Shown: positions 1-64,000 of the stretch, one piece after another
Layout of the letters: each line of letters starts with the position of its first letter
Position numbering within the stretch: position 1 is the first letter of the stretch
Assembly (NCBI GenBank): GCA_035651655.1
Contig: DASRFG010000037.1
Coordinates: 1 to 64,000 of the forward strand
Source of the DNA: Terriglobales bacterium
Lineage (GTDB): Bacteria; Acidobacteriota; Terriglobia; Terriglobales; Acidobacteriaceae
Length of the DNA stretch: 64,000 bases
Reading direction: 5' to 3'
Notes under the pieces: model-generated
What the model was told of the DNA's origin: nothing
The model's database searches: none
Seen by the model: the letters and a program-made list of their open reading frames with translations, nothing else
Position numbers and translations under genes: made by a program

Positions 1-546
1 GTCACGGTGCACAAAGTCTGGGCCGCACACGATTGCGGTCGCGCGTTGAACCCAGTGTCTGTCGAAGGCCAGGTGATCGGCTCGGTATGGATGGGCCTCG
101 GCCAGGCCCTCGAAGAAGAAATGATCTGGAAAGATGGCATGCTCATGAATCCCGGCCTGCTGGAGTATCGCAGCCCGTCTTCCATCGAATCGCCCGAGGT
201 GGAATGCTTCATCGTCGAGAGCATCGACCCGGAAGGTCCCTTCGGCGCCAAAGAATGCAGCGAAGGCTCGCTGGCGGCCACCATTCCTGCCATCGCGAAC
301 GCGATCTATGACGCGGTTGGCGTCCGCCTGCGCGAAGCCCCATTCACGCCCGAGCGGGTGCTCGCCGCGCTGCGCGAGCAGAACAATGCGAAAAAGCTCA
401 ACCTGACCGAAGGAGTTGATCCAACTGCTCCTGCGCGGCTTCGCGAGCACGGCGGCTCGCTGTGGTTCCGCGGAAAAGGCCCGCTACGGCATGCGCTGGA
501 TCCGGCGCGCGCAACCCAATCACTGCAAGCCGGAGGCGATGATTGA
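1..546 (+). CDS. Xanthine-dehydrogenase-family molybdopterin subunit, 4-hydroxybenzoyl-CoA reductase alpha-like (5' truncated)
   Basis: This is the C-terminal part of the large molybdenum-cofactor subunit of a xanthine oxidase family enzyme; the frame is open to the first base, so the start lies outside the window. The block GPFGAKECSEGSLAATIPAI followed by NAIYDAVGVR is the conserved end of the Mo-cofactor domain, close to what I know from 4-hydroxybenzoyl-CoA reductase alpha subunits. The Glu in GAKE is at the position of the catalytic base of the family. The last 50 residues (after LREQNNAKK) form an Arg/Gly-rich tail that I do not recognise. The stop overlaps the start of the next gene, so the two subunits are translationally coupled. 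The substrate cannot be fixed from this fragment; other aromatic or purine hydroxylases remain possible. Confidence 0.85.
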   Translation, partial: VTVHKVWAAHDCGRALNPVSVEGQVIGSVWMGLGQALEEEMIWKDGMLMNPGLLEYRSPSSIESPEVECFIVESIDPEGPFGAKECSEGSLAATIPAIANAIYDAVGVRLREAPFTPERVLAALREQNNAKKLNLTEGVDPTAPARLREHGGSLWFRGKGPLRHALDPARATQSLQAGGDD

Positions 547-1526
547 GCCTCCCAGCATTCAAGTTGCTGCGGCCGCGCTCGATTGCCGAAGCTATCGATT
601 ACTTGGCGGAGCATGCGCCCAACATACAAGTACTGGCCGGCGGCACCGACCTCATTCCTTCTCTGCGCCAAAAGCTTTTCGAGCCTCAGTATGTGCTTGA
701 TCTGCGCGGTCTCGCCGAGCTACGTGGAATTCGCTCTAACGGCAACGGAGTAGAAATCGGCGCGCTTACTACGCTCACCGAGATCGAACGCTCCGCATTT
801 TTGCGACAGCATTACCCAGTGCTAACCCAGGCTGCGGCCACAGTCGCCTCGCCTATCCTGCGCAACATGGGCACGATCGGCGGCAATATTTGCCTGGACA
901 CTCGCTGTCTCTGGTATAACCAGTCGCTCACCTGGCGCAAGGGCTGCGGCTTCTGTATCAAAAAAGACGGTGACCTCTGCCACGTCGCCCCCGGTGGAGA
1001 TGACTGCTGGGCGGCCTTTTCCGGCGACACACCGCCGGCCTTGCTCTGCCTTGATGCGGAAATTGAAATTGCCAGCCCAGGGGGGAAGCGGCGCCTGCCG
1101 CTCTCTGATTTCTACACCGGCATTGGCGATAACTATCGCAAACTCGAGAAAAGCGAACTGCTAACGCGAGTTTTCCTCCCGCAGTCCACGGCCGACTATC
1201 ACGGCGCTTATCGAAAGCTGCGAATTCGCGGCTCCATCGATTATCCTTTGGCGGGTGTGGCGGTGGCACTGCGCGGTAACGGGCACATTGAAGACGCGCG
1301 GGTTGCGATTACTGCTGTGAACCCGGCGCCGGTGCTGGTCAAGGGCGCGCGTGAGGCGCTTGAGGGCAAGACGCTCGATGAAGAGCTTGCCATGCATGTT
1401 GGCGACCTGGCAGCGCGCACCGCCAAGCCGCTGACCACATCAGCGCTGACGCCTGAATATCGTCGCGAGATGATTCGCGTCTTCACCAAGCGCACGCTGC
1501 TCGCGGCAATGAGAACTGCTCTTTGA
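543..1526 (+). CDS. FAD-binding subunit of a molybdenum hydroxylase, 4-hydroxybenzoyl-CoA reductase beta-like, with extra Fe-S loop
   Basis: This 327-residue protein is the FAD subunit (CO dehydrogenase/xanthine dehydrogenase medium-chain fold) that passes electrons between FAD and the Fe-S clusters. The FAD motifs AGGTD (residues 32-36) and TIGGN (111-115) are present. Directly after TIGGN comes a Cys-rich loop with C117, C122, C135, C138, C146 and C155. Most family members lack this loop; the 4-hydroxybenzoyl-CoA reductase beta subunit has one that carries an additional [4Fe-4S] cluster. The best-spaced ligand set here is C122, C138, C146 and C155. The start is TTG at 543, chosen because GGAGG (532-536) sits six bases upstream; the ATG at 539 is out of frame. 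It overlaps the alpha subunit stop by 4 nt. The small 2Fe-2S subunit must lie upstream of the window. Confidence 0.88.
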   Translation: MSLPAFKLLRPRSIAEAIDYLAEHAPNIQVLAGGTDLIPSLRQKLFEPQYVLDLRGLAELRGIRSNGNGVEIGALTTLTEIERSAFLRQHYPVLTQAAATVASPILRNMGTIGGNICLDTRCLWYNQSLTWRKGCGFCIKKDGDLCHVAPGGDDCWAAFSGDTPPALLCLDAEIEIASPGGKRRLPLSDFYTGIGDNYRKLEKSELLTRVFLPQSTADYHGAYRKLRIRGSIDYPLAGVAVALRGNGHIEDARVAITAVNPAPVLVKGAREALEGKTLDEELAMHVGDLAARTAKPLTTSALTPEYRREMIRVFTKRTLLAAMRTAL

Positions 1527-2365
1527 TCACCGACTGCCACATTCACATCCAGCCGGTCGAGATGTTTAAGCCGGCCGCGCTGGCGCTCATGCAAAACAAG
1601 CGGCGGAACTTCGACCAGATAGTCGAATACTGCCGTTCGCCCAAGGCATTCCTCAAATATCTGGACCAGTGCGGCATCGATCGCGCCGTGCTCATTAATT
1701 ATGTGGCACCGGAGGTCATCGGCTTCACCTCCGAGGTCAACACATTCGTTGCCAACTACGTTAAGGAGAATCCCAGGCGCCTCATCCCCTGCGGCAGCCT
1801 GCATCCGCGGCATACCAACAATGTTCTCGCGGACGTGGAGCAGATTGTCCGGCTGGGCATTCGCCTGATTAAAATTCATCCGCCGCACCAGCTGCTTTTT
1901 CCCAACGACTATCAGCACGGCGTCAAGGAACTGGAAATCATCTATCGTGCCGCCGAAGCCAACGGCATTCCAGTCATGTTCCACACCGGTACGTCGGTTT
2001 TTCCCGGCGCCCGCAACAAGTACGGCGACCCAATACACATTGACGATGTAGCGGTGGACTTTCCCCGGTTGAAGATCCTGCTGGCGCACGGCGGCCGGCC
2101 GCTATGGATGGATACTGCGTTCTTCCTGGTGCGCCGCCATCCCAACGTTTACCTGGACATCAGCGGCATCCCGCCCAAGGCGCTGCTGAAGTATTTTCCG
2201 CGCCTGGAAGAGATCGCGGACAAAACTCTGTTTGGCACCGACTGGCCCGGGCCCGGCGTTCCCGATATCAAGAAGAACCTCGATGAATTCCGCGGCCTGC
2301 CGCTTTCTGAACAGGCCAAGCAGCAGATCCTCAGCCGGACAGCCCTCTCCATCTGGCCTTCCTAA
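1523..2365 (+). CDS. Amidohydrolase family protein (Amidohydrolase_2, metal-dependent TIM barrel)
   Basis: This 280-residue TIM-barrel hydrolase has the N-terminal metal motif HIH (DCHIHI, residues 5-10), a later FHTG histidine, AHGG, and the terminal GTDWP aspartate. These form the metal-binding set of the PF04909 group, which includes ACMSD-like decarboxylases and hydrolases of aromatic-pathway lactones. It starts at a TTG that overlaps the stop of the FAD subunit, so it is the last gene of the same operon. The context suggests that it acts on a product or precursor of the molybdenum hydroxylase, either ring-cleavage hydrolysis or decarboxylation; this is inference. No signal peptide is present, so it is cytoplasmic. 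The exact substrate is unknown. Confidence 0.85.
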   Translation: MITDCHIHIQPVEMFKPAALALMQNKRRNFDQIVEYCRSPKAFLKYLDQCGIDRAVLINYVAPEVIGFTSEVNTFVANYVKENPRRLIPCGSLHPRHTNNVLADVEQIVRLGIRLIKIHPPHQLLFPNDYQHGVKELEIIYRAAEANGIPVMFHTGTSVFPGARNKYGDPIHIDDVAVDFPRLKILLAHGGRPLWMDTAFFLVRRHPNVYLDISGIPPKALLKYFPRLEEIADKTLFGTDWPGPGVPDIKKNLDEFRGLPLSEQAKQQILSRTALSIWPS

Positions 2366-2480
2366 AGCTGCAAGCGTTTGCACAGTTCTTGCGCTTGTTG
2401 TTCTGAGTTCAGAACGATGGCAATATTCTGATTGACAAGCGCCGCCTGCTTGATAAGCTTGCCAGACCGAGTAGCTGAAT

Positions 2481-4010
2481 ATGAGATTAGCTGTTCGCTG
2501 TCCTGCTGTGCATTCCCGTTGGTTCTTCTCTATTGGCCTTGTTCTCAGCCTCACATGCATTGCCTGCGCAGACACTATTTATTTCAAAAATGGCACTTCT
2601 ATCCAGATAGACAAGGCCACCGAGAAGGACGGCAAGATCGAATACTTCATTGGAAGCACTAGGTACACCATCCCACAAACTTCGGTACAGCGGGTCGAGC
2701 ACAGCGGTGGCCTGGGAATTTCGATCGGCTCCAGCAAACAAGTTTCTACAATCATTGCAACACCGGACAGTGGCGCCTCTGCCGAAGACAATCCGGTAGA
2801 GAAGCGACAGATTCGACCCGAGAAGCTCAGGCTGCCGTCCCCGGAAGTCTCTGCGGCCGAGGAAAAACACCTGGCCGAACTGCGCTACCGCATTCTGATC
2901 GCCGACCGTGTGGACGAGGCTGGCCTCGCAGCAGTAGAGCATGAAGGAAATGCGCAGCAATCCATGTGGGCCAATTTCGAAGCAGGCCGATTCCAACTGC
3001 AACACGGCGACGCCGACGATGCGCGAAAACGCTTTGAGCGTGCGCTCAGCTTTAAGCCAGATCTACCCACCCTTTTGGAATGGCACATCATCGCCTGTGC
3101 GCAATCCAACCGTTATGCCGAAGCTATTCCTTCCGCAGAGAAATTAGTGAAGGTGCTGCCGGAAGGGTGGACATTTGCAACCCTCGGCCAGCTCTATTAC
3201 AACACCGACCAGAAACAGCAGGCGATTGCCGCCCTAAAGCGTTCGTTGCAGTTCGAGCGCGTGGAAGTGGTTCAGGAGTTGATGGAAAGGGCGCAACACC
3301 AACTGGATGTGGAGGGTAATTTCAACCAAAGTGACAGCTGGCACTTCACCCTTCGCTATGAGGGCCGTGCCACTTCACTCACGTTACAGCGCGATCTCCT
3401 GGGCACCCTGGAAGAGCAATATCGTGACCTGGCCCGCGACCTTCATTACAATCCAACCGAAAATATTTCAGTCATCTTATATACCTCGGAGCAGTTTTTT
3501 GACATCACGCGAGCGCCGTCGTGGGTAGGTGCTCTGAATGACGGCACCCTTCGCATTCCGCTCGGCGGCATTACAACTGTTAGCCCCGAATTGCAGAGTG
3601 TGCTCAAGCACGAGCTCACCCATTCTTTTGTCCGATTGATGAGTGCCGGTCGCTGCCCCACCTGGCTCAATGAAGGTCTGGCCCAGTTGATGCAAGCAAG
3701 GACGCTGTCGCCAAGTGACAATATGGCCCTGGCGCGATTGTTTGGTGAGTCTAAGGAAGCGCCATTCCGCCTCTTGGAGGGAAGTTTCGTCAGGTTCCCC
3801 GCGCCTGTAGCTGCAGTGGCCTATGCGGAATCCCTGGTTGCAGTCCAGTACTTGCGCAGCAAATATGGCATGGGAGGTCTGCAGCGGCTTCTAACACGTA
3901 TCGGGGAAGGCGAGAGCCCCGAGGCGGCCTTATTTGCAGTCACGAGTGACCACTATGTGGAGTTTGAACACGACCTATCCGCCTACCTTCAACGCGGCAG
4001 CGGCGGGTAG
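2481..4010 (+). CDS. Secreted TPR protein with gluzincin metallopeptidase domain (peptidase MA-like)
   Basis: The 509-residue product begins with a signal peptide (charged start, hydrophobic core ending near CACA-DT at residues 31-33). A short beta-rich segment follows, then TPR-like helices around residues 135-280 (ANFEAGRFQLQHGDADDARK and following). The C-terminal half carries H377-E-L-T-H381 and a third zinc ligand candidate, E398 in LNEG, which is the HExxH-x16-E gluzincin pattern of the peptidase MA/DUF1570 group. It is probably a periplasmic or surface metallopeptidase, with TPRs for substrate docking. It stands alone between two operons. A perfect -35 hexamer TTGACA (2432-2437) lies in the 115-base leader, but the matching -10 (TAAGCT, 2454-2459) is poor. 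The substrate is unknown. Confidence 0.82.
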   Translation: MRLAVRCPAVHSRWFFSIGLVLSLTCIACADTIYFKNGTSIQIDKATEKDGKIEYFIGSTRYTIPQTSVQRVEHSGGLGISIGSSKQVSTIIATPDSGASAEDNPVEKRQIRPEKLRLPSPEVSAAEEKHLAELRYRILIADRVDEAGLAAVEHEGNAQQSMWANFEAGRFQLQHGDADDARKRFERALSFKPDLPTLLEWHIIACAQSNRYAEAIPSAEKLVKVLPEGWTFATLGQLYYNTDQKQQAIAALKRSLQFERVEVVQELMERAQHQLDVEGNFNQSDSWHFTLRYEGRATSLTLQRDLLGTLEEQYRDLARDLHYNPTENISVILYTSEQFFDITRAPSWVGALNDGTLRIPLGGITTVSPELQSVLKHELTHSFVRLMSAGRCPTWLNEGLAQLMQARTLSPSDNMALARLFGESKEAPFRLLEGSFVRFPAPVAAVAYAESLVAVQYLRSKYGMGGLQRLLTRIGEGESPEAALFAVTSDHYVEFEHDLSAYLQRGSGG

Positions 4011-4169
4011 AAACTATTTCCGACAAAATTCCACAGCCAACCTGTTCCTCCATCGCGCCACATCTTAAGTAATACTCCCTAGAACGCGACGTTCGGGTTC
4101 AATAAAGGAAAGTGTGCGCAAATCGGGCATAACGCTTATGCATTTTGTGATGTCTAGTGCGGCTACGGG

Positions 4170-4199
4170 TTGGAATCTTGCGAAAGATTGCTGTATAAC
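4170..4199 (+). promoter_or_regulatory. Candidate sigma-70 promoter of citrate synthase
   Basis: A -35 element TTGGAA (4170-4175) and a -10 element TATAAC (4194-4199, five of six consensus bases) are separated by 18 bases. Transcription would start near 4206, giving a leader of about 60 bases before the ATG at 4266. The rest of the 255-base gap between the peptidase gene and citrate synthase shows no other structure that I can support. Confidence 0.45.
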
Positions 4200-4265
4200 A
4201 ATAAGTTGCGCGCCTCATTCGCAGCGCCTAGCGCGCTCCCCCTTCTGAGTCTATGAGAGGAAGCT

Positions 4266-5408
4266 ATGTCCAGTCTCACCGCTAGCCATGCCCCCAAGGG
4301 GCTGGAAGGTGTTGTTGCGACTACCTCCAGCATTTGCTTCATTGACGGGGACCGTGGTGTGTTGGCATACCGCGGCATTGATATTCACGATCTGGCCGAT
4401 CACTCTACTTTTGAAGAGACCTGTCACCTACTCTGGTTTGGCGCCCTGCCCACCGAGGCACAGCTGCGCGACTTGCAATCTCGGCTCGCAGAAGAGAGAA
4501 GACTTGATCCCGCGGTCATCGACTTGCTCAAAACCGCGCCCAAGACCGCTCTGCCGATGGACGTTCTGCGCTCCGCCGTCTCGGTACTTTCGTTTTACGA
4601 CGCAGACGACAAGAAAAACGATCACGATGCGAACATTCGTAAGGCAATCCGCCTCACCTCGCAGATCGCGATGATTGTGGCCGCCTATGATCGCATACGT
4701 AAGGGCAGACCAGTGGTCGAGCCCGACCGCTCGCTCTCCCACTCAGCCAACTTTCTCTTAATGCTGAATGGAGAGAAGCCCTCCTCCACTGCCGAACGCG
4801 CGTTAGATATTGCCCTGGTTCTTCACGCCGACCACGAGCTGAATGCATCTACCTTCGCGGCGCGGGTCACCGCGGCCACTCTTTCCGATATGCATTCGGC
4901 AATTACTTCGGCCATTGGCGCATTGAAAGGGCCGTTGCACGGTGGCGCCAACGAGGCAGTTTTCGCCGTGCTGAAGAGCATCAGTAACGCCGGAGCTGAT
5001 CCCGTCGAATACATTCGAGGTCAACTCGCGCAGAAGAAGAAGATTCCCGGTTTCGGGCATCGCGTTTACCATACCGAAGACCCCCGCGCCACCCACCTGC
5101 GGAAGATGTCGCGCGAGCTCGGCGCCTCCGGTGGAGACGGAAAATGGTTTGACTATTCCCGCCGCATTGAAGAGTTCATGAAGAACGACAAGAAGCTCAA
5201 CGCCAATGTTGACTTCTACTCAGCATCCACTTATCACTCATTGGGCATCGAGGTTGACCTGTTCACCCCAGTTTTTGCCGTCTCGCGGATAAGCGGCTGG
5301 GCGGCACACGTCATCGAGCAGCTCGACGACAATCGTCTGATTCGTCCCCGCGCCGACTATATCGGCCCCGCGTACCCGCAAAAGTATGTGCCGATAGAGA
5401 AGCGATAG
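4266..5408 (+). CDS. gltA: Citrate synthase (hexameric/dimeric type II-like, possibly 2-methylcitrate synthase)
   Basis: The 380-residue protein condenses acetyl-CoA (or propionyl-CoA) with oxaloacetate. Family motifs are clear: the first active-site His in HADHELNAS, the GPLHGGAN block, the catalytic His in GFGHRVYHTEDPRA, and the catalytic Asp in NVDFYSAS. The length matches the short citrate synthase/methylcitrate synthase group (about 370-390) rather than the 430-residue NADH-regulated E. coli type. A ribosome-binding site AGAGGAA precedes the ATG at 4266. It stands alone, with no prpB or prpD nearby, which favours the TCA-cycle role, but sequence alone cannot separate the two activities. 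Confidence 0.93.
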   Translation: MSSLTASHAPKGLEGVVATTSSICFIDGDRGVLAYRGIDIHDLADHSTFEETCHLLWFGALPTEAQLRDLQSRLAEERRLDPAVIDLLKTAPKTALPMDVLRSAVSVLSFYDADDKKNDHDANIRKAIRLTSQIAMIVAAYDRIRKGRPVVEPDRSLSHSANFLLMLNGEKPSSTAERALDIALVLHADHELNASTFAARVTAATLSDMHSAITSAIGALKGPLHGGANEAVFAVLKSISNAGADPVEYIRGQLAQKKKIPGFGHRVYHTEDPRATHLRKMSRELGASGGDGKWFDYSRRIEEFMKNDKKLNANVDFYSASTYHSLGIEVDLFTPVFAVSRISGWAAHVIEQLDDNRLIRPRADYIGPAYPQKYVPIEKR

Positions 5409-5480
5409 GCTGGCCCCTCGCGTCGCCGGCTGTCCCCAGCAATCGGGTCCATTTCATTTTCATGCTGACCAAGTGCTTCT

Positions 5481-5602
5481 CCAGGCGGGCGCCTGGATTC
5501 CCGATGAACTGAGTCCAGCCGCGGAGCGGCGGAACAGCGTTTAGCCCAGGGCGTAAGCCCTGGGAAGGTGCGCAAAGAAAATCTGAGCCCCGGAAGGGCG
5601 AC
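5481..5602. repeat. Intergenic palindromic repeat element (REP/MITE-like, four hairpins)
   Basis: The gap between citrate synthase and the cysteine desulfurase contains a run of short perfect hairpins: CCAGGCG-GG-CGCCTGG (5481-5496), GCCGC-GGA-GCGGC (5518-5530), CCCAGGGC-GTAA-GCCCTGGG (5545-5564) and CCC-GGAA-GGG (5589-5598). The order of a CCCAGGGC hairpin followed by a CCCCGGAAGGG hairpin is familiar to me from dispersed intergenic repeats in soil-bacterial genomes. Only one copy is in this window, so dispersal cannot be shown here. The element lies directly before the iscS-like gene and could affect its 5' leader. Confidence 0.5.
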
Positions 5603-5630
5603 ATCAAACGCGCTAAAATGACCGCAGGAT

Positions 5631-6785
5631 ATGCGCCGCGTCTATCTTGACAATAACGCCAGCACGCCGGTTCTCCCGGAAGTTTTTGAGGCCATGCGCC
5701 CCTACTTCGGAGAGAACTTCGGCAACGCGTCTTCCATCCACCATCATGGACAGGAAACGCGGGCGGCGGTTGAACGCGCGCGCGAATCCGTGGCCGCGCT
5801 GCTGGGTTGCAAGACCACAGAAGTCGTCTTCACTAGCGGCGGCACCGAAGCCGACAATCTGGCGATCTTCGGACTAGTCCGTCCCGGCGACCATGTAATT
5901 ACGTCAACCATCGAGCACCACGCTGTTCTCAATTCTGGAAAGCGGCTGGAAGAAATGGGCTGCGAAGTCACTTACGTTCCAGTTGATTCTCGAGGCCTGG
6001 TCGATCCTGGCGACGTCCGCCGCGCGCTGCGTCCCAACACTCGCCTCATCTCCATCATGATGGCGAACAACGAGAGTGGTGTGCTGCAGCCGGTAGAAGA
6101 GATCGCCACGATCGCGCGCGAAGCGTCCGTCGCTTTTCACACTGACGCTGTACAGGCCGCGGGCAAGGTGCAGCTCGAGGTCAAGCGCATCGGTTGCGAC
6201 CTGCTCTCCATCTCCGGCCACAAAATGCACGCGCCTCAGGGAATCGGCGCGCTGTACGTGCGGAAGGGAACAAAGCTCCAGCCACAGCTTTATGGCGGAC
6301 GTCACGAGCGTTCGCGCCGTGCCGGCACGGAGAACGTCCCTGCGATCGTTGCGTTGGGGAAGGCGGCTGAGGTCGCCGCTCAAGGCTTGCGTGATGGTTC
6401 GGTCGCCAAAATTGCAGCGCTGCGCGATCGGCTCGAGAGCACAATTACGGAATCCGTCGAAGCTGTCAAAGTGAATGGCGGTTCCGCTCCCCGCGTGCCC
6501 AATACTACGAACCTTCATTTTGATGGCATCGAAGGGGAAGCCTTGGTGATCGCTCTTGATCTCAAGGGACTGGCTGTTTCCACGGGTGCCGCCTGTTCCT
6601 CGGGGGCGATTGAGCCCTCGCACGTGCTTACCGCGATGGGCTTGCGTCCTGACCAGGCTCGTGCCAGCCTGCGCTTCAGCCTCGGCAAGCAGAACACGGC
6701 TGAGGACGTGGATTTCGCGCTAAACCTGATCCCGCAGACCGTCACCCGCCTGCGTGAACTGTCTCCCGTTTACAATAGTAATTAG
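5631..6785 (+). CDS. Cysteine desulfurase (NifS/IscS-type, PLP enzyme)
   Basis: The 384-residue class V aminotransferase-fold enzyme removes sulfur from cysteine for Fe-S cluster and thio-cofactor synthesis. The PLP lysine is K198 in SGHKMHAPQGIG, and the sulfur-carrying cysteine is C322 in STGAACSSG, on the extended loop typical of group I (IscS/NifS). Group II SufS enzymes have RxGHHCA instead. The GTENVPAIVALGKA motif is also present. The next gene is mnmA, 61 bases downstream. MnmA uses persulfide sulfur from such a desulfurase, so co-transcription is functionally sensible. No iscU, iscA or iscR is adjacent. The leader contains the hairpin repeat at 5481-5602. Confidence 0.93.
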   Translation: MRRVYLDNNASTPVLPEVFEAMRPYFGENFGNASSIHHHGQETRAAVERARESVAALLGCKTTEVVFTSGGTEADNLAIFGLVRPGDHVITSTIEHHAVLNSGKRLEEMGCEVTYVPVDSRGLVDPGDVRRALRPNTRLISIMMANNESGVLQPVEEIATIAREASVAFHTDAVQAAGKVQLEVKRIGCDLLSISGHKMHAPQGIGALYVRKGTKLQPQLYGGRHERSRRAGTENVPAIVALGKAAEVAAQGLRDGSVAKIAALRDRLESTITESVEAVKVNGGSAPRVPNTTNLHFDGIEGEALVIALDLKGLAVSTGAACSSGAIEPSHVLTAMGLRPDQARASLRFSLGKQNTAEDVDFALNLIPQTVTRLRELSPVYNSN

Positions 6786-6846
6786 CAAGGACGCTGCTCG
6801 CTTGAGCCGATGTGCAGCTTCGGCCAGGCGCTAACAGCCGTTTTTT

Positions 6847-7959
6847 ATGTCTGACTCTCGCACCATTGCCGTGGCCATGTCGGGCGGTGTGGACTCTTCC
6901 ACCGTCGCGGCCATGCTGCGCGCCGAGGGGCACAACGTTGTCGGCTTGACCATGCAGCTCTGGAACCAGCGCCGCCTCGCCGGCGAGGAGGGGATGCCCG
7001 AGGCCGTCCAGGGGCGCTGCTGCTCGCTTGATGACGTTTACGACGCGCGCCGCGTTGCTGAGACCATCGGCATTCCTTATTACGTGGTCAACCAGGAGCA
7101 GCGCTTCGAAGACGATGTAGTCCGCCCATTCGTGGACGAGTACCTTAGCGGTCGCACGCCCATTCCGTGCAGCCTGTGCAACAACCACATCAAGTTTGAT
7201 CAGTTGCTGATCACGGCTCGCCAGATTGGCGCGGACCGGCTGGCCACAGGCCACTATGCCCGGGTGGAGTTCGATTCCGCCGGCGGACGCTGGCTCCTAA
7301 AGCGTCCCGTGGATCGAAGCAAGGATCAAACCTACTTCCTCTTCGGACTCACTCAGCAGCAGCTCAGTCGCACGCTGTTCCCTCTGGGCGGACTGCGCAA
7401 GTCCGAAGTTCGGGAGCTGGCACGAGAGCACGGCCTCATGCTCGCCGACAAGCCCGATTCGCAGGAAATCTGTTTTGTTCCCGGCGGCGACTACAAGCAA
7501 TTTCTGGACGCTTACCTGGCAGAGCAGGGAGAGGCTCTGCCGGATACTTCCGGCGAGCTCGTTACTACTACTGGCGAGGTAATCGGCGAGCATGGCGGCA
7601 TTCAGAACTTCACAGTCGGTCAGCGCAAGGGACTGGGCGTAGCTACCGGGTCTCCGCTCTACGTGCTCGAGATCGATGGCACCCGCCGGCAGGTGATCGT
7701 CGGCAGCGAAGACCAGCTCTACTCCCGCACCTTGCGCGCCAACCGCGTGAACTGGATCGCTTTCGAGCAGCTCAGCTCACCGCTGCGCGTCGAAGTCAAA
7801 ATCCGACACCGCCATGAGGCAGCCCCGGCTACTCTCGAGAGTGCTGCGCCCGGCGAGGCGCTGGTCACCTTTGACCAGCCACAGCGGGCCATCACGCCCG
7901 GACAGGCCGCCGTCTTCTACGATGGCGACGTTGTGGTCGGTGGCGGCTGGATCGTTTAG
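6847..7959 (+). CDS. mnmA: tRNA-specific 2-thiouridylase MnmA
   Basis: This 370-residue enzyme adds sulfur to U34 of tRNA-Lys/Glu/Gln using ATP and a persulfide donor. The N-terminal PP-loop SGGVDSS is at residues 12-18. The conserved [14 protein letters not shown] block contains the catalytic C111, and [13 protein letters not shown] contains the partner C209. The Asp in [13 protein letters not shown] and the GHYARV motif are also typical. The length is normal for the family. Its position behind the cysteine desulfurase gives a sulfur-relay pair. No good Shine-Dalgarno sequence is visible before the ATG at 6847 (it follows GCCGTTTTTT), so translation may depend on coupling or on a leader structure. 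Confidence 0.95.
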
Positions 7960-7999
7960 GAGTAACCTTCGGTACTGCAATCGTGAAACAGGAGGTCTC

Positions 8000-8554
8000 A
8001 TGGCCCCCAGCGCTGTCGCTGTGCCTGCGGATGTCCGCGAAGTTTTGCTCGAGATTTGGGCGGCCAACGAGCGCATGAACCAACTCATCCTCGAGCATCT
8101 CGATCCCCGCGCCTGGCAGGCAAAGCTCTCCGGTTCTAAGGGACGCACCATCGCTGCCATCTTCGCCCACGTCCACAATATCCGGCGGAAGTGGTTGAGG
8201 CTTTCGGCGCCGCATCTGAAACTTCCTGCTCAGGCCAACCGCACCCATTCAACGCAGAAACAGCTCAAAGCCGCATTCGCGCAAAGCGCGCAACGCTGTG
8301 CAGAAATGCTGGCAGATGCCTTGGCAGCCTCCCCGGCGCGCGTCAAAACATTCCGTCGCGACGGCTGGGCGCAGTCATGGCCCGCCGGCCCAACCATGCT
8401 CGCTTACATGTTTGCTCACGAAGCCCATCATCGCGGCCAGGTCATGATGCTGGCCCATCAGCTCGGATTTCCGCTCCCCGGGAATATTAACTACGGACTC
8501 TGGGATTGGGACAGGCTTTGGAAACAGTGCGGCTTCGAGACCCGCCCACGCTGA
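8000..8554 (+). CDS. DinB-family four-helix metal-binding protein
   Basis: This 184-residue protein of the DinB/YfiT fold belongs to a family of likely metal-dependent thiol transferases or hydrolases, many with bacillithiol-like cofactors. Candidate metal ligands are the His in IFAHVHNIRRKW and the His pair in AHEAHHRGQVMMLAHQLG. The latter is the classic HxxxH-type C-terminal helix of the family. The start is set by GGAGGT (7991-7996), four bases before the ATG at 8000; the longer frame has no ribosome site. It follows mnmA by 40 bases and may share its transcript. The activity is unknown. Confidence 0.82.
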   Translation: MAPSAVAVPADVREVLLEIWAANERMNQLILEHLDPRAWQAKLSGSKGRTIAAIFAHVHNIRRKWLRLSAPHLKLPAQANRTHSTQKQLKAAFAQSAQRCAEMLADALAASPARVKTFRRDGWAQSWPAGPTMLAYMFAHEAHHRGQVMMLAHQLGFPLPGNINYGLWDWDRLWKQCGFETRPR

Positions 8555-8577
8555 GTTTTCCCGCCGGTTCTCAGTAG

Positions 8578-8627
8578 GGCCAGGAAAAGAGATTACGTCG
8601 CCGGGAAAATCGGAGGGATTCCTGGCC
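8578..8627. repeat. Inverted repeat between convergent genes
   Basis: GGCCAGGAA (8578-8586) and its exact complement TTCCTGGCC (8619-8627) enclose 32 bases in the 98-base gap between the convergent DinB and coiled-coil protein genes. A second, imperfect pair TTTTCCCG / CCGGGAAAA overlaps it. There is no T-run, so it is not a classical intrinsic terminator, but the position suits a bidirectional transcription stop or mRNA 3' end protection. Confidence 0.4.
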
Positions 8628-8652
8628 GCGCTCGGAGTTACAGAAAGTGCGG

Positions 8653-9180
8653 CTAGATGAACATCTCGTCCTGGGGAACACCCATGCCATCCCCTGCCTG
8701 GCGGCGTCGAGAACGGCCACGGAAGAAAGCTTCAAGCCCCACGGAAACTCCCTGCATCAGGCCGCTTATTTGCCTCACCGGTGAAACGACCGTGTGTTCC
8801 ACTGACTGAGTAGCTTCTTCTACCTTGTCAATAGTGCGGGTCACCAATTCATCGGCACGGATCACCTGCAGGCGAGTACGGTCAATGATATTAGTTACCG
8901 TGGAGTCAAGCCGCTCGACCTGACCACGCACTACTGACGTGGTGCTCTCCACATTCTCCAGAATATTCTCCAGCTTGCCTCGCGAGGCGTCCATTAGCGC
9001 CTGCGCCGATTCAAGCGTGGGAAGCGCCTTGGTGCGAAGTTCCTGGGCAAGGGATTCCATGCGAGTACTGGTCTTGCGGACCGCCAGCAGAATGCCGACC
9101 AGCACTCCCGCCTGTAGCACTACGGCGGCAGCTGTCACTGCGGTGAAAATGGTAATGGTATCCATCGAAGAGATGCGCAC
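8653..9180 (-). CDS. Membrane-anchored coiled-coil protein (DUF948-like)
   Basis: The 175-residue protein has an N-terminal transmembrane helix (about residues 8-35: TIFTAVTAAAVVLQAGVLVG and following). A long heptad-rich helical region reaches to about residue 150, followed by a basic RGRSRRRQ stretch. The layout fits the DUF948/YtxG group of envelope proteins, which often lie beside YtxH genes, as here. GTG at 9180 gives the length stated; an ATG at 9165 is an alternative that removes five residues. Neither has a strong ribosome site. The role is unknown; members in other bacteria are linked to general stress and envelope integrity. Confidence 0.7.
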   Translation of the reverse strand: MRISSMDTITIFTAVTAAAVVLQAGVLVGILLAVRKTSTRMESLAQELRTKALPTLESAQALMDASRGKLENILENVESTTSVVRGQVERLDSTVTNIIDRTRLQVIRADELVTRTIDKVEEATQSVEHTVVSPVRQISGLMQGVSVGLEAFFRGRSRRRQAGDGMGVPQDEMFI

Positions 9181-9237
9181 TTCAACAGTTAAAGTAAAAC
9201 TTTACATTCCTGCCGGCTAACACCTAATCCGCAGCAA

Positions 9238-9546
9238 TTACCCTTTGCTCTTACCGGTGCTACCTTCAGCGGTGGCTTCGCGATAGGCCTGCCGTCCGGC
9301 TTCAAAGGCGGACTTGAACGTCTCACGTTGCTGGCCGACCACGTCCTTGCCTCGTTCCACCCAGTCGCCAGCCTGATCGCGGACCTGCCGGCTGCGAGAC
9401 TTAACGAACTCCCGGCCTTCTTCTGCCTTTTCGCGTAATACTTCGCGGGTCTCACTGCCGGAGCGGGGAGCATAGAGCACCCCGACCAGCGCGCCCAACC
9501 CTAATCCTGCCAGAAACCACATGAAACCACCGTTATCTTCCGCCAT
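9238..9546 (-). CDS. YtxH domain-containing protein
   Basis: The 102-residue protein starts with a Gly-rich membrane segment (FLAGLGLGALVGVLYAPRSG, about residues 9-28), the signature of YtxH proteins. An amphipathic, highly charged helix follows (KAEEGREFVKSRSRQVRDQA and on). The start at 9546 is chosen because GGAGGT sits at 9551-9556; two upstream in-frame starts lack one. It is transcribed toward the DUF948-like gene 57 bases downstream, so the two probably form a small envelope or stress operon. The molecular function of YtxH proteins is not established. Confidence 0.75.
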   Translation of the reverse strand: MAEDNGGFMWFLAGLGLGALVGVLYAPRSGSETREVLREKAEEGREFVKSRSRQVRDQAGDWVERGKDVVGQQRETFKSAFEAGRQAYREATAEGSTGKSKG

Positions 9547-9698
9547 TCTGACCTCCCGCATGATTGCCAAACCAATCGGATACTAGCACCCGATTTAGTG
9601 AATTACAAACCCCCGTCGGCGACCGCAGAACGTCATTCAAGCATTAGTTCTCAAAGCAGGAATATCCCGTTGCGGCATAAGTAGTATTCTCTCCTAGC

Positions 9699-10376
9699 AT
9701 GAGCGCGCGCGCCTCCAAGCCGAAGGTTCGCAAGCGGGCCACCGGCCAGGTTCGCCCCGCTCCCACTCCCGGGTTGTCCGCAGCTCGAGGGCTTGGCCCT
9801 TTCGACGTGGTGGCAATCGGCGCCTCTGCCGGGGGTCTAAATGCCCTCACCCAGCTGCTGGAGCCTCTCGATGCGAATTTTCCATGCACCATTCTGGTGG
9901 TGCAACATCTGGACCCGCACCATAAGAGCCGGCTTGGCGAGCTGCTCTCTCGCCGCGCACATCTGCCAATCAAAGAGGCGGAACACGGCGAAAAGGCCCT
10001 GCCCGGAACCGTGTACCTCGCGCCGCCCGATCGCCACCTGTTGGTTGAGCAGGGCATCATTCAACTCGCTCAGTCCAAGGTGGTTCACTTTTCCCGGCCT
10101 TCCATAGATTTGCTGTTCGAGTCCGTTGCCGGAACCTATGGGAAACGGTGTATTGGGGTAGTACTCAGCGGCTCTAACAGCGACGGCGCGGCAGGCATCC
10201 GGACCATCAAAGAGGCCGGGGGCGTCACCATTTCCCAAAAACCCAGCACCGCCGAGTATCGCACCATGCCCCAGGCCGCCGTTTCCACCGGCTGTGTGGA
10301 TTACGTCCTCACGCTTTCGGAGATCGGTCCGCTTTTGTGCCAGTTGTGCGCCGTAACACCAGGGAAACATGCTTGA
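9699..10376 (+). CDS. CheB-type protein-glutamate methylesterase (no receiver domain)
   Basis: The 225-residue protein is a CheB catalytic domain that removes methyl esters from (or deamidates) chemoreceptor glutamates. The serine-hydrolase triad is visible: S43 in GASAGG, H70 in VVQHLDPHHKS, and D162 in SGSNSDGAAG. The N-terminal 35 residues are basic and Pro-rich and contain no receiver, so activity is not controlled by direct phosphorylation. The next gene, a CheR-PAS protein, overlaps it by 8 nt. In many bacteria these two are one fused CheB-CheR-PAS polypeptide; here they are split. No receptor, CheA or CheW is in the window, so the target may be a signalling receptor elsewhere. Confidence 0.9.
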   Translation: MSARASKPKVRKRATGQVRPAPTPGLSAARGLGPFDVVAIGASAGGLNALTQLLEPLDANFPCTILVVQHLDPHHKSRLGELLSRRAHLPIKEAEHGEKALPGTVYLAPPDRHLLVEQGIIQLAQSKVVHFSRPSIDLLFESVAGTYGKRCIGVVLSGSNSDGAAGIRTIKEAGGVTISQKPSTAEYRTMPQAAVSTGCVDYVLTLSEIGPLLCQLCAVTPGKHA

Positions 10377-12294
10377 GCTCAGCCTCAGATCTCTGGTCGA
10401 TCAGCTGGTGGAAGAGCGCAATTTTGATCTGCGCGGGTATAAATTTTCCACACTACAGCGCCGCTTCCAGCGTCGTATGGCTGTCCTGAAGATCACCTCC
10501 TACTCCGAATACCTCACCTTCATTCGCCAGCATGACAACGAACTCACGGAACTACTGAACACTGTCCTGATCAACGTCACCGATTTCTTTCGCGATCCTC
10601 CGGCGTGGAAGATTCTCGGCGATGAAATCATTCCTTCCGTCACCGCAGGGCTTCACCACGGTGATTCGTTTCGCTGCTGGATCCCGGGCTGCGCAACCGG
10701 ACAGGAGCCGTACTCCCTGGCCATGCTGCTGCACGAACACTTCGGTCCAGCAGTGAAGGATTTTGATATCAAGATCTATGCAACCGATGTAGATGAAGAG
10801 GCGCTGAAGTTAGCTCGTCGAGCTGAATACACGGCTAAAGAGTGTAGCAACCTGCCTCCGGAGTACCTCCGCAAGTACTTTTTGGGAGAGAATATACGCC
10901 GGGTGGTGCGGGACCTCCGGCGTATGGTTGTATTTGGCCGGAGTAATCTCGCCCTCGATCCACCTATCTCTCGGGTTAAACTTGTTCTATGCCGCAATGT
11001 TCTGATTTATTTCGATCTGGAATCTCAAAGCCGAATTTTGGGGCGGCTGCATTACGGTTTGCGGCCAGATGGAATTCTGATGCTCGGCCGGTCAGAGTCC
11101 CAATTGACTCGCTCGAATTTATTTGAACCCTTACACGCCAAGTGGCGTATCTTTCGGTGCAGGAACACTGAGGAACGAGTTCCCATTGAAATCGTTCCTC
11201 GCCAGGAGAAGCACTTGCCCAAGCCCGATCAGATGGACGGTTTGTTGCAAGCCTACAGTCAAGCCATCCTGGAGACGCTAGAACCAGGTGTGATCGTTGT
11301 GGACAGCACGGGGATCGTGACTACCTGCAACAATGCTGTCGCACGCTTGTTGCAGCTGGAGGACTCGGAGCTGGTTGGTAAGCGCATTCAGCGCACCGAA
11401 GTTCTTGACCGAATTCCGGAAATAGCAGAACACCTCACTGGCAGTCAGGCCAACAACGAACCTTTCCATTTCGAGCATACACTGCCTCAAGGAAAGGGCG
11501 AGGCCAGTGTGCTTGCCATTACCGTAAAAGCAATTTCTGACGGCAAACGGAGTCGCGTCGGTACGCTCATCTACATCGAAGACATCACCGCGCGACACCG
11601 ATTACAGCAGACCGTTGCGGAATTACAAGACGCTAGCGAAAAGCTTCACGCCACCAATGAAGAACTTGAAGCCACTGCTGAGGAGTTGCAATCTACCAAC
11701 GAGGAATTGGAAGCTACCAATGAAGAGCTGCAGTCCACCAACGAAGAATTGGAAACCTCCAACGAGGAACTTCAAGCCCTGAATGAAGAGTTGGGTACCA
11801 CTAATGAGGAGCTGGAGGTCAGGACCAAGGAGTTGGATGAAAGTAATTCCCGCTACGTTGAGACTCTGGAAAAGACACCCTGGCCGCTTCTGCTGGTCCA
11901 GGAGAGGGTGGGGGTACAGGTTTGGAACTCGGCGGCGCAGAGGCTTTTTGGATTGCCTGCAAAATCAGTGATCGGCTTGGAGCTGAAACAGCTCCCCGTT
12001 CCGGAAGCGCTTCGCAACTCGCTTTCCCGTTCCTACCGCGAAGTACTGGCCCGCGGGAAGGGCAAGATCATTCATAACTTCTATTTGGACTTGGGTCAAT
12101 TTCGGGGCCCTGCGGAGGTCCATGTATTGCCTTTAGGTGGCGAAACCGTTGGTGAGAGCGTCTTGTTCATGTTTCAGACCTTTCCGCAAAGTGCTGCCGC
12201 GGACCGCCTCGCAAAGACCAGAGCAGTTCTTATTCGGCGCGCCGGCCGCGGAACCAAGAAACGCAAATCTCAAAACAGCGAGCGACGCAGATAA
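10369..12294 (+). CDS. CheR methyltransferase with PAS domains and long heptad coiled coil
   Basis: The 641-residue protein begins with the CheR alpha-helical domain and the SAM methyltransferase domain (about residues 1-265). Visible motifs are NVTDFFRDP, the SAM loop PGCATGQEPYSLAM, and CRNVLIYFD. A PAS domain follows (about 295-405). Next come nine near-identical heptads built on TNEELEx (residues 429-491), forming a parallel coiled coil, and then a second PAS (about 505-615) and a basic tail. No histidine kinase domain is attached, although this architecture often continues into one. It overlaps the CheB gene by 8 nt, so the two products are probably made in equal amounts and may form one methylation/demethylation module responding to PAS ligands. 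Confidence 0.9.
   Translation: MLELSLRSLVDQLVEERNFDLRGYKFSTLQRRFQRRMAVLKITSYSEYLTFIRQHDNELTELLNTVLINVTDFFRDPPAWKILGDEIIPSVTAGLHHGDSFRCWIPGCATGQEPYSLAMLLHEHFGPAVKDFDIKIYATDVDEEALKLARRAEYTAKECSNLPPEYLRKYFLGENIRRVVRDLRRMVVFGRSNLALDPPISRVKLVLCRNVLIYFDLESQSRILGRLHYGLRPDGILMLGRSESQLTRSNLFEPLHAKWRIFRCRNTEERVPIEIVPRQEKHLPKPDQMDGLLQAYSQAILETLEPGVIVVDSTGIVTTCNNAVARLLQLEDSELVGKRIQRTEVLDRIPEIAEHLTGSQANNEPFHFEHTLPQGKGEASVLAITVKAISDGKRSRVGTLIYIEDITARHRLQQTVAELQDASEKLHATNEELEATAEELQSTNEELEATNEELQSTNEELETSNEELQALNEELGTTNEELEVRTKELDESNSRYVETLEKTPWPLLLVQERVGVQVWNSAAQRLFGLPAKSVIGLELKQLPVPEALRNSLSRSYREVLARGKGKIIHNFYLDLGQFRGPAEVHVLPLGGETVGESVLFMFQTFPQSAAADRLAKTRAVLIRRAGRGTKKRKSQNSERRR
11653..11841 (+). repeat. 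Coding 21-bp tandem repeat (TNEELEx heptads)
   Basis: Nine consecutive 21-base units encode heptads of the type T/S-N-E-E-L-E/Q-x inside the CheR-PAS protein. The units are similar but not identical at the DNA level, so codon drift has occurred. They encode a coiled-coil signalling helix between two PAS domains. The repeat could expand or contract by recombination without breaking the frame. Confidence 0.85.
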
Positions 12295-12361
12295 TCTGTA
12301 GCGCGGCACCCTGCCTACGAAGCTGGGTAAAGGGCAGCCGTGACTAGAACATCACAAGTTC

Positions 12362-12640
12362 TCAGGAAGCGTTCCTTTGTCCGCCGCGACGGCTCGGCTC
12401 GCGACCTCGTTCCTGATTACCGGTGGCCTCGTCCGATTTTTCCCCAGGACGGGGTTCCAATCCCGGGAAGGTGGCCAGAATCTTGCGATGGGACGAGATC
12501 CGGCCCTCAACCGCGTTAAGAATAAACGCGCTGATGGTTCGCCGCTCCCGCTTGGCCGCCCAACGGATGGCCATAGCCTCTTCTTTTGTGCAGCGCACTA
12601 GCAATGCGGTTCGTTTTACTGGCATTCCCGTATTATCCAC
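12362..12640 (-). CDS. Small ribbon-helix-helix-like protein
   Basis: The 92-residue product starts at GTG 12640 or, five codons later, at an ATG. Residues about 8-48 (RTALLVRCTKEEAMAIRWAA, then KRERRTISAFILNAVE) have the beta strand-helix-helix pattern of Arc/CopG/DUF1778-type DNA-binding proteins. The C-terminal 35 residues are disordered and charged. No toxin gene is adjacent, so an antitoxin role is not supported; an orphan DNA-binding regulator is more likely. It faces away from the receiver gene at 12742. No clear ribosome site is visible, and confidence in the start is low. Confidence 0.55.
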   Translation of the reverse strand: MDNTGMPVKRTALLVRCTKEEAMAIRWAAKRERRTISAFILNAVEGRISSHRKILATFPGLEPRPGEKSDEATGNQERGREPSRRGGQRNAS

Positions 12641-12741
12641 TTATTGCGAGTGATATCAAGTGATAGTCCAGAGTTGAATTAGCACGCATATGTCCGTACT
12701 CTGGCAATGGACGCTGCATCGGGCCGCGGGGGCTCAACTAT

Positions 12742-13137
12742 ATGACGGACAAGCGCAAAATCCTGGTGGTTGACGACGACCCCGTGGTTCTCGAGACCAT
12801 CCTGTTGGTTCTCCAGCACAATGGCTTCGACGTAAAGGGAGCTGACAACGCTGAAGATGCGCTCACAAAGGCTCGCTTCGAACCACCCGATATTCTCATT
12901 TCAGACATTCTGCTGCCCGGCCTAAACGGGATTGATGCCGCCATTCGCCTTCGGAAGTTCCTGCCTGACTGCAGGGTACTCCTCATTTCGGGCGACACCA
13001 GCGCCACGGAGGCGTTGCAAAATGCGAGGGCCGGGGGCCATGTTTTCGAAGTGCTGCCCAAACCCACCAGCCCTGAAGTTTTACTTGAAACTCTGAGCCG
13101 GGGTCATGCGCGAGAGCAGGACCTCTTTCGCGGCTAA
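12742..13137 (+). CDS. Single-domain response regulator (receiver only)
   Basis: The 131-residue protein consists of one CheY-like receiver. The acidic pocket D11-D12, phosphoacceptor D55 (ILISDILLPG), conserved S83 and K107 (LPKPTS) are all in place, so it should be phosphorylatable. There is no output domain. It is divergent from the RHH-like gene, with an inverted repeat CCAGAGT/ACTCTGG (12668-12704) between them. It lies 447 bases after the CheR-PAS gene and may serve the same sensory pathway, but no kinase is encoded nearby. Confidence 0.88.
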   Translation: MTDKRKILVVDDDPVVLETILLVLQHNGFDVKGADNAEDALTKARFEPPDILISDILLPGLNGIDAAIRLRKFLPDCRVLLISGDTSATEALQNARAGGHVFEVLPKPTSPEVLLETLSRGHAREQDLFRG

Positions 13138-13194
13138 GACACTCCGCTTTGCCTTGATTGTCACCCTGCCCGGAGCCAAGGACCAGCTTTAGAA

Positions 13195-13917
13195 TCAGGG
13201 TTTCTGCGTGGGCCGCAAAATCACTTCGCTCGCGAAGGCGCGCTGCGGCTCGGTTACTATCATCGCCACTGCATGCGCAACGTCTTCAGGTTGCAGCATT
13301 TTGCTGGTGTCCCGTCCGGTATGAGGACTTAACTCCGTCTGCACCGATCCGGGGCACACGACCGATACCCGAATGTTGTAGCCGCGCAATTCCTCCGCCA
13401 CCGAGTAGCTGAGCCCATTGAGTCCCCACTTCGACGCGGCATACGCGGCTCCATTAGGCAGAGCATTCTTGCCGGCAATGGACGAGATGTTAACAATGTC
13501 GCCACGCCGCGCGCGGATCATGGCGGGAGCAAAGCCGCGAATGCAGTAGTAAGCGCCGCGCAGGTTGGTGTTGAGTATGCCGTCCCAGACATCAGGCGGC
13601 AAGCTGTGCAGTGGCCCTCCGAAGCCACCCACCCCGGCATTGTTCACCAGAATATCCACTCGCCCGAACTTCTTCTCCACCCAGCCGGCCAGCTTCTCGA
13701 CGGAATGCATATCGGTTACATCGCACTCAACCGCCTCGCACTTACCACCCGCCCCGCGGATGCGGTCGGCAGTCTCTTTGAGCGTTTGCAACGACCGTCC
13801 GCAAATCACCACGTCCGCTCCGAAATCCGCCAGCTTGCTGGCAATCGCTGCTCCGATGCCGCGGCCACCGCCAGTCACAACCGAAACCTGTTGTTGCAGA
13901 ATGCCACCTTGTTTCAT
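13195..13917 (-). CDS. Short-chain dehydrogenase/reductase
   Basis: The 240-residue classical SDR has the nucleotide motif TGGGRGIG (residues 15-22), NNAG, the catalytic Ser in NISSIAG and the YAASK active site. It therefore uses NAD(P)H to interconvert an alcohol and a ketone in the cytoplasm. It resembles FabG/3-oxoacyl-ACP reductases, but a specific substrate cannot be given, and acidobacterial genomes carry many such enzymes. It lies 14 bases downstream of the NADH dehydrogenase gene on the same strand and is probably co-transcribed. Confidence 0.9.
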   Translation of the reverse strand: MKQGGILQQQVSVVTGGGRGIGAAIASKLADFGADVVICGRSLQTLKETADRIRGAGGKCEAVECDVTDMHSVEKLAGWVEKKFGRVDILVNNAGVGGFGGPLHSLPPDVWDGILNTNLRGAYYCIRGFAPAMIRARRGDIVNISSIAGKNALPNGAAYAASKWGLNGLSYSVAEELRGYNIRVSVVCPGSVQTELSPHTGRDTSKMLQPEDVAHAVAMIVTEPQRAFASEVILRPTQKP

Positions 13918-13931
13918 AGCGTCATCTCGTT

Positions 13932-15248
13932 CTACCCGACCTTCGTTACCCCAACCCTTCTCGCCAGCTCGGCTTGTTCTTCAGGCGCTGCGCAGAGTTC
14001 CGGCGAACCCGTAATCAGCCGCACTCCGCGTTGATAGGTGATGTACGACCACGCCCACTGAAACAGCACCAGGATGCGGTTGCGGAAGCCGATCAGAAAG
14101 AAAATGTGCACAAACAGCCATGCCAGCCAGGCGAGGTAACCCGAGATATGCAATCTTCCGAAGTCTGCCACCGCGGCCGCCCGGCCGATGGTCGCCAGGC
14201 TGCCCTTATCCCGGTAGTGGAAGGGAAGTCGCGACTTTCCCTGCAGCTCGCGCGCTATGTTCCTGGCGACCGCATTGCCTTCCTGGATAGCTACCGGCGC
14301 CACTCCCGGTAATAGTTTTCCGGCCTCATCTTGAAATGCCGCCAGGTCACCGATCACAAACACTTCCGGATGTTCCGGCAGGCTCAGATCGCTCAGCACC
14401 GGCACCCTTCCAACGCGATCCACGGCCACGCCCAGTTTCCTTCCCAGCGGCGAGGCCGCCACGCCTGCCGCCCACAAAATCACCGTGGCCGGCAGCACCT
14501 TCTCACCCATGTGTACGGATCCCGGCCGCACATCGGTGACCATTGCAGACGTGAGCACCTCCACTCCCAAACGGGTTAGCTGTTTCTCCGCGCTGCGGGA
14601 AAGGTCTTCGGGATAAGCCGGAAGCACTCGCGGGCCGCCCTCAACCAGGATGATTCGTGCGCGCTTGGGATCAATTGCCCGAAAATCGCGAGACAGCGCG
14701 TTATGGGCGATTTCTGCCAGCGTTCCCGCTAATTCCACGCCTGTGGGGCCTCCACCAATAACCACGAAATTCAGCGGCATCTGTCCGCGACCGGTTGCGG
14801 CTTCGCGTTCCGCCAACTCGAATGCCAGCAGCACGCGATTGCGAATTTCCAGCGCGTCTTCAATTGTCTTAAGACCCGGCGCGCATGCCTCCCACTGTTC
14901 ATGGCCAAAGTAAGCGTGCTTCGCCCCGGCGGCAACGATGAGGTAGTCATAGGGAAGTTCGAGCTCTGCTGCCTGCACTTTCCTGCGAGCCAGGTCGAAA
15001 CCGCTGACCTCCGCCATTATCACTTCAACGTTGGGTGAATGCCGCATTACCCAACGCATGGGCGCGGTGATGTCTCCCGGTGACAGTCCCGCAGTTGCTA
15101 CCTGGTACAACAGGGGCTGGAAGGTGTGGTGGTTCTTCCGATCCACCAACGTGACCTGCACCGGCAGGTGCGACAAAGCGCGGGCAGCAGTCAACCCGCC
15201 AAAACCGCCTCCAACCACAACTACCCGCGCATTAGACTTCTTTGCCAT
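13932..15248 (-). CDS. ndh: Type II NADH:quinone oxidoreductase (NDH-2)
   Basis: This 438-residue single-subunit flavoprotein oxidises NADH and reduces quinone without pumping protons. The FAD site is GGGFGGLTAARAL near the N terminus, followed by the TYPE II hallmark HHTFQPLLYQVATAGLSPGD. The NADH site GGGPTGVELAG comes next, and the FAD-binding FVIGDLA block follows later. The C-terminal hydrophobic region (LAWLAWLFVHIFFLIGFRNR) is the membrane anchor typical of bacterial NDH-2. It is the first gene of a two-gene unit with the SDR. The divergent TetR gene starts 128 bases away. Confidence 0.9.
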   Translation of the reverse strand: MAKKSNARVVVVGGGFGGLTAARALSHLPVQVTLVDRKNHHTFQPLLYQVATAGLSPGDITAPMRWVMRHSPNVEVIMAEVSGFDLARRKVQAAELELPYDYLIVAAGAKHAYFGHEQWEACAPGLKTIEDALEIRNRVLLAFELAEREAATGRGQMPLNFVVIGGGPTGVELAGTLAEIAHNALSRDFRAIDPKRARIILVEGGPRVLPAYPEDLSRSAEKQLTRLGVEVLTSAMVTDVRPGSVHMGEKVLPATVILWAAGVAASPLGRKLGVAVDRVGRVPVLSDLSLPEHPEVFVIGDLAAFQDEAGKLLPGVAPVAIQEGNAVARNIARELQGKSRLPFHYRDKGSLATIGRAAAVADFGRLHISGYLAWLAWLFVHIFFLIGFRNRILVLFQWAWSYITYQRGVRLITGSPELCAAPEEQAELARRVGVTKVG

Positions 15249-15332
15249 ACCTAACTCTACCTATAGGGATTCGCGAATGTGTGGTGGGGTTGAAAAATAT
15301 CCCGAACGCGCCAGAGAGCCTTACCGGCGGCG

Positions 15333-15374
15333 TTGACCGCGCTAAGCCCTTGGGATTAAAGTAAGCAGTTACTT
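15333..15374 (+). promoter_or_regulatory. TetR-family operator with overlapping promoter
   Basis: AAGTAA-GCAG-TTACTT (15359-15374) is a perfect inverted repeat with 6-base arms, ending two bases before the ATG of the TetR gene. Palindromes of the GTAAG/CTTAC type in this position are typical autoregulatory operators of TetR/AcrR repressors. A -35-like TTGACC is at 15333-15338, and with 17 bases of spacing the weak -10 TTAAAG (15356-15361) runs into the operator. Binding would block transcription initiation of the tetR-RND operon. The promoter part is weaker evidence than the operator. Confidence 0.6.
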
Positions 15375-15376
15375 AC

Positions 15377-16042
15377 ATGGCCGCGACCGCTCCAGTTCGC
15401 TTCTCCGCTGCCGACCGCCGGCAGCAGATCATGGACGTGGCCCTGCAGTTATTCGCCCGCCGCGGCTTCCAGGGCACCACGACTCGCCAGATTGCCGAAA
15501 GGGCACGGGTGAACGAGGCCATCATCTTCCGCCATTTTCCAACCAAAGAAGATCTTTACTGGGCGGTGATCGAGCACAAGTGCCGGCGTCCCGCGGGTGA
15601 ATTTCTGAAAGACAGGCTTCGCCAGGGCGGCAGCGATCGCGAAGTTTTTTCGGCCTTGGCACAGGAAATACTTGAGCGCCGGGCCAGGGACACCACGCTC
15701 TCGCGCCTGCTGCTCTTCACGGCACTTGAAAACCACCGGCTATCGCACCGTTTCTTCCGTACCTACGTGGCCGAATATTACGAAATACTCGCAGACCACA
15801 TCCGTCTTGGCATCAGTGAGAGCCGGTTTCGGGAGGTGAATCCGTTGCTGGCGGCGCGCGGCTTCATTGGCATGGTCGTCTATCACTCCTGGATGCAGGA
15901 GTTGTTCGGGTGGAAGCGTTACCAGAAATTCGAACATCGGGAAGTAAGCCAGGTGCTGACCGATATCTGGCTGAAAGGCATGCTGCTGAAAGACGAAAAG
16001 CAACCCCATAACGGGTCCGGAAAACCAGGCAAGAAGTCGTAA
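15377..16042 (+). CDS. TetR/AcrR family transcriptional regulator
   Basis: The 221-residue protein has an N-terminal HTH (about residues 12-58: RRQQIMDVALQLFARRGFQG then TTTRQIAERARVNEAIIFRHF) and a helical ligand-binding C-terminal domain. It is followed by the adaptor and pump genes of an RND efflux system on the same strand, so it almost certainly controls efflux in response to a pump substrate. The ATG at 15377 lies directly behind a palindromic operator (15359-15374), suggesting autorepression and a very short or absent leader. Confidence 0.92.
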   Translation: MAATAPVRFSAADRRQQIMDVALQLFARRGFQGTTTRQIAERARVNEAIIFRHFPTKEDLYWAVIEHKCRRPAGEFLKDRLRQGGSDREVFSALAQEILERRARDTTLSRLLLFTALENHRLSHRFFRTYVAEYYEILADHIRLGISESRFREVNPLLAARGFIGMVVYHSWMQELFGWKRYQKFEHREVSQVLTDIWLKGMLLKDEKQPHNGSGKPGKKS

Positions 16043-16111
16043 ATAGCAGTGTCGAAAGAGGTTTGTTGACGTCGAATACGAAGGGCGAATCCAGGCTAGA
16101 ACCAACCGATT

Positions 16112-17302
16112 ATGCAAGCCATGAAACTTAACCAGCGCTTTAAAAATATGCTGCTCACGGTGGCCACTTTACTTCTCGTCGCGCTATTCGCGGGTGGGCT
16201 GGCGGCGTGCTCCCAGCAAAAGACCCAGGCGGCAGCGCCCCAGGTGGTGCCTGTGGTGGTGGCCTCGGTTGAACAGAAGAGCGTCCCGGTTCAGATCACC
16301 GCAATTGGCGCTGTCGAGGCTTATTCAACGGTTTTCATTAAGCCGAATGTTTCGGGCCAACTGACCGGCGTCTATTTCAAGGAAGGGGATTACGTCCGCA
16401 AAGGCCAGCTTCTGTTCGCCATTGATAAGCGTCCTTTTGAAGCCGCGCTCGCCCAACAAAAGGGAAATCTCGCACACGACATCGCTCAGGCGGAGAATGC
16501 CCGAGCCCAAGCCCGCCGCTATGACGCCCTGGAAAAGGCCGGAGTCATTGCCAAAGAACAAGCCGAGCAAATGACCACTTCGGCGGCTGCGCTCGATGCC
16601 GCGGTTGAGGCAGACAAGGCTGCGGTAGAGAACGCCAAGGTTCAGCTGACGTACTGCACTATTTATTCTCCACTCCAGGGTCGCACCGGTAATCTGATGG
16701 TGAAGGCCGGCAACATGGTCAAAGCCAACGATGTTCCGATTCTGGTGACCATCAACCAGGTCGAACCCATTTACGTCACCTTCACCGTTCCGGAGCAGTA
16801 CCTGGAAGAAATTAAGCAATCTTTCAGCCGGAGAAAACTCCCGGTCAGCGCCAGTGTGCCCCATAGCACGGAACCGTTGGGAGTCGGTGAGCTTAGCTTC
16901 CTGGACAATCAAGTTGACCAGACCACCGGCACAATTAAGCTTAAGGGGACCTTTCCCAACCGCCAGCGCCGGCTGTGGCCGGGCCAGTTCGTTAATACGG
17001 CGTTGACCCTGGCCACCCGTCCGGATGCCATAGTCGTTCCAGCGCAGGCCCTGCAAACTGGTCAGAACGGGCAGTTTGTTTACGTAATCAAGCCAGACAT
17101 GACGGCGGAATCGCGGCCGGTCGTGGTCAGCCAGAACGTCGGCTCGCAAGCCGTGATCCAAAAAGGGCTTCAGCCCGGAGAACGCGTGGTCACGGACGGC
17201 CAGTTGCGGCTTGTTCCTGGGGCAAAAGTGGAACTTAAGTCGCCGGTGGGTCAACCGACTGCAGCCGGCAACAATTCTTCAAATCAGCCTGGCGGCGAGT
17301 AG
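16112..17302 (+). CDS. RND efflux periplasmic adaptor lipoprotein (membrane fusion protein)
   Basis: The 396-residue adaptor links an inner-membrane RND pump to an outer-membrane channel. The signal peptide ends in the lipobox LAAC with lipidated C33. The lipoyl half-motif (VSGQLTGVYFKEGDYVRKGQ), an Ala/Gln-rich helical hairpin (about residues 115-180), the second lipoyl half and the beta-barrel and membrane-proximal domains follow in the usual order. An ATG nine bases downstream (MKLNQ) is an alternative start. It sits 69 bases after tetR and 23 bases before the pump gene. The AcrA/MdtA-like length is normal. Confidence 0.93.
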   Translation: MQAMKLNQRFKNMLLTVATLLLVALFAGGLAACSQQKTQAAAPQVVPVVVASVEQKSVPVQITAIGAVEAYSTVFIKPNVSGQLTGVYFKEGDYVRKGQLLFAIDKRPFEAALAQQKGNLAHDIAQAENARAQARRYDALEKAGVIAKEQAEQMTTSAAALDAAVEADKAAVENAKVQLTYCTIYSPLQGRTGNLMVKAGNMVKANDVPILVTINQVEPIYVTFTVPEQYLEEIKQSFSRRKLPVSASVPHSTEPLGVGELSFLDNQVDQTTGTIKLKGTFPNRQRRLWPGQFVNTALTLATRPDAIVVPAQALQTGQNGQFVYVIKPDMTAESRPVVVSQNVGSQAVIQKGLQPGERVVTDGQLRLVPGAKVELKSPVGQPTAAGNNSSNQPGGE

Positions 17303-17325
17303 CGATTTTCGGAGTACACGCGTAG

Positions 17326-20300
17326 ATGAGTGTCGCTGAAACCTTCATTAAACGCCCGGTGATGACCACTCTGGTCATGATGGCGATCCTCATGTTCGGG
17401 ATCATTGCCTATCGTGATCTTCCGGTGAGCGACCTGCCGAACGTTGATTTTCCGACCATCCTGGTGAGTGCCAGCCTGCCCGGAGCCAATCCCGACACCA
17501 TGGCATCGTCGGTCGCCATGCCGCTGGAGAAGCAGTTCTCGACCATTGCTGGCCTGGACTCGATGACGTCAACCAGCTCCCAGGGCACGACGCAGATCAC
17601 GCTGCAGTTCAATCTGAGCCGTAGTCTGGATGCCGCGGCGCAAGATGTCCAGTCCATGATCTCAGCCGCTGCCCGCGATTTGCCGCAGAACCTTCCCGCT
17701 CCGCCTTCCTATCAGAAAGTAAACCCGGCGGACTCGCCGATTCTCTATCTGGCGCTGAGTTCACCCAGCATGCGCCTCTCTGACATAGATGAGTACGCCG
17801 AAACGCTGATGGCGCAGCGCATCTCGATGGTCAGCGGCGTCGCCCAGGTGAGCGTCTTCGGCTCGCAAAAATATGCGGTGCGCACGCAGTTGGATCCGAA
17901 AGCTTTGGCTAGCCGGCAGATCGGCATTGACGAAGTCCAGCAAGCGGTGGCCAGCGGCAACGTCAACCTGCCCACAGGAATTCTCTACGGCTCTCACCAG
18001 GCTTTCACCGTACAAGCCACCGGTCAGCTGATGCGGGCCTCGCAATACGCTCCACTGATTGTGGCCTATCGCAACGGGGCTCCGGTCCGCCTCTCCGACA
18101 TTGGCAAAACATTCGACAGCGTCCAAAATGACAAGACCGCAAGCTGGTACGGGAGTGACAACGGGGTCGAACGCGCCATCGTACTGGCGATCCAGCGGCA
18201 GCCCGGTACCAACACCGTCGAAGTCGTGGACTCCATCAAGCAATTGTTGCCCAAGTTCCGGGCCCTGATTCCGCCTGCGGTGCGGTTGAACATCCTCTAC
18301 GACCGGTCAGTTTCGATTCGCAGTTCGGTCAACGATGTGAAGTTCACGCTGCTTCTGGCACTGATGCTGGTCATCATGGTGATCTTCCTCTTTTTGAGGA
18401 ATATCTCTGCTACGGCCATTCCCAGCCTGGCGCTGCCCATGTCGATTGTGGGCACCTTCGCCGTGATGTACCTGCTGAACTATTCGCTCGACAATCTCTC
18501 GCTCATGGCTCTGACTTTGTCGGTGGGATTCGTGGTGGACGACGCCATCGTCATGCTGGAAAACATCGTCCGCCACATGGAGATGGGCGAGCCGGTGATG
18601 CAGGCTGCATTGCGCGGCTCTCGCGAGATCGGCTTCACTATCGTGTCCATGACCTTGTCATTGGCTGCGGTCTTCATTCCGATCTTGTTCATGGGCGGCA
18701 TTCTGGGGCGGCTGCTGCACGAATTTGCGGTGACCATCGGCGCTGCAATTCTGGTCTCAGGATTTGTTTCTCTCAGCCTTACGCCAATGCTGTGTAGCCG
18801 CTTCTTGCGCCCTCCCAAAGAGGAGGGCCACGGGCGCGCTTACGCGTTTACGGAACGCATGTTCAATGGCCTGCTGCACGGTTATGACTGGACGCTGCAG
18901 AAGACCCTGCGCCACCGCTTGGCAACCATGTCGGTCTCGCTGCTGGTGTTGGTCGCCACCGTATACCTCTTCACGATCGTGCCCAAGGGATTCCTACCCG
19001 ACGAGGACACGGGACAGATCTTTGTCTTCACCGAAGGGCCGCAGGACGTCTCTTTCCAGAGCATGGTTCGCCACCAGAAGGCGCTCAACGAAGTCGTCGA
19101 ACGCCAGCCCTGGAGGCAGGAGTTCTTTTCCACCGTTGCCGGTGCAAACGCGGGGCGCATCTTCATCCACTTGAAGCCTCGCAACGAACGCAAGGGCGCG
19201 TTGCAGTTGATCCAGGAGCTCCGTCCGCAGCTCGCTCAAATTCCGGGGATCAATACCTTCGCGCAGGTGCTGCCGCCCATTCGCATTGGCGGCCAGCTCA
19301 CAAAAAGCCAGTACCAGTTCACGCTTCAGAGCCCGGACACCAAGGAGCTATACGAGTACGCCCCCAAATTAGAGGCCAAACTTCGCGGCGATCCGGATAC
19401 ACAGCGTTTGCTTCAGGACGTAACCAGCGATCTGCAGGTGAAGAACCCGCAGATCAATGTGCAGATTGATCGCGATAAGGCCTCTGCCCTGGGTATCACC
19501 GCGCAGCAGGTTGAAGATGCGCTCTACAGCGCTTACGGGCAGCGGCAGATCTCGACCATCTACACCCCGAATAACACCTATTACGTCATCATGCAGCTCG
19601 AGGACCAATATCAGTTGGATCCGGAAGCGCTCTCCATGCTTTACGTACGCTCCTCGCGCGGCCAACTGGTGCCGCTGAATGCAGTGGCGACTCTTACGCG
19701 CAGCCTCGGTCCGCTGAGCGTCAACCACCTCGGGCAGCTTCCAGCGGTCACCATCAGTTTCAACTTGCGTCCGGGCGTCGCCCTCGGGGATGCAGTTGGC
19801 GTCGTCAATAAGGTTGCTCAACACTTGTTGCCCAGCACCATGAGCACCAGTTTTCAGGGCACGGCGCAGGCTTTCCAGTCTTCGTTCAAGGGTCTCGGAC
19901 TACTGCTGTTGATGGCCATTCTCGTCATCTATCTGGTGCTCGGTGTCCTGTACGAGAGCTTCATTCATCCGCTGACCATTCTCTCCGGGTTGCCGTCAGC
20001 GGGTTTTGGCGCGCTGCTTACGCTGATGCTGTTCCATATGGACCTCAACCTTTACGCCTTTGTAGGCGTGATCATGCTGGTCGGCATTGTCAAAAAGAAC
20101 GCCATCATGATGATTGACTTCGCGCTCGAGGCCCAGCGCCGGGAAGGGAAGTCAGCCGGGGAAGCTATCTACGAAGGCGCGCTGGTCCGCTTCCGGCCAA
20201 TCATGATGACCACCATGGCCGCGCTCATGGGAACGCTGCCGATTGCGCTGGGCTTCGGAGCGGGCTCTGAATCGCGCCGGCCCCTGGGGTTGGCGGTTGT

Positions 20301-20469
20301 GGGCGGGTTGGTATTCTCCCAATTGTTGACCCTGTACATCACTCCCGTTTATTACACTTATATGGAATCCTTCCAGAACTGGGTGAAGAGGCTACGGCGT
20401 CGCCGCCCCGCCGGGGAGCAGCCTGAATTTGTACGCGAACCGGAACTCGTCAGCCGGTCACACGACTAA
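17326..20469 (+). CDS. RND multidrug efflux permease (AcrB/MdtB-type)
   Basis: This 1047-residue proton-driven exporter has the twelve-helix, two-large-loop HAE1 layout. The proton-relay Asp pair is in LSVGFVVDDAIVMLENI (TM4). The N terminus resembles the MdtB/MdtC subgroup (RDLPVSDLPNVDFPTI). GGAG (17311-17314) precedes the ATG. Together with the adaptor it makes a two-component system; no outer-membrane TolC-like gene follows, so it must borrow one encoded elsewhere. Likely substrates are drugs, bile-salt-like detergents or plant aromatics, but this is not visible in the sequence. Confidence 0.95.
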   Translation: MSVAETFIKRPVMTTLVMMAILMFGIIAYRDLPVSDLPNVDFPTILVSASLPGANPDTMASSVAMPLEKQFSTIAGLDSMTSTSSQGTTQITLQFNLSRSLDAAAQDVQSMISAAARDLPQNLPAPPSYQKVNPADSPILYLALSSPSMRLSDIDEYAETLMAQRISMVSGVAQVSVFGSQKYAVRTQLDPKALASRQIGIDEVQQAVASGNVNLPTGILYGSHQAFTVQATGQLMRASQYAPLIVAYRNGAPVRLSDIGKTFDSVQNDKTASWYGSDNGVERAIVLAIQRQPGTNTVEVVDSIKQLLPKFRALIPPAVRLNILYDRSVSIRSSVNDVKFTLLLALMLVIMVIFLFLRNISATAIPSLALPMSIVGTFAVMYLLNYSLDNLSLMALTLSVGFVVDDAIVMLENIVRHMEMGEPVMQAALRGSREIGFTIVSMTLSLAAVFIPILFMGGILGRLLHEFAVTIGAAILVSGFVSLSLTPMLCSRFLRPPKEEGHGRAYAFTERMFNGLLHGYDWTLQKTLRHRLATMSVSLLVLVATVYLFTIVPKGFLPDEDTGQIFVFTEGPQDVSFQSMVRHQKALNEVVERQPWRQEFFSTVAGANAGRIFIHLKPRNERKGALQLIQELRPQLAQIPGINTFAQVLPPIRIGGQLTKSQYQFTLQSPDTKELYEYAPKLEAKLRGDPDTQRLLQDVTSDLQVKNPQINVQIDRDKASALGITAQQVEDALYSAYGQRQISTIYTPNNTYYVIMQLEDQYQLDPEALSMLYVRSSRGQLVPLNAVATLTRSLGPLSVNHLGQLPAVTISFNLRPGVALGDAVGVVNKVAQHLLPSTMSTSFQGTAQAFQSSFKGLGLLLLMAILVIYLVLGVLYESFIHPLTILSGLPSAGFGALLTLMLFHMDLNLYAFVGVIMLVGIVKKNAIMMIDFALEAQRREGKSAGEAIYEGALVRFRPIMMTTMAALMGTLPIALGFGAGSESRRPLGLAVVGGLVFSQLLTLYITPVYYTYMESFQNWVKRLRRRRPAGEQPEFVREPELVSRSHD

Positions 20470-20550
20470 CGGTCGATCTACCATCAGGAGTTTCGCAGCG
20501 ATTTGCTTCGGTCTCCGGCATCTCCGGGTTAACATGAAACCACGTTCCTC

Positions 20551-22188
20551 ATGACCTTAGCCGGCGCCACCGCCACGGCCTCACCACACCACAGTTCGCG
20601 AGCTGTCGAGCAGTCTGGACCTGCCTGGTTTCGCTGGCTTGCGCCCTCGATTGCCGATGTGATCTTTATCGCCATTTTTTTTGCCCTGACCTACGGTCCT
20701 CTCCAGACGAGGCTGTTAGGTGATGCCGGCACCGGCTGGCATATTCGCAATGGTCAGCACATTCTGCAGACTCGGGCCGTCCCGCGCGAGGACTACTTTT
20801 CTTACACCATGTTTGGCCAGCGTTGGTACTCCTGGGAGTGGCTCTACGATGTGGCGGCCGGGGCGACCGACTCGCTCCTGGGTTTAAATGGCATTGTTCT
20901 CTTGAGCGCTTTAGTGATCGCGGGCGTCTTTGCGCTTCTCTTGCGCCGCACCGTGGCCCGCAGCGGGCATCTGCTGAGCGCCGCTCTATTCGTGATTCTG
21001 TCGTTCATGGCATCGAGCATTCATTTTCTGGCACGTCCCCACTTGTTCACCTGGTTGTTCGTCCTGGTCTGGTGGGAGATTCTCGAGAATGCAACTTCCA
21101 GTTCCGAATCCAACCGTCAGAGTTTACGCAGTCTTCTCTGGCTTCCTGTGCTGATGCTGATCTGGGTTAATGTGCACGGGGGATTCATCGTCGGGCTTGC
21201 TCTGATAGGTTTGTACCTCGCAGGCGCTCTTTGGGACCGCTGGCGCGCTCCTGACAACGCCGCCCATGCGGTGGAAACAAACCGCATCCATAATCTGGGC
21301 GTCGCCGGACTGCTGACTCTGGCTGCGACCGTGGTGAACCCACACGGCTACAAGTTGTGGCAGCACATCTACGGCTATCTCACCAGCTCGTTCTACATGA
21401 ACAATATTCAGGAATTTCTCTCGCCCAACTTTCACCATGCTGCGGAGAAATTCTTTGCCGCCGTTTTGCTCTTGAGCTTTCTGGTTCTGGCGTTGAATCG
21501 CCGCAAGCTGCGCGCCGCCCATCTTTTGGTCATTCTGTTCAGCGTGTACGCTGGACTGTACGCCGCGCGCAACATTCCCATTGCTTGCATCCTGCTAACT
21601 CTTACCGTAGCGCCGTTGCTTTCTGACGTTGTGGCAAAAGCTTCCTCGCAGCTTGCTCCAGCCGCAGGTTCGCTATTCTCCCGCCGCCTTTTGGCAAAAC
21701 TCGATGGCCTCTCCGGTCGTCTGGCCAGGACCGAACTTGGCTTTCGCGGCCACATAGTTCCAGTGCTGTTTGTCGCAGGAACTCTGTGGGTGTGTGCCCA
21801 TGGCGGACGTCTCGGCGATCGCCAGTTACTGAACGCACATTTCGATGATCACAGATTTCCCGTGAAAGCCGCTGATTATCTTGCGACTCACGGAGTTCAG
21901 CGGCAGGTCTTTAATCCCGACTACTGGGGCGGTTATCTCATTTATCGCCTGAACGGCTACCAGGTTTTTACCGACGATCGCCACGACTTTTACGGCGAAG
22001 ATTTTGTCAAAGACTACATCAAGGTGAAAGATGTCCAGCCTAATTGGGAATCGGTGCTGGATCGCTGGCACGTCAATTGGGTGCTGATTCGTCCCGAGTC
22101 AACCCTTGCGAATGCGCTGAAAGAGATTCCTAAATGGCGAGTGGTTTACGACGACGGAGTGGCAATTATCTTTGGTCGCCGCTCCTGA
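20551..22188 (+). CDS. Polytopic membrane protein, GT-C-like, paralogue of the protein at 32713-34272
   Basis: The 545-residue protein has many hydrophobic helices (about 10-12) between residues 35 and 440, then a soluble C-terminal domain with WGGYLIYRLNGYQVFTDDR. It shares its plan and motifs with the protein at 32713-34272. Both have an early D-W-H-I/L-R-x-G-Q segment, D/EYFSYT-FGQ-W-EWL, RPHLF/RPQMF, WVNVHGG/WVNLHAG, NPHG/NPNG and a C-terminal WGGY-FTDxRxDxYG. This suggests a GT-C-like membrane glycosyltransferase or related lipid-linked sugar enzyme, but the family is not one I can name. A six-codon mini-ORF (20534-20554) ends in ATGA overlapping its start. It follows the RND operon by 81 bases and may be independent. 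Confidence 0.75.
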   Translation: MTLAGATATASPHHSSRAVEQSGPAWFRWLAPSIADVIFIAIFFALTYGPLQTRLLGDAGTGWHIRNGQHILQTRAVPREDYFSYTMFGQRWYSWEWLYDVAAGATDSLLGLNGIVLLSALVIAGVFALLLRRTVARSGHLLSAALFVILSFMASSIHFLARPHLFTWLFVLVWWEILENATSSSESNRQSLRSLLWLPVLMLIWVNVHGGFIVGLALIGLYLAGALWDRWRAPDNAAHAVETNRIHNLGVAGLLTLAATVVNPHGYKLWQHIYGYLTSSFYMNNIQEFLSPNFHHAAEKFFAAVLLLSFLVLALNRRKLRAAHLLVILFSVYAGLYAARNIPIACILLTLTVAPLLSDVVAKASSQLAPAAGSLFSRRLLAKLDGLSGRLARTELGFRGHIVPVLFVAGTLWVCAHGGRLGDRQLLNAHFDDHRFPVKAADYLATHGVQRQVFNPDYWGGYLIYRLNGYQVFTDDRHDFYGEDFVKDYIKVKDVQPNWESVLDRWHVNWVLIRPESTLANALKEIPKWRVVYDDGVAIIFGRRS

Positions 22189-22236
22189 GGGCTGAAGGAT
22201 TTCCAATTACACGATTAGCAATTCCGCAATTACACA

Positions 22237-24279
22237 TTACTTCGTGTCAATGTTGAACCCTAAGATCGCCTGCACTGCGATTGGGTTCTGTCCCTTGAGC
22301 GCTGGCCGGAACCGCCACCCTTCCAACGCCTCAAGCATTTTGGCGGTTACATTCCCGCCGGGTGTCTGCAATACCTTCAGTTCACTAAGATAGCCGGAGG
22401 GATTGATATTGCACTCCACCAGCACGCGTGACTTCTTCAATTCCGGCGGCAATTCGGTCTGTTCAGGTTCGGGTGGCGTCAGATCCTCGTCGAAGCCGCC
22501 CTTGGCCGGAGGCGCGGCGAACTGCAGCACTGCGATGCCCTGATGCGTATCTATGTAAATGGTGTAAACCTTGTCGCCCTTCAGGGCGCCGTAAAGGTTG
22601 AGTGCTCCGCCCGAACGCGCCGTCGCCACAATGGTGATCGCCGGGGGATGGATGGGCCGCTCACTGGGGGTGCGCGGTGGAGTGCTGGGCGCGTCCCCGC
22701 CGCTTGAGAAACTCGGCAGGTTGACCACGCCTCCCCGGATAGCGATCCCGGCTACCTCGGTCTTCCCACCGCCGCTACCCGCGCCGCCGTGCCCCGGGCT
22801 GCTGCTGATGCCGCTGTTGTTGGCGCGGTTCGCGCCAAATCCAATTCCCGTGTCTGTCGCGCCCGAGCCTTCACCCACTTTTCCGCTGCCCGGACCAGCG
22901 CCTGCGCCCGTTCCCGCGCCGCTGCCCTTGCCACCCAACCCGGCGGTGCCGTTACCGTCCGGAGACATGGCAATCGAGCCCGCGCCAGCGTTTCCCGGAA
23001 CTCCGAGCTTGGCGCCTGGCTGCGACGAGGCCACTACACCCGACGAGCGTGAATTGCCACCTCCTGCAGGTGCCAACACTGGGCTGGCTCCCAGGCCCGC
23101 CATGGCATTCCCGCTCTTGCTTCCGTGAGCTGTACCCCCGGCCAGGTCAGGCGGAGGAGGCACAACCGCGCCTTCCCGGTCACCGCCAAAGGACATTGCT
23201 GGGGACGATGTCTTGCCCAGGCTGCCGCCCTGCGCATCCACCGGCGGGGGCACAACATCTTTTTTGCCGCCACCAAATAACGATCCTGCCATCCCCCAAA
23301 TTTCATGTGCCAGGTTGGTGCTGCTGGGCGGAGGCTGGACCACGGTCGGAGGAGGCAGTGACAACTTGGCCTGGAGTTGCGATTCGCGAACCGGAGCGCT
23401 CACCGGAGGAGGCACCACGTTGTCTTTGATCTCCGGCAGCTTCACTTTTTCCCGCGCGATTCCAGTGGGCGCCGGATGAACCACAGTGGTTTCCGGCATC
23501 GCGGTTTTTGCCAATTTATCCCGCATCACCTCTGGCGCAGGATGCACCACGGTGGTATCCATCAGCGGAGCCTTTGCCAGCTTGTCGCGTGTTACCTCCG
23601 GCTGGGGAGGGACGGCGGAAACATCCATCAGCGCCATTTTCTGCAATTTCTGCCGCGAGACCTCAGGTGTTGGCGCAATCGCATCTTCCGGCAAGAGCAA
23701 CTTAGGTTTGGAGAGCGGACGCAGACCCTCGGTTGGAGGCGGGCCGGGTTTGGCGGCTGCCACTGCGATCAGGTTCGCCACCGCATCGTCGCTGCGCGGA
23801 AGTTTCAGCTTGGGGGCGTCCACAACTTTTTCGGTCTGCGCATCGCCGCGCGCCACCTTGATCACCTGCGTGGGATGCTTGGCATGCCTGCCTCCGGCGC
23901 GACCTGTGTGCCCAGCGTGGGTGCCGCCGGTGTCCGTGGTCTGCGGCAGGTAATCGCCAGAGTAGTAAATAACGTCGTACTTGGGGCGCGTCAACGGCGT
24001 GTACGGCTGCATGCGCTGCAAGGCGCTTGGAATACTGATGGCCGCGATCAACAGCACCACTTCCAGCGCCCACGCGATCAGGATCCGGTAGCCGGGAAAA
24101 AGTCCAGGATTGCACTCGCCGCGAAGTTGTCGCGACGATTTTTGCATCGCTGGGCCGAGCGAGCTGGAAAATGCCGCCCAGCGCGGTTCCCACTCGATCA
24201 GGAAATTAGGAGCTTGGGTGAACACTTCATCCATGAGCAGAGTGTCGGGAGCTTCCTTCACCGCGAAGAGTTCGGTCAT
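22237..24279 (-). CDS. TonB-like energy transducer with Pro-rich 22-residue repeats and Gly-rich linker
   Basis: The 680-residue protein has a cytoplasmic N terminus, one membrane helix (about residues 63-84: YRILIAWALEVVLLIAAISI), and a very long periplasmic linker. The linker contains four 22-residue repeats (from residues 195, 217, 239 and 261, theme PEVxRDKLAKxxxMxTTVVHPA) and then a Gly/Ser/Ala-rich stretch (about 330-530). The last 90 residues form a TonB C-terminal domain (VLVECNINPSGYLSELKVLQ, EGWRFRPALKG). The family transmits proton-motive force to outer-membrane receptors. Its start overlaps the DUF192 stop by 4 nt (ATGA), which ties it to the Tad pilus operon. It is far longer than classical TonB (about 240) and may span a thick or layered envelope. 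Confidence 0.85.
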   Translation of the reverse strand: MTELFAVKEAPDTLLMDEVFTQAPNFLIEWEPRWAAFSSSLGPAMQKSSRQLRGECNPGLFPGYRILIAWALEVVLLIAAISIPSALQRMQPYTPLTRPKYDVIYYSGDYLPQTTDTGGTHAGHTGRAGGRHAKHPTQVIKVARGDAQTEKVVDAPKLKLPRSDDAVANLIAVAAAKPGPPPTEGLRPLSKPKLLLPEDAIAPTPEVSRQKLQKMALMDVSAVPPQPEVTRDKLAKAPLMDTTVVHPAPEVMRDKLAKTAMPETTVVHPAPTGIAREKVKLPEIKDNVVPPPVSAPVRESQLQAKLSLPPPTVVQPPPSSTNLAHEIWGMAGSLFGGGKKDVVPPPVDAQGGSLGKTSSPAMSFGGDREGAVVPPPPDLAGGTAHGSKSGNAMAGLGASPVLAPAGGGNSRSSGVVASSQPGAKLGVPGNAGAGSIAMSPDGNGTAGLGGKGSGAGTGAGAGPGSGKVGEGSGATDTGIGFGANRANNSGISSSPGHGGAGSGGGKTEVAGIAIRGGVVNLPSFSSGGDAPSTPPRTPSERPIHPPAITIVATARSGGALNLYGALKGDKVYTIYIDTHQGIAVLQFAAPPAKGGFDEDLTPPEPEQTELPPELKKSRVLVECNINPSGYLSELKVLQTPGGNVTAKMLEALEGWRFRPALKGQNPIAVQAILGFNIDTK
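23434..23697 (-). repeat. Four tandem 66-bp coding repeats in the TonB-like gene
   Basis: Four in-register units of exactly 22 codons start at protein residues 195, 217, 239 and 261. Each contains the theme PEVxRDKL-x(5)-M-x-TTVVHPA, with unit 4 the most diverged. They probably give an extended Pro-rich spacer of adjustable length in the periplasm, and the unit length suits expansion or contraction by recombination. Confidence 0.8.
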
Positions 24280-24674
24280 GCACCCTCCGCTTTCTTTGAA
24301 ACTCCGAAGGCGATCTCAATCACGTCCCCAATGGTCGTGCCGGTGTTCCAGACGGTGTGGCAGGGCAGCTCGATGACGGTGGCCGCTTCCATCCGTATCG
24401 GCGCAAACCGCCATGGTTTTACGTTCTCTTCCAGATGGATAACGGTTTTCCCATTGTTGAGGTAAATGACGTCAATGGGATAGCGCATGGCCATTGTGTG
24501 CACCCCATGACTGGGAACGATCCAGAGGCCCTGGCCGAAGCGGAAACTCGTGGCCTCGGTTCCCATCAGACCGCGCAGCCGGCTCCAGTGCGTGTCAGCG
24601 ACCAATAGCTCGGTCGCCAGGAACGCCTGCCGCGTGTGATTGAACGCATACCCCTTCCGCGAGTTCCCGGGCAT
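24276..24674 (-). CDS. DUF192 family protein
   Basis: The 132-residue protein matches DUF192 by RLRGLMG (residues 33-39), HTMAMRYPIDVIYL and VIELP near the C-terminal third. The family forms a small beta-barrel of unknown activity and is often found near Tad pilus or secretion genes. GGAG directly at the stop of the upstream 27-residue peptide gene serves as its ribosome site. Its stop overlaps the TonB-like gene start. No signal peptide is seen in this version, whereas many DUF192 members are exported. A role in pilus maturation or envelope attachment is inferred only from the operon. Confidence 0.85.
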   Translation of the reverse strand: MPGNSRKGYAFNHTRQAFLATELLVADTHWSRLRGLMGTEATSFRFGQGLWIVPSHGVHTMAMRYPIDVIYLNNGKTVIHLEENVKPWRFAPIRMEAATVIELPCHTVWNTGTTIGDVIEIAFGVSKKAEGA

Positions 24675-24685
24675 TCAAAAATCTC

Positions 24686-24769
24686 CTAGACTCGGTCCTT
24701 TTGCCGGTTGTAGGCCACTAGTCCTAACAACAGCAGCACCACCAGCACCGCCACTACTCCCGGTGTCAT
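24686..24769 (-). CDS. 27-residue single-helix membrane peptide in the Tad operon
   Basis: A very short frame begins at an ATG that overlaps the TadC stop (ATGA, 24766-24769) and ends in TAG at 24686-24688. The product has a Thr-Pro-Gly start, one Val/Leu-rich membrane helix (VVAVLVVLLLLGLVAY) and a basic/charged tail NRQKDRV. The stop is merged with the GGAG ribosome site of the DUF192 gene. Exact start/stop coupling on both sides and an ideal positive-inside transmembrane peptide argue for a real gene. I do not recognise a family. It might stabilise the TadB/TadC platform. Confidence 0.6.
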   Translation of the reverse strand: MTPGVVAVLVVLLLLGLVAYNRQKDRV

Positions 24770-25671
24770 TGTCCCAACTCCGGAAGCAGAACGCGGATCA
24801 TCTGTATGGCTGCCGGGCCCAGACTCACGAAAAACATGGAGGGAAAAACAAACAAGACCAGAACGGGCACCATCTTGATGGTAGTTTTTGCAGCCTGTTC
24901 TTCAGCTCGTTGCCGCCGCTCGGTGCGCAACGCGTCTGAGTGCACGCGCAACGCCTGCGCGATGCTCGTGCCGAAGCGGTCGGTCTGGATCAGCACCGCC
25001 ACCAGCGCCTTTATGTCATCCACGCCGGTACGCTCCGCCAGATTGCGCAATGCCTCTTGCCGGGCTTTTCCGGCGCGCATTTCCAGATTGACCAGGCGCA
25101 ATTCATCGCTTAGGTCAGGATGCGCATGTCGCAGGTCTTCGCCTACGCGCTGCAAAGCCTGGTCCAAGCCCAACCCGGCCTCCACGCAGATCACCAGCAG
25201 GTCCAGCGCATCGGGAAGGGCAAGGCGAATCCGCAACTGGCGCTGGCGGATCTTCCGCTTCAACATGAAGCGGGGGACCATGTATCCGCCCAAAGGAAGT
25301 GCTACCAGCAACAATGGCGAACTGATTCCCACGCCGGTGACGACTGCGATCACCAGTGCGCCAAATGCCAGCATGGCGCGGAAGCCAAAATAGATAGTCA
25401 GGTGTTTGGGATCGCGGTAGCCGGCCTGCATCAGCAATACACGGGTTGACGATACCTCGGTAGGCGACTTGGGCAAAGCCTTAGAGAGCGGATCCATCAC
25501 CTGCTCTACGCGCTCTTTCATCGCCGGCTTTTCCTCCGGCTGCGAGCGCTGCCATCCCAGTGAACGCAGGCGGCTGCCCAGTACAGAGGCCGGCGCCATG
25601 GTTGCCGCGCCAAAGGCGAATACCGCCGCGAAGACGGTTACGAACAGCAAAATTGCCAGTGTCAATGCCAT
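24766..25671 (-). CDS. tadC: Tad pilus inner-membrane platform protein TadC
   Basis: The 301-residue protein has the T2SSF/GspF fold. There are two hydrophobic helices at the N terminus and around residues 95-135, a cytoplasmic helical domain with LPDALDLLVICVEAGLGLDQ and ALRVHSDALRTERRQRAEEQ, and a C-terminal membrane pair (VPVLVLFVFPSMFFVSLGPA). With TadB it forms the platform that the CpaF ATPase drives to assemble Flp pili. It begins 3 bases after the TadB stop. The length is standard for the family. Confidence 0.93.
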   Translation of the reverse strand: MALTLAILLFVTVFAAVFAFGAATMAPASVLGSRLRSLGWQRSQPEEKPAMKERVEQVMDPLSKALPKSPTEVSSTRVLLMQAGYRDPKHLTIYFGFRAMLAFGALVIAVVTGVGISSPLLLVALPLGGYMVPRFMLKRKIRQRQLRIRLALPDALDLLVICVEAGLGLDQALQRVGEDLRHAHPDLSDELRLVNLEMRAGKARQEALRNLAERTGVDDIKALVAVLIQTDRFGTSIAQALRVHSDALRTERRQRAEEQAAKTTIKMVPVLVLFVFPSMFFVSLGPAAIQMIRVLLPELGQ

Positions 25672-25674
25672 AAA

Positions 25675-26646
25675 TTAGACCTGTATCCGAATGATCTTCC
25701 GAATAAAGAAATATCCCAGCACCTGTAGCGTGAAACCCGCCGCAATCAGCCAATGACCCAGCGGGTCATAGAGCAAAGGCTTAATGAACTCCGGGCTCAT
25801 CACTGACAACACAACCGCCACCACAATGGGCAGGACCATCAGCAGGATCATGGTCATGCGTCCCTGTGCCGTGTACACCCGCACCTGGCGCAGGATTTTG
25901 AAGCGCTCGCGTATCACGTAGGAGAGGCCATCCAGAATTTCTGCCAGGTTGCCGCCGGTTTCCCGCTGCAGCATCACTGCAGTGACGAAGAATTTCACGT
26001 CCACGATGGGCACCCGGTCTGCCAGGTTGAGGAGTGCGTCCTTCACTGGCAGGCCGAACTTCTGTTCTTCGTACAGCTTGCGAAATTCTCCCGATACCGG
26101 CTCTGCCATTTCGTTGGAGATCAGTTCCAGCGCCGTGGTGAAAGCGTGCCCGGCACGTACGGCTCGGGCCAGAGTGTCAATGGCTTCCGGAAAGATCTCT
26201 TCAAATTTCTGGAAACGGCTGGCGCGCAGAAAAGAAACGTAGATATACGGGATAAACAAACCCGCTATCGCGCCCAGTGCCCCAAACAACGGATTGGCGG
26301 TAATCAACACCACCACGCCCCACAGCAGCACAGCGCTGGCCACAGTAAACACCAGGAACTTGCCCGCCTTCATCTTGGTGTCTGCCTGCGCGAGCAGCCG
26401 TTGCAGGCCTGAGATTCGGGTCGAACCTTGCAGCAAACGATTCAGCGCGGGAATGTCGCTCAGCATCTCGTCGCGCAGCAATGCCAGCTCGTCGCTGGAC
26501 GTACGATCGTTCGCCAGTTGCACGGTCGCCAGGCGTTCCCTCAGGACACGCGCATGAGAACCGCGCTGGTCCAGCAACGAAGCCAGCGAAAATACTCCCG
26601 CCGCCACCAGCACGAAAATTACTAACGCGATCAACGCAAGCAACAT
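25675..26646 (-). CDS. tadB: Tad pilus inner-membrane platform protein TadB
   Basis: This 323-residue GspF-like membrane protein has an N-terminal helix ([20 protein letters not shown]), a pair of helices near residues 100-140, the conserved cytoplasmic helices ([40 protein letters not shown]) and a C-terminal helix pair. The [11 protein letters not shown] segment is characteristic of TadB. It follows cpaF by 30 bases in the same operon. Together with TadC it makes the motor platform of the pilus. Confidence 0.93.
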
Positions 26647-26676
26647 CTTCCTGCCTCCGAAAAACTTGGCCCGCTT

Positions 26677-27981
26677 CTACGTCTCCACTTGCGATTCGAA
26701 CAGCGCCGCTCGCAAACGGCACCCACTGGCAATAAGGCGCTCGGCAAACTTGGGCCGAATTCCGGTCGCCTTCAGCACGCCCCGGACTTTGCCGCCCTCG
26801 CCCAGTCCCTTACGCTCGAAGGTGAACACTTCCTGCATGGAAATAACTTCGCCTTCCATGCCGGTGACCTCAGCAATGGACACCAATTTGCGCGTGCCGT
26901 CAGAGAGGCGCGCAATCTGCACCACTGCGTGGATGGCGGAAGCGATCTGCTGGCGTACCGCCCGCTCCGGAATATTCAGATTGGCCATGGAGACCATGTT
27001 TTCCACGCGGGAGAGCGCGTCCCGTGGGGTGTTGGCGTGGACCGTGGTCAACGACCCTTCGTGACCCGTATTCATGGCCTGCAACATGTCGAACGCTTCT
27101 TCGCCACGGACTTCGCCGACCACTATGCGGTCCGGACGCATACGCAAGCTGTTGATTACCAGCTGCCGCTGCCGAATAGCGCCTTTACCTTCAATATTGG
27201 GTGGGCGTGTCTCCAGGCGCACCACGTGCTCCTGCTTCAACTGCAATTCGGCGGCGTCTTCAATAGTGACGACCCGTTCTGAGTTCGGAATATAACCGGA
27301 AAGAACATTGAGCAATGTCGTTTTGCCGGCGCCGGTTCCACCCGAGATCAGCAGATTGAGCCGGCCCTTCACCATGGCGGCCAGCATCTCCAGCATGGGC
27401 TCAGTCAGGGTCTTGTTTTCGATCAGGTTGCGTGCCGTCAAAGGATCGCGTCCGAAACGCCGGATGGAGAGGCACGGTCCATCAATCGCCAGCGGCGGAA
27501 TGATGGCGTTCACACGCGAGCCATCAGGCAACCGTGCGTCTACCATGGGTGACGATTCATCCACCCGTCGTCCCACTCGCGATACGATGCGATCAATGAT
27601 CTGCATCAGGTGCTGATCGTCTTTGAAGGTGAGCCCGGTCGGCTCCAGCTTGCCGGCCCGCTCTACATAGACCTGGTTGTAGCGGTTCACCAAAATATCG
27701 GAGATGCTGGGGTCCTTCAGCAGCGGCTCCAGCGGACCTAATCCAAAAATCTCATCCAGGATTTCCCGGGCCAGCCGTTCGCGTTCGGCAAAACTTAGCG
27801 GCACCGCCTCTCCGTTCACGGAGTTGCGGATCAACGTGAGGACCTCTTCCCGGGCCGCCTCGTTCGGCGTGCGGCCCAATTTTTCCAGGTTTAGGCGGTC
27901 CAGAATCTTGCGGTGGAGATCAGCCTTGACCTGCTGGTACTCGGTCCGTTCGAAGCTTGCACTTGTTCCCAAGGTACCCAT
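26677..27981 (-). CDS. cpaF: Tad pilus assembly ATPase CpaF/TadA
   Basis: The 434-residue hexameric secretion ATPase of the T2SSE/VirB11 superfamily powers pilin polymerisation at the inner membrane. The Walker A motif is GGTGAGKTT; the Asp box, Walker B and His box are in [20 protein letters not shown] and [20 protein letters not shown]. The N-terminal domain contains [16 protein letters not shown], typical of CpaF. The gene starts 15 bases after the cpaE stop. All catalytic elements are intact. Confidence 0.96.
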
Positions 27982-27996
27982 GAGTTACACCTATCC

Positions 27997-29169
27997 CTAA
28001 ACCGTCTTGAACAACGACCAGGATGCGTTCTTTCCGCCATCGTTCTCCGTGAGCGCCGCCGCCAGCCCGGCAAAAGAACGGGCAATTTCTGAATGGTTTT
28101 GCTGGATTACGGGTACTCCCCGATCAATGGAATTCGATACCGCGAAATAGTGATTGGGGATCTTCCAAAGCAACTTTGCGCCCGTGGCCGCCTCGGCATC
28201 GCTCTCGCTGAACCCCGGAATCTTTCGAAACCGGTTCAGCACCAGCCTCACCCGCTCGCGCCCTCCCGATTCACCGAGATACTGCAGCACCCTCGAGGCG
28301 CTCCACAGTGAGGCCACATCGGTATGCGCCACCAGGAGCACGCATTCTGATAGATTGCAGACCAGCCGCGTGGCCACATCCAGCCGCGTCGAAGCGTCCA
28401 CCACCACGTAGCGATAGTGGCCAACCAGCATGTCGAACAACGCGGCGAATTCGCTGGTGGTGGGCTCCACGCCGGCGGGAGCGCTCATGCCAGCCAGCAA
28501 GTGCAACGCATCAGGATGGCGCGTCATAAAACTTTCCAGCAGGGAAGTGTCCATGCGGTGCAGGTTGCGTAGGGCATCTGCCACCGTGAACAGCGGCTTA
28601 ACATTCAAGTGAAGAGCGGCATGGCCCAGGGGGGCCAGGTCCACCAGCACCACGCCACCGTGAGAACCTTGCAGGGAAAGCGCCGTGTTTACGGCAACCG
28701 TGGTTGCCCCCGTTCCACCTTTGGCGTTGATTACGGTGAATACTTTGCCGCGGTGACCGCTTTCCGACCGTGCCTTGCGTTGCGCGGCGGTGAGTCGTAC
28801 GAATGCTTCCAGCAGAGCGGTGGTGGTAGTGGGGCGCTCAATGTACTCGCGCGCTCCCGCGCGCATTGCGCCCACGATCACCTGCGGTTGCGACATGCTG
28901 CCAATCGCGAAAATGGCCGCGCTGGAAACTTCTGCCTTTAGCATCTCGATGGCTCGTATCGCCGGCGTGGGGTTCTCCGACGGGATATCAACCAGCAGTA
29001 CGTCAGTCGCCAGGCTCTGAATGCGGCGCACCAATGGGTCCGTGGCCGCCACCGGCAGACTGGCGGCGCTGTGCACTGTGCGAGCTACGTTGGTCCCATC
29101 CACAAGCATTTGCAGCACCGAGCGCTGCTCCTCGTCCGTCGCCAAAATCACTACTGCCAGTTCTGCCAT
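27997..29169 (-). CDS. cpaE: Tad pilus localisation protein CpaE/TadZ (receiver-like plus MinD-like ATPase)
   Basis: The 390-residue protein has an N-terminal receiver-like domain (about residues 1-125) and a C-terminal ParA/MinD-type ATPase with the deviant Walker A KGGTGATT. This is the TadZ/CpaE layout, which places the pilus machine at its cellular site. In the ATPase part, DLAPLG and VVDAS correspond to the usual Walker A' and B regions. It lies between the secretin and CpaF genes with short gaps, as in other Tad loci. ATP hydrolysis in this family can be weak or absent. Confidence 0.9.
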   Translation of the reverse strand: MAELAVVILATDEEQRSVLQMLVDGTNVARTVHSAASLPVAATDPLVRRIQSLATDVLLVDIPSENPTPAIRAIEMLKAEVSSAAIFAIGSMSQPQVIVGAMRAGAREYIERPTTTTALLEAFVRLTAAQRKARSESGHRGKVFTVINAKGGTGATTVAVNTALSLQGSHGGVVLVDLAPLGHAALHLNVKPLFTVADALRNLHRMDTSLLESFMTRHPDALHLLAGMSAPAGVEPTTSEFAALFDMLVGHYRYVVVDASTRLDVATRLVCNLSECVLLVAHTDVASLWSASRVLQYLGESGGRERVRLVLNRFRKIPGFSESDAEAATGAKLLWKIPNHYFAVSNSIDRGVPVIQQNHSEIARSFAGLAAALTENDGGKNASWSLFKTV

Positions 29170-29200
29170 TGCTCCGCTACCTTCCCTGGGTGTTTAGGTG

Positions 29201-30700
29201 TCACTTGCCTCCGGTTGAATTCTGACCGCCGTCGAACTTCTCTTTGTCGAGGTACGGTTTCGGATGTTTGGGCAAAGGGGGCGCGCTTATCGAAGGCGAA
29301 ATCCTGCGGGCCGTAACCAGGACCATCAGCTCCGAGTGGTTCTTCTGGTTGCTTTTGCTCTTGAACAGGTTGCCGATGATCGGAAGGTTCCCCAGCCCGG
29401 GAATTTTTTCATTGATGTTGGTCACCCGATTGTCCATCAACCCGGCGATCACAAAGGTCTGGCCATCCTGCATCTCGAGTTCGGTTTCTGCTTTCCGCGT
29501 GCTCAAGGCCGGAATCACAAAACCCGAGATCGTAAGCGCATTGGAGAAATCCAACTGGCTTACTTCCGGCGCCACCTTCAGGTGAATGTTGCCATTGGGC
29601 ATGATGACGGGAGTGAATTTCAGGACCACGCCGAACTGTCTGAACTGTATGCTCACCGCGGTGAAACCCGCGCCAGGCTGTACCACGGGGAAGGGAAATT
29701 CTCCGCCCGCCAGAAAGCTGGCCTCCTTACCGTTCACCGCGATCAGGTTCGGTTCCGCCAGGATCTGCAGAAGGTTCTTCTGCTCCAGGGCACGCAATGT
29801 CGCGCCCAGGTGGAGATCGGGCCGGAAGAGAAACAGGTTCAAGGGGTCAAGATTGGGAAAGGTCGTAGTACCCGGAAGTCCGGGGGCGTGGGGCGTCACG
29901 TCTTTCAAATTAAATGTATTCGTGGAGCCAAATTGCTGGGTTTGTAGCATCCCGATACTGTTCCCGGCGCCAGTGGAAAATATATTCAGCCCGTACTGCG
30001 TCAACCAGCTCCGGTCCACTTCGGCGAATTTCACTTCCAACAAGATCTCCTGGGCGCCCACCGGGCCGAAGGTAAGGACGTTCACCACCGTCTTGCTGTA
30101 GGCATCTGCGATAAGCCCCGCGCGTTTCGCCACATCCTCCGTAGAGACGTGTCCGGAAAGGACGACCGCTGCTCGCGACGGGGTCACGTTGATCTGCTCA
30201 TCAGGAAATATGCGGTGGATCTCTTCCGCGCATGCGGTCACGTCAACATCTACCCGCAGATCAAAGCTCCGTGAACGTTCCGCTTCATCCCAGATCAGCA
30301 ACGAAATTTCGCCGGGCGCGCGACCGTGTACCAGGATCTGCGTGGGCGTCACTACAATTGCGTCCGCCACGTTGGGATCAGTGACCGAGACTCGCTTCAG
30401 GCGCTCGGTGGTGTTAATCAGCAAGGACTTGCCAACCATAACCCGCAACGGGGCCGGCCCCTGCTCTGGACTCTGCGCGTTGCTGGCTGAGGGGCCAGGA
30501 ACCGTGGTTGACTGTTGCCCGCTGCCCGTGGGCAGAGTTTGCTCGGGTGAGGCTTGCTGACCGCTGGTTGCCGGTGCGCCCTGCTGCGTTGCTGGCGGCG
30601 TGGCAGTCGGGTTTGTCGCATTCGTCGCTTGTGCCAGCAGCAACGTGGTCGCCAGCACCGTCAGCCCGCACACACTCAAAGTTGCTTTGAAGAATCGCAT
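29201..30700 (-). CDS. cpaC: Tad pilus outer-membrane secretin CpaC/RcpA
   Basis: The 499-residue outer-membrane channel has a signal peptide (VCGLTVLATTLLLAQA). A low-complexity Gln/Thr/Pro region (about 26-80) and the pilus N-terminal domain (MVGKSLLINTTERLKRVSVT) follow, and then comes a BON-like segment (INVTPSRAAVVLSGHVSTED). The secretin C domain ends at about residue 470 (GQTFVIAGLMDNRVTNINEK, IPGLGNLPIIGNLFKS). It is the pore through which the Flp pilus leaves. The Gln/Pro-rich insertion before the N domain is longer than usual. Confidence 0.93.
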   Translation of the reverse strand: MRFFKATLSVCGLTVLATTLLLAQATNATNPTATPPATQQGAPATSGQQASPEQTLPTGSGQQSTTVPGPSASNAQSPEQGPAPLRVMVGKSLLINTTERLKRVSVTDPNVADAIVVTPTQILVHGRAPGEISLLIWDEAERSRSFDLRVDVDVTACAEEIHRIFPDEQINVTPSRAAVVLSGHVSTEDVAKRAGLIADAYSKTVVNVLTFGPVGAQEILLEVKFAEVDRSWLTQYGLNIFSTGAGNSIGMLQTQQFGSTNTFNLKDVTPHAPGLPGTTTFPNLDPLNLFLFRPDLHLGATLRALEQKNLLQILAEPNLIAVNGKEASFLAGGEFPFPVVQPGAGFTAVSIQFRQFGVVLKFTPVIMPNGNIHLKVAPEVSQLDFSNALTISGFVIPALSTRKAETELEMQDGQTFVIAGLMDNRVTNINEKIPGLGNLPIIGNLFKSKSNQKNHSELMVLVTARRISPSISAPPLPKHPKPYLDKEKFDGGQNSTGGK

Positions 30701-30771
30701 TTTTCTTCCTCTCCGCTCACCAGCACTTGCTTGGGATATCGGGGGAGATATTCCGTTATTCGCTCAGTTTT

Positions 30772-31596
30772 CTAAAACTTGGTCGTGTCTCGCCTGTCAC
30801 CTTTGATCATCTCGATCACGTAAACATTCGGTGAGGGCGTTGCGGCCGCTCTCCGCACCTTCGGCCGGCTTGGACCGACCTCTTTGGCAACCGGCATTTT
30901 GTAGAGCGACGAGTCCTTGATTACGCTCAGGTTCTCCTCGGTGGTGTCGAGTGGGTTGCGCAATGAGAGCTGGATTCTGCCATCCTGCCCCGCCATGGTT
31001 AACTTTTGCGCATCATCGGGTGACACCAGCAACGTGATCACCGGCACCTGTTGCGGCTCGCCTTGAGAATTGCGCTGCAGTCTCTGACCCGCCGCCAGCA
31101 CTTCCACATTTTCGAGGACAGTGGTGGTCAAAGGTTCGTTAGTGCCTTTTGGATTACCGGTGAGCAGGACGTCAACTCTGGTACCCGGAACCACGAAACC
31201 GGCAACCGACACTACATCGTTAACGCGGACCGAAACCGCGCGCATTCCCGGCGGAATCAGCGAAGGCAGTCCTGCGCCCGCATTCTCCGCCGCCAGTTTG
31301 CCCGGCAGGACGAATTCGCCCTTGCTGATCGGCAGGATCACCCCCCGGCCCAGCAATTCACCTTTATGCTGGTAATAACCCGCAGGCAGTTCGCCGCCTG
31401 GCAGCTTGATCTCCCGCAGGTTTTTGTCCTCAATCTTGGAGCCGACCTGCATGTCCGTGGCAGCCACCACCACTTGAGTGTTGGCCTCTTTCACACTGGC
31501 CACGGTCTTGCGCAAGGTGTTGTACACCACGTAGCTGACCAGAGCGCCCAGCCCCAGCGCCATAACACCAATCAATAACAGGCGATTGCGGTTCAT
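30772..31596 (-). CDS. cpaB: Tad pilus assembly protein CpaB/RcpC
   Basis: The 274-residue protein has an N-terminal membrane helix (LLLIGVMALGLGALVSYVVY), a SAF domain (TQVVVAATDMQVGSKIEDKN) and the RcpC/CpaB core (MRAVSVRVNDVVSVAGFVVP; GTRVDVLLTG). It is a periplasmic partner of the secretin. The start is placed at the ATG at 31596, five bases behind GAGGAG (31602-31607); the GTG one codon upstream is too close to that site. It lies 71 bases before the secretin gene. Confidence 0.92.
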   Translation of the reverse strand: MNRNRLLLIGVMALGLGALVSYVVYNTLRKTVASVKEANTQVVVAATDMQVGSKIEDKNLREIKLPGGELPAGYYQHKGELLGRGVILPISKGEFVLPGKLAAENAGAGLPSLIPPGMRAVSVRVNDVVSVAGFVVPGTRVDVLLTGNPKGTNEPLTTTVLENVEVLAAGQRLQRNSQGEPQQVPVITLLVSPDDAQKLTMAGQDGRIQLSLRNPLDTTEENLSVIKDSSLYKMPVAKEVGPSRPKVRRAAATPSPNVYVIEMIKGDRRDTTKF

Positions 31597-31684
31597 CACA
31601 TCTCCTCGTTCAAGCTCGATTCATTCAATCGCAATGAAGGCCCTAGAACAATCACCAAGAGTGCAGTTGCCTTCGGGTTTTGGT

Positions 31685-32245
31685 TCATGGCCGGAACACC
31701 GCAAAGATGGTTCCCAGAGCTGCGGCCACCCCAAACGGCGCCCGGACCATGGCTGCATTGCGTACATTGATCCCGGGATGGGCTACCGCCCCTCTTCCCG
31801 CCAGCCACTTCACCAGTTCTGCAATATTGCGTAGCATCTGCTTCAACATTCCTCGTCGCACCGCCTGCGCCACTCCAATGACGGCCGCGGCAAGAACGGC
31901 CACTTCCATCGCTAGGATCCAGCGATCCAGGCCTAGCAAGGCGCCCAGCGCGGTAATCAGCTTTACATCTCCGCCGCCGATCGCCCCGAGCTGAAAAAAG
32001 CTCAGTCCCACCCCGAAGGCCACTAGTGTGGCAATCAGCGCAGACACAAAGCCACCCGACACCAGATGGAACACCAGGCCGCCCAACACCGCTAAAGTGG
32101 TCATCCAGCGCGGAATCTTCCGCCAACGAATGTCACCGATGGCGACGGTGAGCACAAACGCCAGGATCAGAGCGTTCCACATGGTCGCCTGGTCCGCTCT
32201 TAAGCGATGTACTAGCAACCCCGCTGTCGCCATTGTGCAAACCAT
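31685..32245 (-). CDS. cpaA: Prepilin peptidase CpaA/TadV (A24 aspartic protease)
   Basis: The 186-residue polytopic peptidase cleaves the Flp prepilin leader. The two catalytic aspartates are in GDIRWRKIP (after TM1) and GAIGGGDVKL. The C-terminal part adds hydrophobic segments up to the window of the cpaB gene. ATG at 32245 is chosen because GGAGG (32254-32258) lies eight bases before it; an internal ATG just before TM1 (MWNALIL) is the other option. It follows the pilin gene directly, which is the usual order. Confidence 0.9.
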   Translation of the reverse strand: MVCTMATAGLLVHRLRADQATMWNALILAFVLTVAIGDIRWRKIPRWMTTLAVLGGLVFHLVSGGFVSALIATLVAFGVGLSFFQLGAIGGGDVKLITALGALLGLDRWILAMEVAVLAAAVIGVAQAVRRGMLKQMLRNIAELVKWLAGRGAVAHPGINVRNAAMVRAPFGVAAALGTIFAVFRP

Positions 32246-32272
32246 GAATCCAGCCTCCACTCCTCGGCCTAA

Positions 32273-32440
32273 CTAAGTTCCGATTGAACTGGAAACTTGC
32301 GAGAACACGGTGTTTGACTTCGTTCCTATCAACCGAATCGTTCCCACCACAATTACCAGGATCACCGCCAACATCACTGCGTATTCGGCAATGTCCTGGC
32401 CTTCATCGTCCTGCCACATCCTGCGAATTACTTCCGTCAT
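32273..32440 (-). CDS. flp: Flp-type pilin
   Basis: This 55-residue prepilin has a short charged leader ending in G14. The mature start is QDIAEY, with the conserved E at +5 and Y at +6, followed by a hydrophobic helix (AVMLAVILVIVVGTIRLIG) and a small polar tail. The start at 32440 is set by GGGAGG six bases upstream. It is cleaved by CpaA and polymerised by CpaF/TadB/TadC. It is the first gene of the operon, with a 272-base upstream region that carries two inverted repeats. Confidence 0.92.
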   Translation of the reverse strand: MTEVIRRMWQDDEGQDIAEYAVMLAVILVIVVGTIRLIGTKSNTVFSQVSSSIGT

Positions 32441-32589
32441 TACCGCCTCCCCTATGGAGATAGTTCGAGCCTGGGGCTCGATGCTGCTTCTTACCTGCAA
32501 TCCAGAGCGCTTCCCGAGTACCCGTAGGAGGTTTTCTTATGCTGCAGAATCAGCAACTTACAGGATTTTATCGCGGAGCGGGCTGAGCG

Positions 32590-32609
32590 GTGTCTTAGAA
32601 CTAAGACAC
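32590..32609. promoter_or_regulatory. Inverted repeat upstream of the Flp operon (site A)
   Basis: GTGTCTTAGAACTAAGACAC is a dyad with two perfect 9-base arms around AA. It lies 150 bases upstream of the pilin start on the minus strand. It shares the hexamer GTCTTA/TAAGAC with the repeat at 32690-32704. No T-run follows, so an operator is more likely than a terminator. Confidence 0.5.
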
Positions 32610-32689
32610 TGCGCCAAGATTACTGCTGCGTAACAGAGACAGTTACTGACGTGCCTACCCGCGTTGAGAGAGCAGGACTTTGCCGCCAT

Positions 32690-32704
32690 TAAGACTCAGT
32701 CTTA
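32690..32704. promoter_or_regulatory. Inverted repeat upstream of the Flp operon (site B)
   Basis: TAAGACTCAGTCTTA has 7-base arms around a single C. It lies just after the stop (32713) of the upstream membrane protein gene and 80 bases from site A, with the same TAAGAC/GTCTTA hexamers in the opposite arrangement. It could be a second operator for one regulator or a weak processing hairpin. Confidence 0.45.
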
Positions 32705-32712
32705 TCCATTTT

Positions 32713-34272
32713 TCAGCGATTGCCCGTATGCTCACGGGAAAAAATTACTGCCTGTTTGTTCTCATACAATTTCTTCCACCCGGAATCGTATTGCAGAATC
32801 CGGGATAGGCCGCTCTGAGGGGGCACTACCACCGTGGCCACTCCAAACATCTCCAGCCGCTGGCGCCAGGTGTGATCGTCGGCGTTCGCGATGTGCGAAA
32901 AGGCTTCCATTAGTTCGTCGCCATACAAGTCGGTTCGGCCATCCGTGAACACCCGATACTTTGGGTAGAGCTTCCAAATAAAGTAGCCACCCCAATCGTA
33001 ATAGTTGAACAGGTTAGGCGGCGGCTGGTTTTGCGCCAGGAAAGCGGTGGCTCCCGCAGGAAAGTACCTTGCCTCCAGGGAAGGCTGCTCTCTTACCACG
33101 TAATTGAAACGAAATAACATAAAACCGGTCATCGCCAGCAGCAGCACAACATTCAGGGCCAGCTTACCAGCTGCGGCGCTCTGGTCGTCCGCCTTGAACC
33201 ACTTCCAGCCTTGATCGTTCATCCACCCCACCAGACACGCGCACACGATCGGCACTGCCACAATGGCGAAGATGGGCACGTGCCGCACCGCGGTTAGGGC
33301 TCCATAGGCAGTCCCAACCAGCATGAGCAACTGCGCCGCTCGTACCCGCCTGCCCGCTAAGGCCAAGGCCAAAAAGCTAAGCAAGAAGAGCGCTAGCAAG
33401 GGCTTGAACTCTACCTCATGAAAATTCGGTGAAGCCCATTCCTGAATAAAATCCTGGATGCCATGCGCACGCAGCGTTTCCAAAGGATAGATGTACAACC
33501 GCAGCCCGTTAGGATTCAGCGGAACCAAGGCCAGACAGATAACGAAGACCAGCGCCAGCGTTTTTGCCGGAGCTTTGACATCTTCCCAGGCACGAAGCCC
33601 CAATCCTACCTCTAACAACCATCCCGCGAGCGTTACGCCGATCAGCACCAGACCTATGGCATAACCAGCATGCAGGTTCACCCAAAGGATGGTTAAAGGC
33701 GCCATTAGCCAAAGAAAGCGGTAGCGAGCCGGCGACTCGATCCCGCCTGAAAGGCCGGAATTGTTTTCAGCGCGATCGAGTAAGAGGAGAAAAATAGCCG
33801 TCAGTAAGACGGAAAACATCTGTGGTCGCAGTCCCCAAGCTGGACTGCTGGCCATCATTCCCAACAAAACAATGGGCGCCGCGACGTAAGGCCGGCCTGC
33901 ACAGCGAAAAAAAGTAATTGCGAACGCGCCGCCTGTTGCCAACCCAAAAAACAGATTCAGCCCCGCCCAACTGGTCCGTTTGTAGACCAGATACATGATG
34001 ACTTCAGAGAGCCATTCATGGGCGATCCAAGTCTGACCAAATTTTGTGTAGGAGAAGATATCTCGATGTAGAACGCTGTGGCTTTGCGCCATGTACTGGC
34101 CGGCGCGCAGATGCCACCACAGATCTGGATCATGGCCGCCACGCACCGTCAGGATGAAAAATCCCAACAGCAGGATGATGGTGAAGACCCGACGCTTGGA
34201 AAGCAGCGGGCGCAACTCAGTTGCTGATATCGTGATCGGACCGGAGTGGCTCAGGGACTTCAAGTTCGTCAA
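32713..34272 (-). CDS. Polytopic membrane protein, GT-C-like, paralogue of the protein at 20551-22188
   Basis: The 519-residue protein has about ten membrane helices and a C-terminal soluble domain with YDWGGYFIWKLYPKYRVFTD and GRTDLYG. It aligns by motif order with the protein at 20551-22188 (HDPDLWWHLRAGQYM, DIFSYTKFGQTWIAHEWL, LRPQMFS, WVNLHAGYA, NPNGLRLYIYPLE). It is likely a GT-C-type enzyme of envelope sugar or lipid metabolism, but this is inference. The start is uncertain: TTG 34272 overlaps the sigma-54 regulator by 56 nt, and a TTG at 34215, just past that gene's stop, would give a protein starting LRPLLSKRR. It is probably co-transcribed with the regulator. Confidence 0.72.
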   Translation of the reverse strand: MTNLKSLSHSGPITISATELRPLLSKRRVFTIILLLGFFILTVRGGHDPDLWWHLRAGQYMAQSHSVLHRDIFSYTKFGQTWIAHEWLSEVIMYLVYKRTSWAGLNLFFGLATGGAFAITFFRCAGRPYVAAPIVLLGMMASSPAWGLRPQMFSVLLTAIFLLLLDRAENNSGLSGGIESPARYRFLWLMAPLTILWVNLHAGYAIGLVLIGVTLAGWLLEVGLGLRAWEDVKAPAKTLALVFVICLALVPLNPNGLRLYIYPLETLRAHGIQDFIQEWASPNFHEVEFKPLLALFLLSFLALALAGRRVRAAQLLMLVGTAYGALTAVRHVPIFAIVAVPIVCACLVGWMNDQGWKWFKADDQSAAAGKLALNVVLLLAMTGFMLFRFNYVVREQPSLEARYFPAGATAFLAQNQPPPNLFNYYDWGGYFIWKLYPKYRVFTDGRTDLYGDELMEAFSHIANADDHTWRQRLEMFGVATVVVPPQSGLSRILQYDSGWKKLYENKQAVIFSREHTGNR

Positions 34273-35593
34273 TCAAGCGGTGCAGGGAAGAGCGCGCGAT
34301 CTTCAAAGAACGGGCGGCTTGCAGTTTATTATTGCCGAATTCCTCCAGCACTCGACGGATCAGTCGTCGCTTGAATGCGCGCACTTCCTCGTCAAAGGAA
34401 CCGTCTTCCATGCCCACTTCCCATGCCGCAAATTGTGACGGCAGGTGCTCGATGGAAATCTCAGCATCGTCGCAGATTACCACTGCGCGCTCGATTACGT
34501 TCTGCAGTTCGCGAATGTTACCCGGCCAATCGTATTCTTGCAGTGCTGCCATCGCAGCCACTGAAATTCTTCGCGCGGGTCGGCGATGACGTTCGCAATG
34601 GCTCTGCAGGAAGGAATAGGCGAGCACCACGATGTCGTCCCGCCGTTCTCTTAATGCCGGCAGATGGATCTCGATGGTGTTCAAGCGGTAGTACAGATCA
34701 GCCCGAAAGCTGCCCGCTTTTACCAGATCGCCCAGGTTGCGGTGAGTTGCGCAGATCACACGCGCTTCCATGGAGCGTTGCTGGTTGCTGCCCAGGCGCT
34801 CGAAGGTGCGCTCTTGCAGCACCCGCAGAAGCTTCACCTGCATCGCCGGGGAGAGCTCACCTACTTCATCCAGAAAGATGGTGCCACGCTCTGCCGCTTC
34901 GAATCGCCCACGGCGCGCCGCCGTCGCCCCGGTGAAGGCACCCCGCTCATGCCCGAAGAGCTCAGCCTCAATCAGGGTTTCCGGCAAAGAGGAACACGCA
35001 ACCGCGAGGAAAGGCTGCTGTGCCCGAGTGCTGGCATGATGGATCGCGCGCGCCAGCAATTCCTTTCCGGTTCCAGTCTCGCCTGTCACCAGCAATGTGG
35101 AATCGGTTGCCGCCACCTTGGAGGCGAAGCTGTAAATCGCCCGCATCTTTTCGTCCGTACCTACCACCGATACAAAATCCGTTAGGCTCGCAGCCGATGC
35201 CCGCAACTGCGCCAGTTCACGATGAAGTTCATGAAACTGTGCCGCCCTGCGCAGCACCAGCCGCAATTCTTCCAGGGATGCACTCTCCACAAAATAATCG
35301 TATGCCCCGGTGCTCAAGGCCTGGCGCTTGGCTTGACGGTCGGTTGTGGATAAGAATGCGACCACCGGCACCGCCGCCGGATTTCGGACCAGAGTCTGCA
35401 AACCGGTGAGGCTTGCTTCGAATCGGGATTCGTCCGGACTGGGCAAACTGGTGATCAGCACATCGCACTCCACCAGTTTTTCCCGCTCTGAGAGTTTCGC
35501 TGGAAGCAGCAAAAAGCTGTCTCCCAATTTTTCGCCAAGAATCGCGAAAAACTCCTCCCGTTCATCCACAAAATGACACTTGATCACTGCCAC
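34217..35593 (-). CDS. Sigma-54-dependent transcriptional activator with degenerate receiver
   Basis: The 458-residue NtrC-family activator has an N-terminal receiver-like domain (about residues 1-120), a central AAA+ domain and a C-terminal Fis-type HTH (NNKLQAARSLKIARSSLHRL). The AAA+ domain has Walker A GETGTGKE, the sigma-54 contact loop GAFTGA and Walker B GTIFLDEVGE. In the receiver the phosphoacceptor position reads VLITSLP, with Thr where Asp is expected, so it probably does not use phosphorylation. GTG 35593 is chosen as start because GAGGAG (35598-35603) precedes it. The gene sits upstream of the Flp pilus operon and may control it, or the sigma-54-type promoter at 52985. Confidence 0.9.
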   Translation of the reverse strand: MAVIKCHFVDEREEFFAILGEKLGDSFLLLPAKLSEREKLVECDVLITSLPSPDESRFEASLTGLQTLVRNPAAVPVVAFLSTTDRQAKRQALSTGAYDYFVESASLEELRLVLRRAAQFHELHRELAQLRASAASLTDFVSVVGTDEKMRAIYSFASKVAATDSTLLVTGETGTGKELLARAIHHASTRAQQPFLAVACSSLPETLIEAELFGHERGAFTGATAARRGRFEAAERGTIFLDEVGELSPAMQVKLLRVLQERTFERLGSNQQRSMEARVICATHRNLGDLVKAGSFRADLYYRLNTIEIHLPALRERRDDIVVLAYSFLQSHCERHRRPARRISVAAMAALQEYDWPGNIRELQNVIERAVVICDDAEISIEHLPSQFAAWEVGMEDGSFDEEVRAFKRRLIRRVLEEFGNNKLQAARSLKIARSSLHRLIDELEVPEPLRSDHDISN

Positions 35594-35695
35594 TAAACTC
35601 CTCAAAGCCGGTTTTTCTCTATCTGCCCAACCGTCCGCAGCCGCGACTGGAGCGGCTTTCGGCAATAATTACAGGCCCCAGGTGACGTGGCCTGA

Positions 35696-35724
35696 ATACT
35701 ATCAGCAGAATTCAGCCGAGACAA
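35696..35724 (-). promoter_or_regulatory. Candidate sigma-70 promoter of the sigma-54 activator gene
   Basis: On the minus strand TTGTCT (35724-35719) and TAGTAT (35701-35696) are separated by 17 bases, each matching four of six consensus bases. The leader to the GTG at 35593 would be about 95 bases. This is weak but correctly spaced evidence. Confidence 0.3.
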
Positions 35725-35777
35725 ACAAAACGGCCTGCTTAGGGTAAGAACAGTAAGTTAGACGGCTATGTTCGGAG

Positions 35778-35795
35778 TGTGCAAACTATTGCACA
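35778..35795. promoter_or_regulatory. Inverted repeat upstream of the sigma-54 activator gene
   Basis: TGTGCAA-ACTA-TTGCACA has perfect 7-base arms and is followed by the palindrome CGGCATGCCG (35797-35806). It lies between the stop of the GT-C-like gene (35817) and the candidate promoter of the sigma-54 activator. It could be an operator upstream of the -35 element, or a 3' end hairpin of the preceding transcript; no T-run is present on either strand. Confidence 0.4.
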
Positions 35796-35816
35796 TCGGC
35801 ATGCCGTGAGCTGCCA

Positions 35817-37631
35817 CTAAGGCGTTAACCTATGAGGCGACCCTGCGGCCCCGGCCCCTCTCGAAGCGGGGATTTCCACACCCTTCACTAGATTTCCACC
35901 GCCGTCTTGGGGCGGTGCGGTCGGAACCGTTATCCCGGAACCATAAGCTGTTAATTTGACAGGCTTAACATCCGGCTGCACAAGCCAAACCCGTCTGTCT
36001 TTAAAGTAACGGATTAACTCCTGATCGCTTTGGAGGTCGATTTCGCGCGCCCACAACACCTTGGCGCCCTCTATTTCAGCGCCGTTGTACACCCACTCCC
36101 GTTGCGGATTGTGCCCTGGAAGATAACGGACGAAGACCAGGTGCGAACCGGGCGTCTCCTCCAACCGGCGCTTCAGCGCCGCGCGATCCGGATCGCCCCG
36201 CGGCCACAAATCCGGCACCGGAATGTGCAGCACAACCGCGCCCAGGCGCAGGAATACAAGCGCGACACAGCCCACGATTATGGTGCGCGCCAGGAGAAGA
36301 CCCACCCTCCTACCATTCCATTTCCAAACTCTCATGTGGCGGAATCCCTGCATCACAACCGCATACAACGCGCAAGTCAGAGGCGCGGCATAATGTGGTT
36401 GGATCCAGCCCTCCAATCCCAGGGCCAACGCGGTCGCTGCGAAAACCAAGAGTGGTATTCGGACGCGCCGGTCCTTGAAAACCCATCCCAGGTAAAGCAG
36501 CGGCAGCGTCAGGCACGGCGCGAGGTAGAAATACCAGTTCACCAGCGCCTTGCGAGCAGTGAATGCCACCAGATCACTGCGGTTGGTCAGGAACATGTGA
36601 GGTTCCCATTCCAGGTAAAAGATCCGCATGAGCTGATTGTGAAACGTAGGCGCATGTGTGCGAATGGACTGCCACAGCATCACTGGCGTAATCGCGTACG
36701 TCTCGCGGGCCACCTGGTAAGGCATGTGCCATGGGCACCCAGTACCTCGCCAGAAGTAGTAGCCCATGGCAGCGAAAGTCACTGCCATCACCCCTGCAAT
36801 TGGCAACACAATTCGCTGAATTGAAACTTGAGATGGCGGACCTTTCTTGCCCAACATCCAAATCAGCAAAGCAACCGTGGTTGCACCACCGAAGACCAAG
36901 CCCTCAAAAGGGCGGCTGTTGGCCAGAACAGCCAGCCCGAGCGCAAACAGAACAGCATCCCGCACGCGTTGTCGTTTCTGGATTCGCGGTAATGCGCCTA
37001 ATACCAGGCAGCCACCCGTCGCCGCCACTGCGCCGCCCCAATAAGAATCAATCCAATAGTTAAATAAGCCGATGGTCAGGGTCGCGAAAATTCCTCCCAG
37101 CAACGCCCACCGCAGTGGCATCCATCCCTGCAACATCCAGCAGATCCCGGCGCACATCACGGCAACGCTCAGCCACACACCGATCCACGGGTGTCCCAAC
37201 ACTTCACCAAGTGCTAGCGTCAATCCCTGCCCGACTGGGTACATGGACATGTAGGTGGGACGCACAATAATGTGCACACTCTCAAAGTGCATCCAGTGAG
37301 GAGGGGTAGGATTGGTCATTCGCCCGTGCGCGAACGTGTCTGCGGCGAGCAGATAGCTGAATTCATCGTGAATTGCAGGAACCGGAACGCCCAGCAGAGG
37401 CAGCATTGCCGCCCTCAGAGCGAGTGCCAGAAGTCCCACGCTAACGACTGACAGCACCGGTCGGCGGCTTAATTCGCTGAAAGCTTGCGCAATAATCTCC
37501 GGAGCCGATCCCTTTGGCGAGCCATTGCCGCTCCACGCCAGAAACCAGGCGCCTGCCCAGCGCAGCGCAATCATTGTGGCTGCCGATCCTGCGATCACGA
37601 TCAGGACCAATTCCAACCATTGAAGGGTCAT
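35817..37631 (-). CDS. GT-C-like polytopic membrane protein (glycosyltransferase 39-like)
   Basis: The 604-residue protein has about ten helices and a soluble C-terminal domain. After the first helices comes AIHDEFSYLLAADTFAHGRM, with an acidic pair (DE) in the first periplasmic loop. This is the usual catalytic loop of GT-C enzymes that take sugar from polyprenyl phosphate. Other loops carry SMYPVGQGLTLALGE and NYWIDSYWGGAVAATGG. The C-terminal part (HLVFVRYLPGHNPQREWVYN) is soluble. It most resembles GT39-type proteins of acidobacteria. The start codon region is a 17-base tandem duplication (37619-37649). It is divergent from the PAP2-like gene; both may serve glycolipid synthesis. Confidence 0.72.
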   Translation of the reverse strand: MTLQWLELVLIVIAGSAATMIALRWAGAWFLAWSGNGSPKGSAPEIIAQAFSELSRRPVLSVVSVGLLALALRAAMLPLLGVPVPAIHDEFSYLLAADTFAHGRMTNPTPPHWMHFESVHIIVRPTYMSMYPVGQGLTLALGEVLGHPWIGVWLSVAVMCAGICWMLQGWMPLRWALLGGIFATLTIGLFNYWIDSYWGGAVAATGGCLVLGALPRIQKRQRVRDAVLFALGLAVLANSRPFEGLVFGGATTVALLIWMLGKKGPPSQVSIQRIVLPIAGVMAVTFAAMGYYFWRGTGCPWHMPYQVARETYAITPVMLWQSIRTHAPTFHNQLMRIFYLEWEPHMFLTNRSDLVAFTARKALVNWYFYLAPCLTLPLLYLGWVFKDRRVRIPLLVFAATALALGLEGWIQPHYAAPLTCALYAVVMQGFRHMRVWKWNGRRVGLLLARTIIVGCVALVFLRLGAVVLHIPVPDLWPRGDPDRAALKRRLEETPGSHLVFVRYLPGHNPQREWVYNGAEIEGAKVLWAREIDLQSDQELIRYFKDRRVWLVQPDVKPVKLTAYGSGITVPTAPPQDGGGNLVKGVEIPASRGAGAAGSPHRLTP

Positions 37632-37652
37632 CTGAATTGAAGGGTCATCGCT
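37619..37652 (-). repeat. 17-bp tandem duplication over a start codon
   Basis: The 14-mer GATGACCCTTCAAT (minus strand) occurs twice, 17 bases apart, and each copy contains an ATG. The inner ATG (37631) starts the GT-C-like gene. The outer ATG (37648) opens a six-codon frame whose TGA overlaps the inner ATG (ATGA). The result is a short upstream ORF that could couple or dampen translation. Confidence 0.55.
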
Positions 37653-37777
37653 TACGCTATACTCCGCCCATGCCTGCCGTGCGCGGCGTTTCCTTGCGGC
37701 GCAGTGCCGTTCGCAAGCACTCTCTCCCCCTGACTCTGGCGACTATGCTAGAGCTATTCGGCGCTCTGCCTCAGGAA

Positions 37778-37806
37778 TTCGCTGAAGGGTACCTTGATTT
37801 TATAAT
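37778..37806 (+). promoter_or_regulatory. Candidate promoter of the PAP2-like gene
   Basis: A perfect -10 TATAAT (37801-37806) is embedded in an AT-rich stretch, with a poor -35 (TTCGCT, 37778-37783) 17 bases upstream. Transcription would begin near 37813, 50-80 bases before the possible start codons at 37864 and 37891. Confidence 0.4.
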
Positions 37807-37863
37807 TTTTTTCACCGTCGGCAAGATGCTACTTCTCGCAAAGACGCGCCGGATCGCGGTGAG

Positions 37864-39096
37864 TTGAGCACGCAAGTCCAAAGGAATTCTTTGACTCAAA
37901 ACCCGTCGTCGGCAAGGAGTCCAGGTCCGCTGCGAAAGTGGCAGTCAATTCTTGCGCCCGAAAATCTCCACTTTGTTCTCACAGGCGCGGCTGTCGCTTT
38001 CTTGATTCCCATCCTGCACCGCGTTCATTTACCTGTGCGATGGGATCTGGACCAGATGCTTAACTCCTACATAATCCTCGCTGTCCAATCTGCCGTACTC
38101 GCAACGGTGTTGTACGCCATTCAAAATCCCAAAGAATTGTTGATCAGCTTCCGCAACCAGTATTGGCTCAACAAGCCGAAATTACTTATCTTGGCCGCGT
38201 TCGTTGCGATACTTGTTCTGGTGGTCGGAGCTAAGTTTGCAGTCCTGATCACGGTTGAGACGCTCGCCGTCCTCGAATTAATGCATCGCGATCGTCTGAA
38301 AACTCCAAACAACCAGGAACGGCTCGCCCACCGAATCATGGGATTACTTCCTGCCGCTGCTTACTTGTTCTTCGGCCTGATAATGGTTTTCACCTACAAC
38401 AACATAATTGTGAGAGTTCGGTATTACGGCGCTTACGACGAGTTCTTTAACTGGCTGGACGTAAGGCTATTCGGGACCACAGTTTCGGCCCTGGCCCATC
38501 ACGCAGCGGAAGTGTTGCCGGCTGGAACCTTATCCGCCCTGAACTTTATTTATTTCGGGATGTTTCCGCAGATCGGGACGACCTTGATCCTCTGTGCAAT
38601 GTTGTCGGGTCGGCGCCGGGCCATGCAATTTGTGGGAGCCGTTCTCTTCGCCAACTACCTGGCGCTCATCATCTTTTACTTGTGGCCAAGCCACGGGCCA
38701 TACGTCTTGTGCAGCCACCATTTTGAAAGACTGCGCTACGACCTAAGCTCATATCTCAGTCAGAAAAACATGCTCGCTAATGCTCGCTACCTCTGGCAGC
38801 AAAAACCAGTTCATAGCATTCCTATGGCCTTTTATATCGCGTTTCCCTGCATGCACATCGCACAACCGCTGGTGGTGCTGTGGTTCATCCGAAAATGGAA
38901 ACGGATTGCAAGCCTGTTCGTTGCTTACGATGTTTTATTACTGGCTGCCATTCTGTTGCTGGAGTGGCACTATTTTGTTGACTTGCTGGGAGGAGTCGCC
39001 GTAGCTGCTGCGACCATCTTCGTGATGAGTAGGGATTCCGGCCCAAGGGCCGGCGAGAAACAAATTGCATGGGCGCGGACCGCGGGACCATACTAG
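37864..39096 (+). CDS. PAP2-superfamily membrane protein, Aur1/Ipt1-like phosphotransferase
   Basis: The protein of about 400 residues has roughly ten hydrophobic helices. Near the C terminus are AFPCMHIAQPLVVLWF (PAP2 motif 2, PSMH-like) and EWHYFVDLLGG (motif 3, H-x3-D). This arrangement is that of Aur1/Ipt1-type inositol- or ethanolamine-phosphate transferases, which move a phospho-headgroup onto a lipid. Two TTG starts are possible: 37864, with no good ribosome site, and 37891, which has AAGGA five bases upstream and may be the true one. The next gene is GT87-like. A role in making phosphoglycolipids or sphingolipid-like head groups is inference. Confidence 0.75.
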   Translation: MSTQVQRNSLTQNPSSARSPGPLRKWQSILAPENLHFVLTGAAVAFLIPILHRVHLPVRWDLDQMLNSYIILAVQSAVLATVLYAIQNPKELLISFRNQYWLNKPKLLILAAFVAILVLVVGAKFAVLITVETLAVLELMHRDRLKTPNNQERLAHRIMGLLPAAAYLFFGLIMVFTYNNIIVRVRYYGAYDEFFNWLDVRLFGTTVSALAHHAAEVLPAGTLSALNFIYFGMFPQIGTTLILCAMLSGRRRAMQFVGAVLFANYLALIIFYLWPSHGPYVLCSHHFERLRYDLSSYLSQKNMLANARYLWQQKPVHSIPMAFYIAFPCMHIAQPLVVLWFIRKWKRIASLFVAYDVLLLAAILLLEWHYFVDLLGGVAVAAATIFVMSRDSGPRAGEKQIAWARTAGPY

Positions 39097-39178
39097 TGCG
39101 CATCCGCGATTCTTCGCGAGAACCGTTCTGTTGAATTCACCTTCGCCAATATTAACAACGACAGTTGCCCGGCCTCCC

Positions 39179-40477
39179 ATGAGCAGCGGCCTACCAAAAT
39201 CCCATGCTCGCCACCTCTGGGCAGTCGCGGTGGCAGTGATCTTTGCTGCCAGCATGTGGTTTTACGTGCTGGGTATTCTGGTTCCTTATCAGGTTGCGGA
39301 TGCCGCACGCACCGGCCAGCCGCGCGGCAACCTTTCGGATCTCTATCCGCGCTGGCTAGGCGCACGCGAATTGCTTCTCCACGGCCGCGCTCCTTATCGC
39401 GACGACCTCACGCGCGAAATTCAGATAGGTTACTACGGTCGGGAGCTCGACCTTTCCCGGCCCTCCGACCCACACGATCCACAAGCCTTTGCCTATCCAG
39501 CCTACATAGTTTTTCTGCTCGCTCCCACCATTCATCTGGATTTTTCGTTGGTGCAGGCGGCGTTCAACTGGTTGCTGATCGCGCTCATCGTCATCAGTGT
39601 TCCGCTGTGGCTGCGCGCCCTCAATGTGCGCTTTTCAAGAACGGGATTGTTCATAGCCACCACTCTCACCCTGGGCTGCTATCCCGTGGTACAGGGAGTT
39701 AAGTTGCAACAGCTCACGCTTTTAGTAAGTGCGATTCTTGCCGCGGCTGCCGCGGCGCTCTCGGCGGGCATGCTCATTGTGGCGGGTGTTCTGCTGGCTA
39801 TTGCGACCATCAAACCACAACTGGTGCTGCCGCTGGTGGTTTTCCTGGCAGTATGGACATTGAGCGACATTCGCCACCGGTGGCGGTTAGCTGCTGGTTT
39901 TACTGCGACCATGTTGTTGTTGGTCGGCGGCGCTGAAATTATCTTGCCCGGCTGGGTAGGTGAGTTTTACCGGGCGACTCTGGCCTACCGCCAGTACACG
40001 CGTGGTACATCATTCCTTACCGAAGGGTTGGGTCCCTTTACTGGCCAGACCCTGACCGTGCTCGTCGTGTTATTGATGCTTTTTGTTTTTTGGCGTGCGC
40101 GACGTCAATCGCCTGGCTCGCCCGCTTTCTCTCTCGCGCTGTGCTTTGCCTTGGGTGGGAGCGTGCTTCTGACCACATGGCATCCTTACAACCAGGTGCT
40201 GTTCGTCCCCGTGGTGATGCTCCTACTCAATTGCTGGCGGGGAGTGTTTCGCGCCAGCAGGGCTACGCGCTTGTTCTACTTCGCTGTCGGCGGCCTCGTC
40301 GTATGGCCGTGGGTTGCAAGTACGGGCCTCACCTTCGCCTCACTCATATTGCCTCACGAAACCGTCCAGCACGCCTGGACTCTCCCCCTCTACACTACCT
40401 TGAGCATTCCCCTGGGAATGATGGCTCTGCTCGGATTGCAGGCCAGGAGCGCCTTGCGAGGGACTGCTTCCGGTTAA
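39179..40477 (+). CDS. Glycosyltransferase family 87-like membrane protein (DUF2029)
   Basis: The 432-residue polytopic protein has the opening typical of GT87 polyprenyl-phosphate-mannose-dependent transferases. After TM1 the first loop reads DLYPRWLGARELLLHGRAPY, with an acidic residue near the membrane. About nine further helices follow, including IATIKPQLVLPLVVFLAVW, a conserved KPQ stretch. The ATG at 39179 is preferred because it sits just before the first helix. The frame is open further upstream, to 39065, where it would overlap the PAP2-like gene. No strong ribosome site supports either start. Together with its neighbours it probably assembles a mannosylated or other glycosylated lipid. 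Confidence 0.78.
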   Translation: MSSGLPKSHARHLWAVAVAVIFAASMWFYVLGILVPYQVADAARTGQPRGNLSDLYPRWLGARELLLHGRAPYRDDLTREIQIGYYGRELDLSRPSDPHDPQAFAYPAYIVFLLAPTIHLDFSLVQAAFNWLLIALIVISVPLWLRALNVRFSRTGLFIATTLTLGCYPVVQGVKLQQLTLLVSAILAAAAAALSAGMLIVAGVLLAIATIKPQLVLPLVVFLAVWTLSDIRHRWRLAAGFTATMLLLVGGAEIILPGWVGEFYRATLAYRQYTRGTSFLTEGLGPFTGQTLTVLVVLLMLFVFWRARRQSPGSPAFSLALCFALGGSVLLTTWHPYNQVLFVPVVMLLLNCWRGVFRASRATRLFYFAVGGLVVWPWVASTGLTFASLILPHETVQHAWTLPLYTTLSIPLGMMALLGLQARSALRGTASG

Positions 40478-40618
40478 ACCAGCCTTTGGCTGGCCACAAA
40501 GCACGATATCCGGTATTGCAATCCTTCAAGCCAAGGTTTACGCTTTTGCGACGATTCAAGCCGGGGAGCGACCCGCGCCGTTGCGCCCCGAAATAGCTCT
40601 TCGCCACAAAGGCCATCA

Positions 40619-42316
40619 ATGGCAATGCCCAGTGTAGCTGGCCCCATCTCCGACCCAGGTTCAGGGGCTTTTCCCAAGCTCCTTCTCGTGCAAGGTAGTG
40701 AAACTCGCCCGCTTTTGCTCGACCACTCGCCGTTTACCGTGGGACGCAAAGCAGAAAAGGACCTGGTCATCACCGATCCTCGGGTTTCACGCGATCACGC
40801 CGTAATCACGGCGGAGAATGGCGAGTTCTTTGTTATTGACCAGGGCAGCAAGCACGGCACTTTTCTCAACGGAGAAAAGGTACAACGAGCCCGCCTGCAG
40901 ACCAATGATCGGCTCGAATTCGGCGCCCGTGACGGCGGCTATCTCGTATTTCAACCGCAGACCGCAGAGAAGAGTTCCGCCCGCGAATTTCTGAGTCAGA
41001 TTTCCGACCTCAACATTACTCAAAACACTGATTTGGAGAAGCTGGCGCTATTCCTTGAGGCCGCGCGCAAACTCAATACGACCGGTGTACTGGATGAGAT
41101 TTTGGTTACCCTGGTCGAGTCAACTCTGCGGCTTACCGGTTCTGAGCGCGGCTACGTTTTCCTGCGCGAGCCAGACGGCAGTCTTCGACTTGCTGCTGGA
41201 CGTAACGCGGAAGGCATGCCGCTACTGGACGACAAGACGATCTCCCACTCCATCCTCGATGAGGCCATCAATTCCAACTCCGAGTTTCTGGTGTCTGACA
41301 CCACGAAGTCCACTGACCTAGCGGCCCGCAACAGCATCATCGCTTACGACCTGCGCACGGTGATCTGTATTCCTCTTCGCAAGATGCAGGTCCAGACCAA
41401 GCAAGCGAACCGCAAGCTCGAAACCGGTAATCTTGCAAGCGAAGTGATGGGAGCACTCTATCTGGATGCTCGCTATACCTCGCGGGCCATGTCTGGGGTG
41501 GGGCACGACATCCTCCACGCCATCGCCCGTGAAGCGGCGGCGCTGGTGGACAACGCCCGGCTGGTACAGGCGGAGGAAGAGGCCCGCCGCTACCAGCAGC
41601 AGATGGCAATCGCCGCCAGTATCCAGCAGGGCCTGATGGCGGTCACCATTCCGGAAGTACCGTTCGCCCGCCTGCACGCCCGCAATATTTCCTGTAAAGA
41701 GATCGGCGGCGATTTTTACGATGCTGTCAAAACCGAAAATGAACTTTCAGTAGTCATTGCTGATGTCTGTGGGAAGGGAGTTACCGCAGCCATACTGGCC
41801 TCGACTCTGCAGGGTATGGTCTATTCGCATCTTCTCGCCAGCATGCCGCTGACGGAAATTGTGAGCGCCGTCAACCGCTTCTTCTGCCAGAAGCACATCG
41901 GCGAAAAATACGCCACTCTCATCATCGTTCGCATGCACAGCGACGGACGTCTCGAATACGTGAACTGCGGCCATGTCCCTCCGCTGGTAGTCAGCGAGGG
42001 GAAAGTAGCCCGCCCTGAGGCTTCCAACGTACCCGTGGGCCTGCTGGCTGACGCGGCTTACGAAAGCGGCGAATGCCGGATGAACCCCGGTGACCGCCTG
42101 CTGTTGGTCACCGACGGCGTCACCGAAGCGGAAAATAGTAATGGCGAGTTTTTCGAAGATTCCCGTCTGCAGGAAGTGGCCGCGATGTCTTCATTCGAAG
42201 AGATCTTCAAGTGCGTGAATGCTTTTTGCGCCGGCACTCCCCTGGCCGACGATTGCACCATGGTTGAGCTGCAATACACGGGCTCCGGGCGCCTTTCCGC
42301 AAAAACCCAGGCCTGA
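40619..42316 (+). CDS. FHA-GAF-SpoIIE serine phosphatase (RsbU-like)
   Basis: The 565-residue signalling protein has an N-terminal FHA domain (about residues 20-110; FTVGRKAEKDLVITDPRVSR, KHGTFLNGE) that binds phosphothreonine. A GAF sensor domain (about 145-310), a short coiled coil (EEEARRYQQQMAIAASIQQG) and a C-terminal PP2C/SpoIIE phosphatase follow. Metal-binding acids are visible in IGGDFYDA, VADVCGKG and DDCTM. Such proteins dephosphorylate anti-anti-sigma factors in partner-switching cascades. No rsbW or anti-sigma antagonist gene is adjacent. It begins 142 bases after the GT87 gene. Confidence 0.92.
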   Translation: MAMPSVAGPISDPGSGAFPKLLLVQGSETRPLLLDHSPFTVGRKAEKDLVITDPRVSRDHAVITAENGEFFVIDQGSKHGTFLNGEKVQRARLQTNDRLEFGARDGGYLVFQPQTAEKSSAREFLSQISDLNITQNTDLEKLALFLEAARKLNTTGVLDEILVTLVESTLRLTGSERGYVFLREPDGSLRLAAGRNAEGMPLLDDKTISHSILDEAINSNSEFLVSDTTKSTDLAARNSIIAYDLRTVICIPLRKMQVQTKQANRKLETGNLASEVMGALYLDARYTSRAMSGVGHDILHAIAREAAALVDNARLVQAEEEARRYQQQMAIAASIQQGLMAVTIPEVPFARLHARNISCKEIGGDFYDAVKTENELSVVIADVCGKGVTAAILASTLQGMVYSHLLASMPLTEIVSAVNRFFCQKHIGEKYATLIIVRMHSDGRLEYVNCGHVPPLVVSEGKVARPEASNVPVGLLADAAYESGECRMNPGDRLLLVTDGVTEAENSNGEFFEDSRLQEVAAMSSFEEIFKCVNAFCAGTPLADDCTMVELQYTGSGRLSAKTQA

Positions 42317-42361
42317 AACTTCTATTGACAGTCCGCGTTTTCTAACCAACACTACCGGCAC

Positions 42362-44209
42362 ATGAACTTCACCCTGCTGGATTGGTCTGCAATCATTGCC
42401 TACCTTCTTATCACTCTGGGGCTAGGCCTGTTCTTCCGGCGTCGTTCCGGGCGGAGCGTGGATGACTACTTCGTCTCCGGCCGCAACGTGAGCTGGTGGC
42501 TGGCTGGCACTTCCATGGTTGCGACCACCTTCGCGGCGGACACGCCGCTGGTGGTCACGGGCCTGGTTTACTCGCAGGGCATTGCTGGCAACTGGCTGTG
42601 GTGGTGCTTCCTGCCTTCGGGCATGATGACCGTCTTCCTGTTCGCGCGTTTGTGGCGCCGCTCGGGTCTGCTCACCGACGTTCAATTTGCGGAGATGCGA
42701 TACAGCGGCGGCCCGGCGGCCTTTTTGCGCGGCTTTCGCGCTATCTACCTTGGCCTGCTGATGAATTGTGTGATTCTCGGCTGGGTCACCAAAGCTATGA
42801 TCGGCATTGTCGGCACTACTCTGGGCGTCAGCGACCATGCCGCACTCGCCATTTGTATCTTCTTCTTGATTCCATTCACCGGGCTTTACGTCTCTCTCGG
42901 CGGACTCTGGGGCGTGCTGTGGACCGACCTCTTTCAGTTCGCCTTAAAAATGGCCATCGTCATCATGGTCGCCTACTATGCCGTGGGGGCGGTGGGCGGG
43001 ATGGGCTCCCTGGTCAGCTCACTTCACCAGATGCGCGCCGCAGCCGCTGCCACCAACTCCGGCCCGCCGCCTGGCGATGCCCTCTCCTTTTTCCCGGACT
43101 TTTCCCGCGGTCTCACCGAGCAAGCGCTCTGGTTGCTGCCCGGCATTAGTTTTATCGTCTATCTCGGAATGCAATGGTGGGCCTTTTGGTATCCCGGGTC
43201 AGAGCCGGGTGGCGGCGGGTACATTGCACAGCGGATTTTCAGCGCGCGCGACGAGCGTAACGGCTTGCTCTCCGTTCTCTGGTTCAACATCGCGCACTAT
43301 GCCATTCGCCCATGGCCCTGGATCCTGGCCGCCCTCGCGGCGATCGTTCTATATCCGAATCTCGAGCATCCGGAAAACGGTTACATGATGATCGTGAACC
43401 AGCACACCCCGCACGCACTCAGGGGAGTGGTGATAGCGGGATTCATGGCGGCCTTTATGTCAACCATCGCTACCCAGCTCAATTGGGGAGCTTCTTATCT
43501 GGTCTCTGATTTCTATCGCCGCTTCATCAAACCTCAGGCTTCAGAAAAGCATTACGTCAACATTTCTCGTCTGGCCACCGTGGTCCTGGTTATTGCCGCC
43601 GGATTTGTTGCCGCGCAGCTCGCCTCCATCAGGTCGGGATGGGAAGTCGTTCTGGAAATCGGTGCTGGCACCGGTGGAGTGTACCTGCTGCGATGGTTCT
43701 GGTGGCGTATCAATGCCTGGAGCGAAATTTCCGCCATGGCTACAGCTATGGTCTCCACCCTTGTTCTGCGCTGGACGGCGCCATTTTCCGGCTCCGGCCC
43801 GGTGATCTTCGCCAAAACGGCTCTTGCCAACACCCTTCTCACCACCCTCGTTTGGGTGATTGTGACTCTGGCCACGCCCGCCGAACCTCAGGAAGTCTTG
43901 CTGCGCTTCTACCGCAAGGTCCGCCCGGATGTGCTTGGCTGGAAGCCGATCGCCCGGCTCACTCCTGAACTGCCTCCGGTCCACGACCTCGGCCCCAACT
44001 TGTTTTCCTGGCTGCTGGGTTGCGGGATGGTTTACATGGCACTCTTCGGAATTGGCTGGCTGACGCTCGGTCCCATGTGGCGAGGCGCTGTGATGATGGC
44101 GGGATCAGCCATCTGCGCGGCTTTGTTGTATGGCAATCTCTCGCGTAGCCACTGGAAGCTCGAGACCGGCGAAGTGCACGAGAAACGCCGTGCCGCGCCC
44201 AATGCCTGA
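42362..44209 (+). CDS. Sodium:solute symporter family protein (SSS)
   Basis: The 615-residue transporter has about thirteen to fifteen helices and the SSS signature region near residues 35-70 (DDYFVSGRNVSWWLAGTSMV, ATTFAADTPL). Further conserved segments are VMAAFMSTIATQLNWGASYL-like (GFMAAFMSTIATQLNWGASY) and YVNISRLATV. It imports a small solute (sugar, amino acid or carboxylate) with sodium; the substrate cannot be read from sequence. It follows the phosphatase gene by 45 bases on the same strand. Confidence 0.92.
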   Translation: MNFTLLDWSAIIAYLLITLGLGLFFRRRSGRSVDDYFVSGRNVSWWLAGTSMVATTFAADTPLVVTGLVYSQGIAGNWLWWCFLPSGMMTVFLFARLWRRSGLLTDVQFAEMRYSGGPAAFLRGFRAIYLGLLMNCVILGWVTKAMIGIVGTTLGVSDHAALAICIFFLIPFTGLYVSLGGLWGVLWTDLFQFALKMAIVIMVAYYAVGAVGGMGSLVSSLHQMRAAAAATNSGPPPGDALSFFPDFSRGLTEQALWLLPGISFIVYLGMQWWAFWYPGSEPGGGGYIAQRIFSARDERNGLLSVLWFNIAHYAIRPWPWILAALAAIVLYPNLEHPENGYMMIVNQHTPHALRGVVIAGFMAAFMSTIATQLNWGASYLVSDFYRRFIKPQASEKHYVNISRLATVVLVIAAGFVAAQLASIRSGWEVVLEIGAGTGGVYLLRWFWWRINAWSEISAMATAMVSTLVLRWTAPFSGSGPVIFAKTALANTLLTTLVWVIVTLATPAEPQEVLLRFYRKVRPDVLGWKPIARLTPELPPVHDLGPNLFSWLLGCGMVYMALFGIGWLTLGPMWRGAVMMAGSAICAALLYGNLSRSHWKLETGEVHEKRRAAPNA

Positions 44210-44243
44210 TTCGCAGCACCGCCGGACGAATTAACTGGCGGAG

Positions 44244-45461
44244 TTAATACGCGAAGTATGGCCCCGGACCGGCCGGAGTATTTTGTCCCTCAATCGCAGT
44301 GAACACATTCCGCCCATAGAAGAATGGCATTCCCCAATCAAACTGATTTGGATTTGGTCCGCCCAAATTATTGAAAGCGGTAGCGGCCAGGTTTGAGAAC
44401 AGAGTGTCCGCATTGGCGATGTTGAAGCTCACATTGCTGCTGGTTCCATTTGTTCCCTGATTGGTGGCGGAAAAGCTTCTCGTATTAGGAGGGCAGTAGA
44501 AGGAAGAGTTGTCGGTGCACACACTGAGCGCAGTGCTGGCGCTGTCCAGGAAAAACAACCCATTTGAGCCGCTGTCAATAAATGCGCCATAGGAAATGTT
44601 CTTGAAAACAGTGGTGAAGGTCGCATTCGAAGGATCTACGCCCAGCACGGTTGCGTTGGACAGCCCGTTGTTCGATTGCGTTCCAATCCCAAAAACCAAC
44701 GACCCGCTCACGGTCGGTGCTCCCGCTGCCGGGATCGCCGGCAGCTCGATGATGACTCCGTTGTTGTCTGTCGGAAAGAATGCCACCGGATTTTGCACCT
44801 GCGCTGACAATGGCTCCGCCGTCTGTATGCAGCCTGAGGACGGACACGCATAGTAGAGTCCCACATTGTTCGCGGTGGAGGCGCATCCCGGACCACAGTC
44901 CTGAACGAACGGGCCCACCCCCAATACACCGTTGGCGCCCAAGGTAGCTAGGGTATCCTCGGAGGGAATACCAGCGTTCTTGCAAGGCGTTGGCACGGTG
45001 GGAAATGCGGGATCACCAATGACCTGCATTGGGACCGAATTCGCCTTTTCGCCGGCTATGATGATGTCAGCCGCTTTGATAGGTCCCCAGGTAAAGCCAT
45101 CCTGGAATTGATTGCACTCCGCTATGGGAGTGGTTCCGGAAACCTGTTGCGGCAGCGCGAGCGTCAACGCCGAAGCCAGTACTCTTAGTCCGCTTGATCC
45201 CGTATCTACGAGCACTCCGTTGATGGTCTGACATTCGGTGGTACTACCTGGCACACACACCTTAACGCTGGTAAATGCGCCATTGGCGCTATTGCTCGCC
45301 GGGCCAGCATTCACCGAGATCGGCTGAACATTGTTTCCGGGAGGAGCAATGGGATTGTCACCAACCTTTGAGCCGTTACCACAGCCAACGGCGGTCACCA
45401 AGAGAGCTGCGATGAACAGGATTGGAATGGCGCCGCCACTTCCTCTGCTTGCAAGCGTCAT
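44244..45461 (-). CDS. DUF3443 lipoprotein with pepsin-like DTG/DSG motifs
   Basis: The 405-residue protein starts with a lipoprotein-type signal peptide (lipobox AVGC, C27). It then shows two pepsin-style active-site motifs: V85-D86-T-G-S-S and I295-D296-S-G-S-N, each preceded by hydrophobic residues. Between them lies ANGVLGVGP, which resembles the pepsin DGILGLG strand. VSGSLVFGIG also fits the A1 aspartic protease fold. Annotated members are called DUF3443, with no known activity. The stop of the upstream DUF2844 gene overlaps its start by 4 nt, and the DUF2844-DUF3443 pair is also known in Burkholderia relatives. A cell-surface aspartic peptidase is inference. Confidence 0.8.
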   Translation of the reverse strand: MTLASRGSGGAIPILFIAALLVTAVGCGNGSKVGDNPIAPPGNNVQPISVNAGPASNSANGAFTSVKVCVPGSTTECQTINGVLVDTGSSGLRVLASALTLALPQQVSGTTPIAECNQFQDGFTWGPIKAADIIIAGEKANSVPMQVIGDPAFPTVPTPCKNAGIPSEDTLATLGANGVLGVGPFVQDCGPGCASTANNVGLYYACPSSGCIQTAEPLSAQVQNPVAFFPTDNNGVIIELPAIPAAGAPTVSGSLVFGIGTQSNNGLSNATVLGVDPSNATFTTVFKNISYGAFIDSGSNGLFFLDSASTALSVCTDNSSFYCPPNTRSFSATNQGTNGTSSNVSFNIANADTLFSNLAATAFNNLGGPNPNQFDWGMPFFYGRNVFTAIEGQNTPAGPGPYFAY

Positions 45462-45931
45462 CGAACCGCCTCAGTGCGAACTCCCTGCGGCAACAATTCT
45501 GGGACGTACGCCCTGCCAGAGAAGGCCCGCATGTGGCCGCCCTGCTGTACTACGAGCCCGGGCATTTCAATCAGAAGCGGTCCATGGCCGGAACGGCGAA
45601 TTCGCGCGGCGCGAGTGTATTGCTCAAAATAGGCGCCCATAATTTGCTGCATGTCGGGGATGGTCGGCCCCTGCCATGAAACCGCAAAAACTTTTCCCGC
45701 GGGCGAGACATACTCTCTGACCACGTGCCCGGTAGCAGCCCGCACCTCGTGCACTGTGTACGCGCTGGCAGTGGTGACCCGAAGGCTGGCGCGCATCTGC
45801 GCCTGATCGTTTCGCACCGAATTCACATCACCACCCAAGGCCGCGAACCCCGCCATGGGTAAAGCAAGAATTGCGCAGGCAATGGCCAGCAACCACCCAC
45901 CGTGTTTTGGCAAAGCAGTAAGCACGTTCAT
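45458..45931 (-). CDS. DUF2844 domain protein
   Basis: The 157-residue exported protein has a signal peptide ending near AGFAALGG (residues 27-34). The DUF2844 core contains REYVSPAGKVFAVSWQGPTI and MQQIMGAYFEQY. The C-terminal segment (LLIEMPGLVVQQGGHMRAFS) is well conserved in the family. It is coupled to DUF3443 by an ATGA overlap, so it is probably a partner, for example a chaperone or substrate of the peptidase-like protein. No catalytic residues are obvious. Confidence 0.82.
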   Translation of the reverse strand: MNVLTALPKHGGWLLAIACAILALPMAGFAALGGDVNSVRNDQAQMRASLRVTTASAYTVHEVRAATGHVVREYVSPAGKVFAVSWQGPTIPDMQQIMGAYFEQYTRAARIRRSGHGPLLIEMPGLVVQQGGHMRAFSGRAYVPELLPQGVRTEAVR

Positions 45932-46409
45932 ATCTTTCTCGAATTAAGTTTGTGAAGATGACCGGTTAGATGACGAAATCCACGGTAATGCCACCGGCAA
46001 TTTACAATTCTTTACGTTATGAATCAGAGTCGCTGGCCCACAATTCCAAACGGACCGCAGCAATACACCGAATCCTAGCCATTAAGCCCAACATCGGGCG
46101 GAGCGCTCTGCGCTGGAGAATCGGTGCGGCTTCCGCGCGCCTGCCACGGACGCTGCAAAAATGGCTCCAACTTTCGTGGTGCGGTGAGCGTAGCCAAAAG
46201 GTGGAGAACCCTCGATTGATATGCACCAACTCGTGTACTAGACAGGCATTCTTCCTCGCCTAAAATCAAAATTAGTTCCGGGTCATTTTTAAGCGGCGCT
46301 ATCGAGGGAATCCCAACCAGGGTCCGGGTCGATAGCGCTTTGCCTATTTGAGGGCGTCGCTTTCATTCCAGCCCGCCGCGGGCAGTTTTGCTATCTTGAA
46401 CTCTGCCTA
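45932..46409. other. 478-base intergenic region between divergent genes
   Basis: This region separates the DUF2844 gene (minus) from the dehydrogenase gene (plus). It contains one strong hairpin (46296-46338) and a small one at about 46371-46383 (GCCCG-CCG-CGGGC). A 97-codon frame at 45970-46263 has low-complexity, non-protein-like content and no ribosome site, so I leave it out. No promoter can be called with confidence. Confidence 0.6.
46296..46338. promoter_or_regulatory. Stable hairpin upstream of the dehydrogenase gene
   Basis: GCGCTATCGA (46296-46305) and TCGATAGCGC (46329-46338) are exact complements around 23 bases that can form an inner CCC/GGG stem. There is no T-run on the plus strand beyond TTTGCC. 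It lies 72 bases before the ATG of the dehydrogenase gene and could be a leader structure or the core of a small RNA. Confidence 0.45.
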
Positions 46410-47393
46410 ATGAAAGTCCTCATCGTTCTTCACCATCAGTTTGAGCTCTGGAATGCGCCTGCATGGCTGGCGGATCGTCTACGCCGCGATTTTCACAAGC
46501 TCGATATCACCCAGAGGGACGACTACGAGGGGATTGAAGATTATTTGCGTGACGCCGAGATCGTCATTACCTGGTCGTTGCGTCCCGAACAGTTTCGCGC
46601 TGCCCGCAAGCTACGCTGGATCCATTCCACCGCGGCGGCCATTCATCAGTTGCTGTTTCCCGAGTTGGTGGAAAGTGATGTCATTCTCACCAACGCGCGC
46701 GAAGTGCACGGCCCGGTGGGTGCCGAACATGCGCTGGCATTGATTTTTGCTCTCACAAAAAGACTCCCGGCGGCGATACGTTTTCAGTCACAGCATGTCT
46801 GGGGACAGGGCTTGGTGTGGCGTGATTCGCAGCCCACCTGGGAAGTCCAGGACAGCACGCTAGGAATCATCGGCTTGGGCAGCATCGGCCGCGAGCTCGC
46901 GACCCGGGCGGCCGCGCTTGGCATGCGTGTCGTAGCGGTCCGCGAGCATCCAGAGAAGGGAATGGCCGGAGTTAACGCGGTTTATGGCCCCGACCAGCTT
47001 GATGAGGTTCTCGCTGCGTCAAACTATGTGGTGCTCGCGGCGCCAATTACCCCGAAAACGCGCTCCCTTCTCACCGCCGAGCGCCTCACCAAAATGAGGT
47101 CGGACGCCTACTTGATAAACGTCAGCCGCGGCCCGTTGGTTGATGAAGCTGCCCTGATTACGGCTTTGCAAAAGAAGCAAATCGCTGGCGCCGCTCTCGA
47201 CGTCTTCGTTGAAGAGCCGCTTCCAGCCGGCTCTCCGCTATGGGACATGGAGAACGTCCTCATCACGCCCCACACCGCCGGAATAACCGAGAAGCTCTGG
47301 GAGCGCCAATATGCGCTTATCCATGACAATCTGCGCCGCTTCCTCGCCGGTGAGCCCCTGCGGGGCGTGGTAGATAAATCAATGGGTTACTAA
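46410..47393 (+). CDS. D-2-hydroxyacid dehydrogenase
   Basis: The 327-residue NAD-dependent oxidoreductase has the Rossmann motif GLGSIG (residues 152-157), the substrate-binding Arg in INVSRGPLVDE, the catalytic Glu in VFVEEPLP and the catalytic His in TPHTAG. It reduces 2-ketoacids such as glyoxylate or hydroxypyruvate, or runs the reverse reaction. The exact substrate is not evident. It stands alone with a long leader that contains the hairpin at 46296-46338. Confidence 0.92.
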   Translation: MKVLIVLHHQFELWNAPAWLADRLRRDFHKLDITQRDDYEGIEDYLRDAEIVITWSLRPEQFRAARKLRWIHSTAAAIHQLLFPELVESDVILTNAREVHGPVGAEHALALIFALTKRLPAAIRFQSQHVWGQGLVWRDSQPTWEVQDSTLGIIGLGSIGRELATRAAALGMRVVAVREHPEKGMAGVNAVYGPDQLDEVLAASNYVVLAAPITPKTRSLLTAERLTKMRSDAYLINVSRGPLVDEAALITALQKKQIAGAALDVFVEEPLPAGSPLWDMENVLITPHTAGITEKLWERQYALIHDNLRRFLAGEPLRGVVDKSMGY

Positions 47394-47545
47394 CCTTCAC
47401 CCCGCTCTCGTCTGCATGACCCACGCGGTCAGGCTTCCAGGCCGATTTCATTCCCACCTTGACTTGAAGTTACTTTTGAGTTGCCCTGTATATGACTGTC
47501 GGTAACTGGTGGGGCTAACCGTCTAAAGGCACAATAGAGTTTCCT

Positions 47546-48241
47546 ATGCCACGGCCAGTACTCAGCAAGAGAACTGTTTCCGGTGAGAGCACGGCGTCCG
47601 CCCCCCAGTCACCACCTTCCTCCGCACCGGCCAGCTTGAAGCTTCAGCGCTGGGCACACTCTGCCCAGGTCTTCGTAGTCAAGCATCCCATACCTTTCAT
47701 GGCGGGTTTGGCGTTGGTTATTTTCCTGGTTGCCTTTCACGTAAACCGTTCTATCGGCGCAGCCAATCTGCAAATCAAGATGCAGCACGGTTTCCGTTCC
47801 GCAGAAGTGTCGGTCTGGGTTGACGACCAACTCACGTACACAGGCAAGACCAGTGCAAAAAAGCGCCGCTTGCGTATGCTTCCGGCGACGGTGCAGGGCA
47901 CTCTGGTGCGTACCATACAAGTTCCTGCGGGCAGCCATGAGTTGCGGGTACGCGTGCACTCCTCCGATGGATACGATTCCACAGGACGAATCACTGGGGA
48001 TTTTGCTCGCAAGGCGGACATGGGTTTGCTGATTGCAGCCGGAAAACCAGGAAATGACCTTGCTTTATCTTGGGTCAATGGCGCTGGTTTAACTGCCGAA
48101 CTTGGCCCGGTATGGTATGTAAAGTACGCTGGCTCACTGCTGATGACCATCGCAGGGTCCATCATCTCCGCCTGTACCGCATTCGTGATCCGCGAATTGC
48201 CCAACATTGCCCGCCGCAGCAGCGAACAAACCAAAGCTTGA
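47546..48241 (+). CDS. Hypothetical membrane protein upstream of the deiodinase-like gene
   Basis: The 231-residue protein has a Ser/Pro-rich cytoplasmic start, a membrane helix (about residues 49-67: PFMAGLALVIFLVAFHVNRS) and a soluble beta-rich domain (about 70-165; AEVSVWVDDQLTYTGKTSAK; VPAGSHELRVRVHSSDGYDS). The domain may be a carbohydrate-binding or PEGA-like fold. A second helix lies near 190-215. I do not recognise the family. It ends 20 bases before the selenoprotein gene on the same strand, so the two are probably co-transcribed and act in the same membrane. Confidence 0.7.
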   Translation: MPRPVLSKRTVSGESTASAPQSPPSSAPASLKLQRWAHSAQVFVVKHPIPFMAGLALVIFLVAFHVNRSIGAANLQIKMQHGFRSAEVSVWVDDQLTYTGKTSAKKRRLRMLPATVQGTLVRTIQVPAGSHELRVRVHSSDGYDSTGRITGDFARKADMGLLIAAGKPGNDLALSWVNGAGLTAELGPVWYVKYAGSLLMTIAGSIISACTAFVIRELPNIARRSSEQTKA

Positions 48242-48261
48242 AAGCTTGCTCCTGAGTTAGA

Positions 48262-48993
48262 ATGCCCAACATGCGTAAGGTTCTTGTGCGGACAGCCATA
48301 GGCCTGGCGGTCATCTACGTCGTGTTTCTGGGTTTCATCACCTGGGCCATGCGCCAACCACCGGAGACCTTCGGCCGTGTCATGTCGCATATGACGAATG
48401 CCGTGTTTCTGGTGGCGCCTTTTGAAACTCTCTGGACACAGGCGCGCGCCGGGCAGCTCCAACCTGGCCAAGCCGCGCCAGACTTTTCACTGACAACCCT
48501 GGACCATACCTCGCAGATCAGTCTGGCTTCTTTCCGCGGCAAGCAGCCCGTGGTCCTCATATTCGGGAGCTATACCTGACCCCCATTTCGGCGGGAGGTT
48601 CCTGCCCTCAACACGCTGTACGATCAGTATCGCGACAAAGCCGCCTTTTACGCGGTATACATTCTCGAGGCACACCCTAGCGACGTCTGGCAAATGGAGA
48701 GTAACGTCCGCGACAAGGTGGTCTTTCAGAGTCCGCGGAATGTGGATGAGCGTACCCAAGTTGCAGGAACCTGCGTGCGCAAGCTAGGCATCAAGTTCCC
48801 GGCGCTCATTGACGGCTTCGACAATGCTGCTGAAAAGGCTTACACCGGTTGGCCTGACCGCATGTACGTCATAGACACTCAGGGTCGCATTGTCTATAAG
48901 AGCAAACCCGGTCCGTTCGGTTTCAAGACCAAGGAATTGGGCGCTGCCCTGGCGCAGTTGTTTCCAGCCCAGCCCAGCAGGGCCCAGAACTAA
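48262..48993 (+). CDS. Iodothyronine-deiodinase-like selenoprotein (Sec at UGA 48577)
   Basis: The reading frame runs from 48262 to the TAA at 48991-48993, with one in-frame TGA at codon 106. Read as selenocysteine, it gives a 243-residue protein. An N-terminal membrane anchor (about residues 7-30) leads to a thioredoxin-like domain (APDFSLTTL), the active site GSYT-U106-PPF, and YILEAHPSDVW. The vertebrate deiodinase active site is GSCT-U-PPF followed by YIEEAHPSDGW, so both catalytic blocks are matched on the two sides of the TGA. A SECIS-type hairpin lies at 48590-48606. Translation ending at the TGA would leave only the anchor and half a fold. The family also occurs in other bacteria, and its bacterial substrate is unknown. 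The start could also be the ATG three codons in. Confidence 0.88.
48577..48579 (+). promoter_or_regulatory. In-frame UGA recoded as selenocysteine
   Basis: TGA stands where deiodinase-fold proteins have the catalytic Sec (or Cys in homologues), with conserved GSYT before it and PPF after it. Homology continues in the same frame on both sides, so a frameshift is excluded. Confidence 0.87.
48590..48606 (+). promoter_or_regulatory. Bacterial SECIS element
   Basis: GGCGGGAGGTTCCTGCC folds into a 7-base stem (one G-U pair) with a GGU loop; opening the top A-U pair gives the loop AGGUU. The stem begins 10 bases after the UGA. The fdhF SECIS of E. coli has a GC-rich stem about 11 bases after UGA and an AGGUCU loop in which the GGU is read by SelB. 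Position, stem and loop agree closely. Confidence 0.8.
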
Positions 48994-49186
48994 TCGGCAT
49001 TAATATGGATTGAGGTTGCAATGCCGGAGGTGGTACCTGCTCCCGATGTCGTTTCCATAGGAAATAAAGAACTACTAAGAAGAGGACGAGCAGCGCAATC
49101 GCGATGCCCAGCACCTCTCTCCCAGCAGATCTTGACGCAGAACTCCCTAGGGAACGAGCCATATCAATTGGATGCTGAAATTTCAC
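48923..49186 (-). CDS. Possible small single-helix membrane protein downstream of lspA
   Basis: The 87-residue frame (GTG at 49186) contains one very hydrophobic helix (about residues 25-44: VLGIAIALLVLFLVVLYFLW) with basic residues after it, and a Pro-rich tail. It lies 81 bases after lspA on the same strand and overlaps the 3' end of the selenoprotein gene by 71 bases in antisense. No ribosome site is seen before the GTG or the internal ATG. An opposing frame at 49021-49251 has a weak GAGG site but no protein-like features. Only one of the two, or neither, is real. Confidence 0.35.
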   Translation of the reverse strand: MKFQHPIDMARSLGSSASRSAGREVLGIAIALLVLFLVVLYFLWKRHREQVPPPALQPQSILMPISSGPCWAGLETTAPGQRPIPWS

Positions 49187-49267
49187 AGCCGGAGGAGCCC
49201 GAGCTGGATAATGACCCCGACCGTCGCAGGCCCTTTATAGGTGTTATTTGAGGAACATGCCAGCGCG

Positions 49268-49810
49268 TTATCGGCTTATCGCCTTCGGTTCGCTCGCGGA
49301 CTTCTCGAAAAGGATCTCAGCCACCAGCAGGAACGCACCGATCACAATTGCACTGTCCGCGATATTGAAGGCCGGCCAATGATAGCTTCCCAGATAAAAA
49401 TCGAGAAAGTCCACCACGTGTCCGCTGAGCAGTCGGTCCCACAAATTTCCGATCGCGCCTCCCAGAATGAGCGCCAGGCCCACGCCGGTGCTGGTCATCG
49501 CGTGACTGTTCTTCCACAGCAGGGCTGAGACCACTACCAGTGCTACCAGAGAAAACAGCACCAAAACCGTGACCTTCCACGCCGAGGGAGATTCCGCGAA
49601 CAGGCCGAATGCCGCCCCACGGTTCTCCACGTGCGTCAGATGAAAGAAGCCGGGGATCACGACTACGCTGTCGTGAAGTCCAACACTGCGCTCAATCGTC
49701 CACTTCGCTAGCCGGTCAAAGCACACCACCAGCACGGAAATCAGGAAATGGTACTTGCGCATGGCATGGGCATTACTCAAGGTAGGATTGCTCACCGCCA
49801 GATCGGCCAT
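49268..49810 (-). CDS. lspA: Lipoprotein signal peptidase (signal peptidase II)
   Basis: The 180-residue four-helix aspartic peptidase cleaves lipoprotein signal peptides before the lipidated Cys. Family blocks are visible: the NRGAAFG motif, GGAIGNLWDRL with the first catalytic Asp region, VVDFLDFYLG, and AFNIADSAIVIG with the second Asp. The start is set at ATG 49810, 32 bases after ileS; longer in-frame versions would run back into ileS. The ileS-lspA order is widespread. It serves the lipoproteins encoded here, for example the RND adaptor and the DUF3443 protein. Confidence 0.93.
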   Translation of the reverse strand: MADLAVSNPTLSNAHAMRKYHFLISVLVVCFDRLAKWTIERSVGLHDSVVVIPGFFHLTHVENRGAAFGLFAESPSAWKVTVLVLFSLVALVVVSALLWKNSHAMTSTGVGLALILGGAIGNLWDRLLSGHVVDFLDFYLGSYHWPAFNIADSAIVIGAFLLVAEILFEKSASEPKAISR

Positions 49811-49842
49811 AGTTAATATTTTACCTGCGACGTCCAGCCCCG

Positions 49843-52692
49843 CTAGTGACTCTCTATCTCCTTCAGCACGGCGCTGCACCGCTCGCACACAGCCGGATAG
49901 ATGCTGTTCTCGCCCACGTGGATCGAATAATTCCAGCAACGTTCGCACTTCCTGCCCGGCGCCTTACTTACTTTGACGGAAACACCCGTCGCTCCGTTAC
50001 CAGCGGCGCTTCGTTCCAGATTGACCTTGGAGACAATAAATAAATAACGCAGCTGGTCCTGGTAACGCGCCAAGACTGAATAGGCCGGATCATTGGCAGC
50101 GATCGTTACCTGCGCCTCGAGGCCGCTCCCGATTTGTTTCTCATTGCGCGCCGTCTCCAGTGCCTTCAGCACTTCATTGCGAACCGCCTGCAACAGCGTC
50201 CAGTCCGAGCGCAGTTGCTCCCAATTCTCTTCCGTCGGGAGCGCGCCGGTGACTTCCTCCGGCCGGGGAAACGTCGTCAGGTGCACGCTCTCCAGCCGGT
50301 CAGGCAGGTTGGGAAGGAATTGCCAGATTTCGTCGGTGGTGAAGCTCAGAATTGGCGCCAGCAGCCGAACCAGCGCCTCGCCGATTCGCCAGATCGCAGT
50401 CTGGGCCGAGCGTCGTCCAATCGAGCCAGGAGCCTGAGTATAAAGCCTGTCCTTTAACACGTCGAAGTAGAACGCGCTCAAATCCACCACGCAGAACTGG
50501 TTCAGGCGCTGGTAGATTCTGTGAAACGCCATCTCTTCATACCAGCGCTCCACCTGCGCTACGACTTCGGCTGCCTGGCGCAACATGTAACGATCCAGCG
50601 GCTCCATCTTGGCGTACTCAACTGCGTCTTTCCGCGGATCGAAATCTGACAGATTGCCCAAAATGTACCTGAACGTATTGCGGATCTTGCGATAGTTCTC
50701 CGCGATTCGCTGCATCAGCTGCTCCGAGCCGACCACATCCTCGCGGAAGTCCACCGATGCCACCCACAGCCGCACAATCTCCGCGCCCAGGCGATTAGCA
50801 ATGTCCACGGGATCCACGTCGTTGCCGCGCGATTTCGACATAGCGCGGCCTTGCTCGTCGAGCGTCCAGCCGTTGGTGGAAACCATGCGATACGGCGCCT
50901 GATTGCGCGTTCCCACCGAGCAGAGCAGGGAAGAGTGAAACCAGCCGCGGTACTGGTCGCCGCCTTCGATGTACATGTCGGCCGGCCACGGCAGCCCCGG
51001 TTCACGGCCCAGTACAGCCGCATGGCTCGACCCGGACTCGAACCACACATCAATGATGTCCATCTCCTTCTTGAAGCGCGTCCCGCCGCACTTCCCGCAC
51101 TTTGCGTCTGGCGGGACAAGCATGTCGGCTTTGTCCGTGTACCAGACGTCCACGCCCTCGCGCGCCACCAGCGCAACCACCTTGGCGTAAACTTCTTTGG
51201 ATTGCAACGCCAGCCCACAGCCTTCGCACAGGTACACCGCGATGGGCACTCCCCACAGGCGCTGGCGCGAGATGCACCAATCCGGGCGGGTAGCGATCAT
51301 GTTGGAGATACGCTCCTCTCCCCAGGCGGGGTCCCACTTCACCTTCCTGATCTCTTCCAGCGCGCGAGTGCGCAACGTGCCGCCCGGCAGCTTGCCTTCC
51401 ATGGAGATGAACCACTGCTCGGTTGCGCGAAATATGACAGGATTGTGACAACGCCAGCAGTGGGGATAGGAGTGCTCCAACTTTTCGGTGTGCAATAGCG
51501 CACCGCGCGCTTTCAGCAACTCGATAACCGGCTGGTTGGCCTCAAACACAGTTTTGCCGTCATACTCGGGCAAACCGTTACGCAGGCGGCCGGCAGCATC
51601 AACATTGCAAGTCTGGTCGAGCTTGTACTTCACACCGGTATAGAAATCGTCAGCGCCATGGGAGGGTGCAGTGTGCACCACGCCCGTACCCTGGTCCATG
51701 GTGACGTAGTCCGCAAGTACGCCCAGTATCTTGCGCTCTGGCCAAGGCAGGAATGGATGGTAGAAGTACAAGTGCTCCATCCGGCTTCCCGGAAAGCGGG
51801 CAACGATTTTCCAGTCCTCAAAGCCACACTTCTCAGCGGTTAGGCTGGCCAGCTTTTCGGCCACGATATAAGTGTCGTTCCCGGTTTCTATCGCCACATA
51901 CTCTTCATTGGGATGAAACGCCGCCGCCATCGAGGCGGGCAGCGTCCAGGGAGTTGTGGTCCAGATGATGGTCGAAACCGTTTTGCCATCGAAAATGCGC
52001 TTGTCGGCGAGCTCGGGATCGATGTTTCGCGGATCGGATTGCAGCCGGTACTTCACCCAAACGCTCGGGCTGGTGTGGTTCTCGTACTCAACTTCGGCTT
52101 CCGCCAGCGCCGTGCGGTCGTGAATGCACCAGTACACCGGACGCAAGCCCTTGTACACAAAACCGTTCTCGAGAAATGTATAGAGGGTCTCCAGCACCAC
52201 CGACTCATATTCCGGAGTCATGGTGGAGTAGGGCCGCTCCCAACGCCCAAAGACGCCGATGCGCTTGAACTGCTCGCGCTGTAGCTCCAGATATGTCTCC
52301 GCGTACTTGCGGCAGGCCTGCCGAATTTCCAGCGGGCTCATGGTCTGCTTCTTCTTGCCCAACGCGCTGTCCACTTTGATCTCGATGGGCAGTCCGTGGC
52401 AGTCCCACCCCGGCACATAGGGAGCGTCTAAACCCGCCATGGTCTTGGACTTGACAATGAAATCCTTAATGCACTTATTGAGTGCATGGCCCATGTGCAA
52501 GGGGCCATTGGCATACGGAGGCCCGTCATGCAGGACGTAGACAGGCGCTCCCGCGCGCGCCTTTCGGATGGAGTCATAAATCCTTAACTCTTCCCAGCGA
52601 GCCAGTATCCTGGGCTCGTTCTGAGGCAGATTCGCCTTCATTCCGAAGTCGGTGTTCGGCAGGTTTAAGGTAGATTTCAGCTCGAGCGCCAC
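49843..52692 (-). CDS. ileS: Isoleucyl-tRNA synthetase
   Basis: The 949-residue class I synthetase charges tRNA-Ile. The HIGH motif is HMGH (residues 66-69) in PPYANGPLHMGHALNKCIKD, and the KMSKS motif is AMSKSRGNDVDP. The editing (CP1) domain lies between them. The C terminus has the zinc-binding CERCWNYSIHVG...CERC pair found in the E. coli-type enzyme. GTG at 52692 is the start. It is followed by lspA 32 bases later. All core motifs are intact. Confidence 0.97.
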   Translation of the reverse strand: MALELKSTLNLPNTDFGMKANLPQNEPRILARWEELRIYDSIRKARAGAPVYVLHDGPPYANGPLHMGHALNKCIKDFIVKSKTMAGLDAPYVPGWDCHGLPIEIKVDSALGKKKQTMSPLEIRQACRKYAETYLELQREQFKRIGVFGRWERPYSTMTPEYESVVLETLYTFLENGFVYKGLRPVYWCIHDRTALAEAEVEYENHTSPSVWVKYRLQSDPRNIDPELADKRIFDGKTVSTIIWTTTPWTLPASMAAAFHPNEEYVAIETGNDTYIVAEKLASLTAEKCGFEDWKIVARFPGSRMEHLYFYHPFLPWPERKILGVLADYVTMDQGTGVVHTAPSHGADDFYTGVKYKLDQTCNVDAAGRLRNGLPEYDGKTVFEANQPVIELLKARGALLHTEKLEHSYPHCWRCHNPVIFRATEQWFISMEGKLPGGTLRTRALEEIRKVKWDPAWGEERISNMIATRPDWCISRQRLWGVPIAVYLCEGCGLALQSKEVYAKVVALVAREGVDVWYTDKADMLVPPDAKCGKCGGTRFKKEMDIIDVWFESGSSHAAVLGREPGLPWPADMYIEGGDQYRGWFHSSLLCSVGTRNQAPYRMVSTNGWTLDEQGRAMSKSRGNDVDPVDIANRLGAEIVRLWVASVDFREDVVGSEQLMQRIAENYRKIRNTFRYILGNLSDFDPRKDAVEYAKMEPLDRYMLRQAAEVVAQVERWYEEMAFHRIYQRLNQFCVVDLSAFYFDVLKDRLYTQAPGSIGRRSAQTAIWRIGEALVRLLAPILSFTTDEIWQFLPNLPDRLESVHLTTFPRPEEVTGALPTEENWEQLRSDWTLLQAVRNEVLKALETARNEKQIGSGLEAQVTIAANDPAYSVLARYQDQLRYLFIVSKVNLERSAAGNGATGVSVKVSKAPGRKCERCWNYSIHVGENSIYPAVCERCSAVLKEIESH

Positions 52693-52984
52693 TCTTCTAT
52701 GCGTCCTCGTGGTGGATTCTTTTCATTATAGGGAGCAGAGAAACAGCCGTCCAACGCGCCCCATTTAACAGCCTGCAACAATGTCTGTTGTGAACTTCGG
52801 TTCCTGTCCTTCGGGACACCTCTGTATGAATTTTCTTTTAGGGTGACGTTTTGGGAATTCAGGCATCTAAAAGTGGGAATGCACTTCCTACATTTCCCGG
52901 TAGGGGTAAGATTTTCCCGACTGAAAGTGGGGAATTCTGAGCTTTACAAAGGCTTTTTAAGCAGAATGTCACCCGAAAGCAACT
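52693..52984. promoter_or_regulatory. Upstream region of the TonB gene with TTCCC/GGGAA dyads
   Basis: The 375-base gap between ileS and the TonB gene has no convincing ORF (a 68-codon frame at 52843-53049 is not protein-like). It contains three GGGAA/TTCCC half-site pairs: 52875-52888, 52894-52906 (imperfect) and 52914-52934, placed about 50-120 bases upstream of the sigma-54-type promoter at 52985. This is the distance at which NtrC-family activators bind. Confidence 0.4.
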
Positions 52985-53000
52985 TGGCACTCCATGTGCT
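52985..53000 (+). promoter_or_regulatory. Candidate sigma-54 (-24/-12) promoter of the TonB gene
   Basis: TGGCACTCCATGTGCT has a perfect -24 box (TGGCAC) and a -12 box GTGCT (one mismatch to TTGCT), with the required GG-N10-GC spacing. Transcription would start near 53011, 57 bases before the ATG. A sigma-54 activator is encoded at 34217-35593. Confidence 0.5.
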
Positions 53001-53067
53001 CATCTCGTTTAATGACGACGGTTACCTGACCGTGGCAAGTGGGACATAGGGCCCCTGGGACGAAATT

Positions 53068-54081
53068 ATGGTGAATCAGGTTTTAGAACCTCCGACTCAA
53101 GAACGTTACGTCGAGCCCAAACTGGATCTCCTGGGCGGCTTAGAAAAACTCGACCAGCCATGGTGGAAGTCGCTGAGCCAATCCTTCCACGAGTGGCGAC
53201 ACCCGGAAAAATTGCCACCCCTGCGCTTGACCTCCCGGCCTGTCCCGGTCCGCGATATCTGGGGTACATACAACTACAAAAAGCGCGGCGCGCTGGGCTC
53301 GATTGTGGCCCATAGTTTTGTGATCGCGGGGCTGATTGTAATTTCGGTTATGGGCGCGCGTGTAGTCAAAAAGCAGATCAAACAAGAACAAGTGACGCTC
53401 ATCGCGCCCGACATTTCGCAGTACATGCCGCTCTCGCAGAAAAAGAATGACGTGATCGGTGGCGGCGGCGGTGGCGGCGATCGTGACAAGTTGCAGGCGC
53501 CCAAGGGCAAGTTGCCCAAGTTCGCCATGGAGCAAATCACGCCTCCGGCAATGGTAGTTCGCAACGAGAACCCCAAGCTGACGGCTGACGCCACGGTCGT
53601 GATTCCGCCTAAAGTTCAGATGGCCTCTAACAATCTGCCAACCTTTGGCGATCCCAAGGCCGTAATTCCGGCAGGCCCACCGTCGAACGGTACCGGCTCT
53701 GGCGGTGGCATTGGTTCCGGAACGGGTGGCGGAGTTGGTTCCGGCACCGGCCCTGGCGTTGGCCCGGGCAGGGGAGGCGGGATTGGTGGGGGCGTGTTCC
53801 GCGTGGGCGGCGGAGTTTCAGCGCCGCGCGCGATTTCAACCCCTGACCCTGAGTACTCAGAAGAAGCGCGCAAGGCCAAGTATCAGGGAACCTGCGTGCT
53901 ATGGCTGATCGTCGCTCAGGACGGCCACCCGCACGACATTAAAGTCGCTCGCTCGTTGGGCATGGGTCTCGACCAGAAAGCAATTGAAGCGGTCCGCAAC
54001 TGGAAATTCGAACCGGCCATGAAAGACGGCCAGCCAGTCGCGGTTCAAATCAACGTAGAAGTAAACTTCCGGCTCTACTGA
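53068..54081 (+). CDS. TonB family energy transducer
   Basis: The 337-residue protein has a cytoplasmic N terminus, one membrane helix (about residues 77-98: GSIVAHSFVIAGLIVISVMG) and a periplasmic linker with a seven-Gly run and a Gly/Ser/Thr-rich block (about 205-245). The TonB C-terminal domain follows (about 250-337; PDPEYSEEARKAKYQGTCVL, WKFEPAMKDGQPVAVQINVE). It couples proton-motive force (through ExbB/ExbD, not encoded here) to outer-membrane receptors. The next gene is an Oar-like receptor, a likely partner. It ends in a strong terminator, so it is probably a monocistronic unit under the promoter at 52985. Confidence 0.9.
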   Translation: MVNQVLEPPTQERYVEPKLDLLGGLEKLDQPWWKSLSQSFHEWRHPEKLPPLRLTSRPVPVRDIWGTYNYKKRGALGSIVAHSFVIAGLIVISVMGARVVKKQIKQEQVTLIAPDISQYMPLSQKKNDVIGGGGGGGDRDKLQAPKGKLPKFAMEQITPPAMVVRNENPKLTADATVVIPPKVQMASNNLPTFGDPKAVIPAGPPSNGTGSGGGIGSGTGGGVGSGTGPGVGPGRGGGIGGGVFRVGGGVSAPRAISTPDPEYSEEARKAKYQGTCVLWLIVAQDGHPHDIKVARSLGMGLDQKAIEAVRNWKFEPAMKDGQPVAVQINVEVNFRLY

Positions 54082-54105
54082 GAGAAGTCCATTTGAAACT
54101 CCTGA

Positions 54106-54134
54106 GGAGAGGCAAACCTGCCTCTCCTTTTTTT
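54106..54134 (+). terminator. Intrinsic terminator after the TonB gene
   Basis: GGAGAGGCA-AACC-TGCCTCTCC forms a perfect 9-base stem with a 4-base loop, followed directly by seven T residues. It lies 25 bases after the TonB stop codon and separates that gene from the receptor gene. Confidence 0.92.
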
Positions 54135-54184
54135 GTCCCCTGGACATTTCTTATCCGCTGAAACCAGCATGTAGCGCGGACACT

Positions 54185-54295
54185 CCTTTGCGGTTTTTGC
54201 AAAGGTGGGGAAGCAAGGACACATGCAGACCTGCGCCATCTAGAGTAAAAAGAAATGTGTGATTTTCCTGCTCTGGTTGGGTAGAATTCCAACCA
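54185..54295. promoter_or_regulatory. Two inverted repeats in the leader of the Oar-like receptor gene
   Basis: CCTTTGC-(7)-GCAAAGG (54185-54205) and TGGTTGG-(8)-CCAACCA (54274-54295) are perfect 7-base inverted repeats in the 204 bases between the terminator and the receptor ATG (54339). The second ends 43 bases before the start codon. They may be operators or leader hairpins. No consensus promoter is clear. Confidence 0.4.
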
Positions 54296-54338
54296 CAATC
54301 CCAGCGGCCTAATCCAGCTCCCCCGGAGTGTACGAACC

Positions 54339-57323
54339 ATGGGAAGACCCTTGCTTGTCTCTTTAAGCCTGTTGTTAATCACCCTAACTGCTTTTGGCCA
54401 GGAATCAGGGACCGCGGCCCTCAGCGGCGATGTCACTGACCCGCAAGGCGCGGTCGTGGCCAGCGCGCAAATCACAGCAGTCAATAAGGCTACCGGGCTC
54501 GAGCGCACCACGTTAACCACCAGCGTCGGCCTGTTCGTTTTTAACAACCTCGCACCCGGTGAATACGAAGTCCGTGCCCAGGCAAAGGGCTTCGCTCCCG
54601 CGATGGCACGGGTCGCCCTTGAGGTCGGGCAGCAGGCCAAGATCAAATTGCGGCTTCCTATCGAAAAGCAACAGACCACCATCGAGATCGAGGACACGAG
54701 CAACGCATCTGCCGTAAACACCGTTTCCTCAGTGGTGGATGGCGTGGTGAACGCCCAGCAAATTGGAAACCTGCCCTTGAACGGCCGCAACTTTCTGGAG
54801 CTGGCGCTGCTGATGCCGGGCAATTCACCGGCCCCCAATTTCGACCCAACCAAAACCAATACGGTAGCAATCTCCTCCGCCGGACAATTGGGCCGCGGCG
54901 GCAATGTCACGGTTGACGGTACCGACGACAACGACGACGCGGTCGGCGGAATGCTGCTCAATGTCCCTGAGGATGCGGTGCAGGAATTTCAGATTGCCAC
55001 CAACCGGTTTTCCGCCGAGACCGGACGCTCGGGATCATCCGTGGTTAACGTGGTGACAAAGGGAGGAACCAATCAATTGCACGGCTCCGCCTCCTTCTAC
55101 GAGCGCGATAAGAGCCTGCAGGCGTTGCCAGCGACTTTTGATCCGACGTCCGTTTCCGGCCAGACGCCGCCCTTCCGCCGGCAGCAATATTCGGGAACCG
55201 TTGGCGGCCCCATCGCACGGGATAGAGCCTGGTGGTTCGCCGGATTCGAATACCGCGACCAGCTGGGCGGAGTCCTGGCAGGAACACGGGACCTGGCCAC
55301 ACAGACCATCAGCAAGAGTTTTGCGCGAGCGCCCCTTACCGACCTGATGGGAACGACACGGGCCGACTGGCGCGTCTCCAATAACAATACTCTCAGCTTC
55401 CGATATTCTCTGGAGCGGCAGGACGCTACCGGCGCCAGCACCATCTCGAGTTCGCTCGGCTCGCCATCCGAGCGGCAGACTTCGCAAAACAATTTTCAGA
55501 ACTTTCTCGCCTCCTGGACCCGCGTGCTCAGCCCCACCTTGCTGAACCGTGCCAGCTTCAGCATCAACAATTTTGGCAACGCCACATTACCGGTGACCCC
55601 AGGGCCGGAGCTGGACTTCCCCAGCCTTACCGATGGCGCTTCTTTCCGCGTCCCACAACAGACGACGCAGAACCGCCTGCAGTGGAGCGATAGCATTGAT
55701 TGGACCCGCGGCAAACACAATTTCCGTTTCGGCGGAGAAATGCAGCGCCTGGATGACACCTTCAACCTGGGTGTGTTTCAGACGGGGCGAATCATCGCAG
55801 TAGAAAATTTTCCGGACTTTGACCGCAACGGCGATGGAGTAGTCAACGACAATGATCTTCTCTTCGCGGTTGCTATCCGCAGCGCCACCCCCACCCGGCC
55901 CCTGCTACTTCCCAACTCTGACAACAATTTCGTGGCCGGCTACGTTCAGGATGACTGGCACCTGCATCCGCAGTTCACCCTGAACCTGGGGTTGCGTTAT
56001 GAAATCGATTCCGACGTTAAGAACATCGGACGCTACAACGAGATCAATCCCATTGTTCTGCCCCTTCTCCACGGAACGCGGCACAAGGATAGGGACAATT
56101 TCGGTCCGCGCGTTGGCTTCAATTGGGCGAGCAAGTCAGGGCAGTTTAGCATTCATGGCGGTTACGGAATTTACTACGACCGCATCACTCTTGAAATACA
56201 GTCGCTCGAACGCGGTCTGGATGGCCGAGCTTTGCCCATCGCTGTGACCCTGGGCAATGTAGCGTTCCTTGATTCCATGGGCCGGTTCGCCCCCGGCGCG
56301 CCCACATTCTCCAACGCCTTTACCGGCCCGGTGATTCCCGGAGCCGGTGGCGCGGCGGGCATAGACATCATTGATAACGCCATGCAGAACCCCATGGTGC
56401 AGCAGTTCAACCTGGGTATTCAGTGGGAAGTCGCCAAGGACTGGATCCTTCGGGCGGACGGCATCCACAATCTGGGCACGCACTTCATCATCGGACGGCC
56501 GGTTGGCGCGGTGTACAACCCGGTTGTAGGCGGTCCAGTGGGCGCCCCCAATGAAGGAGTGACCAATCTTGAATCGAGCGTGAACACGCACTATGACGGC
56601 CTGCTGCTGAGCATGGATCGGCGGATGTCACGTCGCTACCAGTTCCATGCGGCCTACACGCTCTCAAAGGCTTTCAATTACTCCAACGACGACCAGATAC
56701 CGTTTGCCTATCCCCCGCTCGATCCCAACAACCTGCATCGTGAGTACGGCCCCACGCCCAATGACCAGCGGCACCGCTTCGTGGCTGCCGCGATTGTTAA
56801 CCTGCCGTACGGCTTCCGCTTCTCGCCTATCTGGACGATCGCTTCCGGCGTGCCCATGGACATCCTGCTGCCCGACGGCAGCTCGCGCATCCCGCTCCTA
56901 AGCCGAAATGCTGGAGGCAGGCAGTTCCACAGCGCTGCCGAACTGAATGCCTTCATTCAACAACTCAATGGCGCCGGAGGCATCAATGGTCAACTGCTCC
57001 CCTCCGTAAGCAACAACGCGCGTTTCAGCGACAGCTTCCAGTCGTTCGACATGCGTTTGTCGAAAGACTTCCGACTGCACGAGGGCGTCAACCTGGAAGC
57101 CCTAGGGGAGGTATTCAATCTGCTGAACCAGACGAACATTCTCGGCGTTTCCACTACGAACTATTCGGGCTTCTCCAATGCGCTGGTCCGCGACAGCAAT
57201 ACTCCCGGCGACCCGGGATTTATGACTTCGTCGCAGTTTGGACGGCCGGTGAATACAGCCGGTGGAATCTTTGGATCAGGCGGCCCGCGGGCATTCCAGT
57301 TGGGAGCGAAGCTGACGTTCTAA
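54339..57323 (+). CDS. Oar-like TonB-dependent receptor with carboxypeptidase-regulatory domain
   Basis: The 994-residue outer-membrane protein has a signal peptide (LLVSLSLLLITLTAFGQ) and an N-terminal carboxypeptidase-regulatory-like Ig domain (about residues 24-105: LSGDVTDPQGAVVASAQITA, LAPGEYEVRAQAKGF). A plug domain (about 135-260; LPLNGRNFLELALLMPGNSP) and a large beta-barrel follow, ending in LGAKLTF with the terminal Phe used for barrel insertion. This is the acidobacterial Oar/TonB receptor type, present in many copies per genome and linked to polymer or glycan uptake. It follows a TonB gene. The substrate is unknown. Confidence 0.9.
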   Translation: MGRPLLVSLSLLLITLTAFGQESGTAALSGDVTDPQGAVVASAQITAVNKATGLERTTLTTSVGLFVFNNLAPGEYEVRAQAKGFAPAMARVALEVGQQAKIKLRLPIEKQQTTIEIEDTSNASAVNTVSSVVDGVVNAQQIGNLPLNGRNFLELALLMPGNSPAPNFDPTKTNTVAISSAGQLGRGGNVTVDGTDDNDDAVGGMLLNVPEDAVQEFQIATNRFSAETGRSGSSVVNVVTKGGTNQLHGSASFYERDKSLQALPATFDPTSVSGQTPPFRRQQYSGTVGGPIARDRAWWFAGFEYRDQLGGVLAGTRDLATQTISKSFARAPLTDLMGTTRADWRVSNNNTLSFRYSLERQDATGASTISSSLGSPSERQTSQNNFQNFLASWTRVLSPTLLNRASFSINNFGNATLPVTPGPELDFPSLTDGASFRVPQQTTQNRLQWSDSIDWTRGKHNFRFGGEMQRLDDTFNLGVFQTGRIIAVENFPDFDRNGDGVVNDNDLLFAVAIRSATPTRPLLLPNSDNNFVAGYVQDDWHLHPQFTLNLGLRYEIDSDVKNIGRYNEINPIVLPLLHGTRHKDRDNFGPRVGFNWASKSGQFSIHGGYGIYYDRITLEIQSLERGLDGRALPIAVTLGNVAFLDSMGRFAPGAPTFSNAFTGPVIPGAGGAAGIDIIDNAMQNPMVQQFNLGIQWEVAKDWILRADGIHNLGTHFIIGRPVGAVYNPVVGGPVGAPNEGVTNLESSVNTHYDGLLLSMDRRMSRRYQFHAAYTLSKAFNYSNDDQIPFAYPPLDPNNLHREYGPTPNDQRHRFVAAAIVNLPYGFRFSPIWTIASGVPMDILLPDGSSRIPLLSRNAGGRQFHSAAELNAFIQQLNGAGGINGQLLPSVSNNARFSDSFQSFDMRLSKDFRLHEGVNLEALGEVFNLLNQTNILGVSTTNYSGFSNALVRDSNTPGDPGFMTSSQFGRPVNTAGGIFGSGGPRAFQLGAKLTF

Positions 57324-57376
57324 TCTGCGGATTCACCGTTTCAGGACGAGGGAACTGATGCCTCTGCAGAGCTCGG

Positions 57377-57568
57377 TCATATGACCTCGTGGTGTCTTAA
57401 ATCCCGAATGACGACAACCACATAAAGCACGAAACCGACCGTGAAAAGGGGAATACCAAGGCAGAAAAAGGCGACCATGGTGAGCGGTGTCGTTCGGAGG
57501 AGGCAGGGAAAGGTAAAAACCAGTCCCAGAAGCGTCGCCGTCAGTGCATATACCACCAGTTTAGGCAC
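57377..57568 (-). CDS. Small two-helix membrane protein at the end of the cytochrome operon
   Basis: The 63-residue protein has two hydrophobic segments (about residues 5-25 and 30-55) and a charged C terminus (IRDLRHHEVI). It begins 3 bases after the tetraheme cytochrome stop, so it is translated with it. No family is recognised. A helper for the membrane cytochrome, such as an anchor or quinone-site partner, is plausible. Confidence 0.6.
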   Translation of the reverse strand: MPKLVVYALTATLLGLVFTFPCLLRTTPLTMVAFFCLGIPLFTVGFVLYVVVVIRDLRHHEVI

Positions 57569-57571
57569 CGC

Positions 57572-58081
57572 TCATCCTTTCTGCTTCGGGGTGTGAATTG
57601 GACCGTGACAATCAGGGCAGCGAAGCTCGTTGCTCCGGATCTGGTCCATGATCTCAGAATGCGCCGGATTATCCTTAAAATTTGCTGCTTCGCCGTGACA
57701 CTGCAGGCAATTTTTGTTGGGAAACGGCTTATACAGCTTAATGGGCAGATGCATGCCAATCCCGGTGTAGAAAGCGACTACGTGTCGCATGCCATCCAAT
57801 TTCGCGTGGATTGGCCCCAAAAACGCGTAGTCGGCGTGGCAACGGTAGCATTGATCATTGAGAATAAACCGGTTCTTGTAATGCAGAGCGGCGAGTGCTT
57901 TGGAATGCGGGTCGGTCAGATCGGCGACCCAGGGAGTCATGGTGTGGCAGCTTGAGCAAAAACTCAAGGTTTCCGCTCTTTGGAATGAAAGATCGAACGT
58001 TGCCAGCGAAAGTAATGCTGGAGCCACTCCCAGAACTGCCAGCAACACCCACTTACCTTTTCCGCTCAGTTTGGGTTCCAT
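57572..58081 (-). CDS. Tetraheme NapC/NirT-type membrane cytochrome c (quinol dehydrogenase)
   Basis: The 169-residue protein has one N-terminal membrane helix (about residues 10-30: WVLLAVLGVAPALLSLATFD) and four heme-binding CxxCH motifs: CSSCH, CYRCH, CLQCH and CPDCH. This is the NapC/NirT/NrfH plan, in which the protein takes electrons from quinol and passes them to periplasmic cytochromes. It is shorter than CymA/NapC (about 190-200) but has all four hemes. In this operon it is the natural entry point for electrons toward the decaheme cytochrome and the outer-membrane barrel. Confidence 0.92.
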   Translation of the reverse strand: MEPKLSGKGKWVLLAVLGVAPALLSLATFDLSFQRAETLSFCSSCHTMTPWVADLTDPHSKALAALHYKNRFILNDQCYRCHADYAFLGPIHAKLDGMRHVVAFYTGIGMHLPIKLYKPFPNKNCLQCHGEAANFKDNPAHSEIMDQIRSNELRCPDCHGPIHTPKQKG

Positions 58082-58162
58082 TCGTCTGGTGGTCGTTTGG
58101 CCTGTTCTGAGTCCTGGGCAGAAGCCGGAGGAGGTCGGCCCGCCTCTTACTTCGCGTGCCTC

Positions 58163-58480
58163 TCATTTCTTGAGATTGCGAATGTATTTCACTAAATCTT
58201 GGATCTGCTGTGCGCTCAGCTTGTCGGAATAGGCCGGCATCTTCTTTTTTCCATTAGCAATCATGGCATTGAGCTCGGCATCGCTCTGCTTCTGCACGTC
58301 AGCCGACCGAAGGTCGCGTACCTCCAGTTTTTTTCCAGCGGGAGTTTCTCCGCTGCCATCCACGCCGTGACACGCCGCACATTTTGATTTGTAAAGATCC
58401 GCCACATCAGCTGCCATCGAGGGTAGCGATAGTCCCGTAAGTACAGCCGCGGAGATGACAACTGTAGCAAGTACCCTCAT
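58163..58480 (-). CDS. Monoheme class I cytochrome c
   Basis: The 105-residue periplasmic cytochrome has a signal peptide (VVISAAVLTGLSLPSMAAD), one CAACH heme site and a Met ligand candidate in KKKMPAYSDKLS. The C-terminal helix QQIQDLVKYIRNL is typical of class I. ATG at 58480 is chosen, with GAGG eight bases upstream; a longer frame overlaps the barrel gene. It probably shuttles electrons between the tetraheme and decaheme partners. Confidence 0.9.
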   Translation of the reverse strand: MRVLATVVISAAVLTGLSLPSMAADVADLYKSKCAACHGVDGSGETPAGKKLEVRDLRSADVQKQSDAELNAMIANGKKKMPAYSDKLSAQQIQDLVKYIRNLKK

Positions 58481-58515
58481 CTTTATGCCTCTGGTTTCGA
58501 GAAATCGTGGTCCCA

Positions 58516-60837
58516 TCAAAATGAATACCGTGCTGAGATGGTCGCCAGGTTCGAATGAAATTTTCGCGGCAGTGTAGGCCCGACCAGCGACCTCTCATCA
58601 TAATCATAGTAGTTCCAACCAACAATCCCGTCCACATGTCTCGCGAGATTGACTTCAACCCCAGCTAATGGACGGTGATAGTTGAAGCTCAAGGGTCCCA
58701 CTGGCTGCAGTGGATCCAAGATCAGGGTGCTGCCATTCGTACTGACGATTCCATACCCCACATGGGTGGTTACACGTTTGACTGGTTGGAAGCGCACTGA
58801 AGCCGAACCGGAATGCGTTATGTTGTGATAAAAGCCGAAGGTTTGCAGCAGAGTAGCATCTTCCGGGCATGTGCTGCTTCCAGGCGGCACGAAAGTACCA
58901 ATAAAGCAGATATTCTCGTTTTGCGAGTAATTGTTGTAGTTGTAATCGAAGTCCAGTCCGAACCGCTCGTTCCGCCCATACATTGCGGTAAGTCCCAGAT
59001 TCCGGTTGTGCCCGTTGAATTGGATCTCAGAAAGGGGATCACGCCGTTCTAGCAGGTTCAATGCCGCCCCAAGCGTGAGCCACGGCCGCGGTGTGTAATT
59101 GGCATTGGCGCGGTACTGCCGCTGATGCCGCGGGTCAATGCGTACCAAAATATTATCGGCTGACATGAAGTCGGCATCCAGACTGACCCGCAAGTTGTCG
59201 ATTGGCCTCAACCACAGCCCGAATATCCCCGCATGCTCGTTGATTTCGGTCAGATCGTCACCCGACTTGAACACTCCTGTAAAGGTGCAGCTTCCGTCGG
59301 GGTTGAGTGGCAATCCCGCACACTGACCACGATTTGGACGAGAAGGGAAGAACACGTTCCCCAATGCCGTAGCTAAATCCGAGTGATGCACCAGCCGATG
59401 GCGGAATCGGTAACCTACACGCGCTCCTACACGCGCCGAGAAGTCGTACTCCACGTCGAATTCATTTACTTTCTCGTTCTGCCCCAGAAACCGATTGAAC
59501 AGCTCGGAAACTATGTCCGGGCCGGAACTGGAAGTGTGCGTAGGCTTCTTATCCGGAAATACCGCCGGCGTGGCCAGAAGGGAGGTGCCAAAAGAATCAT
59601 TTTGTAACAATGCAAACGCGCCCGGAATCCGGAAATTATTAAACCGAAATGTGTCGGAGATGTGGAACTTCTCAGTCACCCGGAAAGTTGCGCCGCTCTC
59701 CACGGTCGTTGTAATTGACCTGGAACTGCTGCTGGACTTGCTAATTGACTGCCGCAAGTTAGTGCGACTTTCGCGTCCATTGAACATTTCCAACAATGGC
59801 GAATTCAGGTCCGACCAGCTGTACCCCACCCGCCCTACCAGATCCAAACGTGGAATGGCTCTCGTGACAAAGCTCAACTGGCTGCTAGGGGCCGTGGCTC
59901 GCGCCCGCTGGACGCGACTGTAGCCGAAATATCCATTACACCGTGGAAATACAAAGCCGCCCACTAAGGGCGTGGCGCAGGGCTGCCCGGCTCTTGTGTT
60001 CCACGGTAGTCCCAATTCCACCGGGGAGCCGTTCGGCAGCGGGAAGGTGGCGAAGGGCGCCAGACCGCGATCGCGGTCGTCCCGCGAATACTGTAGGAAT
60101 TGGTCAAAACTGAGGCTGCTCTTGCGATCTTCTGTTTTCACCGTTCCGCCGAAGCGGTAAGAATCTGACGAAACGTCCCAAGGTTGATACAGAAGTGCAT
60201 CGGTGCCGGTATGCAGACTGCTGAAAGATGGTCCGGAGACACCCGTGCGCCAGTAGCCAAAACGAAATGTAACCCGGGATTGTGGCAGTACGGTCAGGTC
60301 CACATTTCCCATTTTGCGGACGGTGTAGAAGCTGTGTGGCGATTGATTGACGGTGATGCCTAAATTCAATCCCGGAGGGTTTAGCGGATTCGCAAAAAGA
60401 TCGTAATCGAAATAATTCTGGTCGCGGCGGAAACTCGCATTCACGTCATACCACTTGAACTTTGAAGCTCGCAGCCGGGCTGCATCGTTGGGATCCCCAC
60501 CCCAGCCGAAACTGCTGACACTTAAACTGTCGAATAGCGCTCCCGTGTGCTCGAGTGAGCGCATGGACAGGCTCTGTTCGAAAATTCGTGGCCCGCTTTG
60601 AAGATTGACGAAGGTGTTATAGACAGCGTCGCTTCCGCTGGTATCCGTAAAGCGATAGCCCATCTCGATGGATTGCTGGACCCGATAGTTGCCGGACTCT
60701 ATGCCCTCGTTTTCCGCAGCCGTGCTTGCCTGCGGCGCAGTTTTTGGGGATGAGGATGACTGTGCGCAGGCAACCGGGTTCAGAGCGCTCAATAGACAAC
60801 AGGACAACGCAACCCGTAGCAGATGATCATGGTTCAT
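58516..60837 (-). CDS. Outer-membrane beta-barrel of the cytochrome conduit (MtrB/OmbB-like role)
   Basis: The 773-residue protein has a signal peptide (ending near ACAQ, residue 25) and then long runs of alternating residues and aromatic girdle strands to a terminal Phe (SARYSF), the outer-membrane barrel hallmark. No CxxCH is present. It lies between the decaheme and monoheme cytochrome genes, the place where MtrB/PioB-type barrels sit that insulate an electron wire through the membrane. By family I cannot assign it to MtrB; only its architecture and context match. The start at 60837 is set by AGGAGG six bases before the ATG. Confidence 0.8.
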   Translation of the reverse strand: MNHDHLLRVALSCCLLSALNPVACAQSSSSPKTAPQASTAAENEGIESGNYRVQQSIEMGYRFTDTSGSDAVYNTFVNLQSGPRIFEQSLSMRSLEHTGALFDSLSVSSFGWGGDPNDAARLRASKFKWYDVNASFRRDQNYFDYDLFANPLNPPGLNLGITVNQSPHSFYTVRKMGNVDLTVLPQSRVTFRFGYWRTGVSGPSFSSLHTGTDALLYQPWDVSSDSYRFGGTVKTEDRKSSLSFDQFLQYSRDDRDRGLAPFATFPLPNGSPVELGLPWNTRAGQPCATPLVGGFVFPRCNGYFGYSRVQRARATAPSSQLSFVTRAIPRLDLVGRVGYSWSDLNSPLLEMFNGRESRTNLRQSISKSSSSSRSITTTVESGATFRVTEKFHISDTFRFNNFRIPGAFALLQNDSFGTSLLATPAVFPDKKPTHTSSSGPDIVSELFNRFLGQNEKVNEFDVEYDFSARVGARVGYRFRHRLVHHSDLATALGNVFFPSRPNRGQCAGLPLNPDGSCTFTGVFKSGDDLTEINEHAGIFGLWLRPIDNLRVSLDADFMSADNILVRIDPRHQRQYRANANYTPRPWLTLGAALNLLERRDPLSEIQFNGHNRNLGLTAMYGRNERFGLDFDYNYNNYSQNENICFIGTFVPPGSSTCPEDATLLQTFGFYHNITHSGSASVRFQPVKRVTTHVGYGIVSTNGSTLILDPLQPVGPLSFNYHRPLAGVEVNLARHVDGIVGWNYYDYDERSLVGPTLPRKFHSNLATISARYSF

Positions 60838-60884
60838 GAATCGCCTCCTGCATCCTGCCTGGGAATCCACCCACCGTTGCCCGT

Positions 60885-61817
60885 CTATTTAAAAAAGAAT
60901 TCATTAAAGTTCGACCCGTGAATTTGCGTGTGACACATGGTGCACGCCTGGTACTTCTGCGCCTGGTTGTGAAAACTTGGGGTCCCCGGGATTCCACTGT
61001 TCGCGATCGCTGAATGGCATTGCAGGCAGAGCAGGTTGACCTGGCTTACGCGCAGCATTCTTGGATTAGTGGAGCCATGCGGGGTGTGGCAACTTTCGCA
61101 TCTCTCCGTCTTGACCGGCACGTGCTCGAATGCGAAGGGCCCCTGCTTCTCCACGTGGCAATTTACGCAAACTTGCTGCTGCGTCCGGGCGCTTCGCAAT
61201 TGCTTGTCGCCGAAAGTTCCGTGCGGGTTATGGCAGTCGCTGCACTCGATCAAATGCTGGTCCACGCGGTGCCGGAAGGGCTTGGAAAAATCCGCCTTTG
61301 CGGGAGAGTGGCAGCCATAACACAACCCCGGTTGCGCCTTGCTCAATAGGAATTGGGGGGTGTTTGCGTGGTGGGGTGAATGGCAGCTCAGGCAACCGAC
61401 ATCGTTCTTAGCATGCGATGAGCGTTCGAAGTTAATGTGCTCTAGAGATCCGCTCTGGTGGCAACTCAGGCACCTTTTGTCAGCCTCTGCGGTGGAAAGT
61501 TTGGGAAAGCGGATGATCTTGCTGACGTCGCCGCCGCTTTCTGCGTGCGCCGCACCCGGGCCATGACAGGTCTCGCAGGAATGGGCTTCGCCGCCGCCCT
61601 TCAGCTTGAGCACGCTCTCAGAGTGTGGCGTGCCGTGGATGGATTTAAATTCCTCTTCGTGGCAGGTCTTGCAGGTGTCCGCGCCCACATAAGCGGAAGA
61701 GCTTGCAGGTCCATTGCCGGCTGCTTGCGACTGTGATTTCTCCCCGAGAAGCGTCCCCGCCCAGGCCAAGCTGGCCAGTGTCAGAGTTGAAATCGCCGCC
61801 CGCCTGAGTAGCTTCAT
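60885..61817 (-). CDS. Decaheme cytochrome c (DmsE/MtrA-like)
   Basis: The 310-residue exported protein has a signal peptide and ten CxxCH motifs: CKTCH, CETCH, CLSCH twice, CYGCH, CSDCH, CVNCH, CESCH, CLQCH and CTMCH. They are spread evenly from about residue 50 to the C terminus, as in DmsE/MtrA periplasmic decaheme cytochromes. The ATG at 61817 has GGAGG five bases upstream. It is the first gene of the five-gene electron-transfer operon. Its partner barrel follows 47 bases later. The hemes probably form a chain through that barrel. Confidence 0.92.
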   Translation of the reverse strand: MKLLRRAAISTLTLASLAWAGTLLGEKSQSQAAGNGPASSSAYVGADTCKTCHEEEFKSIHGTPHSESVLKLKGGGEAHSCETCHGPGAAHAESGGDVSKIIRFPKLSTAEADKRCLSCHQSGSLEHINFERSSHAKNDVGCLSCHSPHHANTPQFLLSKAQPGLCYGCHSPAKADFSKPFRHRVDQHLIECSDCHNPHGTFGDKQLRSARTQQQVCVNCHVEKQGPFAFEHVPVKTERCESCHTPHGSTNPRMLRVSQVNLLCLQCHSAIANSGIPGTPSFHNQAQKYQACTMCHTQIHGSNFNEFFFK

Positions 61818-62136
61818 CGTCGCCTCCACCTCGGGGATGCGTTTGTGAAACTGGGGCCCAGCCGGTGCGCACAACTTTGCCGGCAACTAAAAAGTTGGAT
61901 TCGGTACAACCAAGATAATCGGCGTGCAACCCGAAAGCTCTAAAATTCGTATTTGGGATAACATTTGATCGCAGACGCTTCCGCGTTTAGAAGCGTTCCC
62001 GAAACGATCCCTGCCGCCAATTACCCGACCTCCAACGCCTTTCAGAGTATGCGAAGGGCGAAAGATTACGTTGTGACGGACATCACCATGGCTGGTGACA
62101 TGTCCCGCCGCTCAATCCGGGCTCAGAAAATTGAGC
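61818..62136. other. Intergenic region upstream of the cytochrome operon
   Basis: These 319 bases separate the ABC-DtxR gene stop from the decaheme start. One inverted repeat, GCTCAAT-(13)-ATTGAGC (62110-62136), lies directly behind the ABC gene stop and may be a 3' hairpin. No sigma-54 or clear sigma-70 promoter is visible on the minus strand. The cytochrome promoter must lie here if the operon does not read through from the ABC genes. Confidence 0.5.
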
Positions 62137-63354
62137 TTACTTTACGATTCGCGCCACGTGGATGGTGTCAGAAGCCACGCTTCGGGCCGCACAGCAGTCG
62201 CCCGGAGGAATGGGTGTTCCGTGCGGGCAAGCGCGAGGGTGTCCAAGGAAAGTACAGATTCTGTCGGTGGCTTCCGGCGAGAGAATGTGCTCGAACTTGC
62301 AGGCCTGCTCTTCAATTTCCGCCTGGTTGTCCATTCCCAGGCTCTCGGTGAATAGCAGCTCCGCCAGGCGATGTCGCCGTATGACGTCCTGAGCGCGCTG
62401 CCTGCCACGCGGTGTAAAGGCGATCACCATGGCGCCGTCGCCCGCCGTCTGCGACACGTGACCCAGCGCATCATGGCAGGGATTGATCACCGCTTTGTGG
62501 CCGTGCACAATCGGCGGATGCGGCGAAGTTACCACCAGTCCCAGTTCAACCATCTTTTCCAGCGCGATCGTCACCGGAACCCCGCCATGAACTTCGAGCA
62601 ACCCCAGTTCCGCCTGCTCGCCGTGCTCTTCAATCACCCAGATCTCTTCCAGCACTTCATCGAACTGCTCTTCATCGGACATGGCGAGAGACTCGGTTGC
62701 AATACGCCCATGATGCAATTCAACCCTGCGGTCGGCGAGACTCGCCACCATCGAGTCATGGGTGACCATGATGATGGTGCGGCCCTGCTTGTGCAGCTCA
62801 CGCAGCAAGCGTAGGACGATTTCTTCATTCTGCGCGTCCAGGTTCCCAGTTGGCTCATCCGCAAGGATGATCTTGGGATCATTGATCAAGGCGCGCGCGA
62901 TGCATACCCGCTGCTGCTCGCCACCCGAAAGTTGCGCGGGAAGGTGCCGCGACCTGTCCTTCAGCCCCACCCGCTCTAGCGCCGCCAGCGCTTCCTGCTC
63001 GTCAGTCATGCTATGGAAGTATTGCGCCAGCATGATGTTTTCGACGGCCGTCAGGTAGGGAATCAGATGATATTGCTGGAAGATGAAACCAATCTTTTCC
63101 GCGCGGACGCGGTTCAATTCTGCTCCGCTCATCGCGGCCACGTTTTGCCCATCCAGCCAGATCTCTCCCGAGGTGGGACGATCAAGACAGCCGATCAGGT
63201 TGACCAGCGTGGATTTCCCAGACCCCGAAGGCCCCATGATCGCCAGCCATTCGCCCGGTGGCACCAGCAGGGTTACGTCGTCCAAAGCGCGGATCTCGCC
63301 GCTGGCATCGGCGGTCGCCGGATAGACCCTGCTCACTTTTTGCAGACGAATCAT
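62137..63354 (-). CDS. ABC transporter ATPase (MacB/LolD-type) fused to a DtxR-family metal-sensing domain
   Basis: Residues 1-225 form a complete MacB/LolD-type ATPase: Walker A GPSGSGKST (41-49), signature LSGGEQ (142-147), Walker B ILADE (163-167) and the H-loop H199. Residues about 228-405 form a DtxR/IdeR-like module. It has a winged-helix-like part (DEVLEEIWVIEEHGE; ALEKMVELGLVV), a 35-residue insertion, and the metal/dimerisation domain RRHRLAELLF...ACKFEHILSPEATDRI...HPRACPHGTPIP. DtxR metal ligands are kept as H328, E332, C352, E355 and H356. The fusion suggests a transporter gated by Fe or Mn, or a moonlighting repressor. It lies 17 bases after its permease gene. The recognition helix looks degenerate. 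Confidence 0.88.
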   Translation of the reverse strand: MIRLQKVSRVYPATADASGEIRALDDVTLLVPPGEWLAIMGPSGSGKSTLVNLIGCLDRPTSGEIWLDGQNVAAMSGAELNRVRAEKIGFIFQQYHLIPYLTAVENIMLAQYFHSMTDEQEALAALERVGLKDRSRHLPAQLSGGEQQRVCIARALINDPKIILADEPTGNLDAQNEEIVLRLLRELHKQGRTIIMVTHDSMVASLADRRVELHHGRIATESLAMSDEEQFDEVLEEIWVIEEHGEQAELGLLEVHGGVPVTIALEKMVELGLVVTSPHPPIVHGHKAVINPCHDALGHVSQTAGDGAMVIAFTPRGRQRAQDVIRRHRLAELLFTESLGMDNQAEIEEQACKFEHILSPEATDRICTFLGHPRACPHGTPIPPGDCCAARSVASDTIHVARIVK

Positions 63355-63371
63355 TACTTAAGCTGCCCCAA

Positions 63372-64000
63372 TTACTCTCCTCTCAGGATAGCGGCAGGCT
63401 GTACCCGTCGCAATAGCACCAGCGGCAATTGGGCGGAGAGAAGCGCCACAGCGATGCTTCCTGCGAACACAACAGGAAGGACGGCGAACCGGGGCATAAT
63501 GTCGGCATGAAAGTTGGCGCGGCCGATCCATTCAGCAACCCCGACTCCAATCACAAATCCCAGCAGCGCTCCCACTGCCCCCAATGACACTGCTTCGGTT
63601 GCGAAGAAGCCACCTACCAGCCGTTCGGAAGCTCCGAGCGCCTTCATGACGGCGAAATCGCGCCGACGATCCAGCACCCACGCGGTCAGCGTGGCCACTA
63701 GACAGAGGGCCGCGGTAATGATGATCAGAATCGCCGATGCCAGCAGCGCCGACCGAGTCTTCCCCAGCACCCGGCCTTCCGCCTCTACAATCTGCCGTAC
63801 CGGACGTACCTCCACCTCGGGCGCCGCCTGGGCGATTCTGGCAATCGTGGCGTTTACTTCGGCTGCGCTCCCGTTTGCGGCTACCTCAACGACCGAGGGC
63901 TCAACTCCTGTCCAAGCCACAAAATCAGGCAGCGCCACATATATACGGCTGTCTTCCGCGGCGCCGGTTTGCAAAGTTCCCACCGGATTCAGCCGGGTGC
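63372..64000 (-). CDS. FtsX/MacB-type ABC permease, C-terminal part (5' end outside window)
   Basis: The frame is open to the window end (preceding residues TRLNP), so the N terminus is missing. The visible part has the end of a periplasmic domain, then three membrane helices: residues LASAILIIITAALCLVATLT, AVSLGAVGALLGFVIGVGVA and VLPVVFAGSIAVALLSAQLP. The cytoplasmic loop RRRDFAVMKALGASERLV is the FtsX coupling segment. The end LVLLRRVQPAAILRGE is typical of MacB/LolC permeases. It pairs with the ATPase-DtxR fusion 17 bases downstream. The family usually works in lipoprotein, peptide or metal-complex export rather than import. Confidence 0.9.
   Translation of the reverse strand, partial: TRLNPVGTLQTGAAEDSRIYVALPDFVAWTGVEPSVVEVAANGSAAEVNATIARIAQAAPEVEVRPVRQIVEAEGRVLGKTRSALLASAILIIITAALCLVATLTAWVLDRRRDFAVMKALGASERLVGGFFATEAVSLGAVGALLGFVIGVGVAEWIGRANFHADIMPRFAVLPVVFAGSIAVALLSAQLPLVLLRRVQPAAILRGE

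Follow-up and report, generated by a model that had tools for sequence, protein, structure and literature searches.

A deiodinase-like selenoprotein gene in an acidobacterium and its probable redox role

Selenoproteins resembling the deiodinases of animals are not new to bacteria. Sec- and Cys-containing deiodinase-like proteins were described from the Sargasso Sea in 2005, with a bacterial SECIS after the UGA codon, and that report proposed a redox role because thyroid hormone would not be expected in bacteria (PMC1088965). The kind of protein considered here is therefore already known, as an initial annotation of the present locus had noted, and a 2026 review describes such functions as largely uncharacterised (PMC13188914). 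The window analysed here (a whole stretch of 64,000 nucleotides, positions 1 to 64,000 of contig DASRFG010000037.1 in assembly GCA_035651655.1, from a Terriglobales bacterium) contains a gene of this kind, and it raises two questions: is the in-frame UGA read as selenocysteine (Sec), and what does a protein of the deiodinase family do in an acidobacterium?

With TGA translated as Sec, the codon at positions 48577-48579 falls inside the motif GSYT-U-PPF and the block EAHPSD follows downstream in the identical frame, just as the initial annotation had proposed. Between 48580 and 48990 the frame of the gene contains no stop codon, and the other two frames of the same strand contain 2 and 7. A standard ORF listing splits the gene as predicted, into ORFs at 48262-48579 (105 aa) and 48694-48993 (99 aa). 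Translation may start at ATG 48262 or at ATG 48271. The features of the gene, and the Sec genes found elsewhere in the genome, are collected in Table 1.

Table 1. Features of the deiodinase-like gene (positions in the window) and Sec genes of the same genome (contig and position).
Feature	Location	Strand	Remarks
Deiodinase-like selenoprotein gene	48262..48993	+	243 aa, Sec = residue 106; alternative start 48271
In-frame UGA read as selenocysteine (U106)	48577..48579	+	TGA in 100 distinct homologous proteins
Thioredoxin-fold deiodinase-like catalytic domain	48463..48969	+	residues 68-236; profile, structure comparison
N-terminal transmembrane helix	48265..48351	+	model residues 2-30; hydropathy, flank charge, 94 homologues
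Bacterial-type SECIS hairpin	48590..48606	+	stem 48590-48596 with 48600-48606, loop GGU 48597-48599
Cys171	48772..48774	+	domain's only other Cys; candidate resolving Cys (putative role); 84/84 in main clade
tRNA-Sec	C10:6064-6157		66.8 bits vs gathering 47; ARAGORN anticodon tca
SelB	C1:137873-139750		358.5 bits vs cut-off 242.25
SelA	C7:64880-65989		3.5e-139
SelD	C24:84020-84976	-	L035; 6.4e-108; own in-frame TGA in AGUASKL

Searched as a single read-through protein, the product matches the T4_deiodinase family (PF00837) over residues 43-232 (9.6e-32; 110.6 bits against a gathering threshold of 27), and sequence matches to the solved enzymes Dio3 (4tr3, 1.2e-19) and Dio2 (9h48, 1.6e-18) cross the Sec site. 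The profile NF038285 (deiodinase_rel) is matched at 2.3e-60 over positions 179-342 of 347, but the score of 204.9 bits lies below the curated cut-off of 250 and the first 178 positions are unmatched. An AlphaFold model (mean pLDDT 95), for which 56 sequences out of the 75 cluster representatives were aligned, has mouse Dio2 9h48 as its best solved match (Z 21.6, rmsd 2.7, 170 residues aligned) and Dio3 4tr3 as its second (Z 21.3, rmsd 2.6, 171 aligned), with ResA- and AhpE-type chains trailing at Z near 17.8 (AhpE 17.7). Similarity to the peroxiredoxins and thiol peroxidases (AhpE, Bcp, Tpx) is also detectable, as PF00578 scores 49.2 bits against a cut-off of 26, but this is below the deiodinase score, and deiodinases are the best match in both family and fold. 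The active-site motif of peroxiredoxins is PxxxT/SxxC. Ser103 at -3 is kept in the window protein, but the Pro at -7 is missing (residue 99 is Leu in 95/99 and Met in 4/99 sequences). Profile alignments to Tpx and Bcp of Escherichia coli span the N-terminal part alone and end before the region of Cys171.

Among 84,980 species genomes scanned, 379 relatives came up, and the best 80 of these 379, which were retained, are all acidobacterial by name. Across 41 genomes, the window's own counted in, the UGA gene was present in eight. Random codons at the Sec site of relatives, which would speak against Sec, were not what was found: among 133 hits the codon was TGA in 113 and Cys in 17 (TGC 10, TGT 7), with one gap and two other codons, both in very weak matches. 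The 133 hits include repeats, and the distinct proteins with TGA number 100, five of them divergent or incomplete. Cys occupies the Sec site only in divergent paralogues (best 6.4e-22). One such paralogue, a Cys-type deiodinase/AhpC-like protein with GSATCPATAG at the site, lies in the window's own genome (contig C28, locus L002, 1429-2346; 35% identity over 155 residues). The hits and tree rows showed no member with Cys in the acidobacterial Sec clade.

Directly downstream of the UGA lies a SECIS hairpin, whose loop is separated from the UGA by 17 nt and which has a 7-bp stem and a G in its apical loop (GGU). Counted over 71 distinct sequences, 85.1% of stem cells are paired (78.0 in shuffles), double changes occur in six of the seven stem pairs (a number reached by 4/500 shuffles), and 17 cells carry double changes against 4.2 in shuffles (reached by 0/500). 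Sliding the stem by +1 as a control gave 22 double-change cells against 17 and a covariation score of 0.197 against 0.172, with only 54.5% of cells paired; judged by eye, a stem shifted by one is apparently used in some divergent sequences. The local hairpin has a mean of -11.1 kcal/mol against -5.6 in synonymous recodings, with all 71 sequences beating their own control mean, in a segment picked after the hairpin had been seen; 2.0% of other segments in the same genes fold equally well. For the window sequence by itself, the 60 nt after the UGA give a fold z of -1.29, which is not significant. The codons are constrained as well, as among 61 close homologues Arg111 is CGG in 60/60 and Glu112 is GAG in 60/60 of the cases where the residue is kept, and the 7-codon segment starting at codon 110 has the lowest codon entropy of all starts from 60 to 229.

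The genome also has the means to decode the codon. In this assembly (4.07 Mb, 39 contigs, 99.78% complete) family searches located tRNA-Sec, SelA, SelB and SelD (Table 1), so that a lack of selB or selC, which would have counted against the initial annotation, does not apply. The in-frame TGA of SelD itself is a further sign of UGA decoding in this genome. Searches for tRNA-Sec and SelB were loose at E 0.001, with matches in 41/41 relatives and 14/14 controls; above the cut-offs, tRNA-Sec was found in 32/41 relatives and 5/14 controls, and SelB in 31/41 and 2/14. Throughout the phylum SelB is present in 247 of 396 genomes. It was found in 20 of the 21 genomes with an above-cut-off, TGA-holding deiodinase match and in 227 of the 375 others (Fisher p=8e-4, a value that ignores shared descent, with G228 and G235 counted on the presence of TGA wherever it falls). 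No SelB match was found in G242, a UGA carrier in about 950 contigs, and in G023 (75% complete) neither SelB nor tRNA-Sec was above the cut-off. Three genomes of one genus (G228, G235 and G282) each have three to six deiodinase-family matches, several with an in-frame TGA.

Taken with the family profile and the homologues, the hairpin and the Sec machinery make it almost certain that the UGA at 48577 is read as Sec and that the gene encodes a selenoprotein of the deiodinase family, as had been claimed. Decoding would be carried out by SelB and tRNA-Sec, aided by the adjacent hairpin.

Animal deiodinases have an N-terminal anchor, and the initial annotation saw the same arrangement here. The N-terminal helix is indeed there, but the likeness is only a general one, and the charges flanking the helix suggest a periplasmic domain. 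Of the 94 proteins considered, 76 show a hydrophobic helix, with a mean net charge of +3.3 in the N-flank and +0.7 in the C-flank; in these 76, the N-flank was the more positive in 60 and the less positive in four. By the positive-inside rule this would put the catalytic domain in the periplasm, and the protein probably has one N-terminal helix with its N-terminus inside.

Residue conservation was counted over 99 bacterial sequences (the window protein and 98 others, with L090 left out for its N bases). Aligned with Dio3, the residues S167, T169, Sec170, Y197, E200, H202 and W207 correspond to S103, T105, U106, Y133, E136, H138 and W143 of the window protein. T105, Y133 and H138 are kept in all 99, E136 in 98, S103 in 97 and W143 in 94, and the Sec is followed by P107 (99/99), P108 (98/99) and F109 (97/99). 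The window protein thus has in common with the animal enzymes (4tr3 Dio3, 9h48 Dio2) the motifs GSxTU-PPF and EAHPSDxW, the catalytic residues and the fold (Z 21-22). It differs from them in that its SECIS lies inside the gene and its domain is predicted to be extracytoplasmic, and Dio3 residues H219, F258, Y257, R275 and C239 are not kept. The Sargasso Sea proteins, compared here by their published description, have in common with it Sec in a deiodinase-type protein and a SECIS after the UGA (PMC1088965), but later reviews give the motif as UxxC and the window protein has UPPF, as in Dio2 and Dio3.

It is in the hormone pocket that the bacterial proteins depart from the animal ones. Dio3 simulations have the T4 carboxylate held by Arg275 and Tyr257 with His219 supporting the pocket, and the same source reports lower activity for F258P and R275A (PMC7506546). 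In Dio2 the places of H219, F258 and R275 hold H, F and K. Among the bacterial sequences, by contrast, H219 is replaced by Pro in 94/99 (P158 in the window protein), F258 by Pro in 99/99 (P198), R275 by Pro in 83/99 (P216), and Y257 by Trp in 93/99. Since H219, F258 and R275 are all Pro in the window protein, thyroid hormone is an unlikely substrate, and the protein probably does not act as a deiodinase of that hormone the way the animal enzymes do. As the name of an activity, the "deiodinase" of the initial annotation thus does not carry over, because most or all of the bacterial sequences have other residues at the pocket positions known from animals. Pro198 aligns with the Pro preceding a strand in a thioredoxin-family chain, which brings the bacterial form closer in appearance to redox enzymes of the thioredoxin fold in general.

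A partner for the Sec may be provided by a single cysteine. In the main clade Cys171 is present in 84/84 proteins, which have one further Cys in total between residues 62 and 240. Five proteins (L019 and L129-L132) have Cys154 instead, L130 with Cys190 as well, and three (L134, L138 and L140) have Cys104, at the position of Dio3 Cys168. Cys104 and Cys171 occur together in 0/99 proteins, and 94/99 have exactly one extra Cys past residue 61; the exceptions to the pattern of partner positions are L133 (Cys193), L148 (none), L130, L151, L155 and the incomplete L150. Of the Cys paralogues, 9/13 lack a second Cys within the stretch covered. A Cys at the place of Dio3 C168 occurs in 3/99 bacterial proteins. 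In Dio1 the corresponding residue is Cys124, on which re-reduction by glutathione depends (PMC9141512). It is suggestive only, given the few independent groups (about three), that each main subclade has one resolving Cys in a different place.

Our preferred reading, to which we give a probability of roughly 0.6, is that the gene, with its UGA decoded via SelB and the SECIS, encodes a Sec/Cys peroxidase or reductase that is anchored in the membrane and probably faces the periplasm. A Sec/Cys redox enzyme with a substrate other than the hormone is likewise favoured. In such an enzyme the Sec, placed by alignment within the deiodinase catalytic network of Ser103, Thr105, Tyr133, Glu136, His138 and Trp143, would form a selenolate that attacks a peroxide, a disulfide or another reducible substrate. 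Cys171 would then resolve the oxidised selenium as an Se-S bond, and a thiol donor would reduce that bond. Counting against this reading are the missing Pro at -7 of the peroxiredoxin motif, the exceptions to the partner-Cys pattern, the failure to find AhpD or sel genes next to the window's own gene, and the genomes G242 and G023, where no SelB was found above the cut-off.

The strongest alternative, though an unlikely one, is that the protein is a true reductive dehalogenase, which uses deiodinase chemistry to remove iodine or another halogen from halogenated soil aromatics and has a substrate other than thyroid hormone. The intact Ser-Thr-Sec-Tyr-Glu-His-Trp network would suit such an enzyme, as would a clade in which no Cys member was seen. 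In a quick tree of 96 rows, moreover, mouse Dio2 and Dio3 group with the bacterial Sec clade (SH-aLRT 95), which with the animals comprises 81 rows apart from 13 Cys rows, with the divergent UGA rows L148 and L151 outside it. Against it, the places of Dio3 H219, F258 and R275 are mostly Pro, and reading by eye through the neighbours of 88 loci, as far as their 18 largest families, brought no recognisable dehalogenation gene.

Less probable again is a ResA/TlpA-type thiol-disulfide oxidoreductase in the periplasm, whose Sec would reduce or exchange protein disulfides. The anchor and the predicted periplasmic thioredoxin domain are what such a protein would have, ResA-type chains are among the next-best structures, and Pro198 falls at the thioredoxin-family Pro just ahead of a strand. 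There is, however, no CxxC or UxxC, as PPF follows the Sec almost throughout, and the deiodinase structures clearly outscore ResA. Finally, UGA is normally a stop codon, but that it is a real stop here, or that the gene has decayed and its downstream part is untranslated, is hardly credible given similarity past the UGA in 100 distinct homologues, SECIS covariation with codon constraint, and complete Sec machinery in the genome.

The neighbourhoods of related genes offer a further hint. In 88 loci, the window's excluded, SelB lies in the flank of 12 and SelA in the flank of nine; in 11 of the 12, SelB is upstream and shares the strand of the gene, and in L086 it is on the opposite one. Twelve loci have, directly upstream of the deiodinase-like gene (dio) and on the same strand, an AhpD-like ORF with a TGA of its own (NRCPYULDSH), for example at 1457-2035 in L067 and at about 3364-3945 in L074; that of L067, the one scanned, exceeds the TIGR01926 cut-off. 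SelB is also upstream in 9/12 of these loci; in L076 it lies on the opposite strand. The Acidicapsa dinghuensis locus (L074) reads selA-selB-ahpD(Sec)-dio(Sec), and 16 nt separate ahpD from dio if the latter starts at ATG 3962. All 12 loci fall inside one clade of 15 rows (SH-aLRT 97), so the cluster may be a single event with losses. An AhpD with Cys is upstream in L069, from the clade of the 12, and in L117, from another clade. The strand opposite the gene carries Cys AhpDs in L118. In L078, which belongs to a different clade, a single ORF separates the gene from an upstream SelB.

Neither an AhpD nor a sel gene turned up next to the window's own gene, so the link to AhpD is only a hint about function. 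At E 1e-30, a CPYU AhpD was not matched in the window's genome and was found in 3/41 relatives; among these three, G005 alone carries the UGA gene as well, and there the two genes lie on different contigs. In the phylum sample 8/396 genomes match, seven of the eight without a stop. AhpD as a general partner is ruled out by this absence from the window's genome and rarity among relatives. Direct electron transfer between the two proteins is made less likely by the lack of an obvious anchor in the AhpD-like protein (by eye), given that the domain of the deiodinase-like protein is predicted to lie outside. Elsewhere in the window's genome, beside selB on contig C1, an AhpD-like frame with an in-frame TGA (L040, 5882-6691, minus strand; MLNRCQYUMQHHLASSKRAG) is convergent with selB.

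Among the 18 largest neighbour families of the 88 loci no conserved neighbour of the window gene was found. The three largest are pieces or shadow frames of the dio gene itself, and of the other families listed only one has a member in the window, more than 5 kb away from the gene. A 231-residue ORF at 47546-48241 (plus strand) ends 20 nt upstream of the gene; neither Pfam nor NCBIfam gives it a match at E 0.01.

A wider evolutionary picture can be put forward only tentatively, and we consider it possible but rather doubtful: these would be Sec-only, anchored Sec/Cys enzymes, ancestral to the animal deiodinases, in which the partner Cys has moved among positions 171, 154 and 104 (the last as in the 'SCTU' of Dio1 and Dio3), with one clade working with a Sec-AhpD in a selA-selB-ahpD-dio cluster. 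The proteins bear on the origin of the animal deiodinases because in the tree mouse Dio2 and Dio3 join the bacterial Sec clade instead of the Cys paralogues. The exact place of the animals is unsure, owing to a long animal branch, only two animal sequences and an outgroup that does not form one side of a branch.

Among the open-access literature matches listed, there was no description of this Sec clade of acidobacteria or of its link to ahpD, and the rebuilt pocket, the partner Cys that alternates in position and the cluster linked to sel genes were likewise not found there. The set offers material for tests, with about 100 homologues, the candidate pair Sec106 and Cys171, the pocket difference and a cluster with the Sec machinery in one clade. 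Several carriers have strain names suggesting cultured isolates, namely Acidicapsa dinghuensis, Edaphobacter lichenicola and Occallatibacter savannae.

A plasmid search with the protein gave eight weak records, one of them annotated as deiodinase-like. On the Mycolicibacterium plasmid NZ_CP126902.1 (L156), the weakly similar deiodinase-like gene is overlapped by a gene of the CMD family, and a glutaredoxin-domain gene comes next. Elsewhere in the window, adjacent DUF3443 and DUF2844 genes lie at 44244-45931 on the minus strand, and an Acido-Lenti-1 RNA (RF01687) scoring above the gathering threshold lies at 5517-5564, also on the minus strand.
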